The notes below the pieces were generated by a model. It did no database searches. It was not told where the DNA came from and saw only the letters and a program-made list of their open reading frames with translations. The translations under genes were made by a program, and so were the position numbers. Below are positions 1-40,099 of a DNA stretch of 40,099 nucleotides, piece by piece. The stretch is from Terriglobia bacterium (GTDB lineage: Bacteria; Acidobacteriota; Terriglobia; UBA7540). Every line of letters starts with the position of its first letter. The first letter of the stretch is position 1. Location: contig JAIQEZ010000030.1 of NCBI GenBank assembly GCA_020073545.1, positions 1 to 40,099 on the forward strand, in the 5' to 3' direction.

Positions 1-1
1 T

Positions 2-301
2 CGCAACAAAACCTGGAGGGCTTTTGGGGCGCGGAGCTGGGACTGGTTGGGTGCTGTGGTGATGGGCCTGATGTGGATGGGTTCCATTGCGCTTTACGGG
101 GTGGCCACAACCTATCTTGGCCCTTCCGGCGCGGCCATCGGCTGGGGACTGTTTTCCATTTTTGTCATTCTCGCCGCGAACCTCTCGGGCTTGGTTATGG
201 GCGAGTGGCGCAAGGCCGGAGCGCGGCCCCTGCGGAACCTTGGGTGGGGTTTAGCCTTTCTGACCATGGCCTCGGTTGTCATCGCTTGGGGCAATCGTTA
301 G
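2..301 (+). CDS. RhaT-like sugar/proton symporter, C-terminal fragment
   Basis: The frame is open from the left edge and ends at TAG 299-301, so only about the last 100 residues are present. Two hydrophobic membrane segments are visible, one around GLMWMGSIALYGVATTYLG and one around AAIGWGLFSIFVILAANLSG, followed by a GEWR motif and a last hydrophobic stretch. The pattern ATYLG...IGW...N.xGLxxGEW is that of the C-terminus of the L-rhamnose/H+ symporter RhaT family, an inner-membrane DMT-like carrier. Internal TTG and GTG codons (47, 59) are not true starts. The substrate cannot be read from a fragment. It lies upstream of the his promoter and is probably a separate transcription unit. Confidence 0.75.
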   Translation, partial: RNKTWRAFGARSWDWLGAVVMGLMWMGSIALYGVATTYLGPSGAAIGWGLFSIFVILAANLSGLVMGEWRKAGARPLRNLGWGLAFLTMASVVIAWGNR

Positions 302-365
302 CAGTATCCTCGTCAGCGACTCTCGCGCTTTTTCGTGGGCACGCGCCTTCCGCGCAAAATCCGTG

Positions 366-394
366 TTGACAGGTCGGGGGCAAAACGGTACGCT
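366..394 (+). promoter_or_regulatory. his operon promoter (sigma-70 like)
   Basis: A perfect -35 TTGACA (366-371) is followed by a 17-nt spacer and a -10-like TACGCT (389-394), which keeps the key T1, A2 and T6. The start point would fall near 400-402, just ahead of the leader peptide ATG at 403. The placement agrees with the attenuator downstream. The -10 match is only three of six, so the exact start is inferred. Confidence 0.55.
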
Positions 395-402
395 GAAAAT
401 TC

Positions 403-474
403 ATGTTGCGCGCACTGGCACATCACCATCATCATTTCCAGTTCGGGGTGGCGTGTCAGTGGGTCAATGCTTAG
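403..474 (+). CDS. hisL: histidine operon leader peptide (five tandem His codons)
   Basis: ATG 403 opens a 23-codon frame ending in TAG 472-474. It begins MLRALA, continues with five uninterrupted His codons (CAT CAC CAT CAT CAT, 421-435), then FQFGVACQWVNA. It lies 82 bases before hisI, upstream of a perfect terminator hairpin. Its role would be to sense charged tRNA-His: scarcity stalls the ribosome on the His codons and lets the operon be transcribed, as in enterobacterial hisL. The peptide itself need have no function. No Shine-Dalgarno is obvious, and the predicted transcript start lies only about 1-3 nt before the ATG, so initiation may be leaderless. Confidence 0.85.
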   Translation: MLRALAHHHHHFQFGVACQWVNA

Positions 475-536
475 ACCACCAAGCGAGATCGAGGAAGCGG
501 CCCGCTGGCAAATGGAATCAGCGGGCTTTTTCATTT
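413..536 (+). promoter_or_regulatory. his operon ribosome-mediated transcription attenuator
   Basis: Three mutually exclusive pairings can be drawn. Segment 1:2 pairs 413-421 with 453-461 (9 bp, one G-U) and starts just before the His codons. Segment 2:3, the antiterminator, pairs 454-465 with 499-510 (12 continuous bp, three G-U). Segment 3:4, the terminator, pairs 499-507 with 519-527 and is followed by a T run. A ribosome stalled on the His codons (421-435) masks segment 1 and frees segment 2 to pair with 3, giving readthrough. A ribosome reaching the stop at 472 covers segment 2, so the terminator forms. This is the classical his/trp attenuator logic. Pairing was worked out by hand and no folding energy was computed. 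Confidence 0.85.
499..536 (+). terminator. intrinsic terminator of the his attenuator
   Basis: GCCCGCTG (500-507) and CAGCGGGC (519-526) form a perfect 8-bp stem, extendable by a G-T pair 499/527. The loop is 11 nt (508-518), and T5 (527-531) followed by CATTT completes the signal. It ends 20 bases before hisI and after the leader peptide stop, so it acts on leader transcripts and does not end the previous gene. Confidence 0.88.
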
Positions 537-555
537 CTGCTCATGGGAGCGCCGT

Positions 556-951
556 ATGCTGGAATTGAAATATGAGGCGGACGGACTGATCCCGGCAGTT
601 ATTCAGGACCGTCACAGTGGAAAAGTCTTGATGCTGGGGTACATGAACGCGGAGGCATGCCAGCAGACACTCGACTCCGGATTTGTGACCTTCTTCAGCC
701 GCACGCGGCAGAAGCTGTGGACCAAGGGTGAGACCTCCGGGCACCGGCTGGTGGTGCGCGAGATTCGCGTGGACTGCGACCAGGACGCACTGCTGATTCA
801 AGCCGAACTGGCCGGTCCGGGCTGTTGCCATCTTGGCTACCGCTCGTGTTTCTTCCGTAAGCTTACCGAGAAAGGCGAGGAGATCATCCTGGAGCGCGAG
901 TTCGATCCTGCGAAAGTTTATGGTCAGGATCACCCGGAGAGCCAGACATGA
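556..951 (+). CDS. hisI: phosphoribosyl-AMP cyclohydrolase
   Basis: 131 residues, the normal size for a stand-alone HisI. It hydrolyses the adenine ring of phosphoribosyl-AMP (third step of histidine synthesis) in the cytosol. Family signatures are visible: [10 protein letters not shown] near residue 27, [19 protein letters not shown] in the middle, and the metal-site region [14 protein letters not shown] near the C-terminus, whose cysteines bind zinc. GGGAG at 545-549 supports the ATG at 556. The HisE pyrophosphatase domain found fused in enterobacteria is absent, and no hisE gene is in the window. It is the first structural gene after the attenuator and overlaps hisG by 4 nt. Confidence 0.95.
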
Positions 952-1820
952 ACCTGCTGAAATTGGGAATGCCCAAAGGAAGCCTGCAAGAAGCCTCGCT
1001 GCAGCTCTTTCGCCGCGCGGGATACGAAATCGGTGTTAATCCGCGCTCGTATTTTCCCTCCATCGACGATGATGAAATCGAGTGCATGCTGATCCGCGCG
1101 CAGGAAATGGCGCGCTACGTCGAGGACGGCATTCTCGACGCTGGCCTGACCGGCAAGGACTGGATTCTGGAAAACGAAGCGAACGTGGTGGAAGTCGCCG
1201 ACTTGGTTTACGCCAAGCAGACGTTCGGCAAGGTGCGCTGGGTGCTCGCCGTGCCGGAAAAATCCCCTTTCCAGAGCGTGAAGGATCTGGAGGGAAAAAT
1301 CATCGCCACGGAGCTGGTCGGCGTGACCCGGCGCTACCTCGCGCAGAACGGCGTCAAAGCCAAAGTGGAGTTTTCCTGGGGCGCGACGGAAGTAAAACCT
1401 CCGGTGCTGGCGGACGCCATTGTCGAGGTCACCGAGACCGGCTCTTCCCTGCGCGCTAATGGCTTGCGCATCGTCGAGACGGTGCTCGAATCGAACACCA
1501 AGTTCATTGCTCATCCCACTGCCTGGGAAGATTCCTGGAAGCGCCAGAAAATCCAGACGCTGGTCATGTTGCTGCAAGGCGCCATCGAAGCCGCGGGCAA
1601 GGTCGGCTTGATGCTCAACGTGCGCCGCGTCGATCTGGCAAACGTGCTCGCCGTCCTCCCGGCTTTGAAACGCCCCACCGTCTCGAACTTGAGCGATGCC
1701 GATTGGGTCGCCGTCAATACCGTGATCGAAGAGAGGACCGTGCGCGAGATTATTCCCCGCCTCAAGGCTGCACACGCGCAGGGCATTGTGGAATATCCCC
1801 TGAATAAGATTGTGATCTGA
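948..1820 (+). CDS. hisG: ATP phosphoribosyltransferase, long form
   Basis: 290 residues, matching the long HisG form that carries its own C-terminal ACT-like regulatory domain and needs no HisZ partner. It joins ATP and PRPP in the committed step of histidine synthesis and is normally feedback-inhibited by histidine. Landmarks are LGMPKGSL at the N-terminus, DAGLTGKDW near residue 65, and the PRPP-binding stretch [16 protein letters not shown] around 160-175. The regulatory domain covers about 200-290. The ATG at 948 overlaps the hisI stop as ATGA. A 70-nt spacer follows before hisD. Confidence 0.95.
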
Positions 1821-1890
1821 AAAAAGGGGACTGAGTGCTAGGTACTGGGGAGCGGGGTTTTGCCTTTTCCCCCACCCCCGAGCTTGTCCG
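1821..1890 (+). repeat. 70-nt hisG-hisD spacer with a CTGAGTGCT word
   Basis: The spacer starts with A6 and GGGG and contains CTGAGTGCT (1831-1839), the reverse complement of AGCACTCAG found in the hisH-hisF spacer (5511-5519). AAAAGG and CCTTTT could form a weak 6-bp stem. It looks like a shorter or decayed member of the word-repeat spacers seen elsewhere in this window. Evidence for a defined element is weak. Confidence 0.3.
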
Positions 1891-3180
1891 ATGCTTGACA
1901 TCATCCGCAGTACAGATCGCAACGCGATAGATCGCCTTCTCCAGGCACGCACCACCAGCTTGGCCGAAGCCGAGGCGGTGGTCCGCCCCATCCTGGACGA
2001 CATCCGCCGACAGGGGGACCGCGCCCTCCGGCGGTACGCGAGAAAGTTCGACCGCCTCGACCTCCGCAAAGCCGGCTTTACGGTCTCGTCTGACGAGATT
2101 CGCCACGCCTATCGCAAGGTTCCGCGCGGCTTCGTGGCGGCGCTGCGGGTGGCGGCCGCGAACATTCGCAAGACGGCTCGCCGCCAGTTGCCGCGCCCCT
2201 GGACTTTCGAGACCCGTACTGGCGTGAGCGTAGGGCAGGTGGTCCGCCCGCTCGAAGGCGTGGCCTGTTACGTTCCCGGCGGACGTTTTCCCCTGCCCTC
2301 CACGGTGCTTATGAGCGTCATCCCCGCGCAGGAAGCCGGCGTGCGCGAGGTGATGGTGACCTCGCCGCGGCCCGCGCCTGCCGTCCTGGTCGCCGCCGAT
2401 GTTCTCGGCATCAGAAAAATCTTCCGCCTGGGCGGTGCGCAGGCGGTCGCCGCCTTTGCTTACGGGACGGAGTCCGTGCCGCGTGTTGACAAGATCGTGG
2501 GCCCGGGGAATCGTTACGTTGCCGCGGCGAAGAAGCTGGTGGCGGGGGAGTGCGGCATCGATTTCGTCGCGGGGCCGTCGGAGCTTGTGCTGGTGGGCGC
2601 GCGCGGTGACCCGGAGTGGATCGCCTCCGACCTGGTCGCGCAGGCCGAACACGATCCCGACGCGGTTGCGATTCTTATTACCCCTTCGTTCAAGCTGGCG
2701 CTGCAAGTGCAAGCCGCGGCGAGGGGAATCCTGGCGCGGCTGGCATTGCCCCTGGCGGAGCGAGCGCTGGCCGCCCAGGGCGGGATCGTTGTGACGCGCA
2801 CACTGGCAGAGGCCGCGGGACTGGCGAACCGCTTGGCCCCCGAGCACCTCACGCTCTTGGAAGGCGCCGCCGGCCTGCTCGGCCGGGTCCGGTCTGCCGG
2901 CTCGATATTCCTCGGCGCCTACAGCCCTGTGGCCGCCGGGGATTATGCCTCCGGGACTAATCACATCCTTCCAACCAGCGGAGCGGCGCGCTTACGCGGT
3001 GGGTTGAGCGCCGCGGATTTTGTGAAGACCATTTCCGTGCAGCGGCTCAGCCGCCGCGGACTGGCAGGCCTGAAGAATGCCATCGTGACGCTTGCCAATA
3101 CCGAGGGCCTGAAAGCGCACGCCTTTTCTGTGCAGGCCAGGTTTCGGTCTTCCGGCGGAGAGAGGACCCCGAAGCGATGA
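1891..3180 (+). CDS. hisD: histidinol dehydrogenase
   Basis: 429 residues, the usual length. It oxidises L-histidinol to L-histidine in two NAD-dependent steps using zinc. Signatures include CYVPGGRFPLPSTVLM (about 125-140), FRLGGAQAVAAFAYGTESVP, KIVGPGNRYVAAAKKLV, the GPSELVLV loop, and the AQAEHDPDAVAI segment carrying the catalytic/zinc region. SGTNHILPTSGAAR follows near residue 355. The ATG at 1891 follows the hisG spacer without a strong Shine-Dalgarno. The gene ends in a 4-nt overlap with hisC. Confidence 0.96.
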   Translation: MLDIIRSTDRNAIDRLLQARTTSLAEAEAVVRPILDDIRRQGDRALRRYARKFDRLDLRKAGFTVSSDEIRHAYRKVPRGFVAALRVAAANIRKTARRQLPRPWTFETRTGVSVGQVVRPLEGVACYVPGGRFPLPSTVLMSVIPAQEAGVREVMVTSPRPAPAVLVAADVLGIRKIFRLGGAQAVAAFAYGTESVPRVDKIVGPGNRYVAAAKKLVAGECGIDFVAGPSELVLVGARGDPEWIASDLVAQAEHDPDAVAILITPSFKLALQVQAAARGILARLALPLAERALAAQGGIVVTRTLAEAAGLANRLAPEHLTLLEGAAGLLGRVRSAGSIFLGAYSPVAAGDYASGTNHILPTSGAARLRGGLSAADFVKTISVQRLSRRGLAGLKNAIVTLANTEGLKAHAFSVQARFRSSGGERTPKR

Positions 3181-4304
3181 TTCGACCTCGCAAGGCCATT
3201 GAACGTCTGACCCAGTATCGACCTCCGCAGGAAGGTCGCGGCGGCAAGATGCGGCTCGACTTCAACGAGAATACGGTCGGCTGCGCTCGGCAGGTGGTCC
3301 GGGCGCTGCGGCGAGCCGTGAACCCCGAGTTGCTGACGCGCTACCCCGAGTATGACGAAGGTCGGCGCACGCTGGCCGCCTATTTTGGTGTGGCGCCGGA
3401 AGAGTTGGTGCTCACCAACGGCACGGACGACGCCATCAAAACGGTTTGCGACACCTTCGTCGATCCTGACGACACGCTGCTGGTTCCTGCTCCGACTTTT
3501 CCGGTGTACGAATTCTTCCACAGCGTCGCGGGTGGAAAGACTCTGCGCATTCGCTACGATGAAAATTTCCGCCTGCCCAGCAAGAAATTTGTCGGTGCTC
3601 TGAAGAGGCAGCCCGTGCGCTGGGTGGCGCTGGCCAATCCCAACAACCCCACCGGCACACAAATTCCCCATGCCGATCTGAAAGCGATCCTGCTGGCTGC
3701 TCCGGACACTTTGGTGCTGGTCGATGAGGCGTATTACGATTTTGCCGGTGAGACCGTTCTTCCCTGGATTCGCAAATATCCCAACCTGGTTGTGACCCGA
3801 ACCTTCTCGAAGGCCTTCGGCCTGGCGGCGCTGCGCCTGGGTTGCTTGTTCGCAAACGGCATGCTGACCGAATCCCTGCGCCGCGGCCAGAATCCTTTCG
3901 CAGTGAACTCACTGGCCTTGATATCTGCCTGCGTCGCGATTCAGTACGATGCCCAGGTACGTAAGTACGCGGGCGAAGTCCGCTGGAACCGCACGGAATT
4001 CTCCCGCTGGCTTGAGGCACGGGAGATTCCCTACGTCCCCAGTTCCGCGAATTTCGTCCTGACGCGCGTGGGCCGCCACGCTCCGGAAATCGCTCGGCAT
4101 CTGCGCGCCGAGGGCATTCTGGTGCGCGACTGGAGTTACGACCCGCACCTGAAGGGTTACCTGCGCTTCACTATCGGCTCCGTGGCCCAAACGCGCCGGC
4201 TGATGGCGGAACTCGAACGCGTCAAAAACCTCATCGAAAGCCCCCGCGGCGCGCGGGCCTGGAAGAATATGGTCTCCCACCCCTCCACGGGATGGTTCGC
4301 ATGA
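3177..4304 (+). CDS. hisC: histidinol-phosphate aminotransferase
   Basis: 375 residues, class I/II PLP aminotransferase. It moves an amino group from glutamate to imidazole-acetol phosphate. The motif [12 protein letters not shown] (about 157-168), [11 protein letters not shown], and the PLP-lysine segment [16 protein letters not shown] (about 207-222) are all present, and RFTIGS near the C-terminus is typical of HisC. It starts in ATGA overlap with hisD and ends in ATGA overlap with hisB. Related enzymes also use aromatic amino acids, but the operon position makes HisC secure. Confidence 0.93.
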
Positions 4305-4894
4305 AACCGCGCACCGCCACCCTGCACCGCAAGACGGCTGAGACGGATATCCGCGCGCGCTTGAATCTGGACGGTCGCGGCCGTTATGAGATCTCGACGG
4401 GCGTTCGCTTCCTCGACCACATGCTGGAGCTTTTCGCGCGGCACGGCGGCTTCGACTTGGATCTCGAGGCGCGCGGCGACCTGGATGTCGATCAGCACCA
4501 CACGGTGGAAGATGTGGGCCTCGTGCTCGGCCACCTGCTGCGCAAGGCGCTCGGATCAAAGAAAGGTATTAACCGCGCAGGTTATTTCCTTATGCCTATG
4601 GATGAGACCCTGGCGATTGCCGCCCTCGACCTGAGCGGGCGGCCTTACCTGGTGCTGAACGCTCCTCTCAAGGCGCGGCGCGTAGGCGACCTCCAGAGCG
4701 AGCTGCTGGAAGATTTCTTTCAGGGATTTGCCGCCGGCGCGGCGGCCAACCTACACCTCAAAGTGGCATATGGACGGTCCAGCCATCACGCCGTGGAAGC
4801 CTTGTTCAAGGCATTTGCGCGGGCGCTGCGCTATGCCTGCTCCCGAGATCGGCGTCTGAAGTCGCAACTCCCCAGCACGAAGGGGCTCCTATGA
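4301..4894 (+). CDS. hisB: imidazoleglycerol-phosphate dehydratase
   Basis: 197 residues from the ATG at 4301, which overlaps the hisC stop as ATGA. An in-frame ATG at 4292 is less likely. The protein is monofunctional; the HisB phosphatase domain of enterobacteria is absent. The two Mn-binding His clusters are clear: [14 protein letters not shown] and [10 protein letters not shown] in the first half, and [19 protein letters not shown] near the C-terminus. It dehydrates imidazole glycerol phosphate to imidazole acetol phosphate. No histidinol-phosphatase gene is seen in the window. Confidence 0.95.
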
Positions 4895-5484
4895 TTGCCG
4901 TGCTCGATTACGGCGCCGGCAATGTGGGCTCGGTGCTCAAGGCTATCGAGTACCTGGGCTTTTCGGCGCAGCGGATCGATCACCCCAAGGCGCTGCGTTC
5001 GGCCGAGAAGATCATTTTTCCTGGGCAGGGCCACTTCGGCGCCATGATGAAAGCCCTCGCGGAGCGCAACATGCTCACACCACTGCGGGAGGCGCTCGGG
5101 GAAGGGAAAGCTTTTCTCGGTATCTGCCTCGGCTTGCAGGCGCTCTACGAAGCGAGCGACGAAGCACCCGATGTGGCCGGCCTCGGAATCCTGCCGGGTC
5201 GCGTGACCCGCTTCCAAGGCGTTTTCAAGGTTCCGCACGTCGGCTGGAGCCAGCTCGAATTGCGACGCGATGGCGGATTGTTCCAAGGCGTCGCAGACGG
5301 CAGCTTTGTCTACTATTGCCATTCTTATTATGGGCCTGTCACCCCTGAGAGCTGCGCAGTCACAGAATACGGCCAGACGTTCGCGGCCGGAGTCGAGCTG
5401 GACAAAATCTGGGCCGTGCAGTTCCACCCGGAAAAGTCAGGGGATGTAGGGCTGGCGGTCCTGAAGAATTTTCTGAACGCGTGA
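4891..5484 (+). CDS. hisH: imidazole glycerol phosphate synthase, glutaminase subunit
   Basis: 197 residues, class I glutamine amidotransferase. It releases ammonia from glutamine and channels it to HisF. The nucleophile is Cys79 in FLGICLGLQ, and the partner His179/Glu181 pair lies in [20 protein letters not shown] at the N-terminus is the standard HisH opening. The start overlaps hisB as ATGA. A 96-nt word-repeat spacer separates it from its partner hisF, which is unusual because the two subunits act as a complex. Confidence 0.95.
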
Positions 5485-5510
5485 AGGGAGAAGCGATCAG
5501 CGGATGAAGA

Positions 5511-5576
5511 AGCACTCAGCATTCAGCGGTCAGCTAATGCTCTGGCTGAGAGCTGAAAGTTGACTGCTGACAGCTA
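5511..5576 (+). repeat. hisH-hisF spacer: AGC-word repeat hairpin
   Basis: The spacer is built of repeated words of the type CAGCANTCAGC and GCTGANAGCTGA. A 13-bp dyad with two mismatches, TTCAGCGGTCAGC (5522-5534) against GCTGAGAGCTGAA (5545-5557), has a 10-nt loop. AGCACTCAG at 5511-5519 recurs inverted in the hisG-hisD spacer. There is no coding potential. It occupies the place where a normal operon would have few or no bases. Confidence 0.6.
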
Positions 5577-5580
5577 AACC

Positions 5581-6351
5581 ATGTTCGCCAAACGCATCAT
5601 TCCGTGTCTCGACTGCAAAGACGGCCGCGTGGTGAAAGGCATCCAGTTCGTCAACCTGCGGGATGCCGGCGATCCGGGCGAGCTGGCGGAGATGTACAAC
5701 CGCGAAGGTGCGGACGAGCTCGTGATGCTCGACATCTCCGCCTCGCGCGAGGGCCGCGCGACGCTGATGGACACGGTGAAGCGCGTGGCGCGGCGGCTTT
5801 TCATTCCGCTCACGGTAGGCGGCGGGGTGCGCGCGCTCGATGACGCACGGCGGCTGCTTTCCGCCGGGGCCGATAAGGTCGCGGTCAACACGGCGGCGGC
5901 TGAAACGCCTGAGGTGGTCAGCGTCATCGCGGAGAATTACGGGCGCCAGGCCGTCGTGGTGGCCATCGACGCGCGGCGGCGAAGGGCTTCCGTGGATGGT
6001 CCGCATTGGGAAGTGGTGACCTACGGGGGCACGCGGCCCACCGGACTGGATGCTCTGGAGTGGGCGCAGCGCGTGGAGGAGCTGGGCGCGGGTGAAATTC
6101 TGCTGACCTCCATGGACGCGGACGGCACGCAGGCGGGTTTCGACTGCGAGCTCACCGCCACGATCGCACGCGCGCTGCACATCCCGGTCATCGCTTCGGG
6201 CGGCGCAGGCGGCCCGGACCATTTCGCGGAAGTGTTTTTGCGAGGTTGCGCCGACGCTGCGCTGGCCGCTTCGATTTTTCATTATGAGACGCACACCATC
6301 CGCAGCCTGAAAGAATTCCTGCGCGCCCAAGGCGTGCCTGTTAGGATTTAG
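5581..6351 (+). CDS. hisF: imidazole glycerol phosphate synthase, cyclase subunit
   Basis: 256 residues, (beta/alpha)8 barrel. It closes the imidazole ring using ammonia from HisH and releases AICAR. The opening motif [18 protein letters not shown] carries the first catalytic Asp (CLD). The second catalytic Asp is in [14 protein letters not shown] (about residue 180). Phosphate-binding loops VGGGVRA and ASGGAGG are present. The ATG at 5581 follows the AGC-word spacer with no clear Shine-Dalgarno. The TAG at 6349-6351 lies in the first bases of the next spacer repeat. Confidence 0.96.
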
Positions 6352-6448
6352 GATCAAGGATTCAGGACTCAGGGAGGCATTCCGGCGCGTACAGGTGAAG
6401 CCAGGAAGGATGCGCGGTCTGGAATCCTAAGTCCTGAATCCTAAATCC
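6351..6448 (+). repeat. hisF-hisA spacer: long inverted repeat (GGATTCAGGACT words)
   Basis: Left arm 6351-6373 and right arm 6426-6448 are reverse complements at 20 of 23 positions, around a 52-nt loop. The core word GGATTCAGGACT is perfect in both arms. The left arm begins on the last base of the hisF stop codon. The transcript would form a strong stem between two co-transcribed genes. There is no T run, so it is not a plain terminator. Confidence 0.75.
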
Positions 6449-6457
6449 TGCTTTCCC

Positions 6458-7165
6458 ATGGTCATCCCCTGCATCGACTTGATGGATCGCAAGGTCGTGC
6501 AACTGATTCAGGGCAAGGAGAAATTCCTGGAGCTGCCCGACGCGGTTGCCGTGCTCGAGAAATTTGCGAACTATCCGGAAATCCAGGTGATCGACCTCGA
6601 CGCGGCGATGGGCAAAGCGGAGAACAACGCCGAGATCGTGCGCGAGCTTTGCCGCCGCAAACCCTGCCGCGTGGGCGGCGGCATTCGCAGCGTGGAGCGC
6701 GCACAGGCGGCCGCAGGAGACGGTGCGCTCAAGGTCATTGTGGGTAGTAGCGCCTTCAGCGCGCGCGGCATCAATGAAGAATTCTTGCGCGGTCTCGTGG
6801 CAGCCATGCCGCGCGATAAGATTCTGATCGCCGTGGATTCTCTTGGCGACCGCGTGGCGATTCGTGGCTGGCGCGAGACGCTGCCGCTCACCGCCGCGCA
6901 GGCGCTGCCTCAGCTCGAAGCTTATTGCTCGGAGTTTCTCTGCACCTACATCGATGCGGAAGGAAAACTGCAAGGGACGAACCTAGATTGGTTCCGGAGC
7001 TTGCGCGCCGCCACCAAGCTGCCCATCACCGCGGCGGGGGGCATCACCACCGACGACGAAATTCAGGCGCTGGAAGAACTCGGCATGAACTCGGCGCTGG
7101 GGATGGCGATCTACCGGAAGGTCTTCCCGGAATTCTTCGTGGAGCGCGAGCCCGGCAGGCACTGA
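6458..7165 (+). CDS. hisA: phosphoribosylformimino-AICAR phosphate isomerase (HisA)
   Basis: 235 residues, half-barrel-repeat TIM barrel related to HisF. It opens ProFAR to PRFAR just before the HisF step. The first catalytic Asp is in VIPCIDLMDRK, the second in IAVDSLGDRVAIRGW, and the catalytic Thr in FLCTYIDAEGKLQG. Phosphate loops are RVGGGIRS and TAAGGITT. The sequence is somewhat diverged from proteobacterial HisA (DAEGKLQG in place of RDGTLxG), but all catalytic positions remain. It is placed after hisF; hisA-hisF order is more common. It is the last gene of the operon. Confidence 0.9.
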   Translation: MVIPCIDLMDRKVVQLIQGKEKFLELPDAVAVLEKFANYPEIQVIDLDAAMGKAENNAEIVRELCRRKPCRVGGGIRSVERAQAAAGDGALKVIVGSSAFSARGINEEFLRGLVAAMPRDKILIAVDSLGDRVAIRGWRETLPLTAAQALPQLEAYCSEFLCTYIDAEGKLQGTNLDWFRSLRAATKLPITAAGGITTDDEIQALEELGMNSALGMAIYRKVFPEFFVEREPGRH

Positions 7166-7219
7166 ACGGCCCTGTCCTTGGGGGTCTGCGAGGTCCCGTC
7201 GTGTCTGCATGAAAGTGCC

Positions 7220-7276
7220 GTTGAAAGTTGAAAGTGAGGACCCCCTGCTTTCGACCTTTGACTTTCAACCTTCGAC
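7220..7276. repeat. word-repeat dyad between convergent hisA and pyrE
   Basis: GTTGAAAGTTGAAAGTGA (7220-7237) and the reverse complement of 7259-7276 match at 15 of 18 positions, with a 21-nt loop. The words TTGAAAGT and CTTTCAAC repeat. It lies in the 183-nt gap between the convergent his and pyr operons, where a bidirectional terminator would be expected. There is no clear T run on either strand. Confidence 0.55.
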
Positions 7277-7348
7277 TGCTCTTCAGAGACCCCTCACCCG
7301 CCGGCGTATTCACGGGAGCACACCCGCTCGGCCCGGTAAGACTTGTAA

Positions 7349-7924
7349 CTATTTCTTCGCCCGGCTGCCGGGCTTGACGGCGGGGATTCCTGCCTTGCAC
7401 AGCGGGCAATCAGCGGGACTGTAATTCTGAATCTGCAGGTTGACGAGCGCGGCTTTGGGCAGGCCCAGGTCCGCCGCGCCTCCGCTGCGGTCGATGAGCG
7501 CGCCTGTGCCTACCACCCTGCCGCCCGCTTGCTCGACGCACTGAATCGTCTCGCGCGTGGACAGACCCGTGGTGATCACGTCCTCCACCACCAGCGTGAC
7601 TTCGCCGGGCGCCAAGCTGAAGCCGCGCCGCAGCGTCATGGCGCCCTCTTGCCGCTCGGTGAAAAGTGCGCGCGCGCCCATTGCGCGGGCCACTTCGTGG
7701 GCCACCAGGACTCCCCCAAGCGCCGGCGCTGCCACCACGGCTGGGCACAGGTGACGCATCTTCTCCGCCAGCAGTGACCCCAACTGCTCCGCCACGCGCG
7801 GATGCTGCAGTACGAGCGCGCATTGCACGTAGCGATCGCTGTGCAAGCCCGAGGAAAGAATGAAGTGCCCCTCGAGAACAGCCGAATGCTTGCGAAAGAT
7901 TTCGAGAATCTCGTTTTCTGTCAT
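7349..7924 (-). CDS. pyrE: orotate phosphoribosyltransferase
   Basis: 191 residues. It joins orotate and PRPP to form OMP in the cytosol. The PRPP-binding motif LVVEDVITTGLSTRET (about residues 105-120) and the FILSSGLHSDRYVQ opening are typical of PyrE. The tail carries CPLCKAG and ends with a lysine-rich stretch, also seen in other short PyrE forms. Its ATG overlaps the pyrF stop by 4 nt, so pyrF-pyrE are coupled and act in sequence in UMP synthesis. Confidence 0.93.
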   Translation of the reverse strand: MTENEILEIFRKHSAVLEGHFILSSGLHSDRYVQCALVLQHPRVAEQLGSLLAEKMRHLCPAVVAAPALGGVLVAHEVARAMGARALFTERQEGAMTLRRGFSLAPGEVTLVVEDVITTGLSTRETIQCVEQAGGRVVGTGALIDRSGGAADLGLPKAALVNLQIQNYSPADCPLCKAGIPAVKPGSRAKK

Positions 7925-8682
7925 GAGCGTTGAGCCTGGGATGCAGGCGTTGCGAGCGCCTTTTCGATCTCCGCCGCGATGGCGTCGGCCGCGGCCGCGG
8001 GATCCGAAGCCCCGGTGATGGGCCGTCCAATGACCAGATAGTCCGCACCCGCGCGGATGGCGCTCTCGGGAGTGGCGATGCGCGTCTGATCGTCACTCGC
8101 GGCCGTCACCGGCCTGACGCCAGGCGTGACGATGAGGAAGTTGGGGCCACACGCTCTTCGAATCGCCGTGATTTCACGTGGCGAGGCCACGACGCCGTCC
8201 AGCCCCGCCTTTTGCGCGAGCCGCGCCAGCCGAACCACGACTTCCTCCGGAGATCCCTGGAAGCCCACCTCTGCCAGGTCCTCCGGGCCGAGGCTGGTCA
8301 GGACCGTGACTGCCAGCACCCGCGTGGGCGCCGCGACGGCCCGTGCGCCCTGAGTAGAGCGAACACCTTCCAGGGCGGCTTCCATCATCTTGCGCCCGCC
8401 GGAGGCGTGAACGTTCAGCAGGCTCACGCCTAGCATCGCCGCCTGGCGCGCTGCAGCGCGTACCGTGTTGGGAATGTCGTGAAACTTGAGATCGAGGAAT
8501 ACTCGTTCACCCGTGGCCACGAGGTAGCGTGCCAGCACCGGGCCTTCCGCCGTGAACACTTCCGACCCAACCTTGAACATCCCCACGTGGCCGTGGAGTT
8601 TTTGCGCGACGCATAGACCGGCTTCCGCGCTCGGAACATCCAGCGCCACAATGATTTTTTCCCACGCAGGCATCGCCGCCAT
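7921..8682 (-). CDS. pyrF: orotidine-5'-phosphate decarboxylase
   Basis: 253 residues, group I OMP decarboxylase TIM barrel. It makes UMP from OMP. The catalytic motif FLDLKFHDIPNTV with the essential Lys is near residues 61-73, IVALDVPS gives the first strand Asp, and VTPGVRP and YLVIGRPITGA mark the phosphate site. ATG 8682 and a second ATG three codons on (MAAMPAW) are both usable. It precedes pyrE with a 4-nt overlap. Upstream lies a degenerate intergenic repeat. Confidence 0.95.
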   Translation of the reverse strand: MAAMPAWEKIIVALDVPSAEAGLCVAQKLHGHVGMFKVGSEVFTAEGPVLARYLVATGERVFLDLKFHDIPNTVRAAARQAAMLGVSLLNVHASGGRKMMEAALEGVRSTQGARAVAAPTRVLAVTVLTSLGPEDLAEVGFQGSPEEVVVRLARLAQKAGLDGVVASPREITAIRRACGPNFLIVTPGVRPVTAASDDQTRIATPESAIRAGADYLVIGRPITGASDPAAAADAIAAEIEKALATPASQAQRS

Positions 8683-8709
8683 TTTAGCAGGTTGCTGAAG
8701 AATCCGGAT

Positions 8710-8768
8710 GTCAATCTGAGCGAAGAGACTGCGGCGCTTCTTCGCCCGCAGAGCGTGCTCAGGATGAC
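8710..8768. repeat. degenerate intergenic palindrome (CTGAGC...GCTCAGGATGAC)
   Basis: GTCAATCTGAGC (8710-8721) pairs with GCTCAGGATGAC (8757-8768) at 10 of 12 positions. A nested CTGCGG (8729-8734)/CCGCAG (8746-8751) stem lies inside. The outline resembles the dispersed palindromes ending in CTCAGGATGAC that I associate with environmental bacterial genomes, but only one copy is in this window. It sits directly upstream of pyrF. Confidence 0.5.
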
Positions 8769-8798
8769 CACGGGCGTGTTGAGAACAGTGGCGGACGT

Positions 8799-9365
8799 CT
8801 ACTTTTCGGCGACGCCCCCGTCACCGAAGAGTCCGCGGAATTCGTCTGAGGATTTTCGCAGCGCCAACCAGTCTGGAAGCAGGTCCGGGGTTTCCAGCCA
8901 CACCTGGAACCACCGGGAGATCTCCTGCTTCTCGTGGCGCTTCTGCGGCTGCACACGCGGGTTTGCCGCGAGGCTCTGCGCGCGCAGCTTGCCCTTCTTC
9001 ACCAGCGCGCGGACCAAAGCCGTGCCGATGTGATCTGTCGCGCTGAGATACTCGCGATAAATGGCATCGAGGTTCCGCAGGGATCGTTCCGCGCTGGCCA
9101 GATCGTGAAATTCCAATAGGCCCTTGAGCCGGCTCGCGTAGGGCTCCTCCATGGCCGGGGCGGAGTAGCGGTCCTCGTACTGGACTTGGCAGCCGGCCTC
9201 CCGCAGGACCGCCGCGATGTAAGCCAGAGAGGTGTTGTCGCGGGGGCCAAGTCGGCGCCGAAGGTCGTTGCGGATAGCGCGCAGTTTTTCCCAATCGACG
9301 CGCTGCAGGTTTTGCGCTCGGCAGTAATCAAGAATGACCTGCTTCTTGCTCAATCTGGCAGACAC
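8799..9365 (-). CDS. hypothetical protein, mostly helical
   Basis: 188 residues with no family I recognise. No signal peptide or membrane segment is seen. The composition is charged, with predicted helices. Notable stretches are RAIRNDLRRRLGPRDNTSLAY near residues 30-50 and a basic segment KKGKLRAQSLAANPRVQPQKRHEKQE near 118-143. The last third is Trp-rich (SRWFQVWLETPDLLPDWL). It lies 18 nt downstream of mltG on the same strand, so it is probably co-transcribed with ruvX-mltG. The start at 9365 is ATG. Codon use looks like that of its neighbours, so it is likely a real gene. Confidence 0.7.
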   Translation of the reverse strand: MSARLSKKQVILDYCRAQNLQRVDWEKLRAIRNDLRRRLGPRDNTSLAYIAAVLREAGCQVQYEDRYSAPAMEEPYASRLKGLLEFHDLASAERSLRNLDAIYREYLSATDHIGTALVRALVKKGKLRAQSLAANPRVQPQKRHEKQEISRWFQVWLETPDLLPDWLALRKSSDEFRGLFGDGGVAEK

Positions 9366-9383
9366 TTTCCTGGACGGACCGCC

Positions 9384-10460
9384 TCATGGGGTTTGGCCGC
9401 GACGCCGTGGTGTTGAGGACTTGTCCGACGGGCCGGGCTTTTGCAGAGCGGCGTGCCGCAGCGCCGCGAGTTCCCGCCTGTATCGTGCCACGTTCCGCTG
9501 GTGTTCGGAAAGGGTTGGGGCGAAGATGTGCCCTCCGTGATTATTACTTACAAAGTAGAGTGCGTCGCCGTCTGCCGGGTGCAATACCGCGCGCACCGAG
9601 ACTTCCCCGGGACTGGCAACGGGTCCCGGGGGCAAGCCTGCACGCCGGTAGGTATTGAAAGGCGAGTCGAAGTTGAGATCGGCAGCGGTGATGGAGCCGC
9701 CCGAAGGGTGGTCGAGCCGCACGGCGTAGATCACGGTAGGGTCGGCCTGCAACGCCATGCCCTTTTCGAGCCGGCGCGCGAAAACACCTGCCACCACCGG
9801 ACGTTCCGCAGGGTCTGGAGTCTCCTTCTCAACCAACGAGGCCAGCGTAATCACTTCGTGCAGTTTCTCCGAGCCTGGACCAAGTTCGTCGTGGAACCTC
9901 GTTTGGAGTATGTGCCGAAAGCGGGCCAGCATCGTGGCCACGACCGTCGCGGCGTTCGCACGCCGCGGGAACCGGTACGTATCCGGGAAGAGGTAACCTT
10001 CCAGAGAGGGCGCGTAGGGATCAAGATCGCGGATCAGCGCAGTCTGCTGGGTGGTGCGCAGGAAATCGGCAGGATTCAAGCCCAGGCGTTCCTCGAAAAT
10101 GCGCGCCATGTCGAATCGGTCTGAGCCTTCGGGAATCACGACCTGATTGAGATAAACATCTCCCTGAATCAATTTGTGGTAAACATCGATGGGGCGCAAC
10201 GGCCGGTCGAAGAGGTAATCACCGGCCTTGAGATGATTGTGCGTCCGTCTAATCCAGTAGCGAGCGAGAAAAGGAATCCTATGCGCGAGCACGCCCCGCG
10301 CCGCGAGGAGGTCGGCGATGGAGGGGGCGTCGCTGCCGGGCTCAATTTCTACAGTCAGACTACCCGTGAAGCCCTGGTAGGGATGGTAGAGGTCGTACAC
10401 CACCCAGGCCGCACCCAACAAGCCCAGCACGACAGCCACCGCTGCGAGTATGCGTTTCAT
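9384..10460 (-). CDS. mltG: endolytic murein transglycosylase MltG
   Basis: 358 residues. One N-terminal membrane anchor (about 4-24) is followed by the YceG-like periplasmic domain. It cuts nascent peptidoglycan strands and is thought to release them from the synthetic complex. The active-site region LASLVEKETPDPAERPVVAGVF with the catalytic Glu is near residues 217-238, and ADPTVIYA and DSPFNTYRRAGLPPGPVASPG are classic family blocks. The C-terminal Ser/Pro/Arg-rich tail of about 20 residues is variable. The ATG overlaps the ruvX stop by 4 nt; ruvX-mltG linkage is common in bacteria. Confidence 0.95.
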   Translation of the reverse strand: MKRILAAVAVVLGLLGAAWVVYDLYHPYQGFTGSLTVEIEPGSDAPSIADLLAARGVLAHRIPFLARYWIRRTHNHLKAGDYLFDRPLRPIDVYHKLIQGDVYLNQVVIPEGSDRFDMARIFEERLGLNPADFLRTTQQTALIRDLDPYAPSLEGYLFPDTYRFPRRANAATVVATMLARFRHILQTRFHDELGPGSEKLHEVITLASLVEKETPDPAERPVVAGVFARRLEKGMALQADPTVIYAVRLDHPSGGSITAADLNFDSPFNTYRRAGLPPGPVASPGEVSVRAVLHPADGDALYFVSNNHGGHIFAPTLSEHQRNVARYRRELAALRHAALQKPGPSDKSSTPRRRGQTP

Positions 10461-10945
10461 TCCTCCGCTCCACCTTGTCGGTTGCGCTCGTTTTCAAGGA
10501 AATCAAGATAACTCTGCAGGAGCAAGACGGCCGCCACGCGGTCCACCGCACGCTGCCGCTTGCCGATGCTCATTCCGGATTCGCGCAGGGTGCGATTCGC
10601 CTCCGCGCTGGTCAGCCGCTCGTCCCACAAGTCCACGGGGCACGGCAGGCGCTGCCGAAGTTTCTCCGCGAATTCCGCGACGCGTTGCGACATGCTGGTC
10701 TCGCCGCCTCGGTGACCGATGGGATTTCCCACCAGCACGCGCTCCACCGAGTATTCCTCCGCGAGCGCGCGCAGGCGCTCCAGATCGTCGGCAAGGCGCG
10801 TCCGTTCAAGCGTAGGCAACCCCTGCGCCGTAATGCCGAGCGCGTCGGATACGGCCAAGCCCATACGCTTGGTGCCGAAATCAATTCCTAAGATCCGTCG
10901 ACTCACGATAGTGTTCAGCCTGGCGACGAGAGACGTTGTCAGCAT
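10457..10945 (-). CDS. ruvX: putative Holliday junction resolvase / pre-16S rRNA nuclease YqgF
   Basis: 162 residues, RNase H-like fold. The first catalytic Asp lies in RILGIDFGTKRMGLAVSD, followed by LVGNPIGHRGGETSMSQRV, WDERLTSAEANRTL and DRVAAVLLLQSYLD. YqgF proteins process the 5' end of 16S rRNA or resolve junctions. Family members usually begin a few residues before RILG, so a GTG at 10906 (VSRRILGI) may be the true start; neither start has a strong Shine-Dalgarno. The 194 nt upstream hold no gene. Confidence 0.9.
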   Translation of the reverse strand: MLTTSLVARLNTIVSRRILGIDFGTKRMGLAVSDALGITAQGLPTLERTRLADDLERLRALAEEYSVERVLVGNPIGHRGGETSMSQRVAEFAEKLRQRLPCPVDLWDERLTSAEANRTLRESGMSIGKRQRAVDRVAAVLLLQSYLDFLENERNRQGGAEE

Positions 10946-11139
10946 TTTCCGTCACGACCCGGAGATGCCACCTTCGTCGCAGCCGCCCGAATCCGATGAT
11001 ACACCCATCAGCCAAACTCACGGGAGGTTCGCGGCAGCCGCCCCAGCCAAGTGGCGCGCTTCCGCCTGTCACGGTGAAAGGGATTGATCAGTCGCTGCGG
11101 GTTAACGCGCCGGGTTCCAGGGTGTGAGGCGGGCGCAGG

Positions 11140-11742
11140 TCAGCTCGAAACTTCGGCAGTCTCGGTCGCGGAGTCGGGCAGATGTACGGGCCGGTCGGCC
11201 AAGTCCAACGTCACGGCCTTTTCGTTGCAGGAGGCGTAGCGGTCACAGCGCAAGCAATCGCGCCAGACTTTGGTGGGAAACCTCTCGCGTGGGACTTCGC
11301 GAAACCCCAGCTTCTCAAAGAACGTGGGAGCCACGGTGAGCGCAAACACGGTCTTCAAGCCGAAGCCCTCGGCCTCAGCGAGCAGACACTCCATCACCTC
11401 GCGGCCGATGCCCTTGGACTTCAGGGCCGCGTCCACGCACAAAGAGCGGATTTCCGCAATCTCCTGGCTGTAAAGCTTGAGCGCGCCGCAGCCCGCTAGC
11501 TTGCCCTCCTCCTCGGCCACGGTGAACTCCCACACGTTTTCGTAAAGGTCGGTAAGCGTGCGCGGCAGCATGATGCGCTCGCCCGCGTAGTAGTTGATCA
11601 AACGGTGGAGGTCGGGCACATCACCGAGCTTAGCTTTGCGAATCGTCAGCAACCTTTCCTCTCTCTCGAGCCTTACGCCGATAGGCATCGGCGAGCGGCA
11701 CTGGACGAACCCATGTCGCACGGCCCAACTAAGCGTGCTCAT
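11140..11742 (-). CDS. GNAT N-acetyltransferase, probable short N-acetylglutamate synthase
   Basis: 200 residues. GNAT fold with the acetyl-CoA loop SKGIGREVM (about residues 88-96) and the FFEKLGFREVPRERFP end block. The C-terminal part has a Cys cluster, WRDCLRCDRYASC, seen in stand-alone ArgA-type acetyltransferases. It follows argF with a 14-nt overlap at the end of an argCBDF operon that otherwise lacks the enzyme making N-acetylglutamate, which supports an ArgA role. The ATG at 11742 is chosen; an ATG at 11688 (MPIGVRLE) is nearer the conserved domain. Another GNAT substrate cannot be excluded. Confidence 0.8.
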   Translation of the reverse strand: MSTLSWAVRHGFVQCRSPMPIGVRLEREERLLTIRKAKLGDVPDLHRLINYYAGERIMLPRTLTDLYENVWEFTVAEEEGKLAGCGALKLYSQEIAEIRSLCVDAALKSKGIGREVMECLLAEAEGFGLKTVFALTVAPTFFEKLGFREVPRERFPTKVWRDCLRCDRYASCNEKAVTLDLADRPVHLPDSATETAEVSS

Positions 11743-12697
11743 CCTGCATAAGCAGAATCATGAGCGCCTTTTGAGCGTGCAAGCGGTTCTCCGCTTGGTC
11801 ATACACTACGGATTGTGTTGAATCGATGACCTCGTCGGTAACTTCCTGGCCCCGGTGAGCCGGAAGGCAGTGCATGAACACAGCAGCGGAATCGGCAGCG
11901 GCCATCAGGTCTTTGGTCACGCGGTAAGGCGCGAAGACCTGTGACCGCATGTGCGCCGCGTATTCCTGTCCCATGCTGGTCCAGACGTCTGCATAAACCG
12001 CCTGAGCGCCCGCCACGGCACGAACCGGGTCATGCAAGGCCTCGACAGTCGCGCCGGTTTCAGTCGCGAAAGCGCGGGCGGCCTCCAAGACCTCCGACTT
12101 CGGCTCATATCCAGGCGGCGTCGCCACGCGAATGGACACGCCGAGCTTTGCGCCCATGATCATCAGCGAGTGAGATACGTTGTTGCCGTCCCCGACGAAA
12201 GCCAGTTTCAATCCTTTCAGGCTGCCGAATTTTTCGTGCAGGGTAAAGAAATCCGCCAGCGCCTGGCACGGGTGGAAGAGGTCGGTCAGGGCATTGATGA
12301 CGGGGATGGAAGCATTCGCGGCCAGCTCCAGCACGGACTCGTGCGCAAAGGTCCGCGCCACGATGCCGTGCACCCACCGCTCGAGGTTGCGGGCAATGTC
12401 CTTGATGGCTTCGCGCTCGCCCAGGCGCGGCTTGGTGTGGTCCAGGTAGACGGCAAAGCCGCCCAGGCTGGTCATGCCGACCTCGAAGGTGGTGCGGGTT
12501 CGCAGCGAGGGCTTCTCGAAAATCATCGCCAGTTGCTTACCTCGCAGCGCCTGCGAAAACTCGCTGGGCGCAGCCTTCACCCGCTCCGAGAGGTCGAAGA
12601 TGAGCTTCAAGTCGTCGCGAGTCAGATCCTGATCGGCCAAGAGGTCCCGGACACTCAAGGTCTCCAGCTTCCTGATCGTCGCCATCACCGCCATCAT
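11729..12697 (-). CDS. argF: ornithine carbamoyltransferase
   Basis: 322 residues. It makes citrulline from ornithine and carbamoyl phosphate. The carbamoyl-phosphate loop reads FEKPSLRTRTTFEVG (SLRTR in place of STRTR), DLFHPCQALADFFTL is the OTCase signature (about 137-151), and MHCLPAHRGQEVTDEVID carries the ornithine-site Cys. VGDGNNVSHSL marks the second domain. These features favour ornithine over N-acetylornithine as substrate. The ATG at 12697 overlaps the argD stop as ATGA; a second ATG four codons on (MATIRKLE) is also usable. Confidence 0.93.
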   Translation of the reverse strand: MMAVMATIRKLETLSVRDLLADQDLTRDDLKLIFDLSERVKAAPSEFSQALRGKQLAMIFEKPSLRTRTTFEVGMTSLGGFAVYLDHTKPRLGEREAIKDIARNLERWVHGIVARTFAHESVLELAANASIPVINALTDLFHPCQALADFFTLHEKFGSLKGLKLAFVGDGNNVSHSLMIMGAKLGVSIRVATPPGYEPKSEVLEAARAFATETGATVEALHDPVRAVAGAQAVYADVWTSMGQEYAAHMRSQVFAPYRVTKDLMAAADSAAVFMHCLPAHRGQEVTDEVIDSTQSVVYDQAENRLHAQKALMILLMQDEHA

Positions 12698-13926
12698 GCG
12701 TTTACCCCCTTCATCGCGGCCGCCGGCGCCAGAGCTGCCAGGATCGGCCGTAGCACCGCAACCAATTCGTCAACATGCTTCGGTTCGATAATCAAAGGCG
12801 GGAGGAAGCGCAGCACCTTCTCCTGCGTGCAATTCATCAGCACGCCCGCTTCCAGCCCCTGCCGCACCACGGACTTTCCGGACGTCACGAGTTCCACCGC
12901 CATCATCAATCCGTCGCCGCGCACTTCCCGGATCACCGGAAGCTCGGCGCGCAACCTTTCGAGCTGCGTGCGGAAATAGGCTCCCACCTCGCCGACGTGC
13001 GCAAGGAAACCGGGGCGCTCGAGGATCTCCAGAACCTTCAGCGCCAGCCGGCACTGCAGTGGGCCGCCTCCGAACGTCGTCCCGTGCATGCCGGGAGAAA
13101 ATGCTTGGGCAACTTCTTCGCGCGCCAGGATGGCCGCCAGCGGCAGCCCCGCGGCCAGAGGCTTGGCCACTACTACGACGTCCGGGTGCAAACCGAATTT
13201 TGTGAAGGCAAAGAAGCGCCCGGTACGCCCGAGCCCGCACTGAATCTCATCGCAGATCAACAGTGCGCCGTGGGCGCGGCAAAGCTCTGCAGTAGCCTTC
13301 AGGAAATCTTCACGAACTTCCACCACGCCGCCCTCGCCCTGAATCACTTCCAACAGCAGCGCGGCGACTCTCGCCGTGAAGCTTTCCCGCAAGTGGGCAA
13401 TATCGTTCTGGCGAACGAACCGGACTCCCGGCACCAGCGGCTCGAAAGGCTGGCGATACTTCTTCGGCCAAGTCGCCGAAAGCGCGCCAAACGTGCGGCC
13501 GTGAAAGGAGTTCTCGAGGGCCAGGATTTCATAACGCTCGAAGGGCTCGGCGGCCGCCTGCTTCCGAGCGTAAGCGCGGGCCAGCTTCATCGCCCCGTCG
13601 ATCGCTTCCGTACCGCTGTTCGCAAAGAACGCGCGATCCATGCCAGAGAGGCGTGTGAGTTTCTCTGCCAACGGCGCTTGATAGGGGTGGTAGAGCAGGT
13701 TAGAAACGTGCAAGATGGTTTCTGCTTCGTCGCGGAGAGCTGCCATGATTTCCGGGTGAGCGTAGCCCAGAGAATTGACCGCCAAGCCGCCGAGGAAATC
13801 CAGATACTTCTTCCCGTTCTCGTCGTAGAGGTAGCAGCCCTCACCCCGCACGGCCAGGATCGGCAGCCGATCGTAGGTGGGAATCAGCACGCGCTTTTCG
13901 AGTTCGGCAATCAGCTCGCGAGTCAT
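12694..13926 (-). CDS. argD: acetylornithine aminotransferase
   Basis: 410 residues, class III PLP aminotransferase. It converts N-acetylglutamate semialdehyde to N-acetylornithine. The motif FANSGTEAIDGAMKLARAY (about 102-120), FHGRTFGALSAT, LLICDEIQCGLGRTG and the PLP-lysine region VVVAKPLAAGLPLAAI are present. The start at ATG 13926 overlaps the argB stop by one base (TGATG). An upstream extension to 14154 is open but only mirrors argB in another frame. It is the third gene of argC-B-D-F. Confidence 0.94.
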   Translation of the reverse strand: MTRELIAELEKRVLIPTYDRLPILAVRGEGCYLYDENGKKYLDFLGGLAVNSLGYAHPEIMAALRDEAETILHVSNLLYHPYQAPLAEKLTRLSGMDRAFFANSGTEAIDGAMKLARAYARKQAAAEPFERYEILALENSFHGRTFGALSATWPKKYRQPFEPLVPGVRFVRQNDIAHLRESFTARVAALLLEVIQGEGGVVEVREDFLKATAELCRAHGALLICDEIQCGLGRTGRFFAFTKFGLHPDVVVVAKPLAAGLPLAAILAREEVAQAFSPGMHGTTFGGGPLQCRLALKVLEILERPGFLAHVGEVGAYFRTQLERLRAELPVIREVRGDGLMMAVELVTSGKSVVRQGLEAGVLMNCTQEKVLRFLPPLIIEPKHVDELVAVLRPILAALAPAAAMKGVNA

Positions 13927-14723
13927 CAGCCCTTCACAATCCGCGTCCCAGCGGTTTTCCCGTCCTGGATCGCGTGCAGCAGCACGTTCGGGGCGGCGGT
14001 GGAGAGGATGTCCACTTCGCCCACGTGATGGCGCAGCGTGCGCGCGCAGGAGAGCAGCTTCGGAATCATCCCGTCCCGGACCACGCCTTGGTGGATCAAG
14101 CCGCGGATCTCCCCGAGCCTCACGACAGGCAGCAGTCGTTTCTCGGCGTCCCAAACGCCGCCCGATTCGGTGAGGTAAAGCAGGCGGTCGGCCTTCAGCG
14201 CCACGGCCAGAGCCGCCGCCAGATCATCGGCGTTGATGTTCAGAAACTCGCCACGCGAGTTCACGCCCAAGCTGGCCACGACCGGGATCAAGCCACCGCG
14301 CAGGGCGATTTCCAGCACGTTGGTCTTGACTTTGTGCGGCCGGCCGACGAAGCCCAAATCTTTCCTGCTGCCATTCACGCCGACGGTCAGCTTGCGCGCG
14401 CGCACCAAGCTGCCGTCGCCACCGCAGACTCCCAGCGCGGACTGTCCCTGGCTTTCGAGTGCGGCCACCCACTGCTTGTTCACGAGGCCCGCCAGCACCA
14501 TCATCGCCACGTCCCGTGTGGCCGCACTGGTTACGCGCAGGCCGTGGTGAAACTCCGTGGACATGCCCAGGCGCTCGAGAGTGTGCGTCAGCAGCTTGCC
14601 GCCGCCGTGCACTAACACCACGGAGTGGCCGGCGCGGCAAAGCGCCGCAACTTGCCGCGCCAACTTCTTGCGGCCCTTCGGGTCCTCCGCGCCATGCCCG
14701 CCGATCTTGACCACCAATTTCAT
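13926..14723 (-). CDS. argB: acetylglutamate kinase
   Basis: 265 residues, amino acid kinase fold. It phosphorylates N-acetylglutamate. VVKIGGHG at the N-terminus, LVHGGGKLLTHTLERLG (about 37-53), NINADDLAAALAVALKADRLLYLTESGGV, and the DGMIPKLLSC region near residue 217 are family landmarks. There is no N-terminal helix extension of the kind often linked to arginine feedback inhibition. The ATG overlaps the argC stop by 4 nt. Confidence 0.95.
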   Translation of the reverse strand: MKLVVKIGGHGAEDPKGRKKLARQVAALCRAGHSVVLVHGGGKLLTHTLERLGMSTEFHHGLRVTSAATRDVAMMVLAGLVNKQWVAALESQGQSALGVCGGDGSLVRARKLTVGVNGSRKDLGFVGRPHKVKTNVLEIALRGGLIPVVASLGVNSRGEFLNINADDLAAALAVALKADRLLYLTESGGVWDAEKRLLPVVRLGEIRGLIHQGVVRDGMIPKLLSCARTLRHHVGEVDILSTAAPNVLLHAIQDGKTAGTRIVKG

Positions 14724-15829
14724 AACAGTCCCGTCTCTTGTGGGAAGCCAAACATCACGTTCATGTTCTGAACCGCCTGCCCCGCCGCACCCTTACCGAG
14801 GTTGTCGAGGGCGGAAACCAGGATCAATCTCCCCGTGGGCGCATCGAGTGCAAAGCCCAGATCCGCGTATTGCGTGTGCCCAACGCCCTGGATCTCCGGC
14901 AAGTTTCCGGCCGGATAAATGCGCACCAGGGGCGCAGCCGCGTAGAATTTCCTGAATAAAGCTTCCACTTCGCTCACTTCGCGCCGCGGCGAGAGGCGCA
15001 GATAAATCGTGCTCAGAATGCCGCGCGTGATCGGCAGAAGGTGGGGTGTGAAAATGAAATCCTTTTCCGCCAGATCAAGCGCCTCGAGCATTTCCGGCAC
15101 GTGTCGATGATTGAAAACGCCGTAGGCGCGCAAGTTCTCGTTGACTTCGGGGAAATGCACCTTCTCGCTGGGCGTGCGGCCGGCTCCGCTGGCACCGGAC
15201 TTCGAATCTGCGATGATCCCCGCGTGGCGGTCCACCCAGCCGGCCTGGAGGAGCGGGGCGAGCGCCAGAATGACGGACGTGGCGTAACAGCCAGGATTCG
15301 ATACCAGACGTGCCTTGGCTATCGTGGGCGCATGGAATTCCGGGATGCCGTAGACCGCTTCGGCCAATGCCTCCGCGGCGTGGTGATCGAAGCCGTACCA
15401 GCGCGTGTAAGCCTGGGAGTTCTTCAGCCGAAAAGCGCCACTCAGGTCCACGACGCGCAGGCCACTCTGCAACAGGGCTGGCACGACTTGGTGCGAAGTC
15501 TCGTGAGGAGTGGCGAGGAAAACCACATCGCAGCCGGAGGTGGCGACCTGTTCAGTGTCCAGGGGCTCACAGAAGACCGAAAACCGTCCGCGCAGTTTGG
15601 GATGAACCTGCTCAATCGCAAACGCCTTCTTGCCGTCCCTTCCGGACGACATCAGGCAGGTCACGGAAGCGAAAGGATGGCGGGCGAGGATAGTCAGGAG
15701 TTCGCCTCCCACGTAGCCGGTAGCGCCTACCACCGCGGCGTGAATCGCCGAATGGGTGGGCGATTTCGTGCCGCGCTGTTTGGAAGTTTTTGTCTCGACG
15801 GCTATGCTCAATGCCTTTTCGCACCCCAC
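14720..15829 (-). CDS. argC: N-acetyl-gamma-glutamyl-phosphate reductase
   Basis: 369 residues from GTG 15829. It reduces the ArgB product with NADPH. The Rossmann motif AVVGATGYVGGELLTIL starts near residue 32. The catalytic Cys is in VSNPGCYATSVILALAPL, and HRHVPEM marks the C-terminal domain. No ATG lies in frame near the conserved start; a TTG at 15811 is an alternative to the GTG. It is the first gene of the arginine operon, directly downstream of a good promoter and a palindrome that resembles ArgR boxes. Confidence 0.94.
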   Translation of the reverse strand: MGCEKALSIAVETKTSKQRGTKSPTHSAIHAAVVGATGYVGGELLTILARHPFASVTCLMSSGRDGKKAFAIEQVHPKLRGRFSVFCEPLDTEQVATSGCDVVFLATPHETSHQVVPALLQSGLRVVDLSGAFRLKNSQAYTRWYGFDHHAAEALAEAVYGIPEFHAPTIAKARLVSNPGCYATSVILALAPLLQAGWVDRHAGIIADSKSGASGAGRTPSEKVHFPEVNENLRAYGVFNHRHVPEMLEALDLAEKDFIFTPHLLPITRGILSTIYLRLSPRREVSEVEALFRKFYAAAPLVRIYPAGNLPEIQGVGHTQYADLGFALDAPTGRLILVSALDNLGKGAAGQAVQNMNVMFGFPQETGLL

Positions 15830-15842
15830 ATCCCGCTAAAGC

Positions 15843-15869
15843 ATATTTATACAGCGTGTGTATAAATAT
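15843..15869. promoter_or_regulatory. 27-bp palindrome, candidate ArgR operator
   Basis: ATATTTATACA (15843-15853) and TGTATAAATAT (15859-15869) are perfect reverse complements around a 5-nt spacer, giving an AT-rich island in GC-rich DNA. Each half resembles an ARG box: TGTATAAATATTCTT (15859-15873) matches the Bacillus-type TGAATAAAAATTCAA at 11 of 15 positions. It lies immediately downstream of the argC -10, over the expected transcript start, the place for a repressor. ArgR is a trimer-of-dimers binding paired boxes. No argR gene is in the window, so the regulator is inferred. Confidence 0.6.
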
Positions 15870-15874
15870 TCTTT

Positions 15875-15904
15875 TTTATAGCGGAAGCGCTGCTCTCCTG
15901 TCAA
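15875..15904 (-). promoter_or_regulatory. argCBDF promoter
   Basis: Read on the minus strand, TTGACA (15904-15899) is followed by an 18-nt spacer and TATAAA (15880-15875). The -35 is perfect and the -10 is five of six. The start would fall around 15867-15869, inside the palindrome, and about 38 nt upstream of the argC GTG. Confidence 0.7.
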
Positions 15905-16091
15905 GAAAAAACTCAATCCCCGGAAGGATTTGGCGGAGGGGCTGAACCGGCTTGACGAACCCGCCCGCCGGAAAAGTCCTTTGCTGCTCCGGCTGCGCTG
16001 ACGAAAAAGCGCGGCGCGACGGCGTCCCCTCAAGTATAATAACAGTTCCGGGCTGTACCAAACTGACGATCATCTTCTGGGAGGATTGGGA

Positions 16092-16844
16092 ATGCGTCGC
16101 ATCGCCATGCTTGCGTGCTGGTGTATCCTTGGGGTCTCCGCGGTAGCACTCGCCGGGCCGGTCAGAACTCAGGACATTACCTTCCCGAGCGGCGCCGAGA
16201 CCCTTGCGGGTTATCTTGTTCTGCCCGAATCAGGCGGCAAACACCCCGCCGTGCTGGTCATCCACGAGTGGTGGGGGTTGAACGACTGGGTCAAGGAGCA
16301 GGCGCGCAGCTTGGCGGAGCAAGGGTACGTGGCCTTGGCGGTGGACCTCTATCGCGGGCAAGTGGCGTATGATCCCTCGCTCGCGCACGAACTGATGCGC
16401 GGCATGCCGCAGGACCGCGCCGTTCGTGACCTCAAGGCCGCCTTCGACTACCTGGCTGCGCGCCCGGACGTGAACAAGGAGAAGATCGGCTCCGTAGGCT
16501 GGTGCATGGGAGGCGGGTTTTCGCTGCTGCTGGCGGTCGATGAACCGCGGCTGGCCGCCTGCGTGGTGAACTACGGCTCCATGCCCACGGACTCGGCGGA
16601 CATTCAGAAGATCCAGGCGCCGGTGTTGGGAAATTTCGGTGCCGAGGATCGCGGCATTCCACCCAGCGCGGTCGAGGCCTTCGAGCGGGCTATGAAAGCC
16701 GCGAACAAATCCCTCGACGTGAAAGTCTATCCCGGCGCCGGCCACGCCTTTGAGAACCCGAACAACAAACTGGGTTATCGCGAGGTTGCTGCCGAGGACG
16801 CTTGGAAACGCACCCTGACATTCCTGGACCACAGCCTGAAGTAA
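16092..16844 (+). CDS. exported dienelactone hydrolase family protein
   Basis: 250 residues. An N-terminal signal peptide (about 1-21, ending in LAG) is followed by an alpha/beta hydrolase of the dienelactone hydrolase type. The triad is Cys138 in GWCMGGG, Asp186 in GAEDRGIP and His218 in GAGHAFENP. HEWWGLNDWVKEQA near residue 58 is a DLH family block. Such periplasmic enzymes hydrolyse esters or lactones; the substrate is unknown. GGGAGG at 16079-16083 sets ATG 16092 as start, over a TTG at 16086. A perfect TATAAT at 16035-16040 may be its -10, with no clear -35. It diverges from argC. Confidence 0.88.
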   Translation: MRRIAMLACWCILGVSAVALAGPVRTQDITFPSGAETLAGYLVLPESGGKHPAVLVIHEWWGLNDWVKEQARSLAEQGYVALAVDLYRGQVAYDPSLAHELMRGMPQDRAVRDLKAAFDYLAARPDVNKEKIGSVGWCMGGGFSLLLAVDEPRLAACVVNYGSMPTDSADIQKIQAPVLGNFGAEDRGIPPSAVEAFERAMKAANKSLDVKVYPGAGHAFENPNNKLGYREVAAEDAWKRTLTFLDHSLK

Positions 16845-17074
16845 GGTCGGACGGGTATCGGGATCCGTGCCGCAACCCTCGGCTTCTCATCCGTGGGATA
16901 GAAGAGCTCTCCTCCGCGCACGGTCGCGACGGGCAGGAGCTTCCGTCGCCCCGTGCGGATCTTGCCATCCGAATCCGTGAAGGTGAATTCGCCCTCGCGC
17001 GGAGCAGGAATACACACGCGTGCCTCTGCGCCCGGCTTCCGGGTCCCAATCTCGACACCGAGGATGTGGGTCAG
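16775..17074 (-). CDS. possible small protein with CTG start after sdhB
   Basis: An open frame continues sdhB's strand, overlapping its stop as CTGA (17074-17071), the same 4-nt geometry as the ATGA junctions in this genome. It reads 99 codons to TAA 16775, beginning LTHILGVEIG. A central part contains GEFTFTDSDGKIRTGRRKLL and GGELFYPTDEKPRVAARIP, which look protein-like, and third positions are GC-rich. No ATG, GTG or TTG starts it at the 5' end; a GTG at 17017 is internal. The last 70 bases are antisense to the hydrolase gene. It could be a real coupled gene with a rare start, or the remains of one. I recognise no family. Confidence 0.3.
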   Translation of the reverse strand: MTHILGVEIGTRKPGAEARVCIPAPREGEFTFTDSDGKIRTGRRKLLPVATVRGGELFYPTDEKPRVAARIPIPVRPYFRLWSRNVRVRFQASSAATSR

Positions 17075-17769
17075 ATCTTGCGATACAACAGCGCCTTCTT
17101 CACCTCGCCGATGGCGCGCGTCACGTTGATCTCGCGCGGGCAGGCTTCGACACAGTTGAAGATAGTGCGGCAACGCCAGACGCCGTCGAGGGTGTTCAGG
17201 ACCTGCATCCTGTCCTCGCCGCCCTCGTCGCGGGAGTCGAAGAGGAAGCGATGGGCATTCACGATTGCCGCCGGTCCCACGTATTCCCCGTCTGCCCAGA
17301 AGGACGGGCAACCCGAAGTGCAGGCCCCACACAGAATGCACTTGGTCGTGTCGTCGAACTTCTCGCGATCCGCCGGTGACTGCAGCCGTTCCTTTTCCGG
17401 GTCGGGAGTGTGGGTAACGAGGTACGGCCTCACGCTGCGGTACTTCGCCAGGAAGGCGTCCATATCCACGAGCAGGTCTTTGATGACGCGGTAGCCGCGC
17501 AACGGCTCGATGGTGATCTTCTGGCCCAGATTCATGAGCAGCACTTTGCACGCCAGCCGGTTCGATCCGTTGATCTGCATCGCGTCGGAGCCGCAGATTC
17601 CGTGGGCGCACGAGCGGCGATAGGTGAGTGAGCCGTCGAGGTACCACTTCACATAGTTCAGCGCGTCGAGTAGGCGGTCCGTGGGCTCAGCAGCGAACTT
17701 GTATTCGCCCCACCACGGTTCTTTGTCCTTCTCGGGATTAAAGCGCTTGATTCGAAGGGTGACCTGCAT
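17071..17769 (-). CDS. sdhB: succinate dehydrogenase iron-sulfur subunit
   Basis: 232 residues. It passes electrons from SdhA through three Fe-S clusters to the quinone site. The 2Fe-2S ligands are Cys54, Cys59, an Asp at 62 and Cys74 in SCAHGICGSDAMQING...LAC, the same Asp substitution as in E. coli. The 4Fe-4S and 3Fe-4S motifs CILCGACTSGCP and CVEACP follow. It is the last firm gene of sdhC-D-A-B, separated from sdhA by an 84-nt word-repeat hairpin. It acts on the cytoplasmic face of the inner membrane. Confidence 0.95.
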   Translation of the reverse strand: MQVTLRIKRFNPEKDKEPWWGEYKFAAEPTDRLLDALNYVKWYLDGSLTYRRSCAHGICGSDAMQINGSNRLACKVLLMNLGQKITIEPLRGYRVIKDLLVDMDAFLAKYRSVRPYLVTHTPDPEKERLQSPADREKFDDTTKCILCGACTSGCPSFWADGEYVGPAAIVNAHRFLFDSRDEGGEDRMQVLNTLDGVWRCRTIFNCVEACPREINVTRAIGEVKKALLYRKI

Positions 17770-17787
17770 GTTGGAGCTCCCAGGATT

Positions 17788-17848
17788 CGGGGCTCGGGAT
17801 TCGGGGGCGAAGACTCCGGACTCTTTCCTCTGCGAATCCCGAACCCCG
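17788..17848 (-). repeat. sdhA-sdhB spacer: inverted repeat (GGATTCGGGGCTCGGG words)
   Basis: CGGGGCTCGGGATTCG (17788-17803) and the reverse complement of 17833-17848 match at 15 of 16 positions, with a 29-nt loop. The words closely resemble the hisF-hisA spacer: GGATTCGGGGCTCGGG here against GGATTCAGGACTCAGG there, differing at three of 16 positions, all A/G transitions. It fills most of the 84-nt gap inside the sdh operon. Confidence 0.75.
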
Positions 17849-17853
17849 GCTTT

Positions 17854-19578
17854 TCAATACTTCCTTTCCATCGGCTGAAACTTCGTAATGGTCACGGGTT
17901 TGAACTTGAGTTCAACCCCCTTCGGGGTTTGATACGCCAGCGTATGTTTCAGCCAGTTGGCGTCGTCCCGCTTGGGAAAATCTTCACGGTAGTGGCCCCC
18001 GCGGCTCTCCTGGCGCGCCAGCGCGCTCTCCACCAGGACGTCCGCCACATCGAGGAGGCCGCCGAGTTCGATCACTTCCAGCAGCTCGGTGTTGTACCGC
18101 GCGCCGTGATCCTCAGACTTCACCTGCCGATAGCGGTCACGCAATTCGCGCAACTTCCCGCGCATGGCCGTCAGACCCTTGGCATCGCGGAAGACCGAGG
18201 CCTTGTCCATCATTTCGTCCTGGAGAACGTCGCGGATGTCCGCGGCGCGTTCCTTGCCAGTAGATTTGAGCACTTGACTGACCAAGGCGCGGGCAGGCTC
18301 GTCGGCGTGGGCGGGCAACGGAACCCAATCGTTTTCTTGGATGAATTTCACGGCGTGTCGGCCGCCGCGCCGGCCGAAGACCAGGATATCGACCAGTGAA
18401 TTGGTCCCCAGGCGATTCGCTCCGTGAACGGAAACGCAGGCGACCTCGCCCGCCGCATAGAGTCCCGGCAGCGGCGTATTCTTTTCGTCGATCACGACGC
18501 GGCCATCGACGTCGGTAGGAATCCCGCCCATGGCGTAGTGCGCGGTGGGCTGGATGGGGACGGGGTGCGTCAGTGGATCAATGCCCATATAAGTTCTCAC
18601 AAATTCGGTAATATCCGGCAGTTTCTTGTCCAAGACCTCGCTTCCCAGGTGCGTCATGTCCAGGTGAACGTAATTCTTGCCCTCGATGCCGCGCCCCTCG
18701 CGAATTTCTCGGTAAATCGCGCGCGAAGTCAGGTCGCGCGGGGCTAGGTCGAGCAGCGCGGGCGCGTAGCGCTCCATGAAGCGCTCGTTGAGCTTGTTCC
18801 GCAGGATGGCGCCCTCGCCGCGAGCTGCCTCACTCAGGAGGATACCCATCTTGTAAATGCCCGTAGGGTGAAACTGGAAAAACTCCATATCCTCCAGCGG
18901 GATCGCTCGGCGGTAGACCACGGCCATGCCGTCGCCGGTCAGGGAGTGCGCGTTGGAGCTGACGCGATACATCTTGCCGCAACCCCCCGTGGCAAAGAGG
19001 ACCGCCTTGGCGTGGAACGTGCAAATTTCCCCCGTGGCCAGGCACAGCGCCACCACGCCGGCGCAGCGGCCGTTCTCGATCAGCAAGTCGAGGACGTGAT
19101 ACTCGTTGTAGAAGTGCACGTCGTGCTTGATGCATTGCTGGTAGCAAGTCTGCAGGATCATGTGTCCGGTGCGGTCCGCGGCGTAGCAGGAACGGCGCAC
19201 GGGCGCTTTCCCAAACTCCCGGGTGTGACCGCCAAAGGGACGCTGGGCGATCTTTCCTTCGGGCGTCCGGCTGAAGGGCAGGCCCCAGTGTTCGAGGTCG
19301 TAGACCGTCTCGATCGCTTCCCGGCAAAGAATCTCCACCGCGTCTTGGTCAGCGAGGTAGTCGCTGCCTTTGACGGTGTCGAACATGTGCCATTCCCAAT
19401 GATCCTCTTCATGATTGCCCAGTGCGGCGCCAATCCCCCCCTGCGCCGTCCCTGTGTGCGAGCGCGTGGGATAGAGTTTGCTCAGAACGGCGACGTGACC
19501 GCGTCCGGCCAGTTGCAGCGCGGCCATCAGGCCGGCCCCTCCTGCTCCCACCACCACTGCGTCATACCGTTGGACCAT
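17854..19578 (-). CDS. sdhA: succinate dehydrogenase flavoprotein subunit
   Basis: 574 residues from ATG 19578. FAD-binding GAGGAG at 11-16, and His41 in RSHTGTAQGG is the covalent FAD site. Substrate-site blocks PFGGHTREFGKAPVRR, FHPTG, QPTAHYAMGGIPTDVDGRV, and the C-terminal RQESRGGHYREDFPKRDD are all there. It oxidises succinate to fumarate. An open extension upstream to 19851 is Arg-rich and overlaps sdhD, so it is rejected. The gap to sdhD is about 100 nt. Confidence 0.96.
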   Translation of the reverse strand: MVQRYDAVVVGAGGAGLMAALQLAGRGHVAVLSKLYPTRSHTGTAQGGIGAALGNHEEDHWEWHMFDTVKGSDYLADQDAVEILCREAIETVYDLEHWGLPFSRTPEGKIAQRPFGGHTREFGKAPVRRSCYAADRTGHMILQTCYQQCIKHDVHFYNEYHVLDLLIENGRCAGVVALCLATGEICTFHAKAVLFATGGCGKMYRVSSNAHSLTGDGMAVVYRRAIPLEDMEFFQFHPTGIYKMGILLSEAARGEGAILRNKLNERFMERYAPALLDLAPRDLTSRAIYREIREGRGIEGKNYVHLDMTHLGSEVLDKKLPDITEFVRTYMGIDPLTHPVPIQPTAHYAMGGIPTDVDGRVVIDEKNTPLPGLYAAGEVACVSVHGANRLGTNSLVDILVFGRRGGRHAVKFIQENDWVPLPAHADEPARALVSQVLKSTGKERAADIRDVLQDEMMDKASVFRDAKGLTAMRGKLRELRDRYRQVKSEDHGARYNTELLEVIELGGLLDVADVLVESALARQESRGGHYREDFPKRDDANWLKHTLAYQTPKGVELKFKPVTITKFQPMERKY

Positions 19579-19679
19579 GTGATTAAGCCTCAGGATAATT
19601 TCAACAGGTCGCGACTTCCGGGTTTGCCCGCGACCGCGCCTCCCGGAAGACGCCGCGCTCGCCCGGCGCCACCTTCCGC

Positions 19680-20060
19680 TCAGGGAGCCATGGGGGGCTG
19701 GAAAGTCAGGATGGCCAGCGATCCCAGCGCCAGGAGAACGAAACCGAGCAGGTAGAGGGAAGCCAGCGAAGCCGTCCGCCAGCCGCGAGGGCTGACGTAG
19801 TCCACGAGCACCGTACGCACCCCGTTCACGCCGTGAATCATCGCGAGCCACAACAGCACCAAGTCGTAGGTCCGCCAGAAAGGTGTGGCGTAGCGCTGGG
19901 CGACGAATTGAAAGTCGATATGATCGACGTTGTGGACAATGTGCATGATAAGGAGATGCCCGAGAGCGAGGACAAGCAGGGCGATGCCTGAGATGCGCAT
20001 GAAGATCCAGGCGTAAAGCTCCAGTCCGCTTTCGGGTTTCGGTCTTCCCGCTCCATTCAT
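19680..20060 (-). CDS. sdhD: succinate dehydrogenase membrane anchor subunit
   Basis: 126 residues with three membrane helices (about 17-42, 62-86, 98-120). FMRISGIALLVLALGHLLIMHIVHN carries candidate haem and quinone ligand histidines, and MIHGVNGVRTVLVDYV is the conserved second-helix block of the family. With SdhC it forms the quinone-reducing anchor of complex II. It starts at ATG 20060, 10 nt after sdhC. Confidence 0.9.
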   Translation of the reverse strand: MNGAGRPKPESGLELYAWIFMRISGIALLVLALGHLLIMHIVHNVDHIDFQFVAQRYATPFWRTYDLVLLWLAMIHGVNGVRTVLVDYVSPRGWRTASLASLYLLGFVLLALGSLAILTFQPPMAP

Positions 20061-20070
20061 CGGTAACCCC

Positions 20071-20445
20071 CTACTTCACGACGAAGCTCAACATGTAAAT
20101 GGCCGTGGGAATGAACAGAGCCACAAAGATGATTCCCACCGCATAAGTGAGCTTGCGGTGCAAAGCCATGGTTTCCGGCCAGAAGTCGATAATGCAGATC
20201 CGAATGCCATTGATGGCGTGGTACAGAACTGCCCCCACCAGAAGCACTTCGCCCGTGCGGAATGCGGGGGCGCGATAAAGAAACAGCAGCTTGTTGAAGA
20301 CCTTCGGTCCCCAGCCGATCAGGGCGATGTCCACGATGTGGATTAACAAGAATAGAAACACACCCACTCCTGCCAACCGGTGCAGGATCCAGGACCAGTG
20401 TCCCGGCCCCCCGCGATAAGTCAGGTATTCAAGAGGTTTGACCAT
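20071..20445 (-). CDS. sdhC: succinate dehydrogenase cytochrome b subunit
   Basis: 124 residues, three membrane helices (about 19-43, 60-85, 98-120). WILHRLAGVGVFLFLLIHIVDIAL contains the HR motif and a second His typical of SdhC, and LYHAINGIRICIIDF marks helix two. A purine-rich GGAGAAG lies a few bases before ATG 20445; an open extension to 20562 is Arg-rich and rejected. It is the first gene of sdhC-D-A-B. Confidence 0.9.
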   Translation of the reverse strand: MVKPLEYLTYRGGPGHWSWILHRLAGVGVFLFLLIHIVDIALIGWGPKVFNKLLFLYRAPAFRTGEVLLVGAVLYHAINGIRICIIDFWPETMALHRKLTYAVGIIFVALFIPTAIYMLSFVVK

Positions 20446-20656
20446 GCTCGTCCGCTTCTCCTCGTTGCACGCCGGGCCACGGGTGGATGCCGAGGCAAAG
20501 CGCGCTACGGCTTTCCGCAACCTGTCCCCACATCTTCCCGCCAACCCGCGCGAACACGCCATCCTACCGCAAAGGTTCGACGGAATGCAATCAAGCGTAT
20601 CAGGCGGCGGGAGAGTGTGATGTAAGGCGGCTTGCCGCCGCCCTCGTTTATGTTTT

Positions 20657-20685
20657 TTGACACCTTGGCTTGGCTGTGTGAAGAT
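20657..20685 (+). promoter_or_regulatory. candidate promoter for the UPF0182 gene
   Basis: A perfect TTGACA (20657-20662) preceded by a T6 run is followed by a 17-nt spacer and GAAGAT (20680-20685), a weak three-of-six -10. The ATG is at 20703. A GGCGGC/GCCGCC stem lies a little upstream, between this gene and the divergent sdhC. Confidence 0.4.
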
Positions 20686-20702
20686 AGCGCGGGAGTGTTC
20701 TC

Positions 20703-23477
20703 ATGGCAAAGAAGCGTGGTCCTCGAATCGTTTTGGCGCTCATTTTGTTTCTTCTTGTCTTCCTGCCCCTCTTCACGAACGGTGTGAACCTGCTCGTGGA
20801 TTGGCTGTGGTTCAAGCAGGAAGGTTACCGTGTCATCTTCACCACGATCCTGCGGGCGCAAATCGCGCTGAGTGGGATTGCCGGCATGGGCTTCATTGTG
20901 GTCACCGGGTTGAATCTCTTCATCGCCCACACCCTGGCGCAACGCCAGGGGTATCGCGTTCACGACGAATACATCGAGTTCCCGGCGCTCGACCGTTTCA
21001 GGGCGCTCTTTCGCTGGGTGATTTGGGCGGGAGTGCTCTTCGCAGGTTACGTGGTCAGCCAGTGGGGCATGAGCCATTGGCTGACGTACCTGCTCGCGCG
21101 GCGCGTGCCGGTAATGGGGCAGGGTGACCCGCTCTTCGGCATTGATCTCGGCTTCTATCTTTTCCAATTGCCCTACACGTGGTTTCTCTACCACCTGGTG
21201 CTCGTCACGCTCATCTGCTGCCTTTTGAGCGCGACGTTCCTCTACCTGGTGGAGGGCGGGGTGTGGGTGACGCAGCGTGGCCCGGTGGTTGCGCGCGCGG
21301 CGCGGGCTCACCTGATGGTGCTGGGCGGCATTCTCTTCCTCCTCATCGCTTACCGTATCCGCCTGGCCATGTACGGGCTGCTCTACTCGCCGCGCGGAGT
21401 CGTTTACGGCCCAGGCTATGCGGACGTTCACGCCACCTTGCCGGTGCTGAAGCTCCTGCTGATTCTCTCGATCATCACCGCCGGCATTTTCTTCTTCAGC
21501 GCACGCCAGGGAAAAGTCCGCACGCCCTTATTCGCGATCGGGGGGCTGGTGGCGGTGGCAATCCTGGGCGGGTCGATCTATCCGGAGATCATTCAGCGCT
21601 TCATCGTGGCTCCGAACGAAATCGATAAGGAGCGGCCCTATATCGCGAACGCCATCGAGTTCACCCGTAAAGCCTACGGGCTGGACCGCTTTGAGGAGCG
21701 CAGCTTCTCTGCCGTCGAAGACTTGACGCTTGACGACATCCGCAAGAACGAAGCGACTTTCCGCAACGTTCGCCTGTGGGATCACAAGCCGCTGCTGACC
21801 ACGTTCGCGCAGTTGCAGGAAATCCGCACCTACTACGATTTCGTACGCATTGACAACGACCGCTACTGGATCAACGGGGTGTACCGCCAGGTTTCGCTTT
21901 CGCCGCGCGAATTGAATTCGGCGAGTCTGCCAGGGGGAAGCTGGATCAACGAGCACCTGGCTTACACCCACGGTTACGGTCTGTGCCTGGGACCCGTGAA
22001 CGAATTCACCAGCGAAGGGTTGCCGCAGCTCTTCCTCAAGGATATCCCGCCCGCCTCCAGCATCTCCCTCTCCGTGACCCGGCCGGAAGTCTATTACGGC
22101 GAGCTGGGGAACGATTACTGCTTCGTGAAGACGCGTGCGCAGGAGTTCGATTATCCCCGCGGCGACCAGAACGTGTATACGAACTATCAGGGCGCGGGCG
22201 GAATTCCCGTGAACAACTTCTGGCGGCGCCTTCTGTTCACGCTGGCGTTCGGCGAGAAGAACATTCTGTTTTCCACGGACATTCAACCGGAAAGCCGCCT
22301 GATGATCTATCGTCGCGTGCTGGACCGCGCCCAACGCCTCACGCCGTTCCTTCACTACGATCACGATCCCTACATGGTCATCGCGGAAGACGGGGCGCTC
22401 TACTGGATACTCGACGGCTACACGCTCTCGCAGCGATATCCTTACTCGGAGCCTGCCCCCGAAGGGGAAAACTACATCCGCAACTCCGTCAAGGCCACGG
22501 TCAGCGCCTATTCGGGTGAAGTGCGGTTTTATATCAGCGACCCCGAGGATTCTTTCATCCAAACCTACGCGCACCTGTTTCCCGGAGTTTTCCACCCGCT
22601 CTCCGACATGCCCAAGGATCTGCGCGAGCACATCCGCTACCCGGAAGAGCTCTTTTCCCTTCAGGCGAGCAAATACGCGCTGTTCCACATGAACGACCCA
22701 CGCGTGTTCTATAACAAGGAGGATTTGTGGCGAGTCGCGCAGAGTTCGGTCGCAGGACCTGCCGCGCCCATGACGCCCTACTACAACATCATGAAGCTCG
22801 CGGAAGTCGGCACGCGCGAGGAGTTCATCCTGATGGTGCCGTTCACGCCCGCGCGCAAAGACAACATGATTGCCTGGATGGCGGCGCGCTGCGATGATCC
22901 GAACTACGGTAAGGTTCTGGTCTTCACCTTCCCTAAGCAAAAGCTGGTTTACGGCCCACAGCAAATAGAATCGCGCATCGATCAGGACCCGGGAATCTCG
23001 CAACAACTGACGCTTTGGGGACAGGGCGGGTCCAAGGTGATTCGCGGCACGTTACTGGTGACGCCGGTGCTCAATTCCGTGCTCTACGTCGAGCCGCTTT
23101 ACCTGGCGGCCGAAGCCGGCGGCGGACTGCCGCAACTGCAGCGGGTGCTTGTGGCGTATTCCGACCACGTGGTAATGGAAGCAACCTTGGATGCCGCCTT
23201 GAGCAAGATCTTCGGCGGAACGGTTACCACTATGGAGGCGCGACCTGCCTCCGTGCCCGGCCAGCCAGCGCCGACCACCGCACAGACCGTCGCCAAGCCG
23301 GGCGAGGCCGCACCCGATGTGCAAGCGCTCATCCGCGAAGCCAATCAACATTACGAGCGAGCGCTGCAGCTCCAGCGCCAAGGAGACTGGGCCGGATATG
23401 GGGACGAAACCAAGAAGCTAGGTGAAGTCTTGAAACGACTGGCGGGCGAACCTAAGGCTATTCGCAAAGGAGAGTAA
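20703..23477 (+). CDS. UPF0182 family membrane protein
   Basis: 924 residues, the usual size for this uncharacterised family. The N-terminal third has seven membrane segments (about 8-26, 50-75, 102-120, 156-182, 205-224, 248-266, 275-292). A large soluble domain of about 600 residues follows, with family blocks such as NEIDKERPYIANAIEFTRKAYGL near 305, QPESRLMIYRRVLDRAQRLTPFL, and FHPLSDMPKDLREHIRYPEELF. The C-terminal 60 residues are a Gln/Ala-rich coiled-coil-like tail (HYERALQLQRQGDWAGYGDE). The function is unknown. ATG 20703 is preceded by a purine-rich GGGAG. It stands alone, divergent from sdhC. Confidence 0.93.
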   Translation: MAKKRGPRIVLALILFLLVFLPLFTNGVNLLVDWLWFKQEGYRVIFTTILRAQIALSGIAGMGFIVVTGLNLFIAHTLAQRQGYRVHDEYIEFPALDRFRALFRWVIWAGVLFAGYVVSQWGMSHWLTYLLARRVPVMGQGDPLFGIDLGFYLFQLPYTWFLYHLVLVTLICCLLSATFLYLVEGGVWVTQRGPVVARAARAHLMVLGGILFLLIAYRIRLAMYGLLYSPRGVVYGPGYADVHATLPVLKLLLILSIITAGIFFFSARQGKVRTPLFAIGGLVAVAILGGSIYPEIIQRFIVAPNEIDKERPYIANAIEFTRKAYGLDRFEERSFSAVEDLTLDDIRKNEATFRNVRLWDHKPLLTTFAQLQEIRTYYDFVRIDNDRYWINGVYRQVSLSPRELNSASLPGGSWINEHLAYTHGYGLCLGPVNEFTSEGLPQLFLKDIPPASSISLSVTRPEVYYGELGNDYCFVKTRAQEFDYPRGDQNVYTNYQGAGGIPVNNFWRRLLFTLAFGEKNILFSTDIQPESRLMIYRRVLDRAQRLTPFLHYDHDPYMVIAEDGALYWILDGYTLSQRYPYSEPAPEGENYIRNSVKATVSAYSGEVRFYISDPEDSFIQTYAHLFPGVFHPLSDMPKDLREHIRYPEELFSLQASKYALFHMNDPRVFYNKEDLWRVAQSSVAGPAAPMTPYYNIMKLAEVGTREEFILMVPFTPARKDNMIAWMAARCDDPNYGKVLVFTFPKQKLVYGPQQIESRIDQDPGISQQLTLWGQGGSKVIRGTLLVTPVLNSVLYVEPLYLAAEAGGGLPQLQRVLVAYSDHVVMEATLDAALSKIFGGTVTTMEARPASVPGQPAPTTAQTVAKPGEAAPDVQALIREANQHYERALQLQRQGDWAGYGDETKKLGEVLKRLAGEPKAIRKGE

Positions 23478-23509
23478 CAATCGCTCCTTGATTGTGCTCA
23501 TCTGTGGGC

Positions 23510-23965
23510 ATGCATGCGACGCTTCCGCCTGGGCGCGACTTTGCGGCCCTGGAGGCCCGCCGCCTGGAAGTCGGCAAGCTGTTTGCCCGGGGCCACCCCC
23601 AAGCGGAAATTGTTCGCCGCCTCAAAGTCAGTCGGCCCACCGCGCATCGCTGGTATCGGGCCTAGTGCCGACATGGGTGCCCAGGCCTGAAAGGCGCGGG
23701 GCGAGCGGGCCGTAAGCCGCGCTTGGGGCCGCAGGCACACCAGCGACTGGAAGCCGCCCTGGTCGCAGGCCCTGCCGGTCGGGGTTTTGCCACCCAGCTG
23801 TGGACCTTGGAGCGAGTGGCGGCGGTGATCTGGAAAACTTGCCAGGTGCGCTATCACCCCCGGCACGTCTGGCGCGTCCTGCGCAGCCTCGGTTGGAGTC
23901 GGCAGCGGCCCACCCGTCGCGCGCAGCGAAGGTGGGGGCCTCCCGCCGACCACCCGTGGCGATAG
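23510..23965 (+). pseudogene. IS630-family transposase relic (N-terminal part)
   Basis: The frame from ATG 23510 gives a helix-turn-helix region, EIVRRLKVSRPTAHRWYRA, then an in-frame TAG at 23663-23665. It continues with AGRAGRKPRLGPQAHQRLEA, FATQLWTLERVAAVIWK and YHPRHVWRVLRSLGWS before TAG 23963. This is the N-terminal DNA-binding half of IS630/Tc1-type transposases. The DDE catalytic domain is missing, so the element is dead both by a nonsense codon and by truncation. Terminal TA duplications cannot be placed. Confidence 0.85.
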
Positions 23966-23983
23966 GCTGCCTGCCCCCCCTTG

Positions 23984-24023
23984 CTTTCGGGTCCGGGCCT
24001 GCGCTCCGGCCCGAACCCGAAAG
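23984..24023. repeat. 16-bp inverted repeat hairpin
   Basis: CTTTCGGGTCCGGGCC (23984-23999) pairs with 24008-24023 at 15 of 16 positions, around an 8-nt loop. There is no T run. It lies just after the transposase relic and could be a terminator remnant or part of the element. Confidence 0.6.
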
Positions 24024-24061
24024 AAACCCAAAGCCCAAAGCCACAAGCCGAGAGTCTCAGA

Positions 24062-24106
24062 GGGGACACTTCTAATGAGGTAAGAAGGGGGACATTTCTG
24101 AAGAGG
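24062..24106. repeat. pair of imperfect 19-nt direct repeats
   Basis: GGGGACACTTCTAATGAGG (24062-24080) and GGGGACATTTCTGAAGAGG (24088-24106) agree at 16 of 19 positions with a 26-nt period. Repeated GGGGACATTTCT-type motifs occur at ends of some insertion sequences where transposase binds. No second end or transposase of that kind is in the window. Confidence 0.5.
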
Positions 24107-24179
24107 CTTGACATAAACACGCTGAAGCGTTGCAAATCCAGGCTCTGGGGTGTACACTCGCAGCCATCTGGGACGCGAA

Positions 24180-24360
24180 GTGTGAACCGCGATTTAGGGG
24201 CAGAGCCTGCAGGTGTCGCCCGCAGTCATCAATGCGAGCCCGCCGCGCGATTGGGGTGGAAGCCAGTCTCAGGTAAGGAGCGGCGAGACCCGCTTCCCCG
24301 TTGCAGGACCCGTCGACCTGAATCCCGGCTGCAAGCTGTAGGCATGGAAACTCCTGCCAC
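24180..24360 (+). ncRNA. structured non-coding stretch, possible group II intron 5' fragment
   Basis: No gene covers this stretch. Several hairpins can be drawn: GTCTC 24266-24270 with GAGAC 24285-24289; TTGCAG 24301-24306 with CTGCAA 24329-24334; GGCA/GGA with TCC/TGCC within 24341-24358. It contains GTGTG at 24180, like the 5' end of group II introns, and GGAAGCC followed by AGGTAAGGAG, which recalls domain I of such introns. No maturase gene is present. The assignment is inference; only the hairpins are seen directly. Confidence 0.35.
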
Positions 24361-24382
24361 CTTATCGTGACCGGTGTGCTTT

Positions 24383-26323
24383 ATGAAATGCAGACTTCTC
24401 ATCTTGCTTGTGTTGTTGTCAACCCTCGGACTGGCTGCAACTCCGCAGGCCACCAAGAAGCCTCTCACCAGGGAGCAAGTGATGAGTTTGGTGAAAGGTT
24501 CCGTGCCCAGCGCACGTGTAGCGGAACTAGTGCGGGAAAACAGCATCGACTTTGAGCCGACCGAAGAATACTTCCGCCTCTTGCGCAGCGCCGGAGCCGA
24601 GCCGGTCCTCATCGAAGCCCTGCGCGCCTCGAGCGCCAACAAACCGCCTTCCCAGGATGCTGCCGCGCAGGCCAAACAGCGCATCAAGGGCGCGAGCGCC
24701 CTGATGGATACAGGTGACATCGACGGCGCCATCGCACTTTACCAAGAAGCCATCCGTACAAGTCCGGGCGACTCCGAAGCTCATCGCTTGCTCGGCCTCG
24801 CGTTGGGAAAAAAGAAGGACTGGCAGGGGGACGTTAGCGAACAGCGTGTGGCGATCCTTTTGAACCCCGATGACGCCGCCGCCAAGGCGGAACTTGTTGC
24901 CGCCCTGCACGCCACGACGGCGGCGGAGACCGCGGTGGTGGTGGTGCAATCTCTACCGAATGCCGAGGTTTATCTCGATAACGAGTTCAAGGGGCGAACC
25001 GGCTCCGAAGGACAGTTGAAGATTGATGACCTTAAGCCCGGCGCGCACGCGCTCAGGGTGTCCATGCCCGGCAAGAAGGTCTTCGAGCAGAGCCTCAATC
25101 TCACCGCTGGGCAGAGCAGCGAGATTGCCGCCACGCTAGCCGACCTCATGGGAAAGATTGTGGTGCATACTACCGGGGGCGCAGAGGTTTTCCTGGACAA
25201 CACGAGTCAAGGCGTGGCGAACGCTAGGGGGGAACTTACCCTCGAGGACGCCACTCCAGGCTCTCATGAGTTGCGGATTTCTGCCGCCAGCAAGAAGAAC
25301 TTTGAGCAAAGCATCAGCGTTTCGGCGGGACAGGAAACCACAGTTGAGGCGCCACTGGCCGACTTGCCTGGAAGAATCGTGGTGCAAACCACGCCGGGCG
25401 CGCAGGTCTTTCTGGACAATGCGAGCCGAGGCGCTGCCAACGCGAGCGGAGAAGTGATCGTGCCCGGTGTGGCGGGAGGCTCGTACAACCTGCGGATCAC
25501 CGCGAACGGGAAGACGGATTTTCAGGAGAGAGTGACGGTTACGGCCGGGCAGGAAACCCGCATTCACGCGCCGCTGACGGACCTCCCTCCCACGCCGGGG
25601 ATGGTGAAAGAGAACCCGAAGGATGGGTTGAAGTATGTCTGGGTTATGCCCGGTACTTTCATGATGGGTTGCTCGCCTGGAGAGACGAAGTGTGGTCCTG
25701 AGGAGAAACCACGCCACGCCGTAACCATCACCCAAGGCTTCTGGATGGGCCGGGTGGAAGTCCCGGTGGGGGCGTACAAACGTTTCGCTCGGGATAGCAA
25801 AAGGAATATGCCACCCGAACCAAGTTACAACCGGGGATGGACGATCGACCGGATACCGATGGTGAAGGTGACGTGGAACGAAGCGCGGGCCTACTGCATG
25901 TGGGCTGGCGGGCGCCTGCCGAGCGAGGCAGAGTGGGAGTATGCGGCACGGGGTGGGACCACTCAGTCTCTGTACGGACCGCTGGACGAGATCGCTTGGT
26001 ACGCCCGCAACTCCGGCGCGGGCGTCGTGGCATGGGGCATGCCCCGCCCGGGTGGCCTGAAGCGGCCCAACAGCTTCGGGCTGTCCGACATGCTGGGCAA
26101 CGTCCATGAGTGGACCAACGACTGGTTTGACAAAGATTACTATGCCCATAGCCCCCAGGAGGACCCGCCTGGGCCCTTGAGCGGCCAGCAACGGGCGGTG
26201 CGTGGTCTCGCCTGGACCGCTAAGGGAGATGACATGCGCGTCTCCTTCCGCTACGGTGACGCGCCCGACGGGAGCTTCTTCGAGGGGGGCTTCCGCTGCG
26301 TGTGCGACGCGCTGAATCCTTGA
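24383..26323 (+). CDS. secreted protein: novel N-domain, TPR, three PEGA, FGE-like domain
   Basis: 646 residues from ATG 24383. A GTG at 24374 is also possible. Order: signal peptide (about 1-19); an unnamed domain (28-82) shared with the TPR protein downstream; two TPR-like units (about 98-165); three PEGA repeats (183-255, 256-328, 329-400), each with a VYLDN or VFLDN strand and PGxHxLRI; and a C-terminal FGE-sulfatase-type domain (406-646) with MPGTFMMGC, RLPSEAEWEYAARGG, FGLSDMLGNVHEWTNDW and GFRC. The segment where true formylglycine-generating enzymes have catalytic cysteines reads RGLAWTAKGDDMR and has none, so enzyme activity is unlikely. A role in surface binding or assembly is inference. 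Confidence 0.85.
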   Translation: MKCRLLILLVLLSTLGLAATPQATKKPLTREQVMSLVKGSVPSARVAELVRENSIDFEPTEEYFRLLRSAGAEPVLIEALRASSANKPPSQDAAAQAKQRIKGASALMDTGDIDGAIALYQEAIRTSPGDSEAHRLLGLALGKKKDWQGDVSEQRVAILLNPDDAAAKAELVAALHATTAAETAVVVVQSLPNAEVYLDNEFKGRTGSEGQLKIDDLKPGAHALRVSMPGKKVFEQSLNLTAGQSSEIAATLADLMGKIVVHTTGGAEVFLDNTSQGVANARGELTLEDATPGSHELRISAASKKNFEQSISVSAGQETTVEAPLADLPGRIVVQTTPGAQVFLDNASRGAANASGEVIVPGVAGGSYNLRITANGKTDFQERVTVTAGQETRIHAPLTDLPPTPGMVKENPKDGLKYVWVMPGTFMMGCSPGETKCGPEEKPRHAVTITQGFWMGRVEVPVGAYKRFARDSKRNMPPEPSYNRGWTIDRIPMVKVTWNEARAYCMWAGGRLPSEAEWEYAARGGTTQSLYGPLDEIAWYARNSGAGVVAWGMPRPGGLKRPNSFGLSDMLGNVHEWTNDWFDKDYYAHSPQEDPPGPLSGQQRAVRGLAWTAKGDDMRVSFRYGDAPDGSFFEGGFRCVCDALNP

Positions 26324-26483
26324 CGATTTCCTCTCTTCATCCTGCCACTCGCTGGGATCCGTGCGGCACGCATCCCCGCGTGAATGTCGGCGCAGCAGCG
26401 GCCGTGGCTCAGGAAGGCTCTGCGTTCTGAGGCCTGGTGCACGGCTGCCAGAGCGCGGCTTGGCCACGGAGGAAGGTTCCGAA

Positions 26484-27098
26484 ATGCGCGTGAGCCAATG
26501 CGTAAAGTGCCGGGGTTTCCCCTGTGCGGATGTAAAGCACGAGTGCTACATTGTTCCCGCAGTCGACGTGCAGCCGGAGGCGATCTCCGTGGTGATGATT
26601 TCGGAAGCCGCGCCGGTGAATCGCGACGACTACTTCTATGCCCAAGGCGATCCCCTGTTTCAGAAGACTACCGTTCTGGCCTTTAACGACGCGGGTGTGA
26701 AGGTGTCGTCGACGAAAGACATCCTTGACCGCGGCGTTTACCTCACCACGGCCGTGAAGTGCGCGAAGACCGGATATGGAATTGAGACGAGCACCGTGAA
26801 GCAATGCTCGCTCCTCATGGAAAAAGAGCTGACCCTCTTTCCCAAAGCGCAAGCGCTGATGCTGATGGGAGACGTGGCCATCAAAGCCCTCAATGCGGTT
26901 GTGCAGCGCGCCGGTGAAAAACGCGTGATCCCCGCCGGCTCCACCTACAAGCTCCGGGGACGGAAATACTTCTTCCGGGGCATGCGAGTTTTCCCTTCCT
27001 ACCTGCAGGCCGGCCCCAGCTTCTTCATCGAGAAGAGCAAGCGCCGAATGATCGCAGAAGATATTGCGGCCGCATTGAAGGCCGTCGACAATTCCTAA
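26484..27098 (+). CDS. uracil-DNA glycosylase superfamily protein, diverged catalytic motifs
   Basis: 204 residues from ATG 26484, set by GGAGGAAGG just upstream. The order fits the family 4-like Fe-S UDG fold: C6-x2-C9 at the N-terminus; VVMISEAAP (37-44) where family 4 has GEAPG; LTTAVKC93 and KQC108SLLMEKEL, matching the second pair of 4Fe-4S cysteines; and MLMGDVAIKALN. The second catalytic motif, normally HPS, reads FPS (170-172), so the His is gone. Extra Cys14 and Cys21 lie near the N-terminus. The fold is likely; uracil excision is not assured. It sits between two secreted-protein genes, 19 nt before the second. Confidence 0.8.
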   Translation: MRVSQCVKCRGFPCADVKHECYIVPAVDVQPEAISVVMISEAAPVNRDDYFYAQGDPLFQKTTVLAFNDAGVKVSSTKDILDRGVYLTTAVKCAKTGYGIETSTVKQCSLLMEKELTLFPKAQALMLMGDVAIKALNAVVQRAGEKRVIPAGSTYKLRGRKYFFRGMRVFPSYLQAGPSFFIEKSKRRMIAEDIAAALKAVDNS

Positions 27099-27116
27099 AC
27101 ACCTGGGGAGGCTGTC

Positions 27117-29003
27117 ATGAGACTTCGCGAGCTCGCAGGCATTTTTCTCTTTGTCACAGTGCTCGGTGCGGCCCTGCCCGCAGCCGCGGAGCAGAAACCC
27201 TTTACCAGGGACCAAGTCCAGAGCATGGTGCGAGACGGCCTCGGCGACGAAACCGGCGCCTTGGCGATCCAGAAACGCGGCATTGATTTTGAAACCACCG
27301 AGGGTCTCCTCCAGAGCCTCAAGGCTGCCGGCGCGACCGACGCCTTCCTTCGGGCCTTGCAGGAAGCGAAGCGCTCCCGGCCCGCGGCTGGGGCCGTCCA
27401 GAAGCCGCTCAGCCAAGTGCAGATTCTCACCCTGCTGGTAGGCGAGGTGCCAAGCCAACGCGTGGCCATGCTGGTCGAGGAACGAGGCATCGACTTCGAG
27501 CCCCAGGACGATTACCTCACGGCCGTCCGCGTGTCCGGAGGTGGAGAGGAATTGATCAAGGCGCTCTCCTCCGCTCGGGTGACCAAGCCCCCTACCGTCG
27601 AGCCCGCTGCGGCGGGCAGACAAGCCGCACTGCAGCAACATGCCGCCCGGGCAGCAGAATTCTTTCACAAGAAGCAGTACGCACAAGCCGAGAGCGAGTA
27701 TCGCGCGGCGCTCCCGTTCGACCCGCAAGACTCCGACCTGCACGCCTCCCTGGCCGTAGCCCTGAGTTCGCAGAACAAGGTGGAAGAAGCCCTGGCGGAA
27801 GCACGGGAAGCGGTGCGTTTGAATCCCACGAGCGAGATGGCTCGCACCAGCCTGGGCCACGCGCTGTATGACAAAGGTGATCAGGACGGCGCCCTGGCGG
27901 AGTATCGCGAGGCCGTGCGTTTGAACCCGGCGAACGACCGCGTCCACGTCGTGATCGGCGTCATGCTGAACGCCAAGGGCGACCCGGACGGAGCGATCCC
28001 GGAGCTTCGTGAAGCTCTGCGCCTGAACCCTGCGAATGACTTGGCTCACACTCACCTGGGTGTTTCCCTGGCGGCCAAAGGCGACCTGGACGGCGCCATC
28101 GCTGAGTTCCGGGAGGCGGTGCGCCTGAACCCCGCAAATGCCGATGCCCACTTTGACCTCGGCAAGGCGCTCAAGCAGAAGGGCGACCTGGACGGCGCGA
28201 TCCCCGAGTACCGCGAGGCGCTCCGTTTGAACCCTAACAACGAAGCGGCCCACTACCGCCTGGGCTCCGCGCTGGAATCCAAAGGCGACTGGGATGGGGC
28301 AATCGCGGAACTGCGTGAGGCGCTGCGCTTGGATCCCAACGACGAATCAGCACACTTCAGCCTCGGCTTCGCCCTGGGAACCAAAGGCGACTTGGATGGG
28401 GCAATCGCGGAACTGCGCGAGGCGCTGCGTCTGAATCCTAAAGACGTTTCGGCGCACGTTAGCCTTGGCATCGCGCTGGGGAGCAAACGCGACTGGGACG
28501 GAGAAATCGCCGAACAACGCGAGGCGCTGCGCCTGGACCCCCAGAGCGAGTTGGCCCACTATCGCCTCGGCCTCGCGTTGGGGAAGAAAGGTGATGGGGA
28601 CGGGGCAATCGCAGAACTGCGCGAGGCGCTGCGCCTGAACCCCAACGATGAATCAGCGCACCTCGGCCTCGGCGTCGCGCTGGGGAGCAAAGGCGACTGG
28701 GAGGGAGAGATTACAGAGGAACGCGCAGCGCTGCGCTTGAATCCCAACAACCAACTCGCCCATGTCGCCCTCGCCGCCGCACTGGGGGGGAGGAGTGATT
28801 GGGATGGCGCGATGGCGGAATTCCGCGAGGCGGTCCGCCTGGACCTGGCCAACGCGTTCGCGCACTTCGGCTTGGGCCTGGCCCTCGAACAAAAGGGCGA
28901 CTTCTCGGGCGCCCTCGAGGAATATCGCGCCGCCTATAATCTCGACCCCGCAGATCCTCGCTTCAAGCAGGAGTACGAACGTCTGCAGAAGGAGAAAAAG
29001 TAA
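27117..29003 (+). CDS. secreted TPR protein with duplicated novel N-terminal domain
   Basis: 628 residues. Signal peptide (1-24, ending AAAE), then two copies (29-84 and 97-153) of the domain also found in the PEGA protein upstream, with the core IDFE. A linker leads to 13 TPR units (about 171-612); units 2-13 are exactly 34 residues each with consensus LGxALxxKGDxDGAIAExREALRLNP. The last 16 residues are charged. TPR arrays scaffold protein complexes; here in the periplasm or at the envelope. GGGGAGG lies just upstream of ATG 27117. It probably shares a transcript with the two genes before it. Confidence 0.9.
   Translation: MRLRELAGIFLFVTVLGAALPAAAEQKPFTRDQVQSMVRDGLGDETGALAIQKRGIDFETTEGLLQSLKAAGATDAFLRALQEAKRSRPAAGAVQKPLSQVQILTLLVGEVPSQRVAMLVEERGIDFEPQDDYLTAVRVSGGGEELIKALSSARVTKPPTVEPAAAGRQAALQQHAARAAEFFHKKQYAQAESEYRAALPFDPQDSDLHASLAVALSSQNKVEEALAEAREAVRLNPTSEMARTSLGHALYDKGDQDGALAEYREAVRLNPANDRVHVVIGVMLNAKGDPDGAIPELREALRLNPANDLAHTHLGVSLAAKGDLDGAIAEFREAVRLNPANADAHFDLGKALKQKGDLDGAIPEYREALRLNPNNEAAHYRLGSALESKGDWDGAIAELREALRLDPNDESAHFSLGFALGTKGDLDGAIAELREALRLNPKDVSAHVSLGIALGSKRDWDGEIAEQREALRLDPQSELAHYRLGLALGKKGDGDGAIAELREALRLNPNDESAHLGLGVALGSKGDWEGEITEERAALRLNPNNQLAHVALAAALGGRSDWDGAMAEFREAVRLDLANAFAHFGLGLALEQKGDFSGALEEYRAAYNLDPADPRFKQEYERLQKEKK
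27729..28952 (+). repeat. 102-bp tandem repeat coding for TPR units 2-13
   Basis: Twelve back-to-back 102-bp units encode residues 205-612 of the TPR protein with no length change. Units 7-8 resemble units 10-11 (AHYRLG then DESAH openings), which suggests a three-unit (306-bp) duplication in addition to single-unit expansion. Confidence 0.8.
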
Positions 29004-29080
29004 AGAAGGGCTAAGTCCTCCACGAGCCTCCGTGGGCGTGGCGAAAGGGCACTCCTGGGCGGGGGGTATTCGGAAGTTGT

Positions 29081-29157
<77 letters not shown>

Positions 29158-29168
29158 GCAATGCTCAC

Positions 29169-29197
29169 AAGTTACCATCCACAAGCGCAACTGACAA
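29169..29197 (-). promoter_or_regulatory. tRNA promoter
   Basis: On the minus strand TTGTCA (29197-29192), a 17-nt spacer and TAACTT (29174-29169) place a start about five bases before the tRNA. The -35 is five of six and the -10 three of six. Confidence 0.45.
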
Positions 29198-29235
29198 GCG
29201 AGAGCTGGCGGCGGGAAAACCCTCGACCAAACCCC

Positions 29236-30225
29236 TTACGCCAGCACGGCGCGGACATGCTCCACGTTCTCAGTGATCTGGTCGGAGAACTTGGGGAACA
29301 TACCCACGATCACCGCGTCCGACGCCTTGAGGTTCTTGAAGGCATAAGCGAAGCAGTGACGGACTTCCTGCGGTGAGTCGCAGTGGCGCCCGGCGGCAAG
29401 AATCTTAAATCCCAGGCATACGGGCTTCGCCTGGCGCAGCACGCGCGTCATGCGATCGGGGTCCGTCGCGAGGTAGGTCTCGCCTACGGGCGGCATGCCG
29501 ATCTCCTTTTTGAACTCCCCCGCGGTGCGCGTGACGCGGTAAAAGCACCCCATGTAGAAATCAATCGGCCAGCCCTTGGATTCCAGGTGCTCGACCACCG
29601 CGGGATTGTGCGTGGAGATACCCGCAGGGAAACCGAGGTCGTGGACCTGGTTGAGGAAGTCGCAGACGAGGTCGATCGAGCCCGCTGCCCACTGGTGGTC
29701 GGTAGCCGCGCCGTGATGCGCGATGCCGATGGGCTTCACTTTCGCGGCAATCGACGCGCACTTCAGGGTACCTTGGAGGAGCGTCTTTGCGTCGTTGGGA
29801 TTGCTCACGTCCCACGGGTCGGCGAGACAAATCCAATGCATCTTGCAGCCCGCGTCGCGGATCTTGGGAAACTGGCGCTGCGCGGTGCCGGGGTAGTTGC
29901 TTTGCCAGGCGTTGATGCCTGCCTTCTCGCACGCGAGCAGGTACTTCACCACCTGCTCGTCGCTGAAGTATTCGCGCATCAGGTTGTCGAGCAGGCCGTT
30001 GAAGTGCGAATAGCCGTAAAGCGGATTGCCGCCGGAGATCAGCCGCGTGACGCGGTGCGAGCCGAAAGCAATGGTCGGCAATTCCCGTGGGGTTTGTGCG
30101 GGCACAAGCGGCGCCGTTATAAGCCCGGCCGCCGCGGCCACGGCGCCTTTCATGAAGTCTCGGCGCGAAGCGCTTGCCGGAACTACCGCGAAGGAATCGG
30201 AAGCTGAAGCGAAGTGTCTAACCAT
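29236..30225 (-). CDS. Tat-exported TIM-barrel (aldo/keto reductase-like) protein
   Basis: 329 residues from ATG 30225. A Tat signal, SRRDFMK (20-26) with an Ala-rich hydrophobic core, ends near PAQT. The mature part resembles aldo/keto-reductase-like TIM barrels: GGNPLYGYSHFN, EKAGINAWQSNY, GFPAGISTHNPAVVEHLE and IDFYMGCFYR. The KILAAGRHCDSPQEVRHCFAYAF end is also typical of that group. Tat export suggests folding with a cofactor in the cytoplasm. The substrate is unknown. An upstream ATG at 30303 would add 26 Trp/Pro-rich residues and is less likely. Confidence 0.7.
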   Translation of the reverse strand: MVRHFASASDSFAVVPASASRRDFMKGAVAAAAGLITAPLVPAQTPRELPTIAFGSHRVTRLISGGNPLYGYSHFNGLLDNLMREYFSDEQVVKYLLACEKAGINAWQSNYPGTAQRQFPKIRDAGCKMHWICLADPWDVSNPNDAKTLLQGTLKCASIAAKVKPIGIAHHGAATDHQWAAGSIDLVCDFLNQVHDLGFPAGISTHNPAVVEHLESKGWPIDFYMGCFYRVTRTAGEFKKEIGMPPVGETYLATDPDRMTRVLRQAKPVCLGFKILAAGRHCDSPQEVRHCFAYAFKNLKASDAVIVGMFPKFSDQITENVEHVRAVLA

Positions 30226-30438
30226 CGGGGACCACCAGGGCGAGGGAGCGAGCCACGGGACACACCACGGATATTCCTTTCCAGGGCTCTTGTCAACGGC
30301 CATTGTGTCTGAGAGCGAAGGTGGGAGTTAAAGGGTGAGTTGGCCTTTGCCAGAGTCAGTCTCTAAACATAGGCCGCAGCTTTCTGCCGAGATGGCTGGG
30401 TGGGATTCTCCCGCAAAGGGACCCGGCCCGCCCACGGC

Positions 30439-30532
30439 CGCGCGGCAGTTCACCTGTCGGTCAGCTTTGTGCCTTATCGGCTCTCACGCACTCGAGGGCG
30501 CATGCAACGCGCGGGCTCAAAACTGCCGCGCG
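30439..30532. repeat. 12-bp perfect inverted repeat upstream of kdtA
   Basis: CGCGCGGCAGTT (30439-30450) and AACTGCCGCGCG (30521-30532) are perfect reverse complements 70 nt apart. The right arm ends four bases before the kdtA -35. The rest of the 391-nt gap (30226-30616) between the Tat protein gene and kdtA shows no gene. Confidence 0.55.
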
Positions 30533-30536
30533 TGCA

Positions 30537-30565
30537 TTGTCGGCCCCGTCCTTTCAGCATATAAT
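30537..30565 (+). promoter_or_regulatory. promoter of the LPS core operon
   Basis: TTGTCG (30537-30542), a 17-nt spacer and a perfect TATAAT (30560-30565). The start would be near 30572, about 45 nt before the kdtA ATG. Confidence 0.7.
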
Positions 30566-30616
30566 CACCATTGGCTCCGCCTATTTTCAAGAGGCCTGCT
30601 CGCTGTCCTTCCTGAT

Positions 30617-31942
30617 ATGTATCTGGTCTACAGTATGGTGTTCACTCTGGCTGCGATACTCAGCGCGCCCTTTTACTTGTGGCGAAAGGGCAAGAACCTG
30701 GAGCGCGGCCACTGGCGGGAGCGCTTCGGGCGTATCCCATTTCAAGAAGTCCGTCCCGGTGCGGTCTGGGTTCACGCGGTCTCCGTGGGCGAAACCGTCG
30801 CCGTGGCAGGCCTGGTGCAGGAGCTGCAACGGGCGTTTCCAGAGCGCAAGATCTTTCTGAGTCACGTGACGCCGGCCGGGCGCGAAGCCGGCGAGGTGCG
30901 ACTGCCGGCCATCGCGGGCCGGTTCTATGCCCCTTTGGATTGGCGCTGGACGGTGCGCAGAACGCTGGAGCGCATTCGGCCAGCGCTGCTGGTTGTCGTG
31001 GAAACCGAAGTGTGGCCAAATCTGCTGCGCGCCGCGCAGCAGGCGGGCGCGCACGTGGTACTGGTGAACGCGCGACTATCACGGCGGTCGCTACGCGGTT
31101 ACAAACTGGCGCGGCCGTTCATGCGTCGCGTGCTGGCCGATGTGGACGCCATCTGCGCGCAGACGGCAGCGGACGCCGAACGGTTCCGGCAGCTCGGAGC
31201 GCGGCCCGAGCGGGTCAGGATGGTTGGCAATCTCAAGTTTGACGCGCAGCCGCCGCAGCTCGGCGAGTTCGCGCGGGCGCTGAAGATGGCGCTGCGTCGC
31301 GCCGAGCGTGGTCCGGTGTTGGTGGCAGCGAGTACCATGCCGGGTGAGGAAGCGCTGATCCTTCAGGCTTGGGACTTGATCCAGGCGCGTTATCGCAAAG
31401 CGCTGTTGATCCTCGCGCCACGCCATCCTGCGCGCTTCGACGAAGTCGGCCGATATCTGGCCAGGGCGGGGCGGGGATTCGTCCGTCGCACGGCCCTGAA
31501 GGTCGAAGAGCAGGAGTTGTCCCAGCAACTCGCTGGCACGGCAATTCTCTTTTTGGACACGATTGGTGAGTTGGCGGGAATCTTCGAGCTGGCTGATCTG
31601 GTCTTTATCGGCGGCAGCCTGGTTCCCACGGGCGGGCATAATTTGCTCGAACCCGCCTACTGGTCGAAGGCGATTACCTTCGGACCTCACATGGAAAACT
31701 TCCGGGACATCGCGAAGCTGTTCCTGGAGGCGGGGGCGGCGATTCAAATCCGCAATCCTGAGGAATTGGCGCATACCGCCTGGCTGCTGGAAAACTCCGA
31801 GGCGCGGCGCCGCCTGGGGGCGAGCGCACGGCAGGTGTTGGAGCAGAATTCCGGTGCCACCGCCCGCACGCTCGATTGCCTCCGGGAACTTCTGGGCCGG
31901 GATGCGCGGGCGCACAAACCCCTCTCGCACGAGGTCAAGTGA
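30617..31942 (+). CDS. kdtA: 3-deoxy-D-manno-octulosonic acid (Kdo) transferase
   Basis: 441 residues from ATG 30617. One N-terminal membrane segment (about 4-21) is followed by the glycosyltransferase. HAVSVGET carries the catalytic Glu59. VETEVWPNLLRAAQQAG, LVNARLSRRSLRGY, MVGNLKFD and FIGGSLVPTGGHNLLEPAYW are family blocks. It adds Kdo to lipid IVA on the cytoplasmic face of the inner membrane. The frame is open further upstream to 30335, but the promoter lies inside that stretch, so ATG 30617 is the start. It overlaps lpxK as GTGA. Confidence 0.95.
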   Translation: MYLVYSMVFTLAAILSAPFYLWRKGKNLERGHWRERFGRIPFQEVRPGAVWVHAVSVGETVAVAGLVQELQRAFPERKIFLSHVTPAGREAGEVRLPAIAGRFYAPLDWRWTVRRTLERIRPALLVVVETEVWPNLLRAAQQAGAHVVLVNARLSRRSLRGYKLARPFMRRVLADVDAICAQTAADAERFRQLGARPERVRMVGNLKFDAQPPQLGEFARALKMALRRAERGPVLVAASTMPGEEALILQAWDLIQARYRKALLILAPRHPARFDEVGRYLARAGRGFVRRTALKVEEQELSQQLAGTAILFLDTIGELAGIFELADLVFIGGSLVPTGGHNLLEPAYWSKAITFGPHMENFRDIAKLFLEAGAAIQIRNPEELAHTAWLLENSEARRRLGASARQVLEQNSGATARTLDCLRELLGRDARAHKPLSHEVK

Positions 31943-32985
31943 ATCCATTCTTGCTGCCGTTATCCGCGGCATTCCGGTTGGGTGTAGCGGTCCGCCACAC
32001 GGCCTACAGGCGCGGCTGGTTCAAAACCCGCCGCCTGTCGCGACGGGTGATAAGCGTTGGCAATCTGACGGTGGGCGGGACCGGCAAGACGCCCCTCGTC
32101 GCACTGGTGGCAAAAATCCTGCTGCGGCACGGCTGGAAGCCGAGCATCCTGACGCGAGGTTACGCACGTCGCAGCAAGACTGGCTTGATCGTCCTTGCGC
32201 CCGCCCCCGCTCGCCGTGCAGACGCGCGCGAAGTCGGCGACGAGGCCGCTTTACTGGCCCGCTCGCTCCCGGAAGTTCCCCTCGCCATTTGCGTCGACCG
32301 CTTTCGTGGCGGCAGGGTGGTGGAGGAGCGCTTCCATGTCCACGCGCACATTCTCGACGACGGCTTCCAACATCTGGCCCTGGCGCGCGACATTGACCTT
32401 GTGGTACTGGACGCCACGCAAAAACTCTCCGACCGTTTCCTGTTGCCTGCTGGCCGCCAACGGGAACCGCTCGCCGCCCTCCAGCGCGCGCAGATCGTCG
32501 TGATCACCAGGGTTGATTCCGGCGATTCGAAAACGCTTGAGGACACGGTTTCGAAGGTCCATCCAACGGCGAGGGTGTTTCGCAGCTCGACGCGACTCCG
32601 GACGCTGGCGGATGCTTTTAGTGGCGAGGCCGTTCCGGGCGCAGACGTTCAGGCGCAGAAAGTAATGGCGTTCTGCGCCATCGGCAACCCGCGCGCCTTC
32701 TTTGCCGATGTGCGACGCTGGGGATTCAACCTGGTCACTGAGGATGCATTTCCCGATCATCACGTATACACTGAGCGAGAGCTCCAGCGCCTGGTCGCAC
32801 GCGCCCGAAAAGACGGAGCGACCGCTTTGCTGACCACGGAGAAGGACGCTGTAAAATTCTCCAAGGACTGGAGGCCGGAGCTGCCCATCCTGGCCTGCGT
32901 GATTGAGGCGCAGATCCTCGAGGCTGAAGAATTCGAGAAGACTCTGTTAGCACGTCTTGAAAGGGCCAAAAAGGCGAAAGGATGA
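31939..32985 (+). CDS. lpxK: tetraacyldisaccharide 4'-kinase
   Basis: 348 residues from GTG 31939, in a GTGA overlap with the kdtA stop and preceded by GAGGT. It phosphorylates the lipid A disaccharide to make lipid IVA. The P-loop SVGNLTVGGTGKTP spans 39-52. ILTRGYARRS, DEAALLARSLP, HILDDGFQHLALARDIDLVV and TTEKDAVKF are LpxK landmarks. A proximal ATG is absent; other in-frame starts would truncate the N-terminal helix. It acts on the KdtA substrate. Confidence 0.94.
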   Translation: MNPFLLPLSAAFRLGVAVRHTAYRRGWFKTRRLSRRVISVGNLTVGGTGKTPLVALVAKILLRHGWKPSILTRGYARRSKTGLIVLAPAPARRADAREVGDEAALLARSLPEVPLAICVDRFRGGRVVEERFHVHAHILDDGFQHLALARDIDLVVLDATQKLSDRFLLPAGRQREPLAALQRAQIVVITRVDSGDSKTLEDTVSKVHPTARVFRSSTRLRTLADAFSGEAVPGADVQAQKVMAFCAIGNPRAFFADVRRWGFNLVTEDAFPDHHVYTERELQRLVARARKDGATALLTTEKDAVKFSKDWRPELPILACVIEAQILEAEEFEKTLLARLERAKKAKG

Positions 32986-34070
32986 CGACTCCCACTCGCT
33001 TCGCGGACTGGCAGCGCATTATGGTTCGCGCCACCAACTGGGTGGGCGACGCGGTGATGTCGTTGCCGACACTGGAAGCCTTGCGCGCGCGCTTCCCGCG
33101 TGCGGAAATCGTGCTGGTCTCCAAGCCCTGGGTCAGCGAGCTTTATTGGTATCATCCCGCTGTGAATCGCCAAATCGTCTATAAGCCCAAAAGTGAGCAT
33201 CGGGGACCGTGGGGCTTCGGGAGGTTGGTCAAGGAACTGCGTACGGAGCACTTCGACGCCGCGATCCTTCTCCAAAACGCTTTTCACGCTGCCTGGATGG
33301 CCTGGCGGGCGCGCATCCCGGTTCGCATCGGCTACGCGCGGGAAGGGCGCGGCTTCCTGCTCGACCAAGCTCTGGAGCCACCCTTGCCCGCCGCCTACGG
33401 ACACCAGGTCTATTACTACTTGCAGCTCCTATTCCGTGCCGGGGTGATCGATAAGCCTCAGCCGGTCGGGGAAATTCGGCTTCGCCTGACGGATCCCGAA
33501 AAACATTGGGCCGCGAAAAAGCTGGACGCTCTCGGCTTGAGTGGGCCGCGGTTTTTGATCGGCCTGCATCCCGGCGCGTCGTTCGGTCCGGCCAAGCGCT
33601 GGATGCCGGAGCGTTTTGCGGCGCTGGCCGATCGCCTGATTGGAGCCTTGAACGCCGATGTGCTAATCTTCGGCTCGCCAGCGGAGCGGCCTCTGGCGGA
33701 GGAGATCGCGCGCACCATGCAGCACACCCCCACGCTGGCGGCGGGGGAGACCTCGCTGCGGCAGCTCCTGGCGCTCATGGCGCAGTGCCGCTTGATCGTC
33801 ACCAACGACTCCGGCCCCATGCACCTGGCGGCGGCGCTGGGAGTGCCGCTGGTGGCGGTTTTTGGTTCGACCGACGAGCGCGCCACGGGGCCGGTGGGAG
33901 CGCGCGTTCGCATCGTCAAGCATCGCGTCGCGTGCAGTCCGTGCGGGTTGCGCGAGTGCCCCATCGATTTTCGCTGCATGCGCGGCGTATCGGTGGAGGG
34001 AGTTTTCAAAGCGGTCTTGGAACTTGTCAAACAATGGAACATTACGCATGAGCACCCGGCTTCAGCGTGA
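32982..34070 (+). CDS. waaF: lipopolysaccharide heptosyltransferase II
   Basis: 362 residues, GT-B fold, family 9 glycosyltransferase. RATNWVGDAVMSLPTLEALR at the N-terminus, ILLQNAFHAAWMAWRARIPVRIGY, LHPGASFGPAKRWMPERFA, and the donor-site block VTNDSGPMHLAAALGVP are as in WaaF. It adds the second ADP-heptose to the inner core. A C-terminal Cys cluster (CSPCGLRECPIDFRCM) is a common feature of this enzyme. The start overlaps lpxK as ATGA. Confidence 0.93.
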   Translation: MTTPTRFADWQRIMVRATNWVGDAVMSLPTLEALRARFPRAEIVLVSKPWVSELYWYHPAVNRQIVYKPKSEHRGPWGFGRLVKELRTEHFDAAILLQNAFHAAWMAWRARIPVRIGYAREGRGFLLDQALEPPLPAAYGHQVYYYLQLLFRAGVIDKPQPVGEIRLRLTDPEKHWAAKKLDALGLSGPRFLIGLHPGASFGPAKRWMPERFAALADRLIGALNADVLIFGSPAERPLAEEIARTMQHTPTLAAGETSLRQLLALMAQCRLIVTNDSGPMHLAAALGVPLVAVFGSTDERATGPVGARVRIVKHRVACSPCGLRECPIDFRCMRGVSVEGVFKAVLELVKQWNITHEHPASA

Positions 34071-34737
34071 AATCGTGGCGCGAAATCCACGACGGAAAAG
34101 CGCCGTGCCGGCTACGGCGGGCGTTCCGGGGGTCTTCCTCGATCGCGATGGGACCCTCAACGAGGAAGTCGGGTACATGAACCACCTCACCCGGCTCCAG
34201 GTGTATCCCTGGTCGGGCGAAGCGGTCCGCAAGTTGAATGACGCCGGCCTCCCGGTGGTCGCGGTGACGAACCAATCCGGTATTGCGCGCGGCTATTTCA
34301 CTGAAGAGTTGCTCCACCAGGTTCATGAGGAAATCACGCGCCAACTGGCAGCGCAGGGTGCGCGCATCGACGCCTTCTACTATTGCCCGCATCACCCGGA
34401 AGGCCCTTTGCCTGCGTATCGTCTGGCCTGCCGTTGCCGCAAGCCGGCGACAGGGATGGTGGAGGAAGGCGCCCGGCGGTTTCATCTTGATCTGGCGCGT
34501 TCCTACCTCGTCGGCGACAGCTTCCGCGACATGCAGTTGGGATTCAACGCGGGTCTACGCACCATTCTGGTGATGACGGGATACGGGCGCGGCGAACTCG
34601 AGTATCACGCACGGCAATGGCCCCGGAAGCCCGAGCGCGTGGCGGAAAATCTTCTCGAAGCAGCCACGCTGATCCTGGAAGATCTCCAGGCGCGCTCGCC
34701 TCTGGTCGGGGCCACATCCGCGGAGCCAAACCTATGA
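34048..34737 (+). CDS. gmhB: D-glycero-D-manno-heptose 1,7-bisphosphate phosphatase
   Basis: 229 residues, HAD superfamily. VFLDRDGTLNEEVGYM has the nucleophile Asp and acid Asp, VTNQSGIARGYF is motif II, and YLVGDSFRDMQLG is motif IV. The zinc-binding loop reads CPHHPEG...CRCRKPATGM. An N-terminal extension of about 25 basic residues precedes the domain, so a later start is possible. ATG 34048 lies within waaF, a 23-nt overlap. It removes the C7 phosphate in the ADP-heptose pathway. Confidence 0.92.
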   Translation: MSTRLQREIVARNPRRKSAVPATAGVPGVFLDRDGTLNEEVGYMNHLTRLQVYPWSGEAVRKLNDAGLPVVAVTNQSGIARGYFTEELLHQVHEEITRQLAAQGARIDAFYYCPHHPEGPLPAYRLACRCRKPATGMVEEGARRFHLDLARSYLVGDSFRDMQLGFNAGLRTILVMTGYGRGELEYHARQWPRKPERVAENLLEAATLILEDLQARSPLVGATSAEPNL

Positions 34738-35744
34738 AGTTCACGATCCCAGACCGTGCGGCGTTGCTCGCCATTCTGGAACGATTCCCACGCCAGCAAG
34801 TGGTGATGCTGGGCGATCTCGTAGCCGACGAATCCATCTACGGCGAAATCGCGCGCGTCTCACGCGAAGCGCCGGTGCTGATCTTGAAGCAGCGCGAGAA
34901 GCAGGTGGTGCCCGGGGGTGGCGCCAACGCCGTGAATAACCTGGCGGATCTGGGCGCGCGGGTCATTCCCGTCGGAGTCGTCGGCGACGACGAAACGGGC
35001 GAAGCGCTGCTCCGCTACTTTCGTGAAAAGCAGATCTCCACTCGGCACGTGGCGCGGGTGCGCGATTACCTGACCCCCACCAAGACGCGCATTCTGGGGG
35101 GATTGACGCACTGGCAGCGCCAGCAGATCGTGCGCGTGGACCGCGAGCCGGCGCAACCTCTCGCGCGGGAAGTGCGCACCGGCTTGGCCCGCAGCACAGT
35201 GGCCCTGCTGAGCACCTCCACAGGGGTTCTGGTTTCCGATTACGGCTACGGCGCGACCAGTTCGCGGGAAGTGGATCTGCTGCGGCGCCGCGGACGCAAG
35301 GGGCTGCCTATCACCATCGACGCGCGCTACGACCTGCTGACGTACAAGAATCTGACCGCCGCAACGCCCAATGAACCCGAGGTCGAGGCCGCTTTCGGCC
35401 AGTCGATCGGCCATGACCTGGAGCGGCTTCATTCGCTGGGAAGGAAGCTGCTGCGCCGGCAATCGTTCCAGGCGTTGCTGGTAACGCGCGGCCGTGACGG
35501 CATGGCGCTGTTTGAGGCGCGCCGCGCGCCGCGCCATCTGCCGATCTTCGGGTCGGACCAGGCGGTGGATGTGACGGGCGCCGGGGACACCGTCATCGCC
35601 ACGTTCACGCTCGCGCTCGCCGCCGGGGCAAGTTTTCTGCACGCCGCCTTGCTCGCCGACTGCGCGGGAGGAATCGTCGTGATGAAGCGTGGCACCGCGA
35701 CGGTTACTCTTGGGGAGATGAGGGAGGCTGTCCGTAACGCATGA
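34734..35744 (+). CDS. rfaE1: D-glycero-beta-D-manno-heptose-7-phosphate kinase
   Basis: 336 residues, PfkB sugar kinase, equal to the N-terminal half of Hld[32 protein letters not shown] (57-73), SDYGYG, and the catalytic block [23 protein letters not shown] near residue 280 are present. It phosphorylates C1 of heptose-7-phosphate. The start overlaps gmhB as ATGA. The kinase and the nucleotidyltransferase are separate genes here, not a fused hldE. Confidence 0.92.
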
Positions 35745-36226
35745 GTGCTGCCCTTATCCGCCGCCCAGAGCTTCCTGCTCTCGGCGATCGCCTGCGCCGG
35801 GAAGGCCGTCGTATCGCCTTCGCCAACGGATGCTTTGATATTCTCCATGTCGGCCACGTACGTTATCTTGAAGAGGCGAAGAAGTGCGGGGACGTGCTGG
35901 TAGTGGGCGTGAACAGCGACCGCAGCGTGGCGGCGTTGAAAGGCCCGGGGCGGCCGATTCTTCCGGAGGAAGCGCGAGCGGAATTGGTGGCGGCGCTCGC
36001 GCCCGTGGATTACGTCGTCATCTTCGCCGAGCTGACCGCGGCGGGCGTCCTGCGCGACCTACACCCCGACGTGCACTGCAAGGGCACCGATTATTCCGTG
36101 GAGACGGTTCCCGAACGGGATCTGGTGAAGAGCTACGGCGGCGTGGTGCAGATCGTGGGTGACGCCAAGAATCACTCCACGCGGGAGCTTCTGGCGGAGA
36201 TTGCCCGGCGTACGCGCCAGGACTGA
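35741..36226 (+). CDS. rfaE2: D-glycero-beta-D-manno-heptose 1-phosphate adenylyltransferase
   Basis: 161 residues, cytidylyltransferase-like fold, equal to the C-terminal half of Hld[23 protein letters not shown] carries the HxGH nucleotide site (about 35-39). [36 protein letters not shown] and the [12 protein letters not shown] end follow. It makes ADP-D-glycero-D-manno-heptose. The start overlaps rfaE1 as ATGA. The epimerase hldD and isomerase gmhA are not in the window. Confidence 0.93.
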
Positions 36227-36271
36227 CGTCGGCTTCTGCCGCGCCCAGGAGCCCTCCCCCAGGTGTGAGGG

Positions 36272-37312
36272 ATGAGCGATTCGCCGCAGCGATTCCTGAT
36301 CGTACGCCTCAGCTCGATCGGCGACATCGTGCACACCTTACCAGCCGTGGGGGCGCTGGGGGAAGCGTTTCCGCAGGCGGAAATCCATTGGGTGGTGGAG
36401 AGCCGTTACGCGTTGCTGCTCGAGGGTAACCCCTATCTCGACCGCGTCGTGAAGCTCGACACACTCGGATGGCGGCGGCGATTGACGAGCGGCGCCACGC
36501 TGCGGGAAATCGGGCGCGGCCTGCGGGCATTGCGCGAGTCCCGCTACGACGCGGCCATCGACTTCCAGGGGCTCTGGAAGTCGGCGGCGGCCGCGTGGCT
36601 GAGCCGCGCACGGGAGAGAATCGGGTTCGCCAGACGCTGGCTGCGCGAGCCGAGCGCGGCGGTGCTTTACACGCAACGAATTCCACCCCGCGGACGCAAG
36701 CACGTCATTGAAATGAACCTGGCACTCGTCGAGCAACTCGGGGCGCACACGCAGCACTGGCAGTTTCCCTTGCCGCGCACTGTCGCGGACGACACCTACG
36801 TCGAAACCCGGCTTGCAGCTCTCGGCGCGAAGGATTTCATCATCATCAATCCGGGCGGCGGCTGGCGAGCGAAGTGCTGGCCCCCGGAAAGCTACGCGGA
36901 ACTGATTCAACGATTGGAGGGCATCCTTCTGGAGCAGATATTGCTGACCGGCTCCCCAGGTGAAGAGAACTTGATCGCCACCATCTTGCAGCGCGCCGGG
37001 TCGAGACGCGCCCGCTATTTGCCCACCACCCTCGTGCAGTTCATCGCCCTCGCGCGGCGCGCCAGGCTCTTCATAGGAGGGGACACGGGGCCGTTGCACC
37101 TGGCCGCCGCGGTCGGCACTCCCATCGCAGGCATCTTTGGCCCCACGGATCCAGCGCGTAACGGCCCGTATGCTGCAGACGACATCGCGCTTTCGAATCT
37201 CGGCCCGATCAATCACACGCGCCGCGAGGCAAACCCCAGCTATCTGCCCGGAATTTCCGTTGACTCCGTGCTGGCCGCCACAGAGAAACGTCTGGCGAGG
37301 GCACATGGATAG
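36272..37312 (+). CDS. waaC: lipopolysaccharide heptosyltransferase I
   Basis: 346 residues, family 9 glycosyltransferase. RFLIVRLSSIGDIVHTLPAV at the N-terminus, AIDFQGLWKSAAAAWLSRARERIGF, NPGGGWRAKCWPPESYAELI and FIGGDTGPLHLAAAVGTPIAGIFGPTDP are typical of WaaC. It transfers the first heptose to Kdo2-lipid A. It starts 45 nt after rfaE2. It could also be another GT9 member, but the operon makes WaaC the best call. Confidence 0.88.
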   Translation: MSDSPQRFLIVRLSSIGDIVHTLPAVGALGEAFPQAEIHWVVESRYALLLEGNPYLDRVVKLDTLGWRRRLTSGATLREIGRGLRALRESRYDAAIDFQGLWKSAAAAWLSRARERIGFARRWLREPSAAVLYTQRIPPRGRKHVIEMNLALVEQLGAHTQHWQFPLPRTVADDTYVETRLAALGAKDFIIINPGGGWRAKCWPPESYAELIQRLEGILLEQILLTGSPGEENLIATILQRAGSRRARYLPTTLVQFIALARRARLFIGGDTGPLHLAAAVGTPIAGIFGPTDPARNGPYAADDIALSNLGPINHTRREANPSYLPGISVDSVLAATEKRLARAHG

Positions 37313-37847
37313 CGCCTACGCTCGGTGGGCCTCGCGCTGGCGGGTACCGCTGGGCTTCGCTCTGGGCGCGGCTTACCTGGTCCTCTGCCAGCCCACCGTG
37401 ACGCTCTTGATGGCGGGTGGCGCCCTCGCCGCGGCGGGATTGGCGCTCCGCGCGTATGCGGCGGGTCATCTCGCGAAGAATCAGAGTCTCGCCACGAGCG
37501 GACCTTACGCGTACACGCGCAACCCTCTTTATCTCGGCAGCGCCCTGATGGGCGCGGGATTCGCCCTGGCCGGAGGGTCGTGGGTTCTGGGCTTTGCCCT
37601 GGTGGCCTTATTCCTGGCCGTTTATTGGCCCGTGACTCGTCGCGAAGAGGAATTTCTGCGGCAGGAATTTGGGGACGCTTACGTCCGTTATGCGCAGAGT
37701 GTTCCAGGGTTCTTCCCCCGTTTTCGCAAGGCTGGCGGTGCTGAGGAGTTTCAGTGGAAGCGGTATCGGAAAAATCGTGAGTATGAAGCGCTTCTCGGGT
37801 ACCTCGCGGCGATGATTTTTCTGGCTTTAAAGATTCGGCTCCGCTAG
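37305..37847 (+). CDS. isoprenylcysteine carboxyl methyltransferase family membrane protein
   Basis: 180 residues with four to five membrane segments. GPYAYTRNPLYLGSALMGAGFALAG and REEEFLRQEFGDAYVRYAQSVPGFFPRF are the ICMT/PEMT-type signatures. A short basic region and a last hydrophobic helix (LLGYLAAMIFLALKI) end it. It overlaps waaC by 8 nt, preceded by GAGG, so it belongs to the LPS operon transcript. These bacterial members methylate unknown lipid or protein substrates in the membrane; the specific role here is unknown. Confidence 0.82.
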   Translation: MDSAYARWASRWRVPLGFALGAAYLVLCQPTVTLLMAGGALAAAGLALRAYAAGHLAKNQSLATSGPYAYTRNPLYLGSALMGAGFALAGGSWVLGFALVALFLAVYWPVTRREEEFLRQEFGDAYVRYAQSVPGFFPRFRKAGGAEEFQWKRYRKNREYEALLGYLAAMIFLALKIRLR

Positions 37848-37894
37848 AGTTTGCCGGGCTGCTTTTGTAAGGCGCCGTGCGTCTAACTGCTTAT

Positions 37895-38695
37895 ATGCAA
37901 ACACGCATTTTCCGTTTGGCCAATGCGTCGCTCCTTGCGTTCCTGCTGACCGTATCCACGGGGGCGGCAGAAGACGCCCATGAACCTTTCACGCCGGGCG
38001 AGATGCTGGCCTACGATGTGACGTGGTCGGTCTTCCGCGCCGGCGAGCTAACAGCCACGCTCCGGAGCACCGGCGAAGGGTCGAACGACGCTTACGGGGT
38101 CACGGCCACGGCCCGGTCTCAAGGCTTCGTTTCGTTGCTCTTTAACGTCAACAACGAATTCCGGTCCTTCTTCAGCCCCCAAACCCTCTGCTCGCAGCGT
38201 ATCGTGAAAAAGACCAATGAAGGGCGCCGGCACAAAGACACGCTGATCGTTTTCGACAGGATACGGAACCTCGCCCTCCTCGATGAGCGTGACCTGAGCA
38301 AGCCCGATGCGCCGGCCAAACACGCCGAAAACGAGATCCCCCCTTGCGTTGAAGATGTGGTAGCGGCGTTCTACTATCTCCGCCGGCAGCACCTGGAAGT
38401 CGGGCGCACAATCGAATTGCCCGTGAATGACGGCTCGAAGACTCAGCGGGTTGTCGTGGAGGTTCAGGCACGTGAAAAAGTGCAGACTCCCATGGGAACG
38501 TTCGAGGCGTTTCGCGTGGAGCCCAAGGTCATCAACGGGTTGCTCAAAAGGAAAGGCCGCATGCTCATTTGGTTCAGCGCTGACAACCAGCAACTGCCTC
38601 TGCGCATCAAGGCCATGATTTCCCTTGGTTCCATCACGGGCACCTTGCGATCCGTTTCCCACGTGCCGCCGGATGCTTCACCCGCCAGCCACTGA
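37895..38695 (+). CDS. DUF3108 domain periplasmic protein
   Basis: 266 residues from ATG 37895; an in-frame GTG at 37877 is less likely. A signal peptide (about 1-24) is followed by the DUF3108 beta-rich fold: GEMLAYDVTWSVFRAGELTATL, ATARSQGFVSLLFNVNNEFRSFF, and ETKTPMGTF-like KVQTPMGTFEAFRVEPKV near residue 195. The end, WFSADNQQLPLRIKAMISLGSITGTL, is typical. The family is linked to the envelope but its function is not known. It is convergent with the small hypothetical gene that follows. Confidence 0.82.
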   Translation: MQTRIFRLANASLLAFLLTVSTGAAEDAHEPFTPGEMLAYDVTWSVFRAGELTATLRSTGEGSNDAYGVTATARSQGFVSLLFNVNNEFRSFFSPQTLCSQRIVKKTNEGRRHKDTLIVFDRIRNLALLDERDLSKPDAPAKHAENEIPPCVEDVVAAFYYLRRQHLEVGRTIELPVNDGSKTQRVVVEVQAREKVQTPMGTFEAFRVEPKVINGLLKRKGRMLIWFSADNQQLPLRIKAMISLGSITGTLRSVSHVPPDASPASH

Positions 38696-38710
38696 ACTTC
38701 GCCGCGAGAG

Positions 38711-38956
38711 TCAAATCACCCTGTACTTTTCAGCGAGGAGTCTTTTGAACCGGGATTGATAAATCAGGTCGTACGTCTGTTCCCTGTCGGGGAAGAGATG
38801 GAGAGCAAACTGGCGAGTCTGGGCAATGAGGGCCGAGGCTTCTTCGACGGGGAGGTCCGACTGGCGGAGGAGGCTCGTCACCAGATCGACTGCCACTTGC
38901 AGCCGTCGGACCTTGCGGTTTTCCTCGAGGATTTCCGCTTCGGTGGCTACGATCAA
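38711..38956 (-). CDS. small hypothetical protein
   Basis: 81 residues, no recognised family. It is helical and charged: EAEILEENRKVRRLQVAVDLVTSLL, then FPDREQTYDLIYQSRFKRLLAEKYRVI. No signal peptide or membrane segment. The TTG start at 38956 follows AGGGAGG by only two bases, so the start is uncertain. TATACT about 55 nt upstream could be a -10. The composition is convincingly protein-like. Confidence 0.6.
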   Translation of the reverse strand: MIVATEAEILEENRKVRRLQVAVDLVTSLLRQSDLPVEEASALIAQTRQFALHLFPDREQTYDLIYQSRFKRLLAEKYRVI

Positions 38957-39082
38957 GACCTCCCTAACCTCAGCCGCAAATTCAACTGGCCCTGTGCCGC
39001 AGGAATCTAGTATAAGCTAGGTTCAAGGCTGGGTGTTCGGAATTCATCATCGCCACGCCGCGGGCACTGGCCTCCTGTGAAA

Positions 39083-40015
39083 ATGCCAGCCGAACTCCAC
39101 ACGGCGAAGGAGCAAACCACTCAAAAGCGCTGGGTGAGGACTCGCCGGGTGCTCGGCGAGGCCCTCCGGAATTTTCTTCGCGAAGATTCCCTGATGGTTT
39201 CAGGCTCCATCGCCTACCACAGCCTGCTGGCCATTTTCCCGCTCCTGCTGCTGTTGCTGGGTTTGAGCGGGATTTACATCCAGCGCTTCGAGCTCGCCGG
39301 CCGGATTGCCGTGGTTCTGCAGGGTTACCTGCCCGTCAAAACCGACTTCATCATGCAGAACCTGGTCGGCATCTCGCGCGCCTACGGCAGAATCGGCCTC
39401 CTCTCGTTTCTGCTCCTGCTGTGGAGCTCCTCGGGAGTGTTTCTTCCCCTCGAGAGTGCGCTGAATCGCGCCTGGGAAGTCGAGCAGGGCCGCACGTGGT
39501 GGCAAAGCCGGCTGCTGGCTCTGGAAATGGCTCTGGTTGTGGGCTGCCTCATTTTGCTTTCCACGCTGCTCGTCGCCGCGGAGATCCTTTTCCGCAATTG
39601 GCTGGGGCACCTACTGGCTCCCTCGCTGGGTCCCCTGGTGGTCTTCTCCTATCACCTGACGGCCGCAGGAGGCTCTTTCGTTATGGCGCTCCTGATGTTC
39701 CTGATCCTGTTCGAGCGCCTCCCCCATCGCTCCATGCAACTCCGTCAGGCTTTCCCCGGCGCCGTGCTGACGGCCCTTCTCTGGGCGGTGGCTCGCTCTG
39801 TGTTCATCCTCTTCCTCCCCTTCTTCAACTACCGGCATGTCTACGGCTCCATCGGCGTGGTCGTGGCTCTGATGACTTGGGCGTATGTATCCTCTGCCGT
39901 GATGCTTTTCGGAGCCCAGGTGTCGCGATCCGTTTACCGGACTTTGAAGGTCACGGAGCCGACCGCCACCACCCTGGCCGCGCCGGTCTCGACCACAAAC
40001 CCCCTAGCGCCGTAG
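39083..40015 (+). CDS. YihY/BrkB family membrane protein
   Basis: 310 residues from ATG 39083; a GTG at 39077 is possible. Six membrane segments, beginning near SIAYHSLLAIFPLLLLLLGLSG, with the family blocks LLLLWSSSGVFLPLESALNRAWEVEQGR and FNYRHVYGSIGVVVALMTWAYVSSAVMLFGAQV. This was once annotated as RNase BN in error. Proposed roles are transport or envelope function; none is proven. The tail of about 20 residues is Thr/Pro-rich. The last 84 bases of the window show no gene. Confidence 0.9.
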   Translation: MPAELHTAKEQTTQKRWVRTRRVLGEALRNFLREDSLMVSGSIAYHSLLAIFPLLLLLLGLSGIYIQRFELAGRIAVVLQGYLPVKTDFIMQNLVGISRAYGRIGLLSFLLLLWSSSGVFLPLESALNRAWEVEQGRTWWQSRLLALEMALVVGCLILLSTLLVAAEILFRNWLGHLLAPSLGPLVVFSYHLTAAGGSFVMALLMFLILFERLPHRSMQLRQAFPGAVLTALLWAVARSVFILFLPFFNYRHVYGSIGVVVALMTWAYVSSAVMLFGAQVSRSVYRTLKVTEPTATTLAAPVSTTNPLAP

Positions 40016-40099
40016 GTGCGAACTAGCAGCAACCCCGCCGTCCACGGGACCGTCTAGCCCCGTCAGAGTCCGTGCGCACAATCCTTGCCCCGGCGTTCC

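Follow-up and report, generated by a model that had tools for sequence, protein, structure and literature searches.

The his locus and its leader

The window, by which we mean the whole stretch of 40,099 nucleotides analysed, carries a histidine biosynthesis operon in the order hisI-G-D-C-B-H-F-A. After hisI, the operon spans 948-7165 (+). The genes were assigned as follows:

556-951, plus strand: hisI (phosphoribosyl-AMP cyclohydrolase), first gene of the operon; Pfam PF01502
948-1820, plus strand: hisG; ORF and Pfam domain
1891-3180, plus strand: hisD; ORF and Pfam domain
3177-4304, plus strand: hisC; domain plus operon context
4292-4894, plus strand: hisB; ORF and Pfam domain
4891-5484, plus strand: hisH; domain plus operon context
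5581-6351, plus strand: hisF; domain plus operon context
6458-7165, plus strand: hisA; domain plus operon context

The best matches to hisI are all Acidobacteria/Terriglobia records, with Bryobacterales among the closest named relatives, which places the host, a soil bacterium, within the Acidobacteriota. Upstream of the operon a transporter gene in the same orientation ends at about 301. Two ORFs whose translations resemble pyrE and pyrF lie at 7349-8682 on the minus strand, convergent to the his operon.

For the region between the transporter gene and hisI an earlier note had proposed a His-codon attenuator, consisting of a 23-codon leader with five consecutive His codons and three RNA stems that exclude one another. 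The elements of this region are:

366-371, plus strand: -35 box TTGACA of the predicted his promoter, from the sequence and from relatives with the same geometry
389-394, plus strand: -10 box TACGCT, after a 17-nt spacer and ending 8 nt before the leader ATG
403-474, plus strand: leader peptide ORF, 23 codons, encoding MLRALAHHHHHFQFGVACQWVNA; predicted to be leaderless
413-421, plus strand: 5' arm of the pause/anti-antiterminator stem (1:2), 9 bp with one G.U
421-435, plus strand: five consecutive His codons (sensor codons), read from the sequence
453-461, plus strand: 3' arm of the pause stem, pairing with 413-421
454-465, plus strand: 5' arm of the antiterminator, within the leader ORF over its Cys-Gln-Trp-Val codons
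499-510, plus strand: 3' arm of the antiterminator, overlapping the 5' arm of the terminator
500-507, plus strand: 5' arm of the intrinsic terminator, a perfect 8-bp stem
519-526, plus strand: 3' arm of the terminator, pairing with 500-507
527-531, plus strand: T5 tract of the terminator, from the sequence

The leader ORF and its His run were found as described, with the stop codon at 472-474. Within the 40-kb window, on either strand, no other short ORF combines an amino-acid run with a terminator behind it. The clustered codons are those of the amino acid made by the genes downstream, and the His run is kept in relatives. The terminator proved to be a perfect 8-bp hairpin with an 11-nt loop and the T5 tract, and it is separated from hisI by about 25 nt; the hisI Shine-Dalgarno sequence is clear of the hairpin. 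The 12-bp antiterminator is also present, with three G.U pairs; its outermost pair occurs in the window only, and 11 bp are shared with relatives. Pause stem, antiterminator and terminator are indeed mutually exclusive, and the competing antiterminator and intrinsic terminator precede the first biosynthetic gene.

Predicted switching between folds

The leader region folds more stably than expected (z -2.7; equalled by 1 of 200 shuffles). When the leader was masked to 450, corresponding to a ribosome in the His run, and the RNA ended at 515, the antiterminator pairs 454-465/499-510 formed; with the mask extended to 486, corresponding to a ribosome at the stop codon, the terminator formed. Constrained folding gives either structure, and, as the earlier note had remarked, the His codons lie where a stalled ribosome would free the antiterminator. 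Once the RNA is complete, the terminator prevails even with the leader masked to the position of the stalled ribosome, hence antitermination must be kinetic and depend on the order in which the RNA is made. In the same calculation the his leader of E. coli, taken for comparison, likewise favours its terminator in the full RNA, and this preference is consequently no evidence against the mechanism.

A predicted promoter abutting the leader ORF

The TTGACA/TACGCT pair is the best promoter-like site within window positions 300-480. Transcription starts 6-8 nt after a -10 box at the textbook spacing. The start is accordingly predicted at about 401-403, at the leader ATG itself, which would leave the window leader with a 5' UTR of about 0-2 nt. 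Over all leaders the UTR would be about 0-3 nt long and could reach about 7 nt in some members of the window clade, where the gap between -10 box and ATG is 8-14 nt. We scanned 101 leaders for the best promoter-like site within 130 nt of the leader start. In 80% of them, compared with 2.7% in shuffles, the end of this site lay 7-11 nt ahead of the start codon. The measured fraction is lowered by the automatic choice of the most downstream ATG, which mis-set a few starts (for example L003 and L006). The commonest distance was 9 nt. Family f23 (families are labelled by the numbering of our phylum sample of 396 Acidobacteriota genomes) uses another -35 sequence, TTGCAA, mostly beginning 39-40 nt before the ATG.

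Shine-Dalgarno matches point in the same direction. In the window the leader reaches -3.0 kcal/mol, which is no strong match, against -6.5 kcal/mol for hisI; at the same loci, 9% of leaders and 54% of hisI starts reach -5 kcal/mol or lower. With a promoter abutting the ATG and the Shine-Dalgarno sequence mostly absent, the sensor ORF is strongly predicted by promoter geometry to be leaderless. A generic promoter and terminator scanner found neither the promoter nor the terminator of the window, since its limits (four of six matches per hexamer, loop of at most 8 nt) exclude TACGCT and the 11-nt loop.

Window positions 1-371 have a 93.5% identical copy elsewhere in the same genome (contig C34; locus L082, 1501-1871). 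This copy includes the terminal part of the transporter gene upstream of the operon and breaks off directly behind TTGACA, so that the his -35 box sits at the edge of the duplicated segment.

Conservation among close relatives

Upstream of hisI, named relatives whose HisI is 70-83% identical have leaders (MLRALPHHHHHSASAVGCQWANA, MIRTMTHHHHHHSSHGVECQRANT and MLFTLAHHHHHSGHRVWCQWVLA are examples), and the same stems come after them. Their His codons are mixed (CAT 47, CAC 40), which shows that the peptide frame is kept rather than the DNA. In this tight clade 88% of antiterminator cells are paired, the outermost pair being the main exception, as are 99% for the terminator and 89% for the pause stem. 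Covariation there is no greater than in shuffles, and the changes are mostly one-sided, to G.U; low covariation might be expected where each base pairs in two structures. Of the two signs that the earlier note had named for relatives with the same hisI context, the His run is thus kept, while compensatory changes are few in the tight clade and clear in other families.

Distribution across the Acidobacteriota

Searching for three His codons combined with a GC stem and a T-run gave 47 of the 396 genomes, compared with 2 for the reversed pattern. A covariance model built from the window clade (R1) reaches across the class and beyond; its best matches lie almost all upstream of hisI, and its weaker matches mix true and false ones. 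We also took 80 regions upstream of hisI from the same genomes by means of the hisI positions. A leader with a terminator was present in this set in f2, f26, f35, f46, f48, f60, f77 and f86, and at other loci in f3, f17 and f1 (the window's family), giving 11 families in total. None was found upstream of hisI in f25, f34, f41, f49, f55, f63, f72, f78 and others. One f60 genome may be Luteitalea pratensis, and the class Vicinamibacteria is probably included.

Some operons begin with hisG, and most sampled f23 genomes have a His leader upstream of it, which adds at least one family to the 11 with hisI; upstream of hisG no leader was found in f25, f34, f12, f72 and others. The strict terminator search returned nothing in some f17 loci or in the f23 loci, although hairpins with T-runs are visible by eye in the latter. 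His leaders in f30 (G330) and f7 (G350) were left out as insecure, these genomes being 7-8% contaminated.

Pairing statistics over 102 leaders

For 102 distinct leaders we took the strongest pairing that the sequence past the His run can form with the 5' arm of the terminator and compared it with dinucleotide shuffles. The median z was -2.27, and 61 of the 102 leaders reached p<=0.05 (26 of 102 p<=0.01). By group, p<=0.05 was reached in 15/17 leaders of the window clade, 26/31 of the f26 group, 15/36 of f2 and 2/11 of Bryobacterales, counts that are not independent as leaders within a group are kin. The 5' arm of the antiterminator starts 31-36 nt (interquartile range) after the first His codon, with about 88 nt open to it; this would roughly match how far a ribosome extends when it stalls at one of the first His codons.

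Compensatory changes are seen in terminator pairs of f2 (A-U to G-C in 8/26, U-A to C-G in 7/26) and of the f26 group (C-G to G-C in 7/31), and f2 has them in antiterminator pairs as well. RNAalifold gave no antiterminator for the f26 group, for which the single-sequence shuffle tests carry this element instead. As to the 9-bp pause stem of the earlier note, it is present at 413-421/453-461 and reaches p<=0.05 in 12/17 leaders of the window's own clade, compared with 0/36 in f2 and 2/31 in the f26 group. Being unsupported in these two groups, it is a local feature of the window clade.

Proposed mechanism and alternative explanations

The hisI-G-D-C-B-H-F-A operon is very probably controlled by a ribosome-mediated transcription attenuator that senses charged His-tRNA. 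The elements, their mutual exclusion, their conservation, the promoter geometry and the operon context are observed; stalling, termination and leaderless initiation are what these would imply. RNA polymerase would start at the leader ATG or immediately ahead of it, with a ribosome loading straight onto the 5' end. When charged His-tRNA is low, the ribosome would stall in the His run at 421-435 and mask the RNA to about 450, leaving 454-465 free to pair with the emerging 499-510; the terminator would then be blocked and the operon read. With enough histidine the ribosome would reach the stop codon at 472-474 and cover the 5' arm of the antiterminator, and the terminator at 500-526 would form. 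Without translation, the pause stem may capture the 5' arm of the antiterminator, again allowing the terminator to form.

Could the same attenuator have an ordinary 5' UTR, with a promoter further upstream and a leader translated by normal initiation? Transcription from the gene ending at about 301 could read through, and the gaps of up to 14 nt in the window clade leave room for a UTR of up to about 7 nt. However, the best promoter sits close to the start codon in most leaders and rarely in shuffles, most f23 leaders keep their -35 box at a nearly fixed distance from the ATG, and Shine-Dalgarno matches are mostly absent, so we regard this arrangement as unlikely. Translational control, in which the hairpin would hide the hisI start rather than end transcription, might draw on those f17 and f23 loci where the strict search came up empty. 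We consider it very improbable, as the window hairpin ends in T5 well before hisI and spares its Shine-Dalgarno sequence, and the f23 loci show, by eye, hairpins with T-runs that this search missed.

According to Ashniev et al. (2022, PMC9413887), his genes of certain Firmicutes and Actinobacteria are under T-box control, and a T-box or another metabolite riboswitch might control the operon here, with the ORF being incidental. This is strongly disfavoured and hardly credible to us: no Rfam family reached its gathering score in the window leader or in ten related loci, the T-box model was unmatched in the same set, and the His run is conserved as codons. The one sub-threshold match, to Trp_leader (15.2 bits, E 2.2), is at chance level; it rests on the terminator and is no evidence of Trp sensing. 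Finally, since the upstream gene ends at about 301 in the same orientation, the hairpin might be the terminator of that transporter gene with a His-rich ORF ahead of it by chance. A strong predicted promoter at 366-394 lies in between, His leader and terminator recur jointly before hisI across the phylum, and the antiterminator follows the His codons at an almost constant distance; conservation leaves this explanation with next to no chance. Histidine attenuation is the best reading by the elements, the kept His run and the operon context.

Relation to known leaders

The Rfam model for the enterobacterial hisL attenuator (RF00514, His_leader), a search the earlier note had suggested, matched neither the window leader nor the ten related loci and nothing above its cut-off in the 396 genomes; as a control it found E. 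coli. With no such match and sequences so short, neither common descent with the proteobacterial element nor a separate origin can be claimed. Both systems share the His run, a short leader ORF, alternative antiterminator and terminator folds and control of the his operon. Unlike hisL, the acidobacterial leader has a simple three-stem layout, hisI or hisG as first gene, no strong Shine-Dalgarno sequence and a promoter abutting the ATG; the same promoter scan found no promoter abutting hisL at the E. coli locus.

The earlier note was right that his attenuation is best known in Proteobacteria, and Sun et al. (2013, PMC3766115) considered gamma-proteobacteria a possible source of the amino-acid attenuators. 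However, two further papers extend it: His attenuators missed by RF00514 are predicted in three Firmicutes lineages, the B. cereus group, Peptostreptococcaceae and Erysipelotrichales (PMC9413887), and a His leader unmatched by RF00514 is reported for hisS/hisZ in bacilli (Naville and Gautheret 2010, PMC2965389). The Acidobacteriota therefore add one more phylum to the list and do not mark the first departure from Proteobacteria. These Firmicutes leaders likewise combine a His-rich leader peptide, a terminator and an antiterminator; they belong to another phylum, and the cited portions describe no leaderless geometry. As of 2010, PMC2965389 gives leader peptides as known from Proteobacteria and Actinobacteria, and mentions attenuators predicted in Acidobacteria without functions.

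Leaderless attenuator ORFs are known from Sinorhizobium meliloti trpL (PMC7298713) and the Corynebacterium glutamicum ilvBNC leader (PMC11857589), and mycobacterial poly-Cys ORFs are also leaderless (Canestrari 2020, as cited in PMC13236596). All of these transcripts start with the ATG of their sensing ORF, as is predicted here, but they sense Trp, branched-chain amino acids or Cys, and occur in Proteobacteria and Actinobacteria. In a literature search of incomplete coverage we found no published case of a leaderless sensing ORF for histidine and, with one broad attenuator survey falling outside that coverage, no report of a histidine leader peptide from Acidobacteria. The mechanism itself is known; the His attenuator is probably new to the Acidobacteriota, and besides the phylum, a leaderless sensor for His and an operon headed by hisI also appear to be new.

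On balance we lean towards a broader view, in which the leaderless His attenuator is a basic and widespread regulator of histidine synthesis in the Acidobacteriota, unrelated in sequence to the proteobacterial His leader. It may have been kept over deep time, with the distances from promoter to ATG and from His codons to antiterminator near constant, whereas the peptide, the stems and even the leading gene (hisI or hisG) have changed. If so, ribosome loading on a bare 5' end would be part of the timing of the switch. The system is of value for how widely it occurs in a new phylum, for its predicted leaderless sensor and for the near-constant distances. Its presence in many families, unseen by the Rfam model, suggests that the known distribution reflected the limit of the models. 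More than 100 leaders offer a natural set for reading ribosome-set distances from sequence, and they allow the idea that leaderless initiation drives attenuation to be put to the test.

Variant leaders

Several leaders depart from the pattern of the window. The f23 loci L233, L238, L239, L244, L249 and L257 are AT-rich, hisG-first operons whose His leaders often end in HRVN, and a pairing of AACTAAT with ATTAGTT recurs in several of them. Another leader before hisG, L125 of f7 (G350:C167:8867-8965, minus strand), encodes MQTKCRHRHHHHHAAREAGEWSRLHRV and is followed by a terminator; here TTGACA, a 17-nt spacer and TTGACT lie 6 nt from the ATG, in a genome with 7% contamination that makes the origin of this locus uncertain. 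At L004, L014 and L018 other residues, frequently Arg, take the place of part of the His run (L014, MACTLAHRRHRFTFRVSCQWALA), with the stems remaining, and L004 and L014 have few consecutive His codons; these loci possibly represent natural loss or retuning of the sensor. Bryobacterales and relatives (L024-L040, L051) have shorter leaders of 14-17 codons that end soon after the His codons (for example ..HHHHHRSMV). In these, TATACT mostly lies 7-9 nt ahead of the start codon, and the antiterminator is at or past the stop codon, not within the ORF.
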